64,000 bases of DNA from Protoeuglena noctilucae (taxonomy: Eukaryota; Chlorophyta; Pedinophyceae; Marsupiomonadales; Marsupiomonadaceae), in assembly GCA_958009085.1 (NCBI GenBank), contig OY253678.1, forward strand, positions 952,816-1,016,815, given 5' to 3'. The translations under genes and the position numbers were made by a program. Shown in pieces: positions 1-64,000 of the stretch. The notes beneath the pieces were generated by a model. That model had not been told where the DNA came from. It saw only the letters and a program-made list of their open reading frames with translations, and did not search any database. Position 1 is the stretch's first letter; each line of letters starts with the position of its first letter.

Positions 1-4715
<4,715 letters not shown>

Positions 4716-5330
4716 CCGCTACGCACACTCGTGCCGGAAGCATAACGGCGTGCGCAGCGCGACCCGCCCGCCGCGGCGGGGGACGGTCAAGTTCCCGCCC
4801 TTCGCAGGACCCCACCGCTCCGTGAGGCCGCTACGGGGCTCGACGAGCGCGTCGATGACTCTGAAAGCCTCACAGGTGTTGCAAGGATTACAGGTATAAG
4901 CAAATGAGACGCTCGCTGGAGGCGCTGACCTGGGCGGAGAGTGCGCACAGCGGACATTGGCGGCACCGGCACTCTGCCTTCCTCTCGGCTCCGCAAGCGT
5001 GACCGTCGGTGCAAGTTGTCGCCCTCTCCTGCGCCGAAGCCTGCATGGGTCGGCACCGGCCGAAAGAGTGGCTCCAGATCTTTTGGGAGGCGCAGGGCGA
5101 CTCGTGGGGTCCTGGGCACCGATGAGCAACTCTGCGGCGCGAATGATGGACGCGACAACGGATTCGCTGGACTATATGCACCGGGCTGTCCTCGGGCAAC
5201 TGGCTACGCGAGCGCCAGTCTGGCCGAAGCAAAGAACTTTGCGGATGGCTGCGCGCCTCCGCTGCATGTAGTCAGAGCCAAACCCTTTGCGAAAGAGGTG
5301 GTCATCGCTTGCCGGCGGAGTGGGCGGAGT
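4716..5330. other. Divergent intergenic region
   Basis: Separates the amine oxidase (minus) from the small membrane-protein gene at 5331 (plus). Several open frames cross it on both strands, but none resembles a known family or shows consistent splicing. Presumably holds both promoters; no clear TATA box was seen. Confidence 0.4.
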
Positions 5331-6193
5331 CATGGCGCTGCACAACGCAGCTGCGCGGGAGCTGTGCTCCCCCAGCAGCCCGTCATCGGCGACGCCTCTG
5401 TCGTCCACTCGCCGTCTTTGGTCTCAGGGGGCACTCGTCCGACCCGCGCCGAGGAGATCCAGGGGTGAGATGCCACGGATGCAACGGATGATGACATCCA
5501 TCCTCCCGAGCCCAGCCTCTGAGGCTCCACCGCGCCGTTAGCAGGAAGCTTTGAGAGCGAACTATCCATCGGTGACAAAGCGGACGGCCATCGCTTCCCC
5601 TCGTCCCCGCCGCAGTGTCCGTGGCCGCGCTGGGGGATGCCGCCGTGCTTGCCGCCACGCAACAAGGCGTGGCGTTCATCCTGTGGACTGCCGCCGAGAC
5701 CGCGGTAGCGTTATCTGGTGAATGCGCTGCCCGCGCCGACTCGTTGCGCAACAACATGGGCGCTGATGCATCGTCTCATCGTGCACTTCGTGCCAACCCG
5801 CAGACAGCACTGTCACGTCTAAGGAGGGCCGTCCCGAGGTGGTCAAGCAGGCAGTGGGTGCCGGCGCAGTGGGCCTCGCCACGGTGAGTCCTGAGATTTT
5901 GATGTGCCGTGCCTCGCTGCCGCGTGAGCGGCGTCGGCCGACCCATCTGAGCGTTCCGTGCCCTTCCCTCGCCGCAGGCTTTCCTGCAATTCGCGCCCCT
6001 CCAGCTCCCCGGTTGCATCCTGGGGATCCTCAGCTCCGGCGTCCTCATGTCGGATGCGGTGCAGCGGGTGCAGAAAGTGGGCGGGGACGCGAGGGAGTTC
6101 CCCGGTCCCAAGGCGTGGCCGGCGGGCAGCGCGCTGATCGATTTCTTCATGCTCAACGTCTTCTTCCAGGCCGCTAGGGAGCTGCTCGCATGA
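5331..6193 (+). CDS. Small predicted plastid membrane protein, 177 aa, unknown function
   Basis: Four exons fit perfectly in phase: 5331-5466, 5616-5717, 5804-5883, 5978-6193 (534 nt, 177 aa plus stop), all with GT donors and CAG acceptors. The product starts MALHNAAARELCSPSSPSSA and stays rich in Ser, Arg and Pro for ~45 residues, as expected for a plastid transit peptide. Then come hydrophobic stretches (VAALGDAAVLAATQQGVAFI; LQFAPLQLPGCILGILSSGV) and a tail ending LIDFFMLNVFFQAARELLA. I do not recognise the family. The leader suggests chloroplast or possibly mitochondrial import, followed by membrane insertion. It runs toward the gene at 6251-7217, leaving only ~57 bp between the two stop codons. 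Confidence 0.6.
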
Positions 6194-6250
6194 GGCACAG
6201 CTCACGCCGCTGGGGAGTTGCCGCCGTGGGGGTGCTGCTGCTTAGACAGG

Positions 6251-7217
6251 TCATGCCCGCCGGGACTTCTTGGGCGGCTTGATGACGAGGCGATAGACGA
6301 GGAAGGACACGATCAGGAGGGCGGCTGCGGCGGGCGGACAGGGAGGGACGGGTCGGGTCACATGCGTGAGCACTGGGCGGGGCCTGCGTCGTCCCCCCGG
6401 GGTCCAGCGGGCCTTTCCGCCGCGTGGGATAGCACAGCGATGAAGCGAAAAACGCAAGCGCCGGGTTTGATCCAAAACCCTCAGGCACTGCCGCAGCTCC
6501 GCGGCGGAATCTGCCGGTCGAGATCTCACCGGCGCTGGGAGGTGCCAGCAGCATCCCCGCGCTCTGGGGGTCCTCCATGACGGCGTAGTAGCCCTTGACG
6601 CCGGAGTAGATGAGGACGCCGGTAAACAGGGCCATCTTGCGCGCACGAACGAGGGGCTTTGGCATGCAACATGGATCCAGGGCCAGGCAGCCGAGGACGC
6701 GACCCGACCGGACAGGCCCCATCTAGATGGCAAATGCATCATTCCGCAGACCTTCCAGCCGCTCCGCGCGGGCTGAGGTGCGGTCCTCGCGGCCAGGGAT
6801 GCCGCGCATCACACGTAGCAACTGCTTTCCTCTCCTCTCGCACAATCACGCAGGCGCCACTCACGATCCCATAGCTACCGAGAACGGTTGAGAGCGTCAG
6901 ACCCTCCGGCTCTGTCCCTCCGTTGAACATCTCGGCCATTCGCTCAGCTCTGTTGTCCCGCGCTGCACCCTTGGCGTCATCGGCAGCACGGGGCACCCCT
7001 GCGGGTGGCGAGGGAGGCAGCAGGAAGACCATGGCGAATAGAAGACATCGCTGCAAGCGTCTCGCAGCGCGCAATCGCGGCCCTCACCAAGTCGCCCTCG
7101 GCTCGAGAACCGGGGAACGAGTCCCGCGACCGATGCCCTGCTGCCGGCGATGTACGTCACGCGCACGGCGGAGCGGGGGGCCACGGAAGCGCACCCCGCG
7201 CACCGGCTCGCTGCCAT
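6251..7217 (-). CDS. Small predicted plastid/thylakoid membrane protein, 140 aa, unknown function
   Basis: Four exons read leftwards and agree in phase: 7217-7161, 7050-6865, 6635-6530, 6324-6251 (423 nt, 140 aa plus stop). The N-terminus MAASRCAGCASVAPRSAVRR is transit-like and is followed by a hydrophobic segment (CLLFAMVFLLPPSPPAGVPRA) that could be a second, lumen-directing signal. Residues around GLTLSTVLGSYGI, MALFTGVLIYSGVKGYYAVM and ALLIVSFLVYRLVI look like membrane segments. The basic tail is KPPKKSRRA. A short protein with two or three TM segments and a bipartite-type leader fits a small photosynthetic-complex subunit or assembly factor, but this is inference; I do not recognise the family. 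Confidence 0.55.
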
Positions 7218-7309
7218 TTCTTCTTCCCCCGTATCTGGTCTCGTAGCACCGCGCAGCGGACCCCCTGCAGGTCCCACGGCCTATCTGCGATCGGATTTGA
7301 CGGTCGACG

Positions 7310-7591
7310 ATGCTCCGGGGGCCTTTCAAAGAGCTGCTGGCGTTGCCAGACACGGGGCGCTTTGACCTGATCAGAGACGCTATAAAGCCTCCTGACGCAC
7401 CCACAGCGACTGGAGATGTCGACGATTGGCGCTTGGACCTGATCACGAGCGACCCCGTCAGCCTGAGCCGCTGTTTCGGCCCGCACCTTCCGACCACTCT
7501 CATCAGAGTGTTGTCGCCCCAGCCTCGGGCCCTCCGTCCTCGCGTGCCCGGGACGGAAGAGACATACTTTGTCCCGCTTGCAAGCGGATAG
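7310..7591 (+). CDS. Doubtful small ORF, 93 aa
   Basis: Open frame starting MLRGPFKELLALPDTGRFDL with balanced amino-acid composition, unlike the Arg/Pro-rich shadow frames nearby. No family recognised and no splicing needed. It sits between the minus-strand gene starting at 7217 and the SDR start at 7687, so it may be chance or part of an unannotated 5' exon. Confidence 0.2.
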   Translation: MLRGPFKELLALPDTGRFDLIRDAIKPPDAPTATGDVDDWRLDLITSDPVSLSRCFGPHLPTTLIRVLSPQPRALRPRVPGTEETYFVPLASG

Positions 7592-7686
7592 AAGCGGGCC
7601 TAGTTAGTCACTGGTGCGCGCCATCCAGAGTCCGGAAGCGTCACGTGCAACGTCTCCGATTATACTAGTCGCCGAGGGCATTGACG

Positions 7687-8798
7687 ATGAATGGGCACAC
7701 GCGACGCTTCGAGAACAAGGTCGCCGTCGTCACGGCGTCAACCGCTGGCATCGGCCTGTCCATCGCCGAGCGGCTCGGCCTCGAGGGCGCGGAGGTCGTC
7801 GTGTGCTCGCGACGGCAAGCGAATGTCGAGGCCGCGGGTGAGACACCGTTTTAGAAGACTCCACGAGCGCTACGACAACGGCGATGTCCTGCGCCCCCGG
7901 AGCCCGCAAGCGACGCATACGCCCTTAACCCTTAAACACCGTACATATTCTCGCGTTTATATACATATATACTCGCGTACATATACACCGTCTCGCGTAT
8001 ATATACCGTCCAACTCGCAGTCAAGGCGCTCCAGGCCAAGGGAATCAAGTGCGGGGGCATGGCGTGCCACGTCGGCAAGGCGTCGGACGTGGCGGCGCTG
8101 CTCAAGCACGTCATGGAGGCGCACGGCCGGGTGGACGTGCTCGTGTCCAACGCCGCTGCCAACCCCGAAGCCGAGCCGGTGCTGTCCATATCCGACAGGG
8201 CCATTGGTGAGCCTACACACCATGCCGACGCGTCATGCGTCATTACCCAGACTACTGCGATGCCAACCACGACGTGCCCCCTACATCTTGGCAGGGTAGC
8301 GGCGCCCGGGGTAGAAGAGGACGACTTCTTTTGCCCCCATTCAAATTTTTTTGCCCCCTCGTGCCTCCAGACAAGCTACTCGAGGTCAACGTCAAGGCAG
8401 CCGTATCGCTGGTGCAAGCCTTCGCGCCCCTGATCCCCTCCGGCGGCAGCGTGCTGCTGGTATCGTCCGTGACGGCCTTCGCCCCCGCAGCCCCGGTGGC
8501 GATGTATGCAGTGTCAAAGACGGCACTGCTGGGCCTCACTAAGGCGCTCGCCGCGGAGCTCGGGTCCCGCTCGGTGCGCGTCAACTGCCTGTGCCCGGGC
8601 ATCGTGCCCACGAAGCTCAGCGAGGCCCTCATCGCGGACGCGGGGGACCGGGCACGCCTCGAGCAAAGCACGTGCCTCGGCCGGCTGGGGAGGCCCGAGG
8701 AGGTCGCCGCGTGCGCCGCCTTCCTCTGCAGCGACGACGCCAGCTACGTGACGGGGGAGAACCTCGTGGTGTCGGGGGGCATGCAGAGCCGGTTGTGA
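7687..8798 (+). CDS. Short-chain dehydrogenase/reductase, DHRS4-like, peroxisomal
   Basis: Three exons, 7687-7837, 8021-8206 and 8371-8798, give 254 aa plus stop in consistent phase. Classical SDR features are visible: cofactor motif [10 protein letters not shown] near the N-terminus (TGxxxGxG type, with first Gly replaced by Ala), ARG-type CSRR following the second strand, VLVSNAAA (NNAG equivalent), catalytic Ser in [10 protein letters not shown], and YAVSK holding the catalytic Tyr and Lys. The C-terminus ends QSRL, a PTS1-type tripeptide (SRL) identical to that of animal DHRS4. The family reduces carbonyls, including retinal and quinones, with NADPH. The first intron contains a TATATA-rich run near 7945-8010. 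Function is assigned by family; the substrate is unknown. Confidence 0.88.
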
Positions 8799-8870
8799 CC
8801 GCAGCGGTTGAAGGGAAGCTGCTCGACCATTCAAGGGCTGGCCGCGGGCGCGCCGGCTGCTCGCACGGTT

Positions 8871-9620
8871 CTACTGCACACGGGCCACCACCTCGACGAC
8901 GGGGCTGGGAAGGATGGGCTCCCCGCGCAGCAGGGTGGGGCCGGGCAGAGGCTGGAATACATACGAGGCCAGCTGCAGCTGGCCGCTCGCCCCGCCCTCG
9001 CACGACAGCGTCGCCGCGAACTGGAGCTTCACGTTCATCCCGGCGACGACTTGCTGGCAGGCGGAGGTGACGCGGTCGACCGTCGCTGAGGACACAGAGC
9101 CCGGGCAAAGGTCGGGCACGCTGCGCTCGACGCCCGAAAGCCACGTGTCAAGCGCGGCGTTCGCGTAGCGCACGTAGGTCTCCTTGTCGCTCTGCAGCTG
9201 CTCCTCGCTGCGGGCGCGGCGCGGCGCGGCAGGCTCCCTCTCGCCCCGCGTGGCAACCTTGCATCCGGCCACGGGGCCGCGTTCACACCTGACCGGCCGG
9301 AACCCACCCACGAACCCATGTGGCTGGGACGTCGGACACGGGGTTGCGAGCGCGTTGAGCAGCTGAGATTGCTGCTGCGACTGCATGCCCTCGGGAGCTT
9401 GACCGAACACTGCAGGCACGGACGCAGACCATTGACCGCGCGCCCGGACCCGCAGTCAGCAAACGTGCATGATAACCAGGCGATAGAAAACGGCACGAAG
9501 CTTTCCGAGGCCCCTCTGCGCCGTGGAGCGCGGACCTGGCTGCACGAGGGTCCCAGCGGCGCTTGCGGGCGACGGCGTCAGCGTCATGGCTGCCAGCGCG
9601 ACTAGAAGCAGCCTTAGCAT
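8871..9620 (-). CDS. Secreted cystatin-like cysteine protease inhibitor, 207 aa
   Basis: Two exons, 9620-9536 and 9409-8871, agree in phase. The donor is the weak GTCCGC, so the junction is less certain than the exons. The N-terminus MLRLLLVALAAMTLTPSPAS, followed by A, is a typical signal peptide. The mature part has an N-terminal Gln-rich region and, in the C-terminal ~110 residues, a cystatin pattern: an alpha-helix (YVRYANAALDTWL), then ACQQVVAGMNVKLQF. This contains the papain-binding loop QxVxG as QVVAG, followed by two beta-strands and LPGP in place of the usual PW loop. Known cystatins of this layout block papain-like proteases by tight binding. Secretion or entry to the ER is inferred from the leader. 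Confidence 0.65.
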
Positions 9621-10168
9621 TCTCCGGGGAAGGCTGGGCCTCAGAACTCGCCCTATGGAGCTATATGGGTTTGCACAAATCAGTATGGCACAATAACACT
9701 GGGTTCGACGTAGAGTACGTGCAATGCTGAGTTCCAATGAATGTTTCTCTAAGCAGGCAGCCAGGAGGAGGCGAGAAGAGGGGGCCACGCCTCTGGCACG
9801 GTTCAAGCCCCGACAGTGTCGCTGCCACTTAGAGCTCCAGCCCATAGCACAGGCATCAGATGCCAAATTTGGACCCCATACACTCCCCATCCCCCCAGCA
9901 GCCCAGCCACGGCATGTCAGTCGGGCCTGTAACGAGCACGACCACGCACAACGCTGCGCGCCGCGTCACACCGACATGCACGCTAGTCGGCACTCTCCAT
10001 GCCCCATCCCTGCCCCCTCAGCATCCATGGCGCTGCGGGACGGACGCGGGGACACCTCGGGGCACGAGCCTGCGCTCCTGCCCGCCCTGCCCGCGACAGC
10101 GCAGGCGAGGATGGTGTGACGCAAACCGTCGCATCTCGGGCTCACCTCGAGGCGCCAAGGGTCCCCGC
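9621..10168. other. Intergenic; right part duplicated near the telomere
   Basis: No convincing gene. The stretch from about 10030 to 10168, the 3' flank of the beta-helix gene, is recognisably repeated at about 63060-63188 (shared GGGGACACCTC, GTCGCATCTCGGGCTCACCT and GAGGCGCCAAGGGTCCCCGC). It therefore belongs to the same subtelomeric duplication as the gene. Confidence 0.6.
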
Positions 10169-11485
10169 TCAGCAACGGAAAGCAGACCCCTTCTCGCAAC
10201 GCGATACATCGCATTCGCTGTGCGTGAGGGTGCTGTTGCCGTAGCGGCAAAGGCCGTACTGCTTGCAGTCGGTGATCTCCACACCCAGCACCTCCCCATG
10301 CCCGCCCTCTCGGCAGCACACTCCATGAAAGCTTTTGGATCCCGTAATGCGGCCCCCATGCACCACCACCCTGCTACCCTCGCCATCGCAAAGTACGCCA
10401 TTCCCCTTGCAGCTGGCAATTTCCGCGCCCACCAAGTCTGCATGACCGCCCTGTTGACAGCACACCCCGTGAAAGTCCTTGCACCCCGTGATGCAACCCC
10501 CCTGCACTATTACCCTGCTCCCCTCGCTATGGATCCAAACCCCATGCATTTTGCAGTCAGTGATCTCCACGTCCCGCAACTCTGCCTGTGCGCCCTTTGA
10601 GCAGCAAACCCCGTACTCCTGGGCCCCCCTAATGCACCCTCCCTGCACCACCACAAGGCTACCCACACCATTGCAAGACACTGCGCAGTCAGCCATCTCC
10701 ACGTTCCACACCTCCGCCTTCCCACCCTCTATGCATTGCACACCGTCATATTGCCCGAACACCGTGATGCGACCCCTTAGCATATCCACCTTGCTCCCGC
10801 GACCAACACAGCACACCCCCACAAAAGATGCATCCATCACGTCTGTGTCCACCAGCGTCACTCGCCCACCCCCCTCGCACTGCACCCCCGTCCCCACCAC
10901 CCACACCCCTTCCAGCCGCAGCTCCCCGCCCTCAGCGACCCTCAACGTGTACCCATTACCCAGCTTGGCATCCCGCACCCGCAGCGTCCCGTTGCGGATC
11001 GTCACCGCCACCCCAGCCCCCGCCACCACCACCTCGCATTCCAGCTCCACCTCCCTCCCCCCCAGGTCCACCACCCCGCCCCTCCTCGCCACCTCTGCCA
11101 CCTCCTCCCCCGTCGTCGCAACCACCACCTCTGCCGCCGCCGCATCTGCCCCGCTCCCCGCCGTCCCGCCCTGCCCCCGCCCCGCTGCGCCCGCCTCCGC
11201 CTCCACATCCGCCCACGCCAGCCCTGCCCCCCGCATCTCTGGCAACCCCACCACCGCCTCCCACGCCGCCCGCCTCCGCACCTCGCTCGGCTGCCCCAGC
11301 ACGTACAGCAGCGCGACCCACTCCTCGTCCGTCCGCTCCGCACCCCCACCCGCCGCCTCCGCCCCGCCCTCGCCCGCCCCCGCCTGCTGCGGCCCAGCCC
11401 CGCCTTTCGCCGCGTCTGCTGTCCTGCGTCGCCGCCCCATCCTCTTTACGCTCCACCCCTGCACACAGCCACGCCACCAAAGCAC
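10169..11485 (-). CDS. Right-handed beta-helix repeat protein, 438 aa, intronless
   Basis: Single open frame; the ATG at 11485 is first, and one at about 11440 (MGRRRRTADAAK) is an alternative start. Residues ~30-110 are Ala/Gly/Glu-rich with a helical segment (EEWVALLYVLGQPSEVRRR). From about residue 115 on come repeated units of about 22-30 residues of the form GSRVxVxGGxITGxKxxHGVCCxxGGHxxLxxxEIxDCK. Such turns stack into the right-handed parallel beta-helix fold seen in pectate lyase/NosD-like proteins. No lyase catalytic residues were identified, so enzymatic activity should not be assumed. The many Cys residues recur at fixed repeat positions. A truncated paralogue in the same orientation lies at 63189-63700. 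Function unknown; probably a multicopy subtelomeric family. Confidence 0.75.
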   Translation of the reverse strand: MLWWRGCVQGWSVKRMGRRRRTADAAKGGAGPQQAGAGEGGAEAAGGGAERTDEEWVALLYVLGQPSEVRRRAAWEAVVGLPEMRGAGLAWADVEAEAGAAGRGQGGTAGSGADAAAAEVVVATTGEEVAEVARRGGVVDLGGREVELECEVVVAGAGVAVTIRNGTLRVRDAKLGNGYTLRVAEGGELRLEGVWVVGTGVQCEGGGRVTLVDTDVMDASFVGVCCVGRGSKVDMLRGRITVFGQYDGVQCIEGGKAEVWNVEMADCAVSCNGVGSLVVVQGGCIRGAQEYGVCCSKGAQAELRDVEITDCKMHGVWIHSEGSRVIVQGGCITGCKDFHGVCCQQGGHADLVGAEIASCKGNGVLCDGEGSRVVVHGGRITGSKSFHGVCCREGGHGEVLGVEITDCKQYGLCRYGNSTLTHSECDVSRCEKGSAFRC

Positions 11486-12617
11486 ATCATCAGCACCGGA
11501 TCGCCCGCCCTGTCAATGCCTGCGACACGCACAGCTGCATGTGGACAGCCCACCCCCACCACCCGCATCCCTGCGCATCCGCCACCCCTCGCCTGCTCTC
11601 CGTTATGACGTCTGGACGTCTGCGTATCCTCCGCCGACCTCGCACGCCGCGATCCGCTGCGGGGGCCCCGAAAGCACAGCCGGTCATTGCAGCGCCGCCC
11701 GCACTCGCATGCGCTCGCCGGGGCATGCGTCTCGCTGCCGCACGCATCGCTCAGACGACCACCGACGTCGCTGCCAGTCCCGGCGCGACGATGCGAGGCC
11801 TCCGGGGTCCCCACAGACCCCACTGCGCCCGCTGAAGTTGCTGCGAAAACGGAGGCCGCGTGGCGGCGCGCCGTCCTGCCGCGCGCTGCAGCCTCATCAC
11901 TCACCACACTCCCCAGCGCGAATTCTCCGGCCCGCGACCCCGTTCTGGCTCAATCGGACCAGCTAGAACAAGAGCTCACCGGGAAGCCGTCGAAGCTTGA
12001 AGGCTTTCCTGAAACTAAAAGTCTGGCGCCAGAAGTGACCGCACCTCCCCGTCTTCGCCGTCCCCGAGTCCTGAAGGCGGCCAAAGAGATAACGGCTGGT
12101 GGAGTTCCTGCCTTGGTGCCTCCGTGGTCGCCTCGCACGTTCCGTGTCGGGCTCGACGCGCTCCGGTCGCGACACGTAGCAGCGAGGCCGGGAAGGTGCT
12201 CATTGGGCTGCTGAGCGCGGGGCGCGGGAGGGAGGCTGGGCGAAGGTGAGCGACGCAGGATTTCTCGGCACGTGCGTGTCGATCGCGCCACACACCTCGT
12301 GGCGGTGTGGCGCCTCGGGACTTTTCAACTGTTCACATTTTCGTGACGGAGGCGGTGGGTTTCGTCGTTGGAAAGTCGGAGGGTTGCCGGAGGGTTGCGG
12401 CCCGGAGGCGGACTTGTGGCCCCCGGGGCCCCGTGAACTTGTTGAGGGGCATGTCGTCGAACTGTGGGCGGGAGGCCGGCCTTTTGGGATGGTCGGGGGC
12501 GAAGCCGCTGCGTCGTGCGCGCTTGCGGCTTCTTCGTCGCCTCCTGCCGCCCCTCGGCATCCGGCCCGGCCCACCCTGCCCTCATCCGCTTCTCGTCCTT
12601 TGCTCCTCGCCCAGAGC
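11486..12617. other. Divergent intergenic region with TCTGGCGCCAGA palindrome
   Basis: Lies between the beta-helix gene (minus) and the gene starting at 12618 (plus). A 12-bp perfect palindrome at 12022-12033 recurs in longer form at 52539. A plus-strand open frame (11687-12214, containing KPSKLEGFPETKSLAPEV) has natural-looking composition. It could be a separate exon but has no recognised family or partner exon. Confidence 0.35.
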
Positions 12618-13937
12618 ATGCTGTCCAGGGGAATGCAGCAGCTGGACGGGCGCCGGGCCCGGGACCTGCCTGCGGACGAGGAGCTTCAGGAGGAGGAACT
12701 ATGGGACCACGCGCCCGTCGAGGACGACGCCAAGGGTGAACAGGAAGACGAGGATCGCACGACGCGGGAGGCGGACAACGACGCGGAGGACGGCTCGGAC
12801 ATTGATGGTACCCTGGGGGAGCTGGAGGCGGATTTCAAGCTGTCGAAGAGCGAGCAAGACAGCCGGTGAGTGGCAACATGAACCGATAAAGTACCGAGCT
12901 TGGATCCGCCCGGCGGGGACCCGCGGGGTCGGCCGACGGCGGCTGTGGCGGGCAGCCGCAGCCCGTGCCCGGGCTTGGCTCCCGCGACCCCGCGCCCCCG
13001 CGCGCCCGCAGCAGACGCCGCGAGGACGTCGCGGCGCAAACGTCTGGAGTGGGCGAAACCGGGCAAGGTCCCACCCTTCCGGGCCAGCGGGGCATGGCGA
13101 TGCCGTCGCGCGCGGTCGGCCCCGTTGCAGGGCCCTCGGGCGTCCACGTCCTGGGCCAAATCGACGAGAACCTGCAAATGGAGAACATAGGCGAGCGCGC
13201 GCGCTGGGCTCCGCGACCGGCCGGGGTCGGGCAGGCTCAGGGCGAGCCGCGAGCCGCGTGCGCGTGTGCGAGGGCGGTGCTGTGACTGCACCCCCGGCCT
13301 TCGCTCCTCGCAGCGATGGGCACGTCAATGCCTATCAACATTCCGTTCATGGCGATGCGCCGCGGACAGAGCATGGCGGTGGGCGCGGGGGATGCGGAAG
13401 AGGACGAGGAGGATGGCCTCCCCCGGGGCGCGGCGCGCATGGCGATGACCTTCGTCCCTCCGCACATGATGACGCGGCAGCGGGACACGTACTCGATGGT
13501 CTCAGTCGAGGGGACGAGCCCAGGCGCGCACGCCAAGAGGGACCAACTACGCAGGCGGACGGCCATTATGGTGCGCAACCCGCAACCTGCTCGCAGCTCT
13601 AACCCTACCCCTCTGACTGCTCGCGGCGCTTGCGCAGAGAACGCGCCGCTTCTCGCTGTCTGCCCCAAAGCACCCGTAGCTCATCCGTAGCACCCCTGCC
13701 GCACCCGGCGGCTCTCACGTCATTCGGCGTGTACCCCAACCAACCAACCACCCTGTGCGACTCACCCCGCGTCCCTCAGCTGGGTGCCCGCAGCGTGCCA
13801 CGGGCTTCATCGAGCGCGCCGACTCCCTCTCCGGGTCTATGGCGGGCACCCCGAGGTCTTTCGGCGTCGGCTCTCTCGCCGAGATGGGACGCGGCGGCCT
13901 CTCTAAGGCCCTCGGCAGCACATCGGGGTCCCCGTGA
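12618..13937 (+). CDS. Acidic, largely disordered protein, unknown function
   Basis: Four exons can be joined in phase: about 12618-12868, 13013-13190, 13316-13564 and 13769-13937. The protein starts MLSRGMQQLDGRRARDLP, then is strongly acidic (EELQEEELWDHAPVEDDAKG, EDGSDIDGTLGELEADF). Low-complexity Met/Gly/Ser segments with repeated MAM and MPI motifs follow, and it ends KALGSTSGSP. The second intron has a GC donor (ATAG|GCGAGC), needed to keep the frame into MGTSMPINIPFMAM. The start could lie further upstream, because a CCCAG acceptor-like site precedes the first ATG. No domain recognised. Confidence 0.45.
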
Positions 13938-14499
13938 CGCCGCTGGACGACGAACGACGCACGCACGGCGTTTCACATCGCCCTCGCCGCGAGACACGTC
14001 CCGGGGTGCCAGTCACCCCCGGACACACCGCGTTTCCCACCCCGCACCCCCCGTCCTCCCCGGCTGCTTAGGACGGGCCCCACGCGCCGTCCGCTCTGCC
14101 GCAGGCCAGGTTTCTAAGCGGGCATCGCGCCGCCTCCGCTCAAAGAGTCGGGACGGCCCCCCGCACTAAGTATCGCTGGCGTCGCTTATGGGCGAGGCCC
14201 CGCGTCCCCTTCCCATCGCAACCCTACCCTTGTTTGCCCGCATATGTGTCCGAACCCTCTTTACGCGGCGCCTAGCACGCACCGGGTGCACGGTGCACCC
14301 CGGCCCGGCTCTCTAGTTGCACTAGAGTTGCATCGAGGGCACGACAGCAGCGCTTCATTGAGCTGCACCCGCCGCCGCATGTCCCTCCCTCACGGCGATC
14401 CACCGTTGAATCACGTGGCTGGCAAAATGCACTGGCGCGAATCCATAGTGAAACAGGTGGCTATCAATGCAAGGGAACCCATAGTTAATCACATGGCTA
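13938..14499. repeat. Intergenic region with tandem copies of the SET-gene exon end
   Basis: From about 14425 to 14525, three imperfect copies of (G)AACCCATAGT (minus strand ACTATGGGTTC) with similar flanks, including AGCCAYGTGATT, occur at 38-48 bp spacing. The rightmost copy is the real end of the SET exon (HYGFVP before GTGAGA at about 14500). The others resemble decoy copies. The rest of the interval shows no gene I can support. Confidence 0.5.
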
Positions 14500-15758
14500 G
14501 CGTCTCACGGGGCACGAACCCATAGTGTGCAGCGAACACGAGGGGATGGGCCGCGCGGCGGTAGCAGAAGCGCACTTCGTCCCCCGATCGCAGCCCCTCG
14601 TTTCCAGCTACCAACTCCAGCACCGCCCCACCTGAGGGGTCCTGACGCAACAGCGTGTGCGCCCCGTCGCACACCTCGTCCACCGCTTGCACGCCCTGAC
14701 AAGAGTCCGCGCCGTGCCGCACCCGGACCTCGGCGTTGACCTCTGTGAATATAGGACATGGATATGGATGAGGGTGGGCATGCATCGACACGACATGACA
14801 CGACTGGAAGGGGTGACGGACGCCCGCCGTCCGTCAGCCCTACATCAAGCACCCTACATGAGGCACCAAAGTATGGTGGAGGACACCTAGCGGGTTGTTA
14901 GTACATGCCGCGCCTCGCCTGCCCAGGGCGCGTGGTTGGCCATGTCAATGCCAGGTGCCACGATATGGGAGCCAAGACCATCGCCGTCGGCAGGCGCGTG
15001 GTAGAAGCTCCGGCTCAGTGCGAGCGACACGGCCCACGCGATCCACCCCGCGGGCCCCGGTGCGTCTCCCGCGCTTGACTTTAGGCGGGCATTCCAGTCA
15101 TGTGCGCGTTCCCTTGCACTTGGGTCCGCCACCCATGCTGCCATGGCCTGTTGGAGCGCGGCGTGCTCCTGCCGCAGATCCACAGCGACGGAGCACGTTA
15201 CAAGGTCATAAGCGGCGACGCCGGGGACGCGCGAGAGCGCAGCGTCGAGGTCGGGGGTCGCGAGGGGCACGCGAAACGTGAGGGGCGGCAGCGCCGGCAT
15301 CCACGTGCGCCGGAGGGACGCGTCATCGGCCAGTGCGCGCAGGATGGCATTTCCCACGCGTACGGCGTAATGAGCGCGGCTCAACGCCGGTTCCGGCACC
15401 ACAACGGCCTCGGCGAGCGGTAGGGACTGCGTGTGCGCCCGGGAGTGCGCGGACGGTCGCGACGGGGATGCAATCAGTAATGTAACGAGCTTATCAATAC
15501 TGTAACTCTTACCAGGAGGAGTTCGCCGGGCTCTATGTCCTGCACATCGGCAACGAAAAGCCCGTTGCCCGCATCATCCGTTTGTTCGACCCGCACAGGC
15601 AGCGGACGGGGACCCAGCAAGCGCTCCGCGGACAGGAATTCCAGGAGGTCGTTGAAGATCGCCCCGGCACTCGCGTGGTGACTCCTTGGCGCTGCGGCCG
15701 TCCTCGCATGCCGTGACGCGAACAAACGTGCTGGGCGGGGTGACAGCGGCACCGACAT
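14500..15758 (-). CDS. SET-domain protein lysine methyltransferase (SETD/LSMT-like)
   Basis: Exons run leftwards. About 15758-15507 encodes a transit-like leader (MSVPLSPRPARLFASRHART), then FNDLLEFLSAERLL and the SET start NGLFVADVQDIEPGELLL before a GTAAGA donor. About 15430-14910 encodes SLPLAEAVVVPEP and WIAWAVSLALSRSFYHAP, with HIVAPGIDMANHAP as the SET motif equivalent to LVPxxDMxNH. About 14744-14500 encodes GDEVRFCYR and HPLVFAAHYGFVP, matching the GExxxxxYGxxxNxxLLxxYGF motif. This is the split-SET arrangement of Rubisco-LSMT and SETD3/6 proteins, which use S-adenosylmethionine to methylate Lys or His. An alternative upstream ATG is near 15913. The usual C-terminal substrate-binding domain is not evident to the left, so the gene may be short or may continue in unrecognised exons. 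Plastid location is inferred. Confidence 0.75.
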
Positions 15759-16471
15759 GAAGCACGGCAAGCGGGAGATGCAGGCCCGGAGTGATGCAGA
15801 GGGGCTCTTGGGCGGAAGCCATCTCAGGCTCGCCGGTTTCGGGCTTCTTTTGTTGCCAGACTGACGTGCCGCGGCAACGTCAGCGGGTTGGCGAAGGACA
15901 TGCGGCATGGCAATAACAGAGATGAGATTTGTCGAAACGCTGTAGTTTAGCTCACTCCCTCGCTGCACCCGCGGCTTGACTTGCTTGACGTGCGCTTCGG
16001 CCCGCGAGAAAAGGCTTGCGGCGCTGGCGGGCAACGGGTGAGGTCTGAGGATGGCGCCGCAGATAGGCGGGGCTGGGGGGGGCCTCCAGGGCCTCTGCCC
16101 TCAGGGGTCGCATCGTGCGCATCTGGACGTCGCTCTGGGCGTTCAGCAGAGAGCACTTTGCCCTGCTTGTGCCCCCGCTACCGTCATATCGGTCAGTCAT
16201 CTCTCGCGCGGTGCATCCTTCGGCGAAGGGAACTGCCCGCGCGTCCCCTGAATCGTTGCAATGTGGCGCGCCCCTGCGCGTCGCTCGGGCTCACGCAACG
16301 AAGGCCCTCCGGCATCCCTTGATCTAAGGTAAAACGCTGCACCGTTTGCGAATTCCGCAGGTCCTGACAACGCCCCGCGTCCCGCTCTGCCCAGGTCACG
16401 AGCCCTTGCGGAGGCCCCGCGCGCCCTCTCCCGTCCGGGGCGGTCCCTCTCCCCTCCGGTAGCGGTAGAGA
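15759..16471. other. Divergent intergenic region
   Basis: Between the SET gene and the channel gene. Nothing recognisable apart from open frames without family features; presumably contains both promoters and 5' leaders. Confidence 0.4.
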
Positions 16472-19400
16472 ATGCCGGCGCGTAATGGGAGCGCCTGGGA
16501 GGACCCCCCGGAGGAGCGGTCGGCGGCGACCATGCCCAAGATGACGCGGCAGCCCTCGCAGCGCAGGTGTGACTTGCTATTCCCTGGCGGTGCCTGCCTG
16601 CGCCCGCTGACTCCCTGTCATTGCAACTGGTCACATTCCACATCCATCGTCACCGAAGCTCTTTACAAAGCTCCTTACAAACACACGTTCCACCGTTGAC
16701 GTCGTCATTCACGGTCATCATAATTACAACCATTATACCATTCCCGCCCCTCTCCCCAGGGTCAAGCCCGAGGACACGGACGTGGAGGACGGTCGCATTG
16801 CGATTGGCGAGGAGAAGATTACAGTTCAATTGGATAAGTTCGAGGAACCAGACCACGACATCGCCGACCAGACCTACAGCTACCGGTGGGTGGGATTGAT
16901 TGGGGGGTGCCTGGATAGCTCATAACCCCGTCCAGCGCCTAACCGTCTGCCATCTATATCACATCACTCCCTCACTCCCCCCCAGCCACCCAGTGCACTA
17001 ATTGCAGATTGGTCCCAACCCCGCGTTACCATTGCCCCATCCCACCCCCCGTCTCCCCTCCCCTGCAGCCACCCGATGTACCGCGGCCCCAACGGCGAGT
17101 TCGCGTACTTGAAACTCAACCTGGCCCCCGCGAGCCTCATGCGTCGGTTCGGCTCCGGGATATTCCTCTACTTCCGCATCGTGCGCATGCTCATGTTCCT
17201 ACTACTATCCATGACCATCATGGCCATACCCTGGGTGGTCGTGATGAACCTGGGGGAGTACGAGGATGCTCAGGGCAACGCGGTGCACTTCTCGCGTCCC
17301 AAGGGGGCGCTGGGGTATGACAAAGTGTTGATTCGCACGACGTTCGGGTGGCTGGGGCAGGACTGGACGAGGACGCCGAGGGAGAACTGGGAGGGGCTCA
17401 AGGTGAGGGAGGGGGGAGTGGGGTGCGGGGTGTGAGTGGGGGGTGCGTGGGTGTGGTTTGGGGTGGGGTGTGGGGTGGGGTGCGGGGCGTGGGTACAGCT
17501 GCTAATGCGGCTATTTGACTGTCGCAAGCAAACACGCGCGCATCCGCTGCGTCCCTCTCAGGTCGTCATCCCCCTGACAGGCCACCGCATGGACTGTGCT
17601 TACGCAACATCAATCACAATCACAGTCACTTATCATCTGCATCTCCCTTCGTATCTCTCAGGTCGTCATCCCCCTGACGGGCCACCGCATGGACCGCGGC
17701 GTGCTTCAGTACGTGATCGCTGGTCTAGACATGCTGGGCCTGCTGTGCTTGATGATCGCGGTGCACCAGCTGTACAAGTGGGCCAGCGAGAAGGCCGAGG
17801 AGGTGGAGGACGAGATGACGGTCACCATCAACGACTACGCCGTCATGGTCACGGGTGAGGCGCGGATGTGTGGGAATGGGTGGCGGTGAAGGCGACAAAG
17901 GACGCAGTGCGGCAACAACTATAGCCAAGCCACATCGGCAACTGCTAACAGCTAGCATGTTGCCATCCCACCCTCACCCACCCGCCCGGCTCCACATTAC
18001 CACCCCACCCGCGCACCCTCAGCCCCACCCACGTACCCTCCCACCCTCACCCCACCACCTCACCTCCGCACCCTCTCACCATGACTCCATCCCTCCCCCT
18101 CCCCCCCCAGGCCTCCCCCGCGACGCCAAGGTGGCGGACGTGCACGCGTACTTCTCGCAATATGGGGAAGTGGCCGAGGTGCAGCTGATGGCCGACGACA
18201 CGCGCATCATCACATACTACAAGAAGTTCACCAAGGTGGGGGGTGATGGTGGGAATGGATGCCGGGGCATGGGTGCTGATGATGAGATGTGATGTGTTCG
18301 GTAGATAAGGAGTTCGCCAAGGTGGGGGTGGTGGTGGGAGTGGATGAAATGTTTGATGGTGCCATGGCATGGGTACCGTGGTGGTAGATGGGGAACTGGT
18401 CTCACAGGGCGGCCAACACCACATTTGTCACTCACACTCACTCACTCACACACTCACCCTCTCTCTCATCCCTCCCAGCTAGTCCTGCAGCTGGGCGTGG
18501 CCATCGCCGACCACATCTGCCACCCTTACACACACATTCACACACTCCCCCTCTCTCCCATCCCTCCCAGCTAGTCTTACAACTCGGCGTGGCCATCGCC
18601 GACCACATCTGGCGCCGCGACCGCTCCGCCCGCGTGGACAAGATCGCCAAGCGCGCGGATGCCGTTTCCAAGAAGATCGCAAACATGCGGCAGAGGCAGG
18701 ACTGGAAGGTCATTTGCGCGTTCGTCACCTTCCTCGACGTGAGGGGCGGGGTAGGGTGAAGTGTGTTTGTTTGGATGTGTAAGGTTGTGCTGCGTGTGTG
18801 GGGAGATGCGGGGGGGTGGGCGGCGGCAACGGCAGAGTGTATCGCACGGTGGGGCCCAATGTTTTGCCTGCCTCATTGCTCCCAAGCACCTCACCATCTC
18901 CCCACCCCTCGCATTGCTACTCCCCACCCACCCCCCACGACCCACCTCCCCACCTTATCACCCACCCCTCCCCTCATCACCCCAGGCTCAATCGAAGGAG
19001 GCCTGCATGGAAGATTTGAAATGGCAGGGCCTGTGGGGGTGGGTGGCGCACTACTGCTGCATGGACGAGGAGAAGAAGTTTCTGAACAAGCACGTGCTGG
19101 CGGTCACCTCCCCCGTGTCGCCCGCCGACCTCATCTTCGAGAACCTCAGGTGAGGGGGAGTGTACATGTACAGATCACTTGTGGCCCTCGCTACGTCTTG
19201 CACACCACAAACATTCCCCTTTCTTGCCGCACACCCTCCCACCCTTCCCCCATTCTCCTTACCCCTCTCACCCCCCTCCCCACCCTCTCCCAGGTTCCAC
19301 TGGGTCGAGCTAACACACATCACTTCTCACACCTCTCACCCCTCTCACCCCCCCCTCCCTCACTCCCAGGTTCCACTGGATCGAGCTCGCCCTGCGACGC

Positions 19401-22400
19401 ACCCTCGCGACGACCATCGTGGTCATCCTGCTGCTGGGCAACGTCGTCCTCGTGTCGTATCTGAGGAGCCTATCTACTAGACTCGCATCGCAGCTGGGCA
19501 CCAGCAGCCAGGTGAGAGGGGGACATAGTTACTGTGCACTCACATGTATATGCGATGCATCCCAACCCGTACCCTCACTGCCACTTCCATCCCCACCCCC
19601 ACCCTCACTGCCACCCCCACTGCCACCCCCACTTCCACCCTCACCCTCACCCACACCCCCCCAGGCCATGTACAGCCAGATTGGCACCCTCACCCTCACC
19701 CCCACCCCCACTGCCACCCCCACTTCCACCCACCACCCCCACCCCCCCAGGCCATGTACAGTCAGATCGGCGTGGACCCCGCGGGCCTGTCCAAATCCCA
19801 GAAGGCAGCAGTCGTTGCCCAGGCGTGCCAGAACGACCTCGACGTGTGCGCGTCGGGCATATCGTCGTCGCTAGCCATCAGCTACGGCCAGTTCGTCAGC
19901 GACGGGGACGCCCCGGGGTGGAGCGCCGACCAGATCGTCGCGTCGCTCAAGTCGTGGTGAGGGGGGTTGGCTGCGGTGGGGCAGTGATGACTGGCGTGAT
20001 CGAGTCGTGATGCGCAGTGATCCTGCACGTTGCCAATCATGCGATGGTCACTTCCTCTACCCCACCAACCACCCACGTATCCGCCCCTCCCCCCCAGTTA
20101 CGACAACTCTTCCTGCACGTCCACCCAGCGCTCGTGCTACCCCTGTTACTGCGAGGGGTTACTGACGACCCTCACCAAGAGCATCAGCCTCCACGACCTA
20201 GTGCTCATGAAGAGCCAGTGCTCGCCATACTTACAGGACCTCACGCTGCAAGTCGCGGTGCAGGCGAGAAGAGGGAGGGGGGGGCGAGGAGGGTAGCGGG
20301 GAAAGGGTAGCGCGCGATGAGCGAGAGCGAAACGCGGGGCTGAGGAGCTGTGCAGCAGCAATGTGTCTCAGCGACGCGACAGTACACACACCTGATTCGC
20401 GCCGCAGCTGCCCTAAGATGTCGGCGCCTCAGTAACTTTACCACAGCCCCACAGCCCCACCCCTCTCGCACACATGACTCGACACCCACCGCCACTCATG
20501 GCGTGTGTCCCTACAACACCCACCGCCACTCATCGCATGTCCCTTTCAACGCCCGCAGGTTCTCCTGACGGCGTTCGTGGTTTTGATGAACATCGTGCTG
20601 AACATCGTAATCACCTTCCTCGTCAGCTTCGAAAAGTACAAGAGCATCAGCGCCCACGAGGCAGCGGTTTGCATCAAGGCAAGCCAGTCATGAACTGGTC
20701 CAATGCGTTTGCTGTCTCTGTGCCTGTGTTTGAGCCTGTTTGCTGTGCCTGTTTGCCTGTGTCTGTGTCTGTGGCCATTACCACCGCCTTCACATCGCCT
20801 TCACCTAGCTGCTTTCTTATACTCCCCCCACAGGTCGCGTTGGTCCAGTTCATCAACATCGCCTTCACCGAGTTGCTGTCGTCCGGCCGCGTCGACGCCG
20901 TGGTCAAGGTCTTGAAGGGGACGCCCTTCGAGGGACTCTTTTTAAGTGGGACCTTCACGGATCTGGGCAGGGACTGGTACGCCGAGGTCGGCATAGCCAT
21001 GCACCTCACGCTGCTGCTGTGTGTGGTCAAGTCACTGGTGAGGGGCGGTGATGGTCAATAGTGGGGCACACCAGGCACGTAGTAGCGCGCCCGTCACAGG
21101 TGCCTACCCCAGGGCATCTAACGCGATCCACCCATCTCTGCTTGTGCGATTCAAATGTTGCAGAACCTTCCCAACTTCGCTCGTGCCCCCCAGGTATTCA
21201 AGACGCTCCCCTTCATGCTCCGCCGCCTCAAGATCTGGTGGTACTCGACTCATGCCGTGACCCAGCAGCAGCTAAACGACGCCTACACGGGCCCGGAATT
21301 CAAATTATCCGGTAACATCGCCGACGTGCTGGTGCTGGTCATGGTGGCGGTCGTGTATGGGTCGTCCATGCCGGTGTTATACTTCATCGCCACCTTCGGC
21401 TGCTGGGTGTGCCTGAAACTCGACCGGAGGCTGCTGTTAAGGCAAGGGGAGAGGGGAGATGCTTCACTCTGCATATCTATCTATCGTTAATTGGGGTACT
21501 GTACCCTCTCTTCATGCCCAGTCCCACCGCGCTCACCCCAGCGAATGGACCCACCCGACCCCACCCCTCACCCACCCCACCCCTCACCCCACCCTCGCAG
21601 GATCTGCCAGACCCCCACCCGCTTCGGCCCTCACCTGGCCAAGGTGATGCTGCGGCTGGTGCTGCTGGCTGCCGTCATTCACATGGCCGTGGCGGCGTGG
21701 ATGCACTCGCACTTCTACGGCATCCCCATCTATGGGGCCAAGAGCTCCCAGCAAGTCATCAAACAGTCGCACTTCGTCATTGACGAGAACAAGGTGTACA
21801 CAGGTGAGAGACATCGCGTTGTCGTATCTAATGGTATATGTATATGTGATGAGACCCGCATGATCCCATCTATGGATGCGACTTGCGACCGGCCCGGCCC
21901 CATCTCTTTCATCACTCTCAGCTCCCACACGAGTGCCACCCTCTCATCCACCCCATCACCGCCCCATCCCACCCTCTCATCCACCCCATCACCTCCCCAT
22001 CCCACCCTCTCATCCACCCCATCACCTCCCCAACCCACCCTCTCATCCACCCCATCACCTCCCCCGCCCTGACCCCCAGAGTCCGCGTGGAGCAGGGAGT
22101 GGCCCCGCCTCATCCAGGCACAGGCGTTCCCATTCGTGGCGCTCTTCGCCGTCATCGTCGCCGTCACGCTCGCCATCAGACCGGGTGAGAGCGCAGAGCC
22201 ACACGCTCTCACTTGTAACATCCACCCGCGCACCCGCAGGTTCATCATCTGTACCCTTGACCCCACTGGTGTGGACATCACCATATAACAACTCGCCCAT
22301 TCCCTTCCCCTCCCCACCCGCAGCGCTGAGCGTGGTGCTGGGTCTCCTAGACGGCGTGGTGGGTGAATTGCTCGGCGTCAAGCGATGCCTGAGCTTCTGC

Positions 22401-23006
22401 TGCGGCTGCCGGCGGTCCCGCCGCGTGGCCCCTGCGCCTGACATCAACATCATCGATGCGATCCGGAGGCAGGTGCTGCAGGGGCCCACGTCGTATGCCA
22501 TCACCGAACAGTCGCGGTACGGAGAGGCGTTCCGGCTCGCGGGGAAGGCCGCGGCGCGCGTGGGGCTGGGGCACATGACGGCCGCCCAGGAGTTCCGGGG
22601 GCTGTCGGTCATGAGTCAGGCCATGGTCGGCAAGACCTTCTACGAAATCCAGACCAAGGACTCGCTGCGGCACAAGAGCTTTAAAAAGGCGAGCGCCGGG
22701 GCGCGGACGCGTGCGCAGGGCCGCTTGGCAGCGTGGTGAGGGAGGCGAAGGGATGCTAACAACAAACGCGTGGCCCCATCCCCGCAGCGGAGCGGTGGCG
22801 GGTCCGTGGTGTCGACGACGGGGCTGCAGCCTAAGAGCCGGAAGGAATCGCACAAGCTGCAGTCGCGCTTCAGCACGCCCATCCAGCCCCTTGGTGGCCA
22901 GGGCAGCGGGACCGTGCTGGCACCGCACCAGCAGCACGTGGAGGGGGCAAAGTCGCGCTTCGTTAGCGCGAAGGAGGAGGGGAGGAGGGCCAGCGGGGCG
23001 CCATAG
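16472..23006 (+). CDS. CSC1/OSCA/TMEM63-like stress-gated cation channel, ~16-18 exons
   Basis: Exon 1 is 16472-16566 (MPARNGSAWEDPPEERSA); phase continues at 16760 with VKPEDTDVEDGR. A conserved pre-TM region (HPMYRGPNGEFAYLKLNLAP) is followed by TM helices at 17.2 and 17.7 kb. Next is a cytosolic RRM-like domain (INDYAVMVTGLPRDAKVADVHAYFSQYGEV), typical of this family, then a coiled segment (~18.6 kb). PADLIFENLRFHWIELALRR leads into the pore-region helices. Further hydrophobic exons include FEKYKSISAHEAA/VALVQFINIAFTELL (20.6-20.9 kb), 21.2-21.4 kb and 21.6-21.8 kb. A basic, Ser-rich cytosolic tail runs to the stop at 23006. Known members are Ca2+-permeable channels opened by membrane tension or hyperosmolality. 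The subfamily is protist-like and may sit nearer anoctamins than plant OSCA. At least four introns hold duplicated acceptor/exon heads (listed separately). Confidence 0.75.
17562..17700 (+). repeat. Duplicated acceptor + exon head (100-bp spacing) in channel gene
   Basis: CTCTCAG|GTCGTCATCCCC occurs at 17562 and exactly 100 bp later at 17662. The copies match over ~37 nt, through GGCCACCGCATGGAC, with one difference (ACAGG/ACGGG). Only the second copy continues into the real exon (RGVLQYVIAGLDMLG). Using the first acceptor would shift the frame by one. Confidence 0.9.
18440..18616 (+). repeat. Duplicated acceptor + exon head (92-bp spacing) in channel gene
   Basis: CATCCCTCCCAG|CTAGTC followed by GGCGTGGCCATCGCCGACCA starts at 18479 and again at 18571. 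The copies match over ~45 exon nt with several differences, and over the preceding pyrimidine tract. The second copy is the real exon (IWRRDRSARVDKIAKRA follows). Confidence 0.9.
19280..19396 (+). repeat. Duplicated acceptor + exon head (76-bp spacing) in channel gene
   Basis: CCCAG|GTTCCACTGG followed by (A/G)TCGAGCT occurs at 19294 and 19370. Only the second copy continues into the TM helix (LATTIVVILLLGNVV). Confidence 0.85.
19660..19778 (+). repeat. Duplicated acceptor + exon head (86-bp spacing) in channel gene
   Basis: CCCCCAG|GCCATGTACAG followed by (C/T)CAGAT(T/C)GGC occurs at 19665 and 19751, in a CACCC-rich intron. The second is the real exon start (AMYSQIGVDPAGL). Confidence 0.85.
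21930..22072 (+). repeat. ~34-bp minisatellite in channel intron
   Basis: About four tandem copies of CCACCCTCTCATCCACCCCA followed by TCACCTCCCCATC, within the intron after the exon ending VIDENKVYT. Simple CACCC-type expansion. Confidence 0.9.
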
Positions 23007-23375
23007 ACCGTGTATAGGCCGATAGGTCGAGTAGACTGGCAGCGACACACCCGACGTGATTTTGGAGCGGGCGATGCGCTAGAGCGCCGCCGCTCGCAGC
23101 GCGATGCGTGATCGTGATGAGTTGGAGCTACTGTGATGGACGTGCGGATGTCAGGTGCAGATTAGCTGGTAATAACTCGTAGCTTGTTCAAGCCAGGCCT
23201 GCAGCGCGAGCTCGACAACACAGGCGTGGAAACCGGGCGCGGTAGCTGGTCCAAGCGAAACACTCGATCGCCAGATGCTGTCCGCGGCTAGGCGGGCGGG
23301 CCGCGCGCTGCAACGGGCGTGGCTGACCGTGAAGGCCGGTGAGCGCCGCAAGGAACTGTTCAGCGCCCGAGGACG

Positions 23376-23754
23376 ATGCGGCCTAAACGTAGAGCATCGA
23401 ATGTGCGCTTGAGTGAGCAGAGACGGACGCGGAGAAGCGCATCGCGGCCAAAATCGAGGGGACCGTGGCAGGCTGCGAGCTTATCGCGGTTAAGGACACT
23501 TCGGGAGGGTGCGGGACGATGTACGAGATACGGGTTCTTTCTGACGCTTTCAGGTGACGTTGCCGTGTGCCTTGAGGGCGACTGCCGGCGACTGCAGCGC
23601 GGTTCAGGCATGGAGACCCATCGCTGCGGCCCTTCCGGTGTGCAGGGGCAAGAGCAAGGTGCAGCAGCAGATGCTAGTGATGCGGGGGCTGCAGGAGGAG
23701 GTCTCGCAGTGGCACGGCTTCACGATGATGACCGAGGTGCCGGACAAGCCGTAA
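23376..23754 (+). CDS. Possible small two-exon gene, unknown
   Basis: The best-supported part is the frame 23554-23754 after the acceptor TGACGCTTTCAG. It ends VCRGKSKVQQQMLVMRGLQE, then EVSQWHGFTMMTEVPDKP and stop. It has a natural composition and a predicted amphipathic helix. An upstream basic frame beginning MRPKRRASNVRLSEQRR (23376) may be a 5' exon, but the join is not resolved. No family recognised. The region is less GC-rich than its neighbours. Confidence 0.3.
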
Positions 23755-23913
23755 GTGCGGTCCTACAGCTGCGCCCGACGCCCCAACACTACTCCCCGGT
23801 TGTTATGGGTTAACGTGCTTATGTGTTCATGCTCCCTCCTTCAATCAACGACGCTTCGACTTATTAGATAACACCAACTCCAGGTTCAAAAGTTTATCGT
23901 GCTTTCAATTTCT

Positions 23914-25962
23914 TCAGCTGAGTCGATTGAGCAGGTACTGCACCTGCACCTCCTTGGTGAGTGGCATGACCCAGTCGCGGTAAAGCTCCGCCACCTTCTC
24001 CGGACGCACCTTGTAATGCGCGTGGCTGCGGGCGTGACATGGGACGGCGACTGATTGCGGCACCGCCCTTACAAAAGCAGCCATTGCCGCAACACTCGTA
24101 AGTGCCGCCAGCCTACTCAGGTCATACAGGGGATCGCAGATTAGAAACCACAGTCCATGACACCACGCACCTCTTGGAGTCTGCGCCGAGGGAGATCTCG
24201 TCCTGCCCGTACACGGCCGCCTTGGCCCGCACGCGCTCCACCACCTGATCCTCGACCTACGCATGGGGTATGGACCAATCTTGACAGGCACTCCATCCCC
24301 GTCAACAGTGGCCCCCTCACAGTCTCCATCCCCATTAACCCCACCATGTCCCTTCCACCATCCGTGCCCCTCTCACCCATACCGTGCGTCCCCCAGCCCT
24401 ACCCACTCCCTTCCCACCCACCTTGATGTCCGTGAGTGCCTCCATGATGCCCGCCGCGTCTTTCGTTGTGATCAGGTCCGAGTACCTCGCGGTATCCGCA
24501 CGAAATTTGGCATCCGCCACGAACTTGCCGTAGTGGATGCGCTTGGAGAGGGCCTGGGGGAGAGGTGGGGTGGGGAGGTGTCTTGAAAGGTTGTGAAGGG
24601 ACGTGCGCGTGTGCTTGCAAGGCGGCGGGAAGGTGGTGTGAGGTGATGGGACGTGCGTGTGTGCGTGTGCGTGTGCGTGTGAGGCGAAGAGGTGTCTCAG
24701 AGACAAGGGGACACGCCCACACGTGCACGTAAGCGTAGGCAACACAGCGTGCCCCGTGCCACCCCTCGCCTGCAGCAGCAGGACGTCGTGCATGGCCGCG
24801 CTGCCGTAGTTGGCGTCATCGCCCTCCGCCGCGATCCCGGGGAGCAGCTCCTCCAGATACTCTGCCAGGATGCGACGGTTGATGTTCACGCCCTTCCCCG
24901 CCTGCGCAAGCGAGACACGGCCCCAATCGTTGTCACCAGGCACGCCCACATTCAGCGCTACTCACACATCATGTAGCACCCCACGACTTCTGTGCTTGCG
25001 ACTTCTGTATTGCCGCTTGGCCCGCGCATCTGCTGCCCTAGGCCCTACCCTCCAAACACAGTCTGCCTGCATTTTCTCTCAATATCACGCTCAATATCAC
25101 GACTCGCCTGGTGGATCTCCTGTGGGTAGTTGATGGGGGGCAGCACCAGGGGCGGCTGGTACTCTGGGAAATACGGGTGCTCATCCGGAGACGTGTAGCG
25201 GCGGATCTTGCCGTGGACCTGCTCCGTCTCTGCAGAGGGGCGGAATGGGGCGGGAGTCATGTAGGCCTACGCATTGGTCGCACTGTGGCTGCAGCCACTG
25301 TCACGTTGCTGAGGAGTCATGGGAGTGCGCCTTGCACCCTTGCGGGCATGCGTCCTGTGCCGGCAGCTGCACATACGCAGCGGCCGCTACACTCACCAAG
25401 CAGCAGCCACTCCATGAAAGACAGCTGCCGGCCGTCTTGCGCGTAGGCGGGGACCGGGATCGCGCCCGGCTGGTATATCACGCTGTTGCGCTTGAACTGC
25501 GCGCGCTCTATGATGTTGAAGATAATCGTCTCCTCCTGGCGGATCTGCGGTGGCAGGGGAAGAGGGCCATGCGTCAAAACAGGCCGTGCTTTGTTGGCCA
25601 ACCTCGAGATGTGGCGTCATCTGCCCAAGGCGCGAGCGTCGCGCCGAATCCAAGCGCACCAGGGACTGGCGGATGTTGCTCAGCGTCAATTGGTTGCTCG
25701 TGTCAATTGATGCGGCCACCGACGTCCCCAGGCTGTCCGAGCGAGAGAGCGACCGCCGCGCCACGTCCTGCATCTGCGCCGCGTCGCGAGAATCCACCGC
25801 GGAACCCTGCGCGGCGGAAGCAATATTCCCGTTTCCACCGTCTCGTCCCGGAGCCGGGCGACGGATGCCCGCGGACGCGCGCGGGGCGGATGTCGACGGC
25901 CCACCTGGCTGCATCCCGCGGTCATGGTCGACGGGCTGCTGGCCGCAAGCCGGCCCCAGCAC
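23914..25962 (-). CDS. Chorismate mutase, eukaryotic AroQ type
   Basis: Converts chorismate to prephenate, the branch point to Phe and Tyr. All landmarks of the plant/yeast all-helical enzyme appear in order. LTLSNIRQSLVRL is followed after an intron by IRQEETIIFNIIERAQFKRN (substrate-site Arg). Next are QVHGKIRRYTSPDEHPYFPE, VNINRRILAEYLEELLPGIA with EGDDANYGSAAMHDVLLLQ, and ALSKRIHYGKFVADAKF. VEDQVVERVRAKAAVYGQDE comes next, and the C-terminal exon (to 23914) encodes HYKVRPEKVAELYRDWVMPL and TKEVQVQYLLNRLS. Exons lie near 25.8-25.65, 25.55-25.40, 25.23-25.13, 24.90-24.77, 24.55-24.42, 24.26-24.17 and 24.03-23.91 kb. The N-terminus before SIDTSNQLTLSN is Ala/Arg/Ser-rich and could be a plastid leader. 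The true ATG (25962, or 26015 in another frame: MALAVAALPSAARLPSHR) is unresolved. Confidence 0.9.
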
Positions 25963-26517
25963 CGATGCGATGGCAGTCGTGCTGCGGAGGGCAGCGCTGC
26001 GACTGCCAGGGCCATAACCCGCTCAGAAGCTCACGGGCTCGTGCGCACCCCCGGGGGTGCTCGGCCTCGCGTCGATGGGGCCCTTCTCGGACGGCAACGC
26101 GGACTCGCGGGCACCAGGAAGACGAACGCTATAGCTTTTGTCGCACCCAAGGCCGAGGCCCCTCCCAGCTGGCAGATCACGGAGGGCACGACTGTCCACG
26201 ATTTCTTGAGCGCGGAAGGCGCTGACAGAGCCAACGAGGGTTCCAGAGGTGCGCAAGGACGACAATCTTGCCGTCGTTCAAGCAATGGCAGTCTGATGCG
26301 CCGGAACCGGCGAGCTGCCAGAGGCTTGCACCGCCAGTTGAGCTGACCGGCTTGATGAATGAGCTGAAGAAGCGGCGGTGCGGCAGAAGACGCCGTCGTG
26401 GGTGCGATGAGCGAGCCCGACCACCTTACTGTATGTGACCTGCAAACAGGAACGCATCCTTGACTGCGGAGACCTTGTGCCGCCCCTGCTGTCGCCGATA
26501 CTTGCTTGTCCGCCGCG
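25963..26517. other. Divergent intergenic region
   Basis: Between chorismate mutase (minus) and riboflavin synthase (plus). May include a 5' exon of chorismate mutase; no other gene recognised. Confidence 0.4.
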
Positions 26518-27592
26518 ATGGCGTCTGCTCGCTCGATAAGCGGTAGCAGTCTTTGTGGTGAGCCCCCCATCGCGGCCTATCGGGCCCTCGGTGAAGCGCG
26601 CGGGCAGAGTTTACTCAAGACTTCAGCCACGGCGCCCTGGCTCCCTCCCCGCCCGCAGGTCGACGGGTGCAGGCTCGCGTATCGAGAAACGCGGTGTCAT
26701 CTCGCGGGCGGCTCGTCGTGCGCAATCTCTTCACGGGCATCGTGCAGGGGACCGCGGTGGTGCGGGCGGTGCAGGACCGGCACGACAAGCTCTCTTGGGC
26801 GGGAGATCAAGCGGTGTCGTTCCGGACGATCCAAGTGGAGGTGTGCGAATAGCGCACTGCTCCCGGGCGCCCCGTTTATGGCCTGGCAGGGTCGGGATGC
26901 CCACCTATGCACTCGCCGCCGTCGCAGTTGCCAGCGGAGCGCAGCCAGGGGGTGCAGATCGGTGCGTCCGTCGCCATCAACGGGACCTGTTTGACGGTCA
27001 ACCGCGCGGACGGCAACGTGCTGACTTTCGACGTGATAGAGGAGACGCTGCGGCGGACGAACCTCGGGTCCCTTCAGCCGGGGTCCTCTTGCAACTTCGA
27101 GCGCAGCGTGCGATACGGCGAAGAGGTCGGGGGCCACACCGTCAGCGGGCACGTGCAGACGTGCGCCACGGTGGCGGGGATCGCCAGGACGGAGTCCAAT
27201 CAGCGATGGCAGCTGCAGCTGCGTGACGCCAAGCTGATCAAGTATGTGCTGCCCAAGGGGTTCGTGGGGGTCAACGGCTGCTCGCTCACCGTCGGGGAGG
27301 TCGGCCCGGACTGGTTCAGCGTCTACCTCATCCCAGAGACGCTGCGAGCCACGACGTTTGGGCGAGGGTTGCAGCGGCGCTGCTGTTCGGGCTCAGCGGG
27401 GTGACACCGGGGAGTCAAGACACCTCAAGTTACTTGCTCATTGCTCCTCGCAGGGTGATGGCAGAGGGGGACGTGGTGAATATTGAGGTGGACGCGCAGA
27501 CGGTGGCCATTGTCGACACGGTGGAGCGTGTCGTGCGGGACTACTTGCCCAAAGCGGCAGGGGCTGGGTCCACGAACGGTGCGCAATCATGA
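26518..27592 (+). CDS. Riboflavin synthase (alpha chain), plastid-targeted
   Basis: Dismutates two 6,7-dimethyl-8-ribityllumazines to riboflavin plus a pyrimidine, the last step of riboflavin synthesis. Exons 26518-26557, 26659-26840, 26928-27361 and 27454-27592 give 264 aa plus stop in consistent phase. The leader MASARSISGSSLCGRRVQAR looks like a plastid transit peptide. The mature start is NLFTGIVQG, the family's M-FTGIV(E/Q)xxG hallmark. The two homologous beta-barrel halves are visible: ASVAINGTCLTV in the first half, GFVGVNGCSLTV in the second, with GGHTVSGHV between them. A C-terminal trimerisation helix follows NIEVD (VDTVERVVRDYL). The third intron starts with a GC donor (TTTGG|GCGAGG) and joins TTFG to VMAEGDVVNIEVD, a continuity expected in the family. 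Confidence 0.93.
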
Positions 27593-31143
<3,551 letters not shown>

Positions 31144-31174
31144 GGCCACAACGGAAGGAGACTAGCAGCCTCCC

Positions 31175-31597
31175 TCACTCGGCCTTCCTCGCCCTCCTGG
31201 CCTTGGCCTTCGGCGCGCCCTCCTGCGACGCAGATGGCGCGTCCGCGCCCGAGTCGCTCGGCGCGCTCAAGGCCTCCCTGCGGAGCCACGGGAGCGCGAA
31301 CTGTGACAGCGTCAGCCGGGGCGCAAGAGGAGACCAGGGAGGCGCAAGTGCAAAGCCGCACCCGAGCCTCTGCCACGTCAGGATGGCAAAAATCGAGACT
31401 CCGACCACGATCGTGACGATGAGCTGCTGCCGCTCGACCGGGAGGGTCCGCGAGAGGCCCAAGGCGATCAGGGTGGCCTGGGTCAGCGAGATGGCCCCGA
31501 AGACCGCCAGGAATAGCACGACGATGGGGCGCAGGGGGCCCGTGACCAACGCCCAGAGGTCGTTCAAGAAGTCAAGCGCCATGGGCTCCTGTTCCAC
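31175..31597 (-). CDS. Small membrane protein with basic tail, unknown
   Basis: Starts MALDFLNDLWALVTGPLRP (ATG 31581, or in frame at 31597). Two membrane segments follow (PIVVLFLAVFGAISLTQATL; LIVTIVVGVSIFAILTW), then a Lys/Arg/Ala-rich C-terminus ending KAKARRARKAE. A possible in-frame intron (GTGCGG...CTCCGCAG, about 31356-31280) would remove part of the middle without changing phase. The start codon at 31581 lies inside the last exon of the 77-aa ORF at 31572-31939, so the two may be one transcription unit or one mis-modelled gene. No family recognised. Confidence 0.45.
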   Translation of the reverse strand: MEQEPMALDFLNDLWALVTGPLRPIVVLFLAVFGAISLTQATLIALGLSRTLPVERQQLIVTIVVGVSIFAILTWQRLGCGFALAPPWSPLAPRLTLSQFALPWLRREALSAPSDSGADAPSASQEGAPKAKARRARKAE

Positions 31598-31939
31598 CGC
31601 CCAATGGGGAGCGGCCGACGGCGTCCCTCAGCTGCGAGAGGTGGCGCTTGAGCTGCAGGGCCTGGATGTCGGCGCGGTTCAGGGCGCTCGTGACCTGATG
31701 CCGCGCGAGGAGTATCTGGGTGATGACCGCCTCGTTCCTACTGCATGGCAGAGCGGTTGGACGGCGGGCCGTCACAGAAAAGACCGACGACCGCCGCGCT
31801 CTATGCCCCGCGCATTACCAGTGCAGCCACGATCCCGGCGCACAAACCGGGGGGACAAACAGGGCACTCCTTGCCTGATGGCCTTGTCAAGTCCTTCCAA
31901 GAGCGCCGGGTGCCTCGCTGTGGTCTCCTCACGTGCCAT
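31572..31939 (-). CDS. Small helical protein, 77 aa, overlapping the next ORF
   Basis: Two exons, 31939-31875 and 31740-31572, joined by a GC donor (ATCAG|GCAAGG) in exact phase. The start is MAREETTARHPALLEGLDKA; the body (NEAVITQILLARHQVTSALN, RADIQALQLKRHLSQLRDAV) is clearly helical and coiled-coil-like. Its stop overlaps the start of the membrane ORF at 31581 by about 10 bp in another frame. Unknown function; it could be the N-terminal part of the same protein if an undetected splice or a sequence error is present. Confidence 0.35.
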
Positions 31940-32507
31940 CAAGGGACCACTCGCGGCCGGGTGGGACGCAGGCGAGCAATGTGTCGTTCACAGATAAGAT
32001 TGGCGAAGAGCGATTGGCGGAAGGTAAACGGGGGCCGCGCACAGGCCACTGGCAAGTGCGACCCGACTCAGCGACCCGGCACTGCGGCCCCTTTGAGCAC
32101 CGCTAGGTCCGATGAGCATGGCCAGACTATCGCGAACGCGCTCTCCGCGTCCCGACGTGTTGGAAGACCTTTCGTCGACCTCGACGCGCTTCCCGGGGCT
32201 CTAGCGAGTATAATTGAGCTCGCTGCGCACCCTGACTTGTTCCTCGAGGGTGTCGAGCACGCGAGGAGCTCCGGGACCTCATCCGCGGGCCAAGGCGGGG
32301 CTCCGCTGCCCTAACGGTACCTTCGTGGCCGGGAGTCAGCGCCAGCGAGGGTGGTTTGGCCCCGATGGCGCTAGCAACATGTGGCTCTTGGAGCCCTGCG
32401 CTGCTCGGGTCGCCCGCGCCCCCGGGAAGGAGGGTCGTGGTGGAGGGACACCGCGGCAAGAGGCGACCGTTTGACAGGCTCACTTTCCGCGAGCGACACG
32501 GCCTCAA

Positions 32508-33673
32508 GTGAGCGCGCGGAGCTCCCATGCGACGTCGATATTGACAAGGTCGCGTTGCGTGCCCGCGAGATCGCGCAGGCGACCGCAGGCGCGCCACGAC
32601 GCCCTGCCTGCCAGCAAATACCGCGGCACGCTGACCCCGACTCCCCCGGCTTCCAGCGGCCGCAGGGGCCAGGCCAACCTGCCGACACCCATCGACCAGC
32701 CGTTCAACAAGCTCCCTCCAGAAGGGTCCTTGCTCAGGCGCGCAGCTGGCGCGGGGGCCATGCGCTGCGCGAGCTGCGCCCTAACTCGCACCGTGCGCGA
32801 ACATCCGCACGCCTCCGCGACCCCCGCAGCCCCGACCAAGAGTTTTGCGATCCGTATCACCACAACTGCCAGGAACTCATGTACGTTTGGGAGGCCAAGT
32901 GCTCCCACTGCAGCGGGACAGGCCAGGCCGTGTCCAGTGAGCAAATGACCGCCGCGACCGCCGCTGCGCGTCTTGTCCTCGCTTTGTCGCACGCGCGACA
33001 TCCTGTGACCCGCCGGCGCCGTCCCTCGCAGGCTACGGCAGCCGCTCGCGGGCGATGTTCACGTGCCTGGTCTGCCACGGCCTGGGCTACGTGCGCAAGA
33101 CCAGCGCCCGAGAGCCCGAGCACGTCCAGGCGAGTCGCGCAGTGCATCGCCGACACGACGCTGGGCTCCTCTCGCCGTCGCTTGAGTGTTCCCGATCCTT
33201 GTGGACCTTTCGTAAGACCCCTCCGTGTACGTACTTTGCAGGAGGCCTTAGGCCGGACCATCAGCCGCCCGGTGCCGACGATCGACGGGAACAGGGCGGC
33301 GCAGCTGCGGGAGCAGGCCGAGCGCGGGCGGAGGCTGGTCAGGACCCTGGAGGAGCGGGCAGAGCAGCAGGCGCGCATTGCGGCCGAGGCCAAGCGGGCT
33401 GGGGCGCGGGGGGATGGGGGTGCGGCGGAGGCGCCGCGTGGCGGCGGCGACGGTCCCGGCGACGGGGCCCAGTCTGCGGGGCCGAGCGGTGGCGGTGGCT
33501 CCTACGGGGCGAACGGGGCGAGGCGTGCGGGTGGGGCCGACACGACCGTAAAGGGTGGGACCACGACACACCCTGGCGGGGCCGCGGGCACCCAGCGCCC
33601 GAGCGCACCTCGCGGCGGAGGGCGCATGCGAGACGGCCTGCCCGACATGCAGCCCGCGGCGCCCAGCACGTGA
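32508..33673 (+). CDS. DnaJ-type Cys-rich zinc-finger protein, probably plastid
   Basis: Exon ~32840-32936 encodes FCDPYHHNCQELMYVWEAKC plus SHCSGTGQAVS. Exon ~33034-33129 encodes SYGSRSRAMFTCLVCHGLGY and VRKTSAREPEHVQ. Exon 33242-33673 encodes EALGRTISRPVPTIDGN, a coiled coil (AAQLREQAERGRRLVRTLEE, RAEQQARIAAEAKRAGAR) and a Gly-rich tail. CxxCxGTG...CxxCxGLG is half of a DnaJ zinc-binding domain, as in small plastid chaperone-like proteins (BSD2 type). The donor after HVQ is GC (CAG|GCGAGT). A Ser/Arg/Pro-rich leader frame from 32508 (MSARSSHATSILTRSR) is the likely N-terminus, but its splice to the zinc-finger exon is not resolved. Confidence 0.55.
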
Positions 33674-34200
33674 CAGCATGTGACGGGCAATGGCAACGGG
33701 CGGCCGGAGCCACGTGTACCTTTGTACGTTTCAGCAGCACGGAGAGGCCCTTGTCAGCCTCGTGTCTGCCGCCTCCGGCCGCCTTGATCGCTTTTTGTGG
33801 AATCCTAACCCCTTTCCCAGCTATGCGCACGGACTGCCGTCGCATGCGCATGCGACGCCCCCCTTGGCGCCGGTCCCAGCACCGGCCTCCCCTGTTGGCC
33901 CTTTGCACGCAACACATTCAAACGGTAACCGGACAAGCTGTTCTGATGGTGGGTGGGTGGACCTATGCAAAGGGACCTACGTGACAGTGAGGGGCAGCTA
34001 GTGCGGCTCGCGAGCGCCGCCCTACCCTCTCAGCACGTCCCTGCCTGGACCTAGCTCCGGCCCCATGCCAAAGGCATGCGACTGTCTGACGTGTCACCCT
34101 TTCCTCCCCGGGCCCATGCCAAAAGCATGCGACTAACACGTCACTCGTGACGCCACGCCCCATACCCAAGGCATGCGACTATATACAACGCATCAACGCA
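33674..34200. repeat. Intergenic region with three GGCATGCGACT repeats
   Basis: Convergent 3' flanks. Between about 34060 and 34180, three imperfect copies of CCATGCCAAAGGCATGCGACT occur with TGACGTGTCAC or ACACGTCAC nearby, 45-60 bp apart. The inner GCATGC and ACGTGT/ACACGT cores are palindromic. No gene recognised. Confidence 0.6.
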
Positions 34201-37200
34201 TCACACGTTGCGGCCCGGCCCCATTCCGAACTCAAAGGAGTTCCGGGTCTCCACGCTCTTTCCAGACAGCATCGAATCGCTCAGTGCCGACCCCCGCCAC
34301 ACCTCCCCGTCCCCCTCGCGCCTCCCGCCCCCGTCCTCCGTATGCACGCGCCCCAGCCCCGCCCCCACACCGCCCTGGCTGTGGCTGTGGCTGTGGCTGT
34401 GGCCCCCGCTCCCGTGCAGCCCCTGTGACTCCGCGTCGCTGTTGCTCGCCGCGCCGCGCCCCAGCAGCCGCCTACCGCTGAGCGAATGGAGCATGATGGA
34501 CCCGAACGCGCTCGCACCCTCAGGGACCGACACTGCCGCCTGGCCACGGGGCCGCGAGGGCCGCCGGCCACGGCTCGCGCCCGTCGACCCGGTCATCGTC
34601 TCGCTCCCGCTCGCGCTCCCACTCCCGCTCCCGCTCCCCGCCACCCCCTTGCCGCCCGCACCGCCCGCCGCACCCTCCGCCTCCTCCCTTGGCCCCACCC
34701 CCTCTTCTCCCTGGCTATGCGCGCTGCCCCTCTCCCGCGCCGCACCACCCACCCCCTCCTCGCGCCCCTCAGGAACTGGCGCCATAAATGACCCTCGCCC
34801 CACCCCCACGCCCACCCCCACGCCCATACCCCCACCCGCCCCGTGAGCTCCTGCATAGTCCTCCTCGCCCTCAGCACCCCCCGCCAGTGCAGTAGGCGCC
34901 GTGGACGCGTCGTCGTCCATGCCATCGCCGGGGAGTGACGGGGGGGTGTTAGTAGGGAAGGGCGGGATGGGGTGAGCCTCAGATTGGCCGCGGGGGGTGT
35001 CGGTGCTACTGTGGGGGGAGGACAGCATGTCACCCTGCGGGAAGGGGAGAGGGTAGCAGAGGTGGGTGATAGATGGGTGGGGTGGTGCTGGTGAGGGACT
35101 CGGTGGCATGCGAGAGTTGGTAAGTAAGCTACGATTGCACATGCTCATATCAAATTCATGCTTAGATTCATCAACCCCACGCAGTCACACATCCCCATGT
35201 TCATACCAACCCCCTGCTATGCTCATATCAACACCCACACCACAGCCCACCCCACACCGCCCATGCATGCACCCATCTTCATGCATGCACCCGTCCCCAT
35301 ACTCCTACTCCTCACCTCGCGCGAGGCCTTGCGGCTGACTTGCTGCGACCCAGACCGAGACGCAGCGGGCGCGCTGTCCTGCCTCTCAAACACCCCCTTG
35401 CCGCTGTTGGCGCGCTCCCGTCCCGCGGGCGACAGCGACGGCGCGCTCTCCTGCTTCATGGGGAGCACGCGCTTGCCGAACGCCGCGGAAGCTCCGGACG
35501 TCGACGTCGTGCCCGAGGTGTCGATCCGGGGCCCGCCGTCGCGGAAGTTGAAACTGGGGTCCTGGCGGTACAGAGCGTAGGGACCGCCGGGGGAGGTGGC
35601 CGCCAGCCCCACGCGGGGGGGTGCTGGGTTGAAGGGCCCCGCGATGCCAGCCTCAGACGCACGCGCTGAGTGCATCTGGGGCCGCAGCTCGTGGCTGGAG
35701 GGCTCGACGGACAGCGGGGCGTAGCGCGGTCGGCGCAAGGTGTTGAGGGTGCGGTAGCTGCGTGAGGATCGATTCCAGTAGCGCTCGTCTCCCGATGTGA
35801 CGGATGCCCGGGACTCGTAGCGGGATACCATGTTGCTGGGGGGCTGGGAGGCGCCGTACTCGGTGCCTGGGGGGGGGTGGGTGGGGGGCTTGAGGGTGAG
35901 GTGAGGGTGAGGGGGAGGGGGAGGGTGGGGTGAGTGTGAAGGTGAGGGTGCGGGTGGGGGTGAGTGAATGGTCGGGAGTGCTGGGGACGAGTCGACATCT
36001 GAGCCATGCGTCAACTAGTACTAATAAGAGCCATCGAGGTACTGTACTGTACCATCAAACCATGTTGCGTCCCCCAACCCCCACTCCCGCACCTGACAGC
36101 CCCGGTGGCACAAACGATGCCTGCCCCTGGAACCCCCGGTGCCCATCGGACGCGTCGTGCCACTTCTGAACACTCTGGAAGGAGTTGAAGCGACTGACCA
36201 TGTCTCTCGCCACGATCATGTGGGTGCCGGGGCCGCGGTCGGGCGCGGGGGGGCCGGGGGGCATTTGGCGGAAAGAGCGGGGGTCTAGTGAGCGCTGGCC
36301 TGCGGGGGAGGGGCGCGGGAGGGGATGACACGCACGCGTCTGCGCACGTGTGGGCCATTGCAGCAGTCCCTTTTGATGCTGAAGAAGGTTGAAAGTCTCC
36401 TCGCCACCCCGCCCCACCCTCGCCTGCACCGCCCACCACCTACCACCCCACCTACCACCCCACCCAACCCACTCGCCTGCCCCCGGCGCGTCCGCATCCG
36501 ACGCCGTATCGTAGATCCCCTTTCCCCCCGAGTCGGTTTTCGTCAACGCACGGTGCTGCGGCGGAGACCCAGGCACCCCACCCCCACCGGGCGGACTCAT
36601 CCCCATCCCCTGCATCCCAGGCACCCCAGGTAACCCCTGCATACCGGGCATGCCCGGCATCATCCCCCAGGGCCCCCACGGCGGCATCATGCTCCAGGGC
36701 ATGCCCGGGAAGGGCATACCTCCCGGGAAGGGCATACCCACCCCCCCCGGGAAGCCCGGCATGCCCATGCCGGCCATCGGGGGCGCCCCGAACGCCCCCT
36801 CGCTGCCCCCGGGCATCTGCGAGAGGCGCTGCGAGGGCCGACGCGATGCGGTGCTGCTCGCCATCGTGTTCGATGCAGACGGTATCGTGGGCAGCACCGG
36901 CGTGCGGGTGCCCTCCAATCCCGACTCGGCCTGTCGAGGCGTGCTCACGCCGCTGCCGCCCATCCCCGGCGCCCCCGTGAAGCCCATTAGTGCCGCTTGC
37001 ACCGCCATCGCCTGCTGCATCATCAGGCTCATCGCGTGGGGGGTGCCAGCGCCTGGCGGGCCGTAACCCCCCGGCCCCGTCGGCGGCGGCGGCGACCCCG
37101 CTCCGTTGCCGTAGATGCCAGCGTGGGAGTCCTGGGATGCGGCGATCGACGGCGCCGCGGGGCGCGACGTCGCACGACGCATGCTCTCTGCCGCCGCACC

Positions 37201-39391
37201 CAGCGCACGACCCCGCATGCCCATCGAGCTGTCCCCTTCTGTATCCTCCCTCCCAACCTCCACATCCTCCACAGCCACCTCCACCATCCCATCCCCACCC
37301 TGCACGTTGCCACGGCCGCTCCCGCCGTCGTCGCCCCGGCTACCCCTCCCCCGCTCCCGCTCCCGCTCCCTCGCCCGCCCGCGCTCCCTCGCACGCCCCC
37401 GCTCCCGCCGCCGCTGCTGCGCCTTCTCCCTGCTGCTCTTGTCGTCGTCCTCTCCCAACGACCGCTGTCGCGACTGCTCCGATCCACGGGACGAGTTGTT
37501 CTCTTTCACTAGGTACTTGTCGCGGGGGAGGGCGTCGCGGCGGCGGGTGTGGCCGTTGGCGGGGGTGGCGGGTGATGCGGCGCCGCCGTTGGATGCTTGG
37601 CTGCGGGAGGGCGCCTGGTGGGGGGGGTCGGACCTGTGGGGGGTGAGGGGTGGTGATGGTGAGGGCTGGTGGGGGATGGCGCAGGTAAGTGTGTGCGTGT
37701 TGGTATGCACCTGAGCTGCAGAGCCCTTTACCTGAATGGCTTGGGGAGTAGCCTCATGGGCGATGCTCCCTGGCAGTGCATAGCTATACACGATAGGCAC
37801 ATACGTGTTGACATCTATCTCACCTGAATGGCTTGGGAAGTAGCCTCGTGGGCGACGCTCCCTGGCAGTCAGCGCGTAGGAGTGCGGTGAGCCACGGTCG
37901 GTGGGTGGCAGAGAGGAAGGCGTGGGCGGAGAGGAGAGAGCACCCTAAGAGGGCGAAGATGCCGAGGAGAGCGGGGGCCGCAGGGTCCCAGGGGCTGCCC
38001 ACCTGGGGAGGGAAGGGAGGGAGGGGTGGTGAGACGTGAGGGTGCGAGGTGAGAGGTGACAGGTGAGGGTAGGGTGGGAGGAGGTGGTGGGTGTGAGGGG
38101 TGCAGGGATGGTGAGGAGTGAGCGGGTGGGGTGAGGAGTGCAGGGCGAGGTGAGAGAGCAAGAGAGATGGGGCACGGGCCAGTGCGGGTGCGAGACTGCC
38201 CGTAGGGGTGGGACCGCATCGGCAGCCACGTGATATGATGAATCGTCACTGCGCTGCCCTCGCCGCGCCTGAGATCGGCCCCGCGGCGCTCACCAGGTCA
38301 GAGTGGTCGAGGTGACAGGCGGCGTGGGCGTGGAGAGACGAGGCAGAGGCTGCGAGGAGGGCCAGGCAGATGGCCCAGGCGGGTAGACCGATACATAGAC
38401 ATGCGGCAGATGACATGGCGCGGCGAGAGTACGATGCTTGGAGCCACGTCGCGCCATCGAAAGATCCAGGTGCGGTCACGAGGGCCAGCACGACGGCCGA
38501 GACGCCGAAGAGCGCCGCGGCCGCTCCCTCGAGCGCCGATGCAGATCTCCCGCGGAGTAGTCGCGAGGCACTGCCCTGCGGGGGGTCAGGCGAGCGGCGG
38601 GGCTGCAGCAGCCGACCGATGGGGACGGTTAGGTCGCGCGGCGGGCGGTTTGGCGCGGAAGGGGGGCGCGGCGTTTACGGCTGCACAACAGCTGTATAAG
38701 CTGCATATTGGACGGCTCTGCGACCCACCGAAGAGGAGGCGCATAGGGAAACGAGCATACCCCCCGTGCTCCTGTCCACCAGCCCTGCCGCCGCGCATGC
38801 GAGGACGAACGCCACCCATGCGATCGCGTTGGAGAACAGCAGAAGGATCTTGTGCAGCTGCGAGGGTGCAGATTCGCGAATGGGCCACGGCGCGCGCGCC
38901 CCGTCCAGCCTAGATGCGAGGGCATCCGAGGCGCTCGCGCCACGCGCACCAAACGACACGCGAGGCGTTTGAGCGTGAATGTGACATGTATGTATCCGGC
39001 AGACAAGCCACTGCGCGCCGGGAGGATGCCGGCGCAGGACACAAGGCTGCTGCTCCGGAGATATGCTGGGCTCACCAGCGGCAGGCCGTGGAAGAGCGCG
39101 AGTTCCGTCGGCACCGTCTCGCCTGGAAACCCCGCAAGCTCCGTCGCGTTGTCCTGGACCCAGATGATTAGGCGCAGCGGCATCTGGTGGGCGCGCAGGA
39201 GGACATGGCCGTCCCTGACGATCTGCGGGAGCACAACGCGAGTAGGGGTCCACCGTGACCAACACGTTTCGCCACAAAGGCATCATCGCGGGCGGCGGCC
39301 AGGGCCTAAACTGCGGAAGGCGGTTCATCGTCCCGCACCTCGCCGCCACTCCCGGCTGACAGTCGCCTTGGCCCCGCAAAGGCCCGGATAG
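34201..39391 (-). CDS. Putative four-TM protein with very long low-complexity cytosolic tail
   Basis: Exons right to left. 39.4-39.1 kb is tentative (possible start MSNYPGLCGAKATVSREW). Hydrophobic exons follow: ~38.85-38.77 (ILLLFSNAIAWVAFVLACAA), ~38.52-38.29 (SAVVLALVTAPG; SSAACLCIGLPAWAICLALL) and 38002-37824 (PALLGIFALLGCSLLSAHAF). Large disordered exons follow: 37640 to ~36.5 kb, with RE/RG repeats and a Pro/Gly/Met-rich stretch (MPGFPGGVGMPFPGGMPFPG). Then ~36.29-36.10 (IVARDMVSRFNSFQSVQKWH), ~35.87-35.32 (ERYWNRSSRSYRTLNTLRRP) and ~35.03-34.20 (Ser/Gly-rich, HSHSHSHS, ending FEFGMGPGRNV). The four hydrophobic segments near the N-terminus with a ~1000-residue tail suggest a tetraspan-like membrane protein, but no family is recognised. 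The start and the first two exons are uncertain. Confidence 0.45.
37732..37870 (-). repeat. Duplicated exon tail + donor (92-bp spacing)
   Basis: The real exon end (minus strand) is GGCTACTTCCCAAGCCATTCAG|GTGAGA at 37824. A copy ending at 37732, before GTAAAG, repeats about 40 nt (CTGCCAGGGAGC, TCGCCCA, GAGGCTACT, CCCAAGCCATTCAG) with a few differences. It lies in the following intron and also has a good donor. Confidence 0.85.
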
Positions 39392-40063
39392 TTTGACATC
39401 TCAGGCAGAGCCCATCGTGCGCCTGGTCTCCGGGTGGTAGGCGGCTCCGTCGGGCTTCGTAAAGCGCACCAACGCCGCGTCTGGCGCCGGAATGCCAGCA
39501 GCTTCCCTGCGCCCTTAACCGCGCCTCCCCAGCATCTCCTCCTCTCTCCGCTCCGTCGGCTCAGCAAACCGACCAGAGACACGCCGAACTTCGGAGCTTC
39601 ACTGGCCCTTCTCCCCTCGCGTGCCTCGCATGGACCGCGCATGGGGGTGATGGCTGCCGATTATTCACCGCGGTGATCCAAGGTGGATCGTCGGCTGGGC
39701 CGCCCGCCGTTTGAGGCCAGCGGACCCGCCTGAGGGCAGCGGGGAGGAGCGCCGAAGCGTCTTAGCTCGCAGCCGTTGAGGAAGTCGTGGGAGGAGATCG
39801 CATCCCATAAGGCGAGTCTTTACAGCTTTGGCATCCCTCCCATCCCTCGAAGTCGCCCTGGGAGGATTGGGGAGGATGGAGGGGGGAGAGGGGGGGTGGT
39901 TGCTGCCGGAAAGCGTCATCTGAGACCAGCATTGGATTCTGTGAATACATCCGCGCATGGGGCGATCTCGAGTCCGCTTACGTCGTCTCCGCAGGGCCAT
40001 CTCGTGCGCCAGTCCCTCGCCGAGACTGCCCCTCGCCGTTCCGCGCGATTGCAAAGCGGCGCC
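39392..40063. other. Divergent intergenic region
   Basis: Between the four-TM gene and SMG1. Contains TCTGGCGCCGGA at 39480-39491, one base pair away from the palindromes at 12022 and 52540. No gene recognised. Confidence 0.35.
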
Positions 40064-43000
40064 ATGTCAGATACGAGCCAGCCGCCTGCCGGCGCGTCTG
40101 TCCTCGGCGAGGCGCTGTCCCGGCTGGCGCGGGCGCGGGGCGCGGAGGTCGAGCCCGCTGTCAAGGTGTGCAAAGCGCCTCCCGTCGACGCGCGCGGGCC
40201 TAATTTCGCCATCCTTCTGTTTTAAACACGGATCTGGCTCGACGCCGCTACTCGCATCCCGTGCGCAGGGCCTGATGGACGCGCTGCAGGCGGCCCCCTC
40301 CTCGCAAGCACTGGCAGACTCGTCCGCGGCGACGGAGGCGCTCCTGGCGGCCGCGCAGGACCGCGGGCACCTCGGGGCGCAAGCGTCGCGCTGTCTGCTG
40401 GCGCTCGCGGACGCGGAGGCGCGCGCGATGGCCGCGGGGGCGGGGACGGGCGGTGCAGGGGGCGACCCCTCGGCCCCTCCCGCCCTGCCACCCGCGCTGG
40501 CGTGGTGCGTCGAGGAGGCCGGCGCGCCCAGGCACGATCGCCGCGGCCGCAACCTCCACGCCCCCGCGCTGGCGGCGCTCGCGTCAGCTGCGGACCTGCA
40601 GGGCCCAGGCGCCCCCCACCTCCGCTGCGCCGCCCTTCGCGCGGTGGAGCGGGCGGGGCAGGCCCCGGCGCCGCTCCCGGCCGAAGGTCTCGTCGCCGCC
40701 GCACAGCTGCTCGGCCGGCTGCTCTCGCGGGCACCCACGGGCGTTGCTGAAATGGCGATGCGAGAGACGGCCACTGCGGCAATCGTGCTGCGGTGCGCCG
40801 CCCACGCCGCAGCTGGGCTGGGGCCGTCGCCCGGCGCCCTGGCCGCCGCCGTTCCCGCGTCCGCCCACGCGCGCCCGGCATTGCGCGCCGCGGTGTCTGC
40901 CGCTCTGGTCGCCTCCCGCGCCCTCGCCACGGCCCTCGATGATGGTCCCCCCGACACCGGGTGAGCAGCCGAGCTGGCTTGTAAAAGGTATAATGCCAAC
41001 ATGCGTGATGCTCTCTTACTCACGTGCGGGCCTGGTGCTAGGATGCCAACATGCGAACATGTGTGACGCTCTCTCATGACACGCGCTCATCTCCCTCACG
41101 CCCCTGACCCTGCCCCACCCCGCAGGTCTGCCCGCCTGCCCCCCGCCCTCGCCGCCGCTCGCCAGGGTGGCTCCGCGGCCCGCGGCCAGTCGCGCGGAGC
41201 CGTGGCGCCACTCCCCAACGCCGAGCGACACACGCGGCTTCAATTGGTGCATGCTGTCACAGGTGATTGATCTGCCGAGCGCATGTGATGCATGTGGCAT
41301 GTACATGCTTATGCCAAGTACATGCCAAGTGCCTATGCCTAAGCACATGTCATGCCAACGCCAAGTGCCTATGCCATGCATATGCCAAGCAAACGAGTGC
41401 GAGAAACCCGCATGAAAGCATTTAAGCGGGTCGAAGCGGGTCAATTCGACTTTCCCGCAACCCTCATCGACAGTAAAACTTTCATGCGTGTTTCCCTCCC
41501 ATGCAGCCACATGCGGCAGCGTCGTGGCAGCGGTGCTCGCGGCCGTGCGGGCGGAGGGGCCAGGGCCCCAGGAGCGCGCCTCATCCGCAGCGTGGGCCGT
41601 CGGGGCATGTGCGGAGGCGAGCCAGACCTTTCGCAACGCATTTGCCGCCCACCGCAGCGCGTTGCGGGGCGGGGCGCGGACGGGTGCCGACAAGCTGCTC
41701 CCGCCCGCCTGCCGCGCTCTCTGCGGCCTGTGGCACGCGGCGTGGGCGTTTGCGGAGTGGGCGGACGCGGGTGCGGGAGAGGGGGATGCGGGCACGGGAC
41801 ACCGCGCCCCCCTCGCCCTCGCTCTGTACGAGCAGGCGTGCGCGTGCGCCAAGGTGACGTGCGTGCGAGGCTTGTCAAGTGCAAGTGTATGTTTAGAAGA
41901 ATCCGGTATACTTTGCTCCCCCCTCTGTTACTCCCACTTGATACTCGATAGTACCTGCGCACGGTCATGCCCCTGTCTATGCCTCTAAGTAGCACCTGAG
42001 CAGCATAGCTATTCAAATAACCCACTGCCCCTCGTCGCCCTGCTTTCCAGACCTGGCCGTGGAGCCCCTCCTACCCAAACCCTCAAGGCAGCAACAGTGA
42101 TGTAACTAGCAGTATCGTATTTCAACTAACCACTCCCCTCCTCCTCCCTATTCCAGGACCTGGCCGTCGAGCCCCTCCTCCCCCCCCGTGCCACCGCATC
42201 GATCCTCCACCTCTTCACCGACCTCATCGCCACCCTCCCCGCCCACGCACCCCCGGACACCGCACCGGACCTCCCCCTCCCCGCTGCGCCCTTAGAATCC
42301 CTACTCTCCCCCGACGGCGGTTTCTGGCTACTGGCGGCCTCACAGCAGCCGGAGGTGGCGAGGGGCGCGGCCGCGGCAGTCGCGAGCGCTTTGCGCATCG
42401 CCTCCCGCGCCCCCCGCGCCGCCGCGCTCGCCGCGGTGCTGGCGGTGGGGGAGCGGAGGGTGCGCGCCTTCTCTCACGCCCAGTGCCGCCCCCACGCTGC
42501 CCCGGGGGCACCCGACGGCGACGTGTGGCCCGCGTCCGCATCCGCCTCTGCCTCTGAACAGGGAACGGAGTCTGCGGATGATGCGGGGGATGGGGCGCGG
42601 CAGGGAAGGGCGGGGCGGGACGCGCGGGCGGGTGCGGCGGAGTCTGCGGCTACCCTCCTGCGCTTCTGTTTGCTCGCGTTGCAGCAGGCGATGGGGGGTG
42701 GGGATGGGGCGGGGGAGGGTGCGGGCGCAGGTGCGGTGGCGGGGGGCGGGGCGTGGTGGGGTGCGGAGGTGTCGCTGCAGCGGCGGGCGGTTGGTCTGTT
42801 GGCCGACCTCTGCACCAATGCTGCCGTGGCGAGGACGCAGGTGAGAGGAGTGGATTGTATGTGTGGTGTGGATGAATGTGTAAGTGCTTATAAGTTAGAT
42901 TGCGCACCTCATCCCTTCTCATCCCTCCGCGCACCACCCCCCCCCCTGCACCTCACCCTCACCCTTACCTCCCACCCCCCACCCCCTCCCTCACCCTCGC

Positions 43001-46000
43001 CCCCACCCCCACCCTCACTGCCACCTCACCCCCTCACTCTCACTCCCCTTCACGCAGGAAGCCGTGCATGTCGGAGCCCTGCGTCTCCTCCGTTCCGTGT
43101 GGCAGGGCCCAGCAGCAGAGCTCGAGGCATTGCTAGCGGCGGTGTTGGCGCTTAGACCGGGCCCGCACATCCAGCTGGACGCGTTGCAGTGGCTGCTTGC
43201 GACGCTCAGGGATGAGGGGGCTGCGGATGCTAAGCAGGGGAATGCGGGGGGGAGGGAGGGTGGGGCGAGAGAGGGTGGAGTGGGTGGGGAGGGGAGAGAC
43301 GGAGGCGGGCATGCTAACAATGCCGGGGGAAGGGACAGGAGTGCAGAGCGATCAGGGAATGCTGGGGATGCGAGTGGTGCAGCACAAGCAGAGGGCAACG
43401 GAGAGAGGGACAGTGCAGGGAGGGACGCCACAGCAGTTGACGCGCCGAGCTCTGACGCAACCACCCTCGCCACACAAGCTCATCCCTCCCACAACCACCC
43501 CCCACCCCGCTCCCCCCTGTGCGACGTCCTTTTGCGTCAGCTACTCGACTGTTTGTCCTCTCCCTATGCCCACGTCTCCTCAGCAGCGCTGGCGGGGCTG
43601 GGGAAGGTGGTGGCTGCACGGCCGCTCACGCCGCTGCAGCTGCCGGAGGTGGCGGCGTGTCTTGCCACGCTGCTCACGCACCCGAGCGGCCGCGTGAGGG
43701 CGAAAGCGGCGGATATTCTCGTATCTGTCAGTCCGTACGCTGCGGCGTGCGCGGCGCATCCCAGGTGAGATGGGCGACGCGATGTGCGTAGTGCTAGTAG
43801 TGAGATTGTGGTATCTCACACGCACAGCTGGTGTGAATGTGAGTGCGAGTGTGGCTGTGACTGTGCTGCACACATACTAGGTGAGACACTGCCTTGCATG
43901 CACATGCGGGGCGAAACGCTCCCCTATAACAACAGCACCTTTGTGACTGTTCACAGTCACAAACGAGACGACAACCCATCCTCCCACTCACCCCATCCCC
44001 CCCATCCCCCCCATCCCCCCCCGCAGTCTTTCCGAGCCCCTCTCCCGCCAGGCCCTCACCAGCCCCACCGCAGCATCGGACACCAACAGCGCAACCCCAG
44101 ACACCGACGCACGCACTGACACCGACGCCACCCCCGCCCCCGCCGGCCCCGCGTCGCGCGTCGCCCCCGCCACCGCAGCGCAGGCGCGCGCGCTGCTGTC
44201 CGCGCTGGGCGGGCCGGACCTGGTTGGCTCGCGTGGGCGGAGTGCGAGGGAGGGGCGGGCGAGCGGGGGGAGCGATAGGGACACCAATCATCGGGATAGG
44301 GAGCATCGGGATAGGGATAGGGATCGGCCACCGCCCCCGCCGCGGCTCCTGCAGCGGGAGGGGGGTGCCACGCCTGCGCCTGCTGCAACAGAGGGCGGCG
44401 ATGGGGCCGGCGCGGGGGCGGGGGCGGCGGGGGCGGTGGGTGGTGCGACTGCGTCTGTGTCGACGGATGCGAATCGCGCGTATGTGTTGGCGTTGGTGCA
44501 CGACGTGCTGGTGGCTGCGGAGATGGAGGCGGCGGGGATCGATAAGCCGGGGGCTGCCAAGCGAGCCAAGGCGAGGGGATGCGGGGGAATGGGGAGCGGC
44601 TGCGATAAATGTTAAGCTGCGATCGATGGATAGTATAGTACTATGGACGCTTGCTATCGTTATGACCCATCGACCACACTGCCCGTCTGTGTGCATGGTT
44701 TTGACCAACCCCCTCCGCACATGCATTCCACATGCATATATCAACACCCTTCCCTTCCCCCACCACCCCCCCAGGACTGCCGCCGCGCTTTGCCACCAGC
44801 CGAGGAGGCCGCGTCCCGGGCATGCCAAGCCGTGGCACGCTCTCTTGTACTGTCGCGACTCAAGACACCGATGGGAGCGGCAGCGGCCACCTTTGCGGCA
44901 TTGGATGGGCTAGCAAGAGCATTGCTGAGGGAACTGCAAGCATCGGGGGGGCAGTATGGGGTGCTTGGGACAGCGGCGCTCGGGGCGAGGGTGCAGGGGG
45001 ATGCGGGTGCGGGTGCGGGTGCGGGTGCGGGTGGGAGGAGAGGGGGCGTGGCGCCGGCTGCGCAGAGGGCGCGCGTGTTGCTGGATCTGGTGTTTTGGGT
45101 GGAGAGGTCGGTGGTGGAGGCGCAGAGGTGAGGGGTTGTGTATGGGTGTGAGGGGCAGTGTCATTGTTACTGGGTCTATCATAGGCATCATTGACACGCT
45201 CGCACGCCTGTTGCGCTCCCTGATGCACTCTCCATGCAAGCCCACATACACCCATACTCTCTCCCCACACACATACACCCCACGCACCCCACCCCACCCC
45301 ATCCATCCCCTACCCCCATCCACCTGCCCCCACACCCCCCCCCATTACCCCCCCCCCCCCCCTCCCCCCTCCCAGAACGACTTTCGAGGACGGCTCTCCC
45401 GTCCCCGACGCCACCCTGGCATTCTTCACATCGAACGAACGCCCATGCGCCGACCTACTGCGACGCATGCGCCCCACCCTACTACACGTCGCGTCCCTCG
45501 CCGGCCACCCCCACGCCGCCCTGCATCACGGCGTCGCGCATTTGGACACTCTGCGCGCCAGGCTCGCTGCTGCCACCGCCGCGCTAGCCCCGGACGCCAC
45601 CCCCACCCACCCGCACCCGCCGCCCCTCCCCGCCCTCGCCTTGGCCCGTCGCGCACCCCCCCGCCCCTCCGCCCGCGCCGACCCCTCTCCCCCGCTCCCC
45701 GCCTCCCCCTCCGCGTCACCCTCCACCTCCCCCTCGCCACCGCACGCCCCCCCTGACCCAAGGGATGCATTGCGAGCCGCACTGTCCGATCTCGCACGGA
45801 CCACCCAAGTTGTCGCTGCGGCTGCTCTGGCTGCCAATGACCCAGACACCGTGCACGGGACGCACGCGTGGGCATCCAAGCTCGCCGCACCCGCCGCCGC
45901 CAGGCTGTGGCCGGCAGGGCAGGGAACAGGCGCAACCGCAAGCGCAAACACACACGCACACGCATCCGCTTCGCTGCCGGTGCAAGCGGCGCTGAGCGCA

Positions 46001-49000
46001 TCATCGGACCCGCGCCCGCTCGCCGCGGCTCATTTGGGCTTCCCGCCCGCACCGGGTGGGCTGTCACAGGGTGGCGTGGCTGCGTCGGACTTTGCGGGGC
46101 TTAGTCAGGCGGGCGACGGGGCAAACCCGCTCGCCCCCCTCCCCACCCCCCCCTCCTCCGCTGACGCCTTCGCATCCCTCGCTCCCCTCTCCTCCGATTG
46201 TTTGGCCTTTCTCCCTGCTTATGCGGACGCGGCTGCTGGTGACTTGCCGCGTGCGCATGTGGGGCTGTTGGCGTGCCTGCATGACGGGCGGTGCTTGGAG
46301 CTGCTGGGGCGGTCCGGGTGCCGCGACTTGGCGCATTTCGGGTGCTGGGTTGCGGCGAGGGGGGAGGATGCGGGGAGATTGGGGGATTGGGTGCGGGCGT
46401 GTAGGGGTGCGGCGGGGATGGCGGGGGGTGCGGCATGGGGGGAGGGGCTGGCGATGGGGGCTGTGGAAGCGGCGGTGTATCAGGCGGAGGCGCATATGGC
46501 TGCGGGGGAAGTGGATAAGGTGAGAATTAGGGAGAATGGGGGTGTGGTGTGGGGGAGGTGGACAGGGTGAGGGGGAGGGAGAGGAGGGGGGGATGTGATG
46601 GTCACGTGTGAGATGCATGCACGCTCCCTTGGCTGCTCTCTGTGTGTGCACGCATCCTCTCGCTGCCACTCTCTGCCTCTTATCGCCACTGTCACCCCTA
46701 CCACCCCTCACCCCTTACCCACCACCCTTCACCCCCCAACACCCCCCTCACCCCATCATACCTCTCCCCCCCCCCCCCCCCCTTTACACAGGCCCGCGAC
46801 TACCTCCGCGTCCTGCCCCCCCCCTCTTTGGAGCCAGGCGCAACGTCCGCCGACGCCGCCCACCAATCGGCCCTCGCTTATCTGCGAGGGGCTGTGCGGC
46901 TGGGGGAGTGGGGGGAGCTGGAGAGAATGGAGAGAGATGAGAGGGATGAGAGGGAGGTGGGGGATCACAACGGAGGGGTGGGTGTGGCGCCTGGGGGATT
47001 GCGTGCGAGTGCGGCGGCGTTTGTGCCGGCGTCTGAAGGGCGGAGGGTCAAGGAGGTGAGGGGGGTTGTGGTTGTGGTAGTGGGGGTGGTGGTGGGGGGT
47101 AGTGAGGGTGGTAGCGAGGAGATGGTGGGGGTGGGGGTGGTGGGGGAGAAAGGGACCGAGGGTCAAGGAGGCGAGGGGATGGGGTTGTGAGGGGGGTGAG
47201 GGTGGGGGTTTGTCAGTGGTGGCAGTGGGGGTGGCAGTGAGGATGACAGTGAGGGTGGCAGTGGGGGAGAGAGTGAGGGTGGTAGTGGGGGTGCGGTCAC
47301 AGCATGATGCTAATTACAAAAAGCATCTCACAGTCACACTGCACCATCCAAATCCCACCACCTCTCCCTCCCTCCTCCCCCCCAGGCCCTGTCCCGCTCT
47401 TTGCACGAGCTGGATGGCGCATCGCGGGTGGTGATGGAGCAGATCGCAGCCGCGTCCAGCCGGGTGCAGGCGAGAAAGGGGGTGGAGGGGAGAGTGTAAA
47501 GGATGGACGGGCTGTGATCGCGGGGATGAATGCAATTGAATGACACTCATTCAATTGCCCCACTCCCCCATGTACCGCTCACATTCACTCCACCACTCAA
47601 TTCATACCCATCTCCTCCCCAGGTCCTCCGCGAGCTTTCCCTTCTCGGCGCCCTCACCACCCTACGCACACGCGTCGCCGCCATCGCATCCCCCACCCCC
47701 CACGCCACCGATGCCCCACACACCGCCGTCCTCCCCATCTCCCACCTCCACCCCAACCACTCACTGTTACACCCGTCTCCACCACCCCCGCCCCTCGCCG
47801 CCCTCCTCGCAAACCCCGCCACCGCCGCCGCACTCAAATGCACCCCCACCCCGCTCGTCGCACCTGGTTTGGTCCCGAGAGCGAGGGTGTGTTTGCGAGC
47901 GGCGGAATCGGCCAATCGCGGCGCGCTGTTCGCTCTGCTTTGGGACGCGCTTGCGTTGCGTGGCAAGGGTGCTAAGTCGGGGCGGCTGCTGGCGGCGGGG
48001 GAGGGGGGGGGCGATGAGGGAGGCGCATGCGCCACTGCTGTCGCTGGTGAGTGGATGGGAGGGGAATGTGAGAGTGAGTGTGCGTGTGGGTGCGGGTGTG
48101 GGTGTGGGTGTGTTTGACGATGTGTGTGCATGCCGTCACCCTTCCCCTCCTTTCCTCACTCACTCACTCACTCACTCTCACTCACTCACTCACTCACCCA
48201 CCCCCCCTCTCCCCACCCACAGTCCGAGCTCCTCGCTGCTTTGGATGTGAATGACGCCACAGGCAACGACAGGGGGGCGGAGAGAGTGATGGTGCCACGC
48301 GTCACAGCAAAGGGGGGGATTGAGTGGGTGCAGGAGGGTGGTAGTGAAAGGGGGGGGTGATGGGGGGGGTGAGATGAGGGGTGGATGGGGGGGTGCGTTG
48401 GGGAGTGGTGAGGGGAGGAGTGCTTGGGGTGGTGAAAAAGGGAGTGAAAGGGGGAGTGAGAGGGCGCATGATGTGAGGAGTGGGGGATGGGTGCATCAAG
48501 AGCAGGCGTCAGTGTCAGGGCAGAGCGTGGTGGGATCCAGCGGCAGCGTCAGCGTTTCATACAAACCCGGTCCTGACTCGGGCCCCCTCCTGCTGTCAGC
48601 GTCTGCCTGGCGGAGGCTGGGCGATTGGCTGATGGCGCGTGCGGGATTGGTGGACCGGATCACTGGCAAGGAGATCGACATGGGTGGCGGGAGGGGCGGG
48701 GCGGCGGAGGGGGTGGGGCGCGGGTTTGGCGAGGAGTGGCGCAGGCATGTGGAGGAGATGGGGGTGCTGCCGGAGATACCGGGGGAGGTGAGGGGGGTTA
48801 GTATTGTGGGGTATCGGTGTTGTATTGTGGGGTAGTTGGTGTGTGGGGTGTGTGCATGTGGGGTGGCATGGGGGGTGACAGGGTGTGTGATGAAAAGTTG
48901 CATGGGGGGTGGGGTGAGGGGTAGGGGTGTGTATGCATTCGTGCTAATAGCAGGGGCGGGCAAGGGATGGGCCGGGGTCACCACTCAGCCCTATTCCCCT

Positions 49001-50653
49001 CTCTACACCCCACCCCTGCCACTGNNNNNNNNNNNNNNNNNNNNNNNNNNNNNNNNNNNNNNNNNNNNNNNNNNNNNNNNNNNNNNNNNNNNNNNNNNNN
49101 NNNNNNNNNNNNNNNNNNNNNNNNNNNNNNNNNNNNNNNNNNNNNNNNNNNNNNNNNNNNNNNNNNNNNNNNNNNNNNNNNNNNNNNNNNNNNNNNNNNN
49201 NNNNNNNNNNNNNNNNNNNNNNNNGGGAGGTGGGGCGCCCGCGTCTGGCGTTGCTGCGCGAGGCGGAGGCGGCAGCTGCGGCGGCGCAGGTGGCAGCGGT
49301 GCAAGCGGCCGAAGCGAGGCGCGAGGCGGCGGCGGCGGCGGGGGCGCTCCCGCGGCTGGCGAGGGCGGCGGACGCGGCGCGGCGGGCGCGCAACGACGCC
49401 GCGGCGGCGTTCGTCTCACGCGCCGCCCCCTGCGCGGCTCTGCTGGCCGCGGCCACCCCCGCCCTCTCCCGGGCGTGTTCGCTCGTCGCATCTGTCGACA
49501 CGCAGGCCCTCGCCACCGTGCAGGCGAGTTGCTGTGTTACTACCAGTGCCATGATCACATTCTGTCGACATGCATCATAGACATGTATCTCTCATCTCTC
49601 ATCTCTCCTGACAGGACCATGACGGCGCTTGCGGTTGACATGACAATGCATCTCGTACATTCGACACCTGCTACATACCTGTTAATTACATGTACATTTT
49701 ATCTTCTGACCCATGCCTCCTTGCGCACCCGTCTCCACCCCAGGGCATTCTGAGTGAGGCGGCCCACGCCACGCGAACCTCCAAGCCCAGCCAAGTCCTG
49801 GCGCCTGCGCTGGAGCGGGCGTCCGCGCTGGCCAATCAGTGCTTGGACGGACTCGACACGGCGCGGGCGGGGCTTGCGGGGCTGCAGGAGGCACTGGCGG
49901 GGGCGGCGGGGTGGGCGTCGGTGGGGGGTGCCGAGGCGGTGCTGGGGCCGGAGTGGGCGGCGGTGTGGCGGCGGATGGCTGACCTGGCCGCGGAGTGGGC
50001 GGCGGTCGGGGGCGGTGCGGCGGCGTGGGCACAAATGGAAGCGGCGGTGGGGGCAGCGGCCGACCGACTGCGCGAGTGGGTGGGGCGGGCGCAGCGCAGG
50101 CACGGGATGGAGGGCGAGGGGGATCGGGAGGGAGAGGAGGAGACCGCGAGTGGCCCCAGCAGCCGCGGGTCGACGGAGGCAGCGACGGTGGCGGTGGGGG
50201 CGGGGCGGGGTGGGGGCGGCGTGGGTGGGCTGGGTGGCACAGAGCCGAGGGTGCGTGCGTTGACGCGGCCGGGAGCGGATGTGGACCCGGAAGAGGAGCG
50301 GGCGGCGTTCGTCCAGGACGTGCAGGCGAGTTGGACTGGCCTGAGTGGTGTGGCTGTGTGCTTTGTTGGGTGGCTTGCTGCAGTGCGGTGGGTGGAGTGG
50401 TGGTTGCGTGGGCTTGCTGGTGCACGCGCGAGCGAGCTTGCTGCAACATGCGCGAGTGCGTGTGTGGGCATCGGTGATATCGGTGGTCATTCGTACCCCC
50501 TCGCAGGCCCGGCTGCGCAACAAGTTGCGCGGCCGGGTGGGGCACAGTGGCCGCGACCTGACGGTCCCCGAGTTGGTATCGCGGCTGGTGCGGCAGGCCA
50601 CGTCCCTCGAGGCCCTGAGCCAGATGTACGAGGGGTGGATGCCGTGGCTGTGA
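40064..50653 (+). CDS. SMG1: SMG1-type PI3K-related kinase (kinase region hidden by assembly gap)
   Basis: SMG1 phosphorylates UPF1 in nonsense-mediated mRNA decay. The start is MSDTSQPPAGASVLGEALSR (40064). HEAT-like Ala/Leu helices fill 40.3-43.8 kb. A FAT domain follows: VARSLVLSRLKTPMGAAAAT plus FAALDGLARALLRELQ, then LLDLVFWVERSVVEAQR and LAFFTSNERPCADLLRRMRP, TLLHVASLAGHP. These match the SMG1 segment in which a short RLxTPxG motif precedes FFxxNxxxCxxWLxR. The FAT domain continues to PEIPGE at 48.79 kb. After the 200-N gap come a long helical C-terminal region (49.2-50.33 kb) and the FATC domain (50507-50653: RLRNKLRGRVGH, VPELVSRLVRQATSLEALSQ, MYEGWMPWL), nearly matching the SMG1 ending. 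FRB and kinase motifs are absent from visible sequence. GC donors occur at ~47470, 49524 and 50326. Confidence 0.85.
42051..42190 (+). repeat. Duplicated acceptor + exon head (106-bp spacing) in SMG1
   Basis: TTTCCAG|ACCTGGCCGT at 42051 is repeated as ATTCCAG|GACCTGGCCGT at 42157. Both continue GAGCCCCTCCT(A/C)CCC, with ~25 nt shared. The second copy is the real exon (TASILHLFTDLIATL follows). Confidence 0.85.
49025..49224. other. Assembly gap (200 N)
   Basis: Exactly 200 N, a typical placeholder size, so the true length is unknown. By SMG1 domain order the gap must contain at least the end of FAT, the FRB domain and the PI3K-like catalytic domain, that is, more than 1 kb of coding sequence plus introns. 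Confidence 0.98.
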
Positions 50654-51005
50654 CGCATGCTGCGCGTATGCTGAGCTAGGTCGTGCCAGCACACCTCCTG
50701 CCGCATATGATGACATGAGGCGCCGGGGCGCCGTTGCGAAGGCTTCCGCGTTTGCAGCGCGCTGCTCCTGCGCTTGCGATTGCCATTGGGCGTGCTGGTT
50801 GTCCCACTAGGCCATGATGTATCAATGTCGTAGTTACGTTCGCTATTGAATGTTCCCAGGACTCTGGGCGGTGCCTAGGGAGGGCCGGGGCTGCGCGGCG
50901 CTGGGGGGCCGTGCACTCCGGTCCCGTCTAAGCCAACGCGGGCGCAAGGGGACGCGGCATGTCTGATGCCCCCCCTTGCATGGCGCGCGTCACGGACGCG
51001 GCCGC
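50654..51005. other. Convergent 3' flanks
   Basis: 352 bp between the SMG1 and petC stop codons. No gene or structured element recognised. Confidence 0.5.
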
Positions 51006-52451
51006 TCACGCCCACCAGGGCTCCAGGCCCGTGCGGAAGTCCGTCTGCGGAAAGAACGCGTTCTCTTGTCATGCCGGCACCCACCACAGCATTGTCTGAC
51101 GACGGCAGAGGGCGACGCTCGTCTGATGTCACCCCTGTCGACACCCCAGCCGTCGCCGTGGGGAGGGATCCGAGCCGGCGGGGCTGCCGTGTAGCTGGCC
51201 GTCTCACCTCAGTCCAGGGCGAGAGGAACACCGAGTCGTCCGTGACGGAGACGTGGGAGAGGGCGAGGGAGAGGGGGGCGGGGCCGCGCACGACCTTGCC
51301 CTCGTTGTTGTAGCGCGAGCCGTGGCACGGGCACTGGAACTGGTTGGCCGACGCCACCCACGGGACGACGCAGCCGAGGTGCGTGCACACGGCGTTGAGG
51401 CCATACTCCTCCAGGTTCCCCTCGTTGGTCACGATGAGGTACGCGGGGTCCCCCTTGAGGCCCTGCACCAGCGACCGGTCCCCCTTCTGGTGCGTCTTGA
51501 GCCACGCCGACTTCTTCACATCGTTACCCAGAGCGTCCTTCGCGGGGAGCGCACCGCCACCGCCGCCGGAGCTGCGGACAGGCGGGGGAGGGAGGTGGTC
51601 GGCCAGTGCCGGCCGCGATCGCCCTCTGCGGGGCCGGCCGGGATGCGCGTCTCGGTGAAACGACCGCATCATCGCCGAAGGCGCCCGCTTGGCGCCCATC
51701 GCCCCACGAGGCGGGCGCGGACGACAGGCTAGGACTCGCGCGCCCGCGACCAGGCCCGCCGAGGCCCGCCGGCCCCTCCCGCCATCGCCGTCGCGCGGAA
51801 GCGTCACCAAAGTAGGCGGTGAGAGCCACTTCCCCGACCCCGCAAGCCCACCGCGGCAGACTCGCCTGGGGGGGACAAAGAACACCGCGTACGGGAGCGC
51901 CAGGCCGCCGATGGGCAGGCTGGCAGCGCCGAGGAGCAGCAGGTTGACGATGTTCCTCTTGTTCATGTCCGGCACCTGCGGGGAGGCCGGGCGGTGGGTT
52001 GTCCCGAGCCAGCGCAAGCCATTCGGCGCAGCGAGCGACGCGCCGACCCTCCGAAGATGCGCAGGGCAACGTAAAATCAGCGGGAGCGCGGACACCGGAG
52101 CCCCCGGCCGGTCGGGGCGCCGGCGATCGTTGGAGGTCGGAGGGGGGCCAGTGAGGGCGCCAATTTCCCCGGCTGCCCCGACCGTGCGCAAAGAACGCAG
52201 TGGGAGGTCCCAACGCGTCCGCGCGCCCCGGGGACGCGGGCTCGGCGGAGCGGGGACCGGTTGGGGCCGGAAACATCCAAATCTGCGCCGGGCCCGCAGC
52301 GGGGGGACGGGCGCCGCGTGACGCGCCGTGGATGGTCGACGCGAGCGAAGGCACGCACCTCCCCGGAGACCGCCGCGGCCGCGCGCACATTCCGGCGCTG
52401 GGCGGGCAGGCGGGGGGACGCCACCGAAGGCAGGCGGAGCTGGGCCGCCAT
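51006..52451 (-). CDS. petC: Rieske iron-sulfur subunit of cytochrome b6f, plastid
   Basis: Transfers electrons from plastoquinol to cytochrome f in the thylakoid b6f complex. Exons 52451-52359, 51975-51866, 51571-51208 and 51044-51006 give 201 aa plus stop with exact phase. The leader MAALQ-type sequence ([20 protein letters not shown]) is a transit peptide. [20 protein letters not shown] begins the mature protein and its single TM anchor, then the Gly-rich hinge ([17 protein letters not shown]). The 2Fe-2S ligands are CTHLGC and CPCHGS; the C-terminus [12 protein letters not shown] matches chlorophyte PetC. The second intron has a GC donor (CCCCAG|GCGAGT). This join is certain because VPPS-SGGGG is conserved. 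A palindrome, TTCTGGCGCCAGAA, lies ~90 bp upstream of the start. Confidence 0.96.
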
Positions 52452-52538
52452 GTTAGACACCCTCACTTCGCTAGGAGAAATCCAAACTCACCGGCCAGCG
52501 GGCCTGGCAGCCTAGCCGAGGGGCGCTTTGGAGCGAAC

Positions 52539-52552
52539 TTCTGGCGCCAGAA
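52539..52552. promoter_or_regulatory. 14-bp palindrome TTCTGGCGCCAGAA upstream of petC
   Basis: Perfect palindrome 88 bp upstream of the petC ATG, in the divergent spacer with the bZIP gene (start 53229). The core TCTGGCGCCAGA recurs in the divergent spacer at 12022-12033, and TCTGGCGCCGGA at 39480-39491. It resembles the palindromic E2F-type core GGCGCC, but no binding role is shown. Confidence 0.4.
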
Positions 52553-53228
52553 ACCTCGACGTCAGCCAGCGCAGGATGCGCGCCTGCCCCCCGCCGAGCG
52601 CCGATACCTATCGCTCTCGCGCCCACTGGCGACCCGGCAAGTCCCCCCGCGCTCTCCCGCGGACGCCCGCTCTTGACAACAGCTCTTGACGCGTCTTGAC
52701 GCGGCGCAACCTGACCGCAGCGCGGACGACCTTCGCGGCTCCTGTCCAGGGTTCTGGGACGCGTGCGGGGGGGTAAGTGCCCTCCGCGGGGGTCGCCGGG
52801 GGGCGACCTGGCGCTGCCGAGACCCCTGACGTGACTGTCGCTTCCCATTTCGACGTCCTGGGTATCCCTAGGCATTGTGGTTCCGCTCTGCCCGTGGCCG
52901 AGGCGCCGTTGGTGCGCGCGGATCCCCGGTTGCGCCAGCGCTGCCTCCTCACACCACCCATGCTCCCGGGCAGCCCCTCGCCGCGGTCCTTCGGGCGCCG
53001 AGGCAGGCAGGTCGCTACATAGGGAGTTGGGGGTTTGCGTAAGGGGGCGCATCGCTGTCGCCGCTGGCGCTTCGAGAGGGCGGATGGGTCGCGCGCGTGC
53101 GAATGCGTCCGATTCTCGCGCTTGCCGGCCCGCTGCGGCAGCGCAGACACGGCGATCGATCCTTTGTCCTCTTGGTTGCCGCTGCGGACCATCCCCAGCC
53201 GGATCGGGGCCCCCGGCGCCCGCAGGCC

Positions 53229-54765
53229 ATGTCGGACCCGGCGGCGTCGCTGCCAGAGGCCCTCCCGCCGTCGGCGGCCCCGGCCCCGGCGCCCGCCTCC
53301 GCCCCGATGAGCACCCCCGCGGCCGCCTCCACCTCGGCGCCCATCCTCCCCGCGGGGTCCCTGCTGCCCCTCCCGATGCTCCCGGGCATGCTGCCCACGT
53401 CGAGCCCGGGACAGCAGCTCCTGAGCACCCCCCTGCAGGCGAGCCACTGCATGCGACGCTGCAAACACAGTTCGCGTATCTGACCACTTGCACTCACACC
53501 AGTCACTCCCCACCCTGTTCCCCTTGCAGTTCCCCGCTGGTCTGCCGACCATCGGCGCCATGCCGGCCATGAGCCCCATGAACATGGGCATGGCCTTCCC
53601 CGGCATGCCGCAAGAGTGGCCCATGTCGATGGCTGGGTTCCCCGCCCTCTCGCAATCGATGGGCAAGCGCCATTTGGATGAGGAAGACGAGGACGACGAT
53701 GATCGCCCAAGGGGGTGAGTGGGAGATTGCGTGGTAAGCAACAGTGTGCGAAGGGACGTATGTGTGTTTCTCTGTGTGCAGCTGTGACGTGGCGACAGGC
53801 GGCTGAGCCGAGGTGGTTGTTCCTTACAACCTGACCCCCTCCCCCCCTTACCCCCTCACCCCCTCACCCCCCCCGTGCCAGGAGTGGTGCCAAGACGGTG
53901 GCGGAGATGACGCCCGAGGAGTTGGCCAAGCGCCGGGCGCAGAACCGCCGGTGGGCCCAGGCCAGCCGTGCTCGCAAGAAGCAGCGACTGGGGGAGCTGG
54001 AGCACCGAGTCAAGGAGCTCGAGTCGAGCCTCGCGGTCATGTCGCGGTCGATGGCGGAGTTGCACGGGGAGAACCAGAAGCTCAAGACGGTGCTGTCGAT
54101 CGTGTCGACGCAGCTGCAGAGGTGCGTAAGGGCGGGGGAGGGGTGGGGGAGGGGTGGGGGAGGATGGTGCCCTGATGTGCTTGGAGAAGAGCTTAAAGCT
54201 GTGACGTTACCCTGTCACCACGCTGATGGCACCCTGACACCACCCCATGGCATGGCATGCTTGCAGCCAATCGGGGAACGGGAACGGGGCCCCAAAGGTG
54301 GACGTGGCACAGCTGATGCAGAGGGTGGGGCTCAACCCGCACTCCCTGGCGCAGACGCCGCTGTCGGTGCCCCAGGCGCTGCCCGTGTCGCAGGCGGCGG
54401 GGGTGCCGGGGACGGGGGGAGACGCCAGGCGAGCACCGCAGCGACCGTGGACCGCCACGCCCGCGCTGCACCCGCCGGCGCGGCGACGGTCAACGCCGGC
54501 CAGCTCACGCCCACAGCCTCGCTCTGTCTGCAGTGGGGCGGTGGGGGCGGGCCTGTCCATGGGTCCGCTGTCGATGGGTGGCATCCCTGGCATGTTCGGG
54601 ATGCCCATGCCCGTGCCTATGTCAGTGCCATTCGACTCGGGGCTGCTGGGTGGGCTGCCAGCGAGCAGCCACGGGGGTGTCCCGGGCATGGGGGTCCCGG
54701 CCATGGCGGGGGGGCTGCGGATGGGGGACGGGCCGGGGGGGGAGGACAAGGACGAAAAGGACTGA
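53229..54765 (+). CDS. bZIP transcription factor
   Basis: Four exons, 53229-53438, 53530-53714, 53882-54121 and 54267-54765, agree in phase (377 aa). The N-terminus is Ala/Pro/Ser- and Met/Gly-rich, ending with an acidic run (RHLDEEDEDDDDRPRG). The bZIP lies in exon 3: basic region LAKRRAQNRRWAQASRARKK with the invariant Asn and Arg of N-x7-R, then the leucine zipper (LGELEHRVKELESSLAVMSR, SMAELHGENQKLKTVLSIVS). The C-terminus is Gly/Met/Pro-rich and ends GGEDKDEKD. A nuclear DNA-binding dimer is expected; target genes are unknown. The first intron has a GC donor (CTGCAG|GCGAGC). Confidence 0.88.
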
Positions 54766-54920
54766 GAGAGAAATACACTTGTGGAGAGGGATAATTGCTA
54801 GCGAGCCATGCAGCTGTGTTGAGATTGAGTTTTGTGAAGCGCGTGGCTTGCTGCCCTCGCGCACGTCCGCGCGCGTGTCGCAGCGCCGTTCCACCTCGCC
54901 GTTTCAAACCCCGCTACACG

Positions 54921-55954
54921 CTACTGCGGCGCCTTGGGCGCGGCGGCGCACATCTGCACGGGCCCGACGACCTTGGCGACGTGGGGGAGCGCCACGATGC
55001 GGGTGAAGAATTGGGTGAGGTGGGGCAGGGTCTCACGGAAAGAGGGGTCGAAAACGTTTTTGAAACCCAAGAGGAGGTTGCATGCCATGACGATGTCCGC
55101 CAGGGTCGGGGCGTCCCCCACCAGATAGGTGCGACCGCGTGCGAGGTGGGACTCGACAGCGTCCAAGGCGCGCTGGGGACAGGGGGGGTGTTACGAGGGG
55201 TGGCGAACGGACGTGATGGGGCAGGTGCGCATGTCAAGAAGGGTGATGAACGAACACGATGGGGCAGGTGCAAATGCCGAGAGGGGTGGCGAACGAGCAG
55301 GATGGGGCAGGTGCCGGGCAACTGGTCATGGTAACACTGCCATGAGCAGGACTGCGTGGTTAATGTGTCACCTTGGTGGCAGCCACCGCAGCGGCTTCCT
55401 TGGCCGGAGAGTAGGGGTAGACGCCAGCCAGGGGCAGGCACCAGGCCAGGATGGCGGGGTCGACCTGGGATCATGAGATAAAGCAGCTGAGACGCAATGC
55501 GGGGTTGAGGGCGGTAGCACCAGCGTGCCTCGGCACCCACCTCGCAGCCGGCAAAGTCGACCCACATGTCGACCTGGGCGCGCTCGTAGGGCGTGCGGCC
55601 CATCAAGTGCGCGGTGGCCGACCCGCCCGCCCGCACGATGTGCCTGGCGATCGCGTTGCTCTCAAAGAAGCACCCGGCGGCGCTCTCCATCGCGGGCACT
55701 TTGCCCAGGGGGAACTTGCGCAAGAAGTCCTCGGAGCGGTTATCCACGCCCATGCGGAAGTCAGGACACTCGATCTTGATCCCCGCGTACTCGGCCGCTA
55801 TCAGGGCCTGCGGGAACGAGGCAGGAGGCGGCGTGTTTCGCGCAGGACATGATTATCCCGCGAGGCAGCCGCGCACGCATCCCGCCTCGGCTCTTGCCTT
55901 GTAGGCATTCTTGTTCGAGGGGTAGGAGTACAGGGTGGTCACGGCGGTCGCCAT
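54921..55954 (-). CDS. Elongation factor 1B gamma-like, GST domain only
   Basis: Exons 55954-55898, 55807-55541, 55464-55372 and 55172-54921 give 222 aa plus stop. MATAVTTLYSYPSNKNAYKA, then PDFRMGVDNRSEDFLRKFPL, GKVPAMESAAGCFFESNAIA and RTYLVGDAPTLADIVMACNL, LLGFKNVFDP are the thioredoxin-fold and helical GST halves of eEF1B-gamma. That subunit anchors the nucleotide-exchange complex for eEF1A. The protein ends AAAPKAPQ where family members continue through a Lys/Pro linker into the ~160-residue EF1G domain. That domain is absent here, and only ~155 bp separate the stop from the convergent bZIP gene. The first intron uses a GC donor (TACAAG|GCAAGA). An intron at 55173-55371 holds ~58-bp tandem repeats. 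Confidence 0.88.
55190..55325 (-). repeat. ~58-bp tandem repeat in eEF1B-gamma intron
   Basis: Three imperfect copies (plus strand) of GAGGGGTGGCGAACG followed by a GA/CA-rich stretch and GATGGGGCAGGTGC. They fall within the intron between the exons ending 55372 and starting 55172. No splice junction is obviously included. Confidence 0.85.
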
Positions 55955-56363
55955 GGTCGCGACGATTTTCCCTGCGCCACGCAAGCGAGTGCTGCACATC
56001 TGTTCAGGAGCTCCGCAAGGACGACCAGGCCCCGCAGCGATGCCATCATCCTACGCCAGACGCACCAAGCCCGATTGCGTCGAGCCCCGTCCTCAGATGT
56101 CACGACAGCACGCGTTTATCGTTTTGTCGCTGGTGTGCAGCTGGTGAGACGCGATTTCATGCACCGAGGCGCAACCTTGCAGTGCAACAGCCAGCAAGTG
56201 GCAAGCAGGGTCGGGCTCGAGCTCGGAAGGCGCGCATTCTTGGTGGCGACACCACGCCAGTCAGAGTGGCGGCGAGTCTGCTCACCCATTGCCACGAACA
56301 GCACCTGCGATGCGGAAACTGTCTCACTAAGACCGCTGTCGTGTTGTCCTCGGCGCCATCCCC

Positions 56364-58079
56364 GATGGCTTGCAGGCGCGCGCTGGCCGCTGCACGCCCG
56401 CTGCTCACCTGCGCATCCGATCTCGCGTCCTTTCATCCCGATCGCTTGGGACGACGGGGTATTTTCGACTGGCTGCGAGCCACCCCGTCGTCTCCCCACG
56501 AGCCCCGCACGGACGGCGCCCAAGCTGCTTCACCGGGCTCCTGGCCGCCGCTGGGTCGCGAGGAATCGCAACGAGAGAGCCTCCCGTCTCCAAATAAAAA
56601 TGCCTTTGCCGAACATGCCTCCTCTTACCCCCAGGTGTGGCATCGTGTGTACATCGTCGCCTGCGGGTCGACTCACTTGCCGATGGGGCCAGCCATGGTG
56701 CAGCCGCGTTCCGGCATTGCAGGTAGACGCGGGAGGGGAGTGGACGGACGAGGCCGCACTGGCGCTGGCACGCAGCCAGGCCTGGGAGCCGACCCGCGAG
56801 GCCATCGACGTCTTTGTGGCAGTGCATGCGGCGACGGGGCTGCCGTGGTGGGGAGTCTTTGGGGGCGTCGCACTGCTCGGGCGACTGCTGGCCGCACCAC
56901 TGCAGGCCGTAGTGCGGGAGAGCAACGCCCTGAGGCACCCAGGCAGCCAGGCAAGCGCCGTACCGGTGACACCGACCGTGGCTCACATTGCTCTACCACC
57001 GTGACTGCCGCCCACGCCTCTCCGCACCCAGCGAGGCTGCTACCTCGCAGCCACACCCCATGCGTCGACTCGTCCACAGCTACACCCCCTTTTGCCCATG
57101 CAGGGACGCGCTGGATGCGTGGCGAAGGTCCTCCGGAGAGACGGGACCCGCACCCCCTGCTTTCCACACGCTTGATGGCGCCACGCGGATGCTCCTGCAG
57201 CAGAAGGCCACGGCCCTCGCGAGGGAGAGAGGCCTGCGCCCCTTCAGGTGATGGCCACCGCCCTGCTGCACCGTGCATGTGGCACTCGCTCACCAACTCC
57301 CTCAGAGTCACCGATCTGCTGCCGTGCCTGTGGCGCAGGGCAACTGCGTGCGCCGTGGTCGATACCCTGCTGGCCGCTGCTCCCGTCGCGGGTTCCCTGG
57401 CCCTGGCGTCCACGCGACTTCCCTCCCTCGAGACCGGTGGGTTCGTACCCTACACTAACCTGGCAGCGGCCGACCCTCTGGGCGCCGCGGTCGGCGGCAC
57501 TGCCCTCGCCCTCATGGGGCTCCTAGAGGTCGCGATGCGGTGAGCGCCTGGGTACGCTCAGCAAGTGTGCGAAGTCGCCACCGCCGCCCTGCGTCACCTG
57601 CTAACCAACCCCGCCCCTGGCCCCTGGCCTCCCGCAGCTCAGCACGGCGCGACGCGGCGGCGGGTGGCTCCCCGACTCTGGCCGACGTGCGGGTGCGGAT
57701 CGCACTGCGCGTGGCAGCGGCCGGGTCAGCGTGGGCGCTGTGGGGACTGCCTTTGGCTACGCTCGAGGTGGTGGCTGTCAGTGCAGCCACGCAGGCGATC
57801 GTTTCATTGTGGATGGGCTCGCGAGGAACGAGCCCCGCGGGGTCGCAGCAGGGGCCTGGCACGCATCCGATGGGCACGCAGAGCGGGGGCGTGAAGGTGG
57901 GGGACGAGAAGATGGGAAGCAGCGGGGGTGCGCGGCGGGGTGCGATCACGCCTGCTGCAGCGCCACCGCCAGCGGGAGCGGCGGACGAGGCGCAGCTGCT
58001 TGCGGCCCTGGGCCAGGCGGGGGGCGCGCGGAGCAAGCTGCACCGGGCTGGCAGCAGCGCCAAGCGTAGGCAGTTTTGA
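56364..58079 (+). CDS. OXA1/YidC-type membrane protein insertase, probably mitochondrial
   Basis: Exon 1 (56364 to ~56633) begins MACRRALAAARPLLTCASDL, an Arg-rich presequence suited to mitochondria. Exon 2 (~56724-56952) has EWTDEAALALARSQAW and the first TM (AVHAATGLPWWGVFGGVALL) typical of OXA1 (TGLPWW motif). Exon 3 (~57104-57248) is the helical loop (TRMLLQQKATALARERGLRP). Exon 4 (~57345-57540) carries AVVDTLLAAAPVAGSLALAS and GGFVPYTNLAAADPLGAAVG, the conserved G-x-W/F-x-x-(D/N)L-x-x-x-DP motif. Exon 5 (to 58079) has two TMs and a basic tail (KLHRAGSSAKRRQF). The family inserts respiratory-chain subunits into the inner membrane. Intron 2 has a GC donor (AGCCAG|GCAAGC). The 55849-57543 open frame overlaps but is not the spliced protein. 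Confidence 0.78.
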
Positions 58080-58165
58080 AAGGATGGACCGTCGATTAAC
58101 TATGCCTAGTTGCAAATGTCCCAGTAAAATCCCCATCTGGGCAGGGTTTGGGTTACGGTGTTTTG

Positions 58166-58984
58166 CTAGTGGTTGAGCTGGCTGAGGATGGCGCGCTTGA
58201 GGGCCAGTCCCTGCTCCCGCAGCTCCTGCTTGCTCTTCCTGGCCGCGAGGTGTATCTTCTGCTCCAGCAGGTTCGCCTGGGCCCTGGCGAACTCCTCCAC
58301 GGTCATGCGGGCGGGGTCTCCGGGAATGACGCGGATGGCCAGCTGCGTGCACACGAGCAACCTGTCAGCTGCCGGACACCTGGGCTGCCCGGGCACGCGC
58401 CGACGCCACGACATGCATCCCGTCACCTTGACCACATCCCCCAGGCCCAGGACGTCCCCCGTCTTGAGAGGGTAGGAGCACCCGGGCTCCACGCGCTCGC
58501 CGTTGATCGTGGAGCCGTTCGTGCTTCCCAGGTCCTGCGGCAAGGCGACGGCGGGAACCTTGCGCGTATCTTCAGTTCCAAATCGCGCGGAGATGGGGGC
58601 GCGGCCGCCGGTGGGCGCGGTGGGATTCAAACGGAGCGAGAGCGCACCTGGAAGACCCACGCCTCCCCCGTCCATTCCACCACGCCGTGCTCTTCGGACA
58701 CGGACGGCTCCATGATCGCGAAGACGTCTGGGAGGCTCTTCTTCGTGCGTTTCTGGAGAGAGCAGCGCAAACGGGGCCGGAATAACAACGGCGCAGCTGG
58801 CAGCCCCGCTGCGACTTTCAGCGCGACAGGCCGGCCCCCTCACCAGTCGAAACGACCCCCCGGCCTTTCCGAACTTCCGTCCCTGCCCGGGACCTGCAAC
58901 AACCTCGAGCTCGAACACATCCGCCAGGCGCTCCGGGGCGGGGCCCTCCTCCTCGACCGCCTCATCCCTGGGCTTCCGCGTCAT
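58166..58984 (-). CDS. FHA-domain protein
   Basis: Exons run leftwards. 58984 to ~58855 encodes MTRKPRDEAVEEEGPAPERL, then FELEVVAGPGQGRKF. About 58756-58648 encodes KRTKKSLPDVFAIMEPSVSE and EHGVVEWTGEAWVFQ. About 58540-58420 encodes DLGSTNGSTINGERVEPGCS and YPLKTGDVLGLGDVVKV. A final exon runs to 58166 (KQELREQGLALKRAILSQLN). The FHA signature GR..G.....I..PSVSxxH......W........L.S.NGT..N is present, with SxxH as SEEH and the usual NGT replaced by NGS. FHA domains bind phosphothreonine peptides. The C-terminal helix may be a coiled coil. Cellular role unknown. Confidence 0.85.
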   Translation of the reverse strand: MTRKPRDEAVEEEGPAPERLADVFELEVVAGPGQGRKFGKAGGSFRLVRGPACRAESRSGAASCAVVIPAPFALLSPETHEEEPPRRLRDHGAVRVRRARRGGMDGGGVGLPGALSLRLNPTAPTGGRAPISARFGTEDTRKVPAVALPQDLGSTNGSTINGERVEPGCSYPLKTGDVLGLGDVVKVTGCMSWRRRVPGQPRCPAADRLLVCTQLAIRVIPGDPARMTVEEFARAQANLLEQKIHLAARKSKQELREQGLALKRAILSQLNH

Positions 58985-59633
58985 CCCCGGCAGGTACAGG
59001 TCGAATTATCTAGCCAGGGCGCTTCGGTCAGTGGCCGCCAGGTGGCGCAGGCAAGGAAGTTAGCTTGGACTTTGCAGGATGAGGGATGAGACGCAGGGCG
59101 AGATGGCAAAACCCTCATTGCCTGAGTAGTTGCGTGAACGATGGCAACAGGATCTGGTTCAACAGCAAAGGATTCCGCTGGTCCATGCCAGAAATGGCCA
59201 CGTCAGTGATCACAGAAGCGTTCTTTTCTCCCAAACCGATCGACGAGCACGACAGACACTGCATGATAGCCAAGTCAATCGCACACCGAGCACCCACACC
59301 CATGGCGACGCTCCTCGGGAAGACGCGGGTGAGAAGGCGCAGGCGAAGCGTTCCGGGATCCCCAGCGCAACTCCAGCTGCAATTTGCGCGTCGTTCGAGC
59401 CGCGTCGTCGTCGATCCGCGTCCCGGGGTCGCGGGTCAGCTGGCCTTGCCTCGGGGGGAGCAGCGGAGGCCGTCGCGCGCCCCGTCGCTCGTTTCGGTGG
59501 CAGCTTTCTTCCGTTCGAACTCGGGACTGCTCAGCAATGCGCCCATGGATCTCGATCGGGGGCCGCGGGGCGCCTAACAGCCCGGGGTTGGGAGTTGGGC
59601 TTTTACGCACGCTGGGGCCACCCGCTGCCAGCG
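58985..59633. other. Divergent intergenic region
   Basis: No recognisable gene; likely promoters of the FHA gene (minus) and the hibernation-factor gene (plus). Confidence 0.35.
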
Positions 59634-60582
59634 ATGTCGGCTCACCTGCCGAGCTCGTTCTCCGATCTTTGCAGATTGCGGGTCCGGCGGGCCCAGCAGG
59701 ACTCCGCGCGCGCCCTGTGCCCGTCGCTGGTAAGCCGCGCTCCTTGCCAGCCGAGAGCCCCCGGCACAGCGCGTCTCGCGTCGCCGACTCGACGCGCTCG
59801 CATGTCTGATGCGGTAGGGGCAATCGAGAGGACCGCGGGCGACCCCGTCGCCTGCCGCTCGCCCCCGCAGGTCCCCGCCATGTGTGTCCCGCTCCCGTCA
59901 CGCGCTGCCGCGTCTTGGCCCGGAGCCAGCAGGCCGACAAGAAGTCGACGTCGGCCCAGATTGTGATCCAGGCCAAGGGCACGACCGTGACGCCGGCGAT
60001 GCGCGACCACGCGATGGAGAAGGTGGCATCGTGCGTCCACAACTTTGAGGTGCGGTGCACTGTGCACTGCCCCGCTGCGACCCCTGCATTCAAGCAGTCG
60101 CGAGGCCAACCCTGCAAGTTGGCATCCCACCGCCTCCGCGCAGGTGGATGTCAAGGAGGTGGACGTGCACATGTTTGTGCGCAGCAAGGAGCAGGGGCAC
60201 CACGGCCGCGACGAGCACACGGTGGAGCTGGTGGCCTACACGCTGCGGAACGGCACCCTGCGCGTCCAGGACACGCAGGCGAGGGGCGCCACAGCTGTGG
60301 CCTGTGACCGTATGTGCCTGTGACTGTATGTGACCGTACCCACCCAGGAAGTTTGGAATCACCCCCACCCGCCCGCTGGCCCAGTATCTGATCCCACCCT
60401 TCGCGCCTCGTTCGCAGGACAACATGTACGCGGCGGTGGACTCGTCGTGCCACAAGCTCAAGGGGGTGCTGAGCAAGACGAAGGAGAAGGCGATGCAGCG
60501 GGGCACGTGGCCGGGGCACGCGGAGATCAAGGGGGGAGCCAAGCTGGCCGAGGTGATGGCAGCACAGGAGGAGGATGACTGA
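59634..60582 (+). CDS. Plastid ribosome hibernation factor (HPF/YfiA/PSRP1-like), short form
   Basis: Certain exons are 59871-60049, 60144-60278 and 60418-60582 (stop). The first encodes a basic stretch (RCRVLARSQQADKKS), then AQIVIQAKGTTVTPAMRDHA and MEKVASCVHNFE. The next has VDVKEVDVHMFVRSKEQGHH and ELVAYTLRNGTLRVQDTQ. The last is DNMYAAVDSSCHKLKGVLSK plus a Lys-rich tail ending EEDD. This is the beta-alpha-beta-beta-beta-alpha ribosome-binding fold that blocks the mRNA/tRNA channel of the 30S subunit during rest. The C-terminal dimerisation domain of long HPF/PSRP1 is absent. The intron after DTQ uses a GC donor (ACGCAG|GCGAGG). The 5' exon is unresolved: 59634 (MSAHLPSSFSDLCRLRVRR) is a candidate leader, but its donor phase does not fit simply. 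Confidence 0.8.
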
Positions 60583-60666
60583 AAGCGGACACGGGTCACA
60601 GAGGGCAGCGGGTGCGTCTGGGGTAAAGAACAGCAGGCCGCGTGCGCGATCGATTGAAAGGGAACG

Positions 60667-62535
60667 TCAGCCGAGGTGGAGCGTGCGGCGGGTGGCGTCG
60701 GGCAGCGGCTGAGATGCCCCGCCGCTCGGTGGCCGGCTGGTCCAGCGGCTGGACAGGGGCGTGCTGCCGACCGTCCACATCCCCGACCCGGGGGGCGCCA
60801 GGCCCAGGGCCGCATTGCGCTGCTCGAGCTTCCCCGCCACGAAAGCCACGAACTCCTCCATCGACACGCGGCCGTCCCCGTCGGCGTCCGCCGCCGCAAA
60901 CATCAGGCTAGCCAGGTGCGCGGGCACGTCGGGCGCCACCTGCGTGACCAGTGCACGCATGCTGTTATCGCAAGAGACTGCTTTGCGTCTGCTGCCTCGC
61001 AGCAAACGGCGGGCCATATGCGCTGCTTATGACGATGCGTTCCATATTCGCTTGCCTGACGGAACGCGGCTGTGGCCTCCCGCACATCCAACGCGCCGTC
61101 CCCGTCCTCGTCGTAACAGGCGAAGATGCGCCGGGCGCGGACCATGGGATCCGCCGCCGCCACCCTCTGCTGCACGTGCTCCCAGAACTCTGGCCAAAAC
61201 ACCCTGCGTGTGACAGACACGCCAGCAGGGTATGTCCTGCTTCCCACACTCTAATACTCCGGCTTCTTTCACTGCGGGTTCCGACACATGCTGCCAACTC
61301 GCAAGCAGTCGCAGATGAGGGCGAGCAAGGCCTCGGCAGCCGGGGTGCGCCCTTGCCTTTCCCTGGGGCACTTCTTGAGCAGCGCCCCCATCTCAACCGC
61401 GGACGGCTTGCGGCCCAGCACGGCCGTCAGCGCACACTTGGTCTCGTGCGAGCCCATCCACCCCTTGCTGCCCTCGTCGTACAGCGTGAACGCCTCCCTG
61501 CAACCACGGCCACAGACCCTGTGCTCTCGGCACAAACCGGGTGCACTATGCACAGCCCGCCGCATGCACAGACTGGCCCGCATGGCGTTGGCCTCCACTT
61601 AAAAGTGCCACTCACCTGGCGTTGGCCTCCACCCATGAGTGCGACTCGCTGCGCCCCGCGTCCCGCGCTGTCCCCAGCTGTGCCGGCGGCCGCCCCAGGC
61701 CCTGCCTCTCCGCAGACGCCAGGTGGGGCAGGGGACTCAGAATGCGATCCGCGTGCGACAACCCTTGTTGGCCCCACTTGGTGCGGACGCTCAGGGCGGG
61801 GCTCTCACGGGCGCGCGTGGATGGCGCATTCTCATTCGCGTCGCCGGCCCTGTCCTCCGCACCCTCCATCATCTCCCTGCTCGCAGGACGGGGCTCGACG
61901 GTTGGGGGCGATAGCCGGGTCTGCAGTGCCAGGGGCAGTGTCAGGGGCAGGGTGGGTTAGGGACATGCTCCACCTCCGCGCACCTCAGACGGCGGCGGCT
62001 GGCCACGCGAGCCGAGAAGAGTCGGCTGAGCTCGGCCTCTCTGCGGCGTGCGGAAGGGGCACGTCAACTTGAGACCAGCTCCTGATGACGGTGTAAACCC
62101 TGGGCAGGGCACAGAGCTCGGGCCTCACGTGTGGGTGCCTGGGGAGAGGCCGACGCCTGGCGATGGGGACGACGGGGATGCGGGGGACGGGCGGAGGCGT
62201 GCGACAGCTCGTGGAGTCAAATCCTCCGCGGATCCAGTCGCTACGGCATCGCGCAGGAGCCCCGCGGCCAGGCGGACGGCGCTGGGGCCGGCCCCAGGCG
62301 CGTCCACCGCGACGCGGGAGGGACGCCCGGAAGAGCGCGCGGACGACAGGGCTGCGGAGCTCATTTGCGGCCCGTAGATAGACGCGGCGGGGCTCGCCCG
62401 ACGCGAATGGAGGAGCGACGGCGCCCGCGGGGGCGTGCGTGCCCATGCATCGTCGCCTCGGGGCGCCGGAGCCGGCGGAGGAACGCCCGATGCCCTCCTC
62501 GGGGTATCGTTTATCGATGGCAGGCGCTCACTCAT
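60667..62535 (-). CDS. EFCAB11-like EF-hand calcium-binding protein with disordered N-terminus
   Basis: The N-terminus, from MSERLPSINDTPRRASGVPP at 62535, is Ser/Pro/Arg-rich and probably disordered over two or three exons (62.5-61.6 kb). Calmodulin-like EF-hands follow. The first, EAFTLYDEGSKGWMGSHETK (exon ~61500-61300), is degenerate. The second, ARRIFACYDEDGDGALDVRE, and the third, LMFAAADADGDGRVSMEEFV, have complete DxDxDG loops. RQ-VAPDVPAHLASLMF across the last junction matches EFCAB11-type proteins (FRQVAPxxP). The stop is at 60667 after a short basic tail. Binds Ca2+ by inference; partner unknown. Confidence 0.72.
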
Positions 62536-63188
62536 GTCCCCGGCCAGGACACGGGTCGCGGGGGCCGCCCTGCTGGGCTAACAACGATTAAGGCGGGAAA
62601 TCAGTGGTTCGCCTGCATCCGCTTGCCTCGGGGCTCTGCAACAGGGTCAGCTGCACTTTGGCTTAAGTGTAGGCACGTGTTTACATCCGCACAGCTTTAT
62701 CGCGTGGGGCCGAGCCCTGACGTCAGGCGGCCCGTCAGTCATCGATGGCATCCTCTGAGCCGCGATGTGGATGTGGAGACAGTGCATGTCTGTGCACCCT
62801 CCCCGGTGACTCCTAAAGACCACACGCACGCAGGTACCCACCACCACGCGTGCCATGCTAGCCCAGGCACCTGGCGGCCCCGCAGCTGCGCAGTGCAGGC
62901 CCCGGCCATCACAACACAGCAGTGCCTTGCAGTGGATTCAACGTCGCATCTGAAGCAGTAGATTGGTAGAGAGGTCAGCAACTCTGCACTCTTCACACAA
63001 CACCAATACACAACAGAGCATCCCCTCGCTGTGCACGAGATGTCGGCCGGCACATCGCTGCTGCGGGGACGGATGCGGGGACACCTCAGGGCACGCGCCT
63101 GCGCTACTGAACGCCACAGCGGAGGCGAGGATGGCGTGACGCACAGCGTCGCATCTCGGGCTCACCTCGAGGCGCCAAGGGTCCCCGC
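62536..63188. other. Subtelomeric spacer; right part matches 10030-10168
   Basis: No gene recognised. From about 63060 on, the sequence is a diverged copy of the 3' flank of the beta-helix gene at 10169-11485. Confidence 0.6.
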
Positions 63189-63700
63189 TCAACAACGAAA
63201 CGCAGACCCCTTCTTGCACCGAGACAGCGTGCACTCGCTGTGCGTGAGGGTGCTGTTGCCGACGCGGCAAAGGCCGTACTGCTTGCAGTCGGCAATCTCC
63301 ACGCCCACCACCTCCGCATGCCCTCCCTTCTTGAAATACACACCGTGCAACTCCTTGGACCCCGCGATGTGCCCCCCTTGCACCGTCACCCTGCTACCCA
63401 CGCCATCGCAGAAAACGTCACTGGGGTTGCAGTCGGCGATCTCCACGCCCACTAAGTCTACGTGACCGCCCCTTCGGCAGTGCACCCCGTCACCCTTCTG
63501 GGACCCTGTGATGTGGCCCCTCTGAACCATCACCCTGCTAACCTCGCCATCGCACAAGACACCGCTCTGCTTGCTGTCGGCGATGACCGTGCCCTCCATC
63601 TCTGCCTCACCACCCTCCCCACAACACAACCCGTGACCCTTGTTTGACCCCGTGATGCGCCCCCCACGGACCACCACCCTGCTGCCCTGGCTAGCACATG
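63189..63700 (-). pseudogene. Beta-helix repeat gene truncated by the telomere
   Basis: The reading frame (C-terminal ~165 residues, stop 63189) is a paralogue of the protein encoded at 10169-11485. Both end with DCKQYGLCR, then GNSTLTHSEC and KKGSAFRC/EKGSAFRC. It contains about five repeat units with GSRVxVxGGxITGS and GVEIADCK. At about 63700, just upstream of SQGSRVVVRGG, the coding sequence gives way directly to TTAGGG-type repeats. About 270 N-terminal residues and the promoter are therefore missing. The visible frame has no internal stops, so the breakage may be recent; the copy is presumably non-functional unless transcribed from the telomere side. Confidence 0.8.
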
Positions 63701-64000
63701 TCAGGGTTAGGTTTTAGGGTTAGGTTAGTAGGTTAGGATTAGGGTAGTTTTTTTGGGTTAGTGGTTAGGGTTAGGGTTAGGTTAGGTTTAGGGTAGGTTT
63801 TGGGTTAGGGTTAGGGTTAGGGTTAGGGTTAGGGTTAGGGTTAGGGTTAGGGTTAGGGTTAGGGTTAGGGTTAGGGTTAGGGTTAGGGTTAGGGTTAGGG
63901 TTAGGGTTAGGGTTAGGGTTAGGGTTAGGGTTAGGGTTAGGGTTAGGGTTAGGGTTAGGGTTAGGGTTAGGGTTAGGGTTAGGGTTAGGGTTAGGTTAGG
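63698..64000. repeat. Telomeric repeat array (TTAGGG)n
   Basis: Proximal ~110 bp of degenerate variants (TTAGGTTTTAGGG, TTAGGATTAGGG, TTTTTTTGGGTTAG), then from about 63803 nearly perfect TTAGGG units to the window end. The G-rich strand runs 5'->3' outward, as expected for a right chromosome end. Confidence 0.98.

Follow-up and report, generated by a model that had tools for sequence, protein, structure and literature searches.

The window analysed here is a 64,000-nucleotide stretch of the genome of the alga Protoeuglena noctilucae. It holds an OSCA/CSC1-like channel gene whose coordinates, together with those of the junction copies discussed below, are given in Table 1. The Pfam domains PHM7_cyt and RSN1_7TM match this gene in order, with E values of 4e-4 and 0.007 and scores of 21.0 and 16.2 bits, which lie under the curated cut-offs of 27 and 28.7. 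A search for protein relatives returned none at E 0.001, with 7998 candidates scored. The original prediction was that in four introns of this gene the acceptor and the head of the following exon are present twice, and that the downstream copies alone continue into protein. Both statements hold. The copies lie at offsets of 100, 92, 76 and 86 bp. For a null comparison 40 draws were made from long introns at other loci, and each copy scores at least 5 units above the highest of them. The downstream copies form a single open frame of 16 exons, and because they join the modelled exons in this way we take the upstream copies to be intronic.

Table 1. Positions in the window of the channel gene, its junction copies and the copies in other predicted genes; the last row also names copies at other loci
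Feature	Position	Strand	Details
OSCA/CSC1-like channel gene, modelled part	16760..23006	+	16 exons, one frame, stop codon 23004-23006
Inner, presumed unused exon-head copy in intron 17403-17661	17562..17594	+	32/33 nt identical to 17662-17694, offset 100
Exon head used in open-frame model, exon start 17662	17662..17694	+	open reading frame across exons
Unit 1 of 92-nt tandem duplication over 3' end of intron 18236-18570 and exon head	18418..18509	+	78/92 nt identical to 18510-18601
Unit 2 of 92-nt tandem duplication; acceptor and exon head used in model, exon start 18571	18510..18601	+	
Weak candidate donor-side copy (exon tail and GTGGGGG), intron 18236-18570	18307..18328	+	20/22 nt against 18221-18242, offset 86
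Inner exon-head copy in intron 19150-19369	19294..19311	+	17/18 nt shared with 19370-19387; p 0.01 on the intron side
Exon head used in model, exon start 19370	19370..19387	+	open frame
Inner exon-head copy in intron 19512-19750	19665..19685	+	19/21 nt shared with 19751-19771; p 0.01 on the intron side
Exon head used in model, exon start 19751	19751..19771	+	open frame
Copy of exon-interior piece 20856-20880 in intron 20679-20833, no junction	20792..20816	+	22/25 nt, offset 64
Inner copy of exon head 42157-42183, another predicted gene region	42050..42076	+	25/27 nt
Copy of exon head 3643-3614, predicted gene 138-4715	3693..3722	-	25/30 nt; intron side not similar
Copy of exon tail 3432-3403, donor lost, predicted gene 138-4715	3308..3337	-	28/30 nt; intron side not similar
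Copy of exon tail 2860-2802, donor GTGAG kept, predicted gene 138-4715	2621..2679	-	53/59 nt
Copy of exon head 2057-2037, predicted gene 138-4715	2118..2138	-	20/21 nt; intron side p 0.08
Copies without significant intron-side homology	window -3643, -3402, -2057; L017 -1218 (second copy); L023 5111; L025 -3611, -3867		

The first of the four inner exon-head copies is preceded by the acceptor CTCTCAG. In the second, the 92-nt repeat is contiguous and in register, with ACCACAT common to both sides at the breakpoint; its inner acceptor stands before 18479, and the exon-side match of 18479 with 18571 covers 37 of 41 nt. The same intron has a donor-side candidate (18221/18307) whose exon part alone matches at 13 of 15 positions, under the threshold for our counts. 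Further downstream, the intronic copy of an exon-interior piece (20792-20816) holds an in-frame stop codon. A fifth, shorter acceptor case had been proposed near 16980/17068. It actually lies at 16986/17069, with an offset of 83 and 10 of 13 exon bases matching, and it is absent among the listed matches with scores from 13 or 12 upward; we regard it as too weak to call.

Such copies far exceed chance. The gene finder merges neighbouring genes, therefore we counted only introns between well-scoring exons of at least 40 nt, which are 209 of the 423 introns predicted in its final round. When each exon edge was compared with its flanking introns in this set (264 kb), 12 exon heads were found copied in their own upstream intron, where swapped introns gave 0.2; for exon tails and the intron downstream of each the figures were 10 and 0.0. 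The view that the copies arose through separate local events is supported. The idea that acceptors only are affected has to be given up, since donor-side copies are about equally frequent. Low-complexity matches were removed from the 24-nt probe counts, from a set of 28 copies in 234 introns and from the gene-model-free scan; the counts on the 209 introns, a listing of 21 copies, the intron-length counts, the interior self-similarity and the contig survey include them.

Most copies reach the exon edge and have the same orientation as the exon. We examined this with 24-nt probes, calling a match at 19 or more identical positions. Probes from exon heads were copied upstream in 10 of 193 cases and downstream in 0 of 193, while probes from exon tails were copied downstream in 9 of 189 and upstream in 1 of 189. 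Set 12, 24 and 48 nt into the exon, the probes were copied in 3/191, 2/193 and 0/189 cases from the head and in 4/188, 1/183 and 0/188 from the tail. A scan that uses no gene models found an upstream copy for 12 of 414 acceptor-like heads against 0 of 414 in reversed flanks. Its opposite-side controls are not empty (7/414 and 36/2579), which would be expected if inner copies match outer ones.

The idea that the phenomenon is peculiar to the channel gene is not supported, for other genes and other contigs have copies at donors and acceptors as well. Seven contigs at least (C1, C3, C4, C7, C8, C11 and C15) carry copies, their divergence is graded, and two loci hold small arrays of them (L018 near 8129-8330 and L017 near 1218). 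At further loci, among them an RSN1_7TM locus on C15, 6 of 25 introns contained copies once low-complexity matches had been filtered out, 7 copies in all; 16 of 20 random 10-kb stretches had no junction copy at all. Clustering by locus among introns of at least 200 nt is not significant (p 0.15, 52 introns, low power), and together with the copies in other genes and contigs this led us to drop a gene-specific process. The copies might also be errors of assembly, for example haplotypes joined in tandem, and some differences between copies do look allelic. We consider this very improbable, given that C1 is bounded by telomere repeats on either side and that such repeats also stand at the window end, and given the number of contigs, the graded divergence and the small arrays. 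A search of the assembly with 17560-19800, with simple repeats skipped and 40 of 379 candidates scored, gave 67 other matches, all at about 19554-19754, where a single intron has its C-rich tract, edge included. That search does not support a dispersed element such as an introner or another mobile element.

In 14 of the 21 copies the duplicated unit can be aligned on its intron side as well, with p no higher than 0.05. Junction-reaching copies occur in 18 of 52 introns of at least 200 nt against 1 of 157 shorter ones. Introns with a copy have a median length of 259 nt, which becomes 170 after the unit is subtracted, and introns without a copy one of 139.5; the length minus the unit still exceeds the no-copy length (p 0.03). 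The duplicated intron side and the link to intron length support the suggestion that these are traces of intron growth by tandem duplication. Whether the process is aimed at junctions, as was also proposed, is a mixed matter. Intron interiors show excess self-similarity too (in 11, 10 and 9 of the 52 introns, where 1.3 would be expected), which speaks against such targeting and may reflect simple repeats; these are mostly the same introns that carry copies, and intron sequence by itself is seldom clearly duplicated, which speaks for it. Interior probes matched in 20 of 1054 cases, and by our reading 18 of the 20 lie within exon-tail copies. At the breakpoints the mean shared sequence is 4.7 nt against 4.2, with p <0.05 in 4 of 20 cases, so that microhomology there is suggestive only.

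We believe that local tandem duplications spanning junctions have lengthened introns in this alga while the outer copy stays in use, and we hold this to be the probable explanation. Short local tandem duplications, with offsets of about 40-212 bp in our sample, would recur in and around introns, presumably through slippage or a microhomology-mediated mechanism. A unit that falls across a splice junction would leave the gene with two junctions. The outer one, upstream donor or downstream acceptor, would still yield the right mRNA, and because of this the event would be tolerated. The extra unit would then turn into intron, and the intron would grow by the length of the unit. Units inside exons would mostly be purged by selection and those inside introns would blur fast, whereas junction-spanning copies would stay recognisable because the unit contains coding sequence. 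What remains visible, probably by such survivorship, would be exon-edge copies just inside introns, at donors and acceptors and mainly in long introns. A general duplication process of this kind predicts more pure-intron duplications, unless these are blurred or filtered as low complexity.

Seven of the 21 copies have no significant intron-side homology, though their exon sides are 81-95% identical, and synonymous differences stand above the expectation from simple decay under several mutation models. Both are points against our explanation. The pattern of divergence brings in another idea, that two diverged gene versions, haplotypes or those of hybrid parents, supplied the two junction copies. 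Unequal exchange or template switching would have happened where alignable exon meets non-alignable intron, and the copies would already have differed in synonymous sites and intron sequence when they were placed in tandem. Over the 28 copies in 234 introns we count 50 synonymous against 37 non-synonymous differences, and in the 14 copies with scores of at least 20 there are 31 against 14. The intron sides are often far less alike than the exon sides. However, under an AT-biased mutation model the overall synonymous excess is not significant (P 0.10 to 0.31), with P 0.008 to 0.03 remaining for scores of at least 20, and with this change of model coding constraint on the copies is no more than a hint. 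Moreover, no second version of 17560-19800 was found in the assembly among the 40 of 379 candidates scored, although a collapsed assembly would hide one. On balance we find diverged versions unlikely. It is quite unlikely, too, that the junctions themselves are hot spots, at which recombination between strongly diverged versions, anchored in exons and failing at the non-aligning intron, leaves a tandem junction pair. If this were true, intron length would record past hybridisation or high diversity.

It had also been suggested that the copies are a source of decoy splice sites. As a potential this stands. Of the 21 inner sites, 17 reach scores of about 6 or higher, comparable to used sites, and most are potentially strong decoys: judged from the sequence, their use would shift the frame in 17 copies and bring in an in-frame stop in 2. 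The outer sites are probably the ones spliced, as the open frame suggests. One could go further and argue that inner copies are kept for a function, competing with the outer sites and diverting transcripts to frameshifted, decay-prone isoforms so as to tune expression. The good scores and the predicted frameshifts fit this argument, but recent copies would retain their sites regardless, the site is lost or nearly lost in 3 of 21, and the copies track intron length; we think such a function decidedly improbable. We rejected alternative exons or in-frame isoforms as well. Offsets are in frame in just 4 of 21 copies, and an in-frame extra exon could be formed from none of the 21 at a donor score of at least 3.3, an acceptor score of at least 4 and a second intron of at least 40 nt.

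These copies can be compared with known cases. In the potato RdRp gene a tandem duplication crosses an intron-exon boundary (PMC4974935), and as described there the unit is like ours in that it covers an intron's 3' end, with acceptor and pyrimidine tract, and the beginning of the following exon. In that account the outcome is a new intron together with additional exonic sequence, while none of our 21 copies offers an in-frame extra exon at the site scores applied; in the alga an existing intron has most likely simply been lengthened. The alga also differs from the case described for potato in that donors are involved and several genes. Rogers-type intron gain, in which part of an exon that contains AGGT is duplicated in tandem (PMC4974935, PMC2891723), is alike in that local tandem duplication supplies the splice-site sequences. 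As outlined in those sources, it makes a new intron from exon sequence, with a head copy at the intron start and a tail copy at its end. Among the copies found in the alga the order is opposite: those of exon tails follow the donor and those of exon heads precede the acceptor. Work cited on frequent sub-gene duplications in eukaryotic genes shares such duplications with ours; to judge from its title and citations, neither of which speaks of intron lengthening with retained decoy junctions, it concerns intron creation. Finally, direct repeats have been described at the ends of new introns in Drosophila, in a paper citing work on Daphnia (PMC2809761). They lie near splice sites, as in the alga, but in that description they overlap the splice sites of gained introns, whereas our copies lie inside the intron beside one end.

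Duplication over an intron-exon boundary is thus already precedented, and what is new here is the density, the symmetry of donors and acceptors and the link to intron length. Intron lengthening in compact genomes is usually ascribed to mobile elements and slippage. In this alga a footprint of tandem duplication can be recognised in 18 of 52 sampled introns of at least 200 nt, readable through its coding piece, and intron growth could be measured by means of it. The near-identical competing splice sites are a natural set in which to study the presumed advantage of the outer site.

Four introns of the OSCA/CSC1-like gene do carry a second copy of their own acceptor and exon head, as the original prediction said, and the downstream copies alone are compatible with an open frame. 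The clearest pair is a contiguous tandem repeat. A fifth, shorter case proposed in the same gene does show a partial match, too weak for counting. The gene keeps a single reading frame through 16 modelled exons, and its protein has PHM7_cyt followed by RSN1_7TM, each below the Pfam cut-offs, which leads us to read it as a divergent OSCA/CSC1-like channel. When the whole genome was searched with RSN1_7TM, a single further locus came up, on contig C15, and the window gene went undetected. The genome is 26.3 Mb in 26 contigs; the window forms the right-hand end of contig C11, finishing in TTAGGG repeats, and contig C1 has telomere repeats on both ends. The chlorophyll a/b-binding family (PF00504) has 21 matches in the genome, and PDB chains that carry the name chlorophyll a-b binding protein, with CP26 among them, lie close to a fragment of one of these matches. 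From this we take the genome to be that of an alga, probably green.

Coordinates of junction copies and other features (in the window unless a sampled stretch, L017 or L018, is named)
Feature	Position	Strand	Detail
OSCA/CSC1-like gene	16760-23006	+	16 modelled exons
Exon-head pair	17562/17662	+	offset 100 bp
Exon-head pair	18479/18571	+	offset 92 bp
Exon-head pair	19294/19370	+	offset 76 bp
Exon-head pair	19665/19751	+	offset 86 bp
Clearest pair, repeat	18418-18509/18510-18601	+	92-nt unit
Fifth case	16986/17069	+	10/13 exon bases match
GC donors in this gene	e.g. after 20263, 20678, 21441, 22688	+	four introns, frame kept
Exon tail + donor array	L018, about 8129-8330		
Exon tail + donor array	L017, around 1218		
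Tandem duplication	2997-3402	-	224 bp, 1.8 copies, 95%; most of one intron, predicted gene
144-bp repeat	10262-10614 and 63283-63440		similar unit, about 53 kb apart
TAA run	563-691		43 triplets, perfect

The original prediction proposed comparing exon edges with their flanking introns, and this was run on the window together with twenty sampled 10-kb stretches (L009-L028), 264 kb in all. We trained a small gene finder on the channel gene and then on the 264 kb; it recovers the training gene's exon boundaries as far as exon 14 ends, though this does not count as an independent test. Ungapped copies with a score of 13 or more were counted in the 209 introns that lie between well-scoring exons: 12 hold a copy of the exon head downstream of them (2 of these begin within the exon, not at its edge) and 10 a copy of the exon tail upstream, versus 0.2 and 0.0 when introns of other loci are swapped in. 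A model-free scan agrees that junction copies are in excess. Acceptor-like heads have an upstream copy in 12/414 cases versus 0/414 with reversed flanks, and donor-like tails a downstream copy in 41/2579 versus 2. Opposite-side controls gave 7/414 for heads and 36/2579 for tails, figures that should include inner copies pairing with outer ones.

The copying is not confined to one gene: copies also lie in other introns of the 264 kb and at extra loci. Of 25 introns at these extra loci, 6 carry copies, 7 in total, a sample biased by loci picked through a C-rich repeat match; the C15 locus among them has three tail copies, two stopping 4 and 9 nt before the predicted edge. The distribution is patchy: 4 of the twenty 10-kb stretches hold junction-reaching copies and the remaining 16 hold none.

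Most copies reach the exon edge and sit in the adjacent intron. Exon-head probes found an upstream copy in 10/193 cases and a downstream one in 0/193, and probes placed 48 nt inside the exon found no copy. The intron side is also similar (p 0.05 or less, gapped alignment anchored at the junction) in 14 of 21 sampled copies; in the 7 without significant intron-side similarity, the exon sides share 81-95% identity. Offsets lie between 40 and 212 nt, in frame in 4/21. At two places, in L018 and L017, the donor junction is copied repeatedly within the same intron, so that the exon tail and its donor recur in a small array.

Introns of the same 264 kb are strongly asymmetric, short and long alike, the first quarter being G-rich (skew about +0.3) and the last C-rich (about -0.4). 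GC replaces GT at the start of 53 of the 209 predicted introns, a count that the gene finder, which permits GC donors, may inflate; the usual frequency is about a percent, far lower.

Junction-reaching copies occur in 18 of 52 introns of at least 200 nt versus 1 of 157 shorter ones. Median intron length is 259 with a copy (170 after subtracting the duplicated unit) and 139.5 without. Copies cluster by locus (0/5000 permutations as extreme). Long introns are themselves clustered, and among introns of at least 200 nt the clustering of copies is not significant (p 0.15, low power). Interior self-similarity exceeds that to other-locus introns in 11, 10 and 9 of 52 versus 1.3 expected, figures that simple repeats may inflate, and the strongest is mostly in introns already bearing a junction copy. 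Clear pure-intron duplications are rare: 20 of 1054 interior probes match, and by our reading 18 of those fall in exon-tail copies.

Over 28 copies, the differences between copy and exon comprise 50 synonymous and 37 non-synonymous changes, and in the 14 strong copies 31 and 14. Under simple decay the probability of this synonymous excess varies with the mutation model, from 0.001 to 0.31 over all copies and from 0.0001 to 0.03 over the strong set. We read the excess as hinting that diverged gene versions may have given rise to some pairs.

We believe local tandem duplications in and around introns are the most likely account of the junction copies. The potato RdRp gene offers a direct precedent, a duplication spanning an intron-exon boundary, and an additional 83-bp tandem duplication within an intron (PMC4974935); the in-frame extra exon of the potato type was found in 0/21 copies. 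Tandem duplication is viewed as an origin of new introns in passages of two other papers (PMC2891723, PMC2809761), and a passage on Chlamydomonas relatives describes long introns of unknown cause (PMC8226300). Titles, abstract openings and passages of the open-access literature yielded no report of junction copies as a genome-wide mark of intron growth.

Under local duplication, tandem copies would arise within and near introns, and those spanning a junction would be tolerated because the outermost site keeps giving normal mRNA. Duplications within exons would largely be lost, and those within introns would blur or drop out through low-complexity filters. Inner sites would persist as potential decoys, and it is as potential that the predicted decoy splice sites stand: 18 of 21 inner sites score above zero, 17 of these at about 6 or more, and their use is predicted to shift the frame in 17/21 and to add a stop in 2 more.
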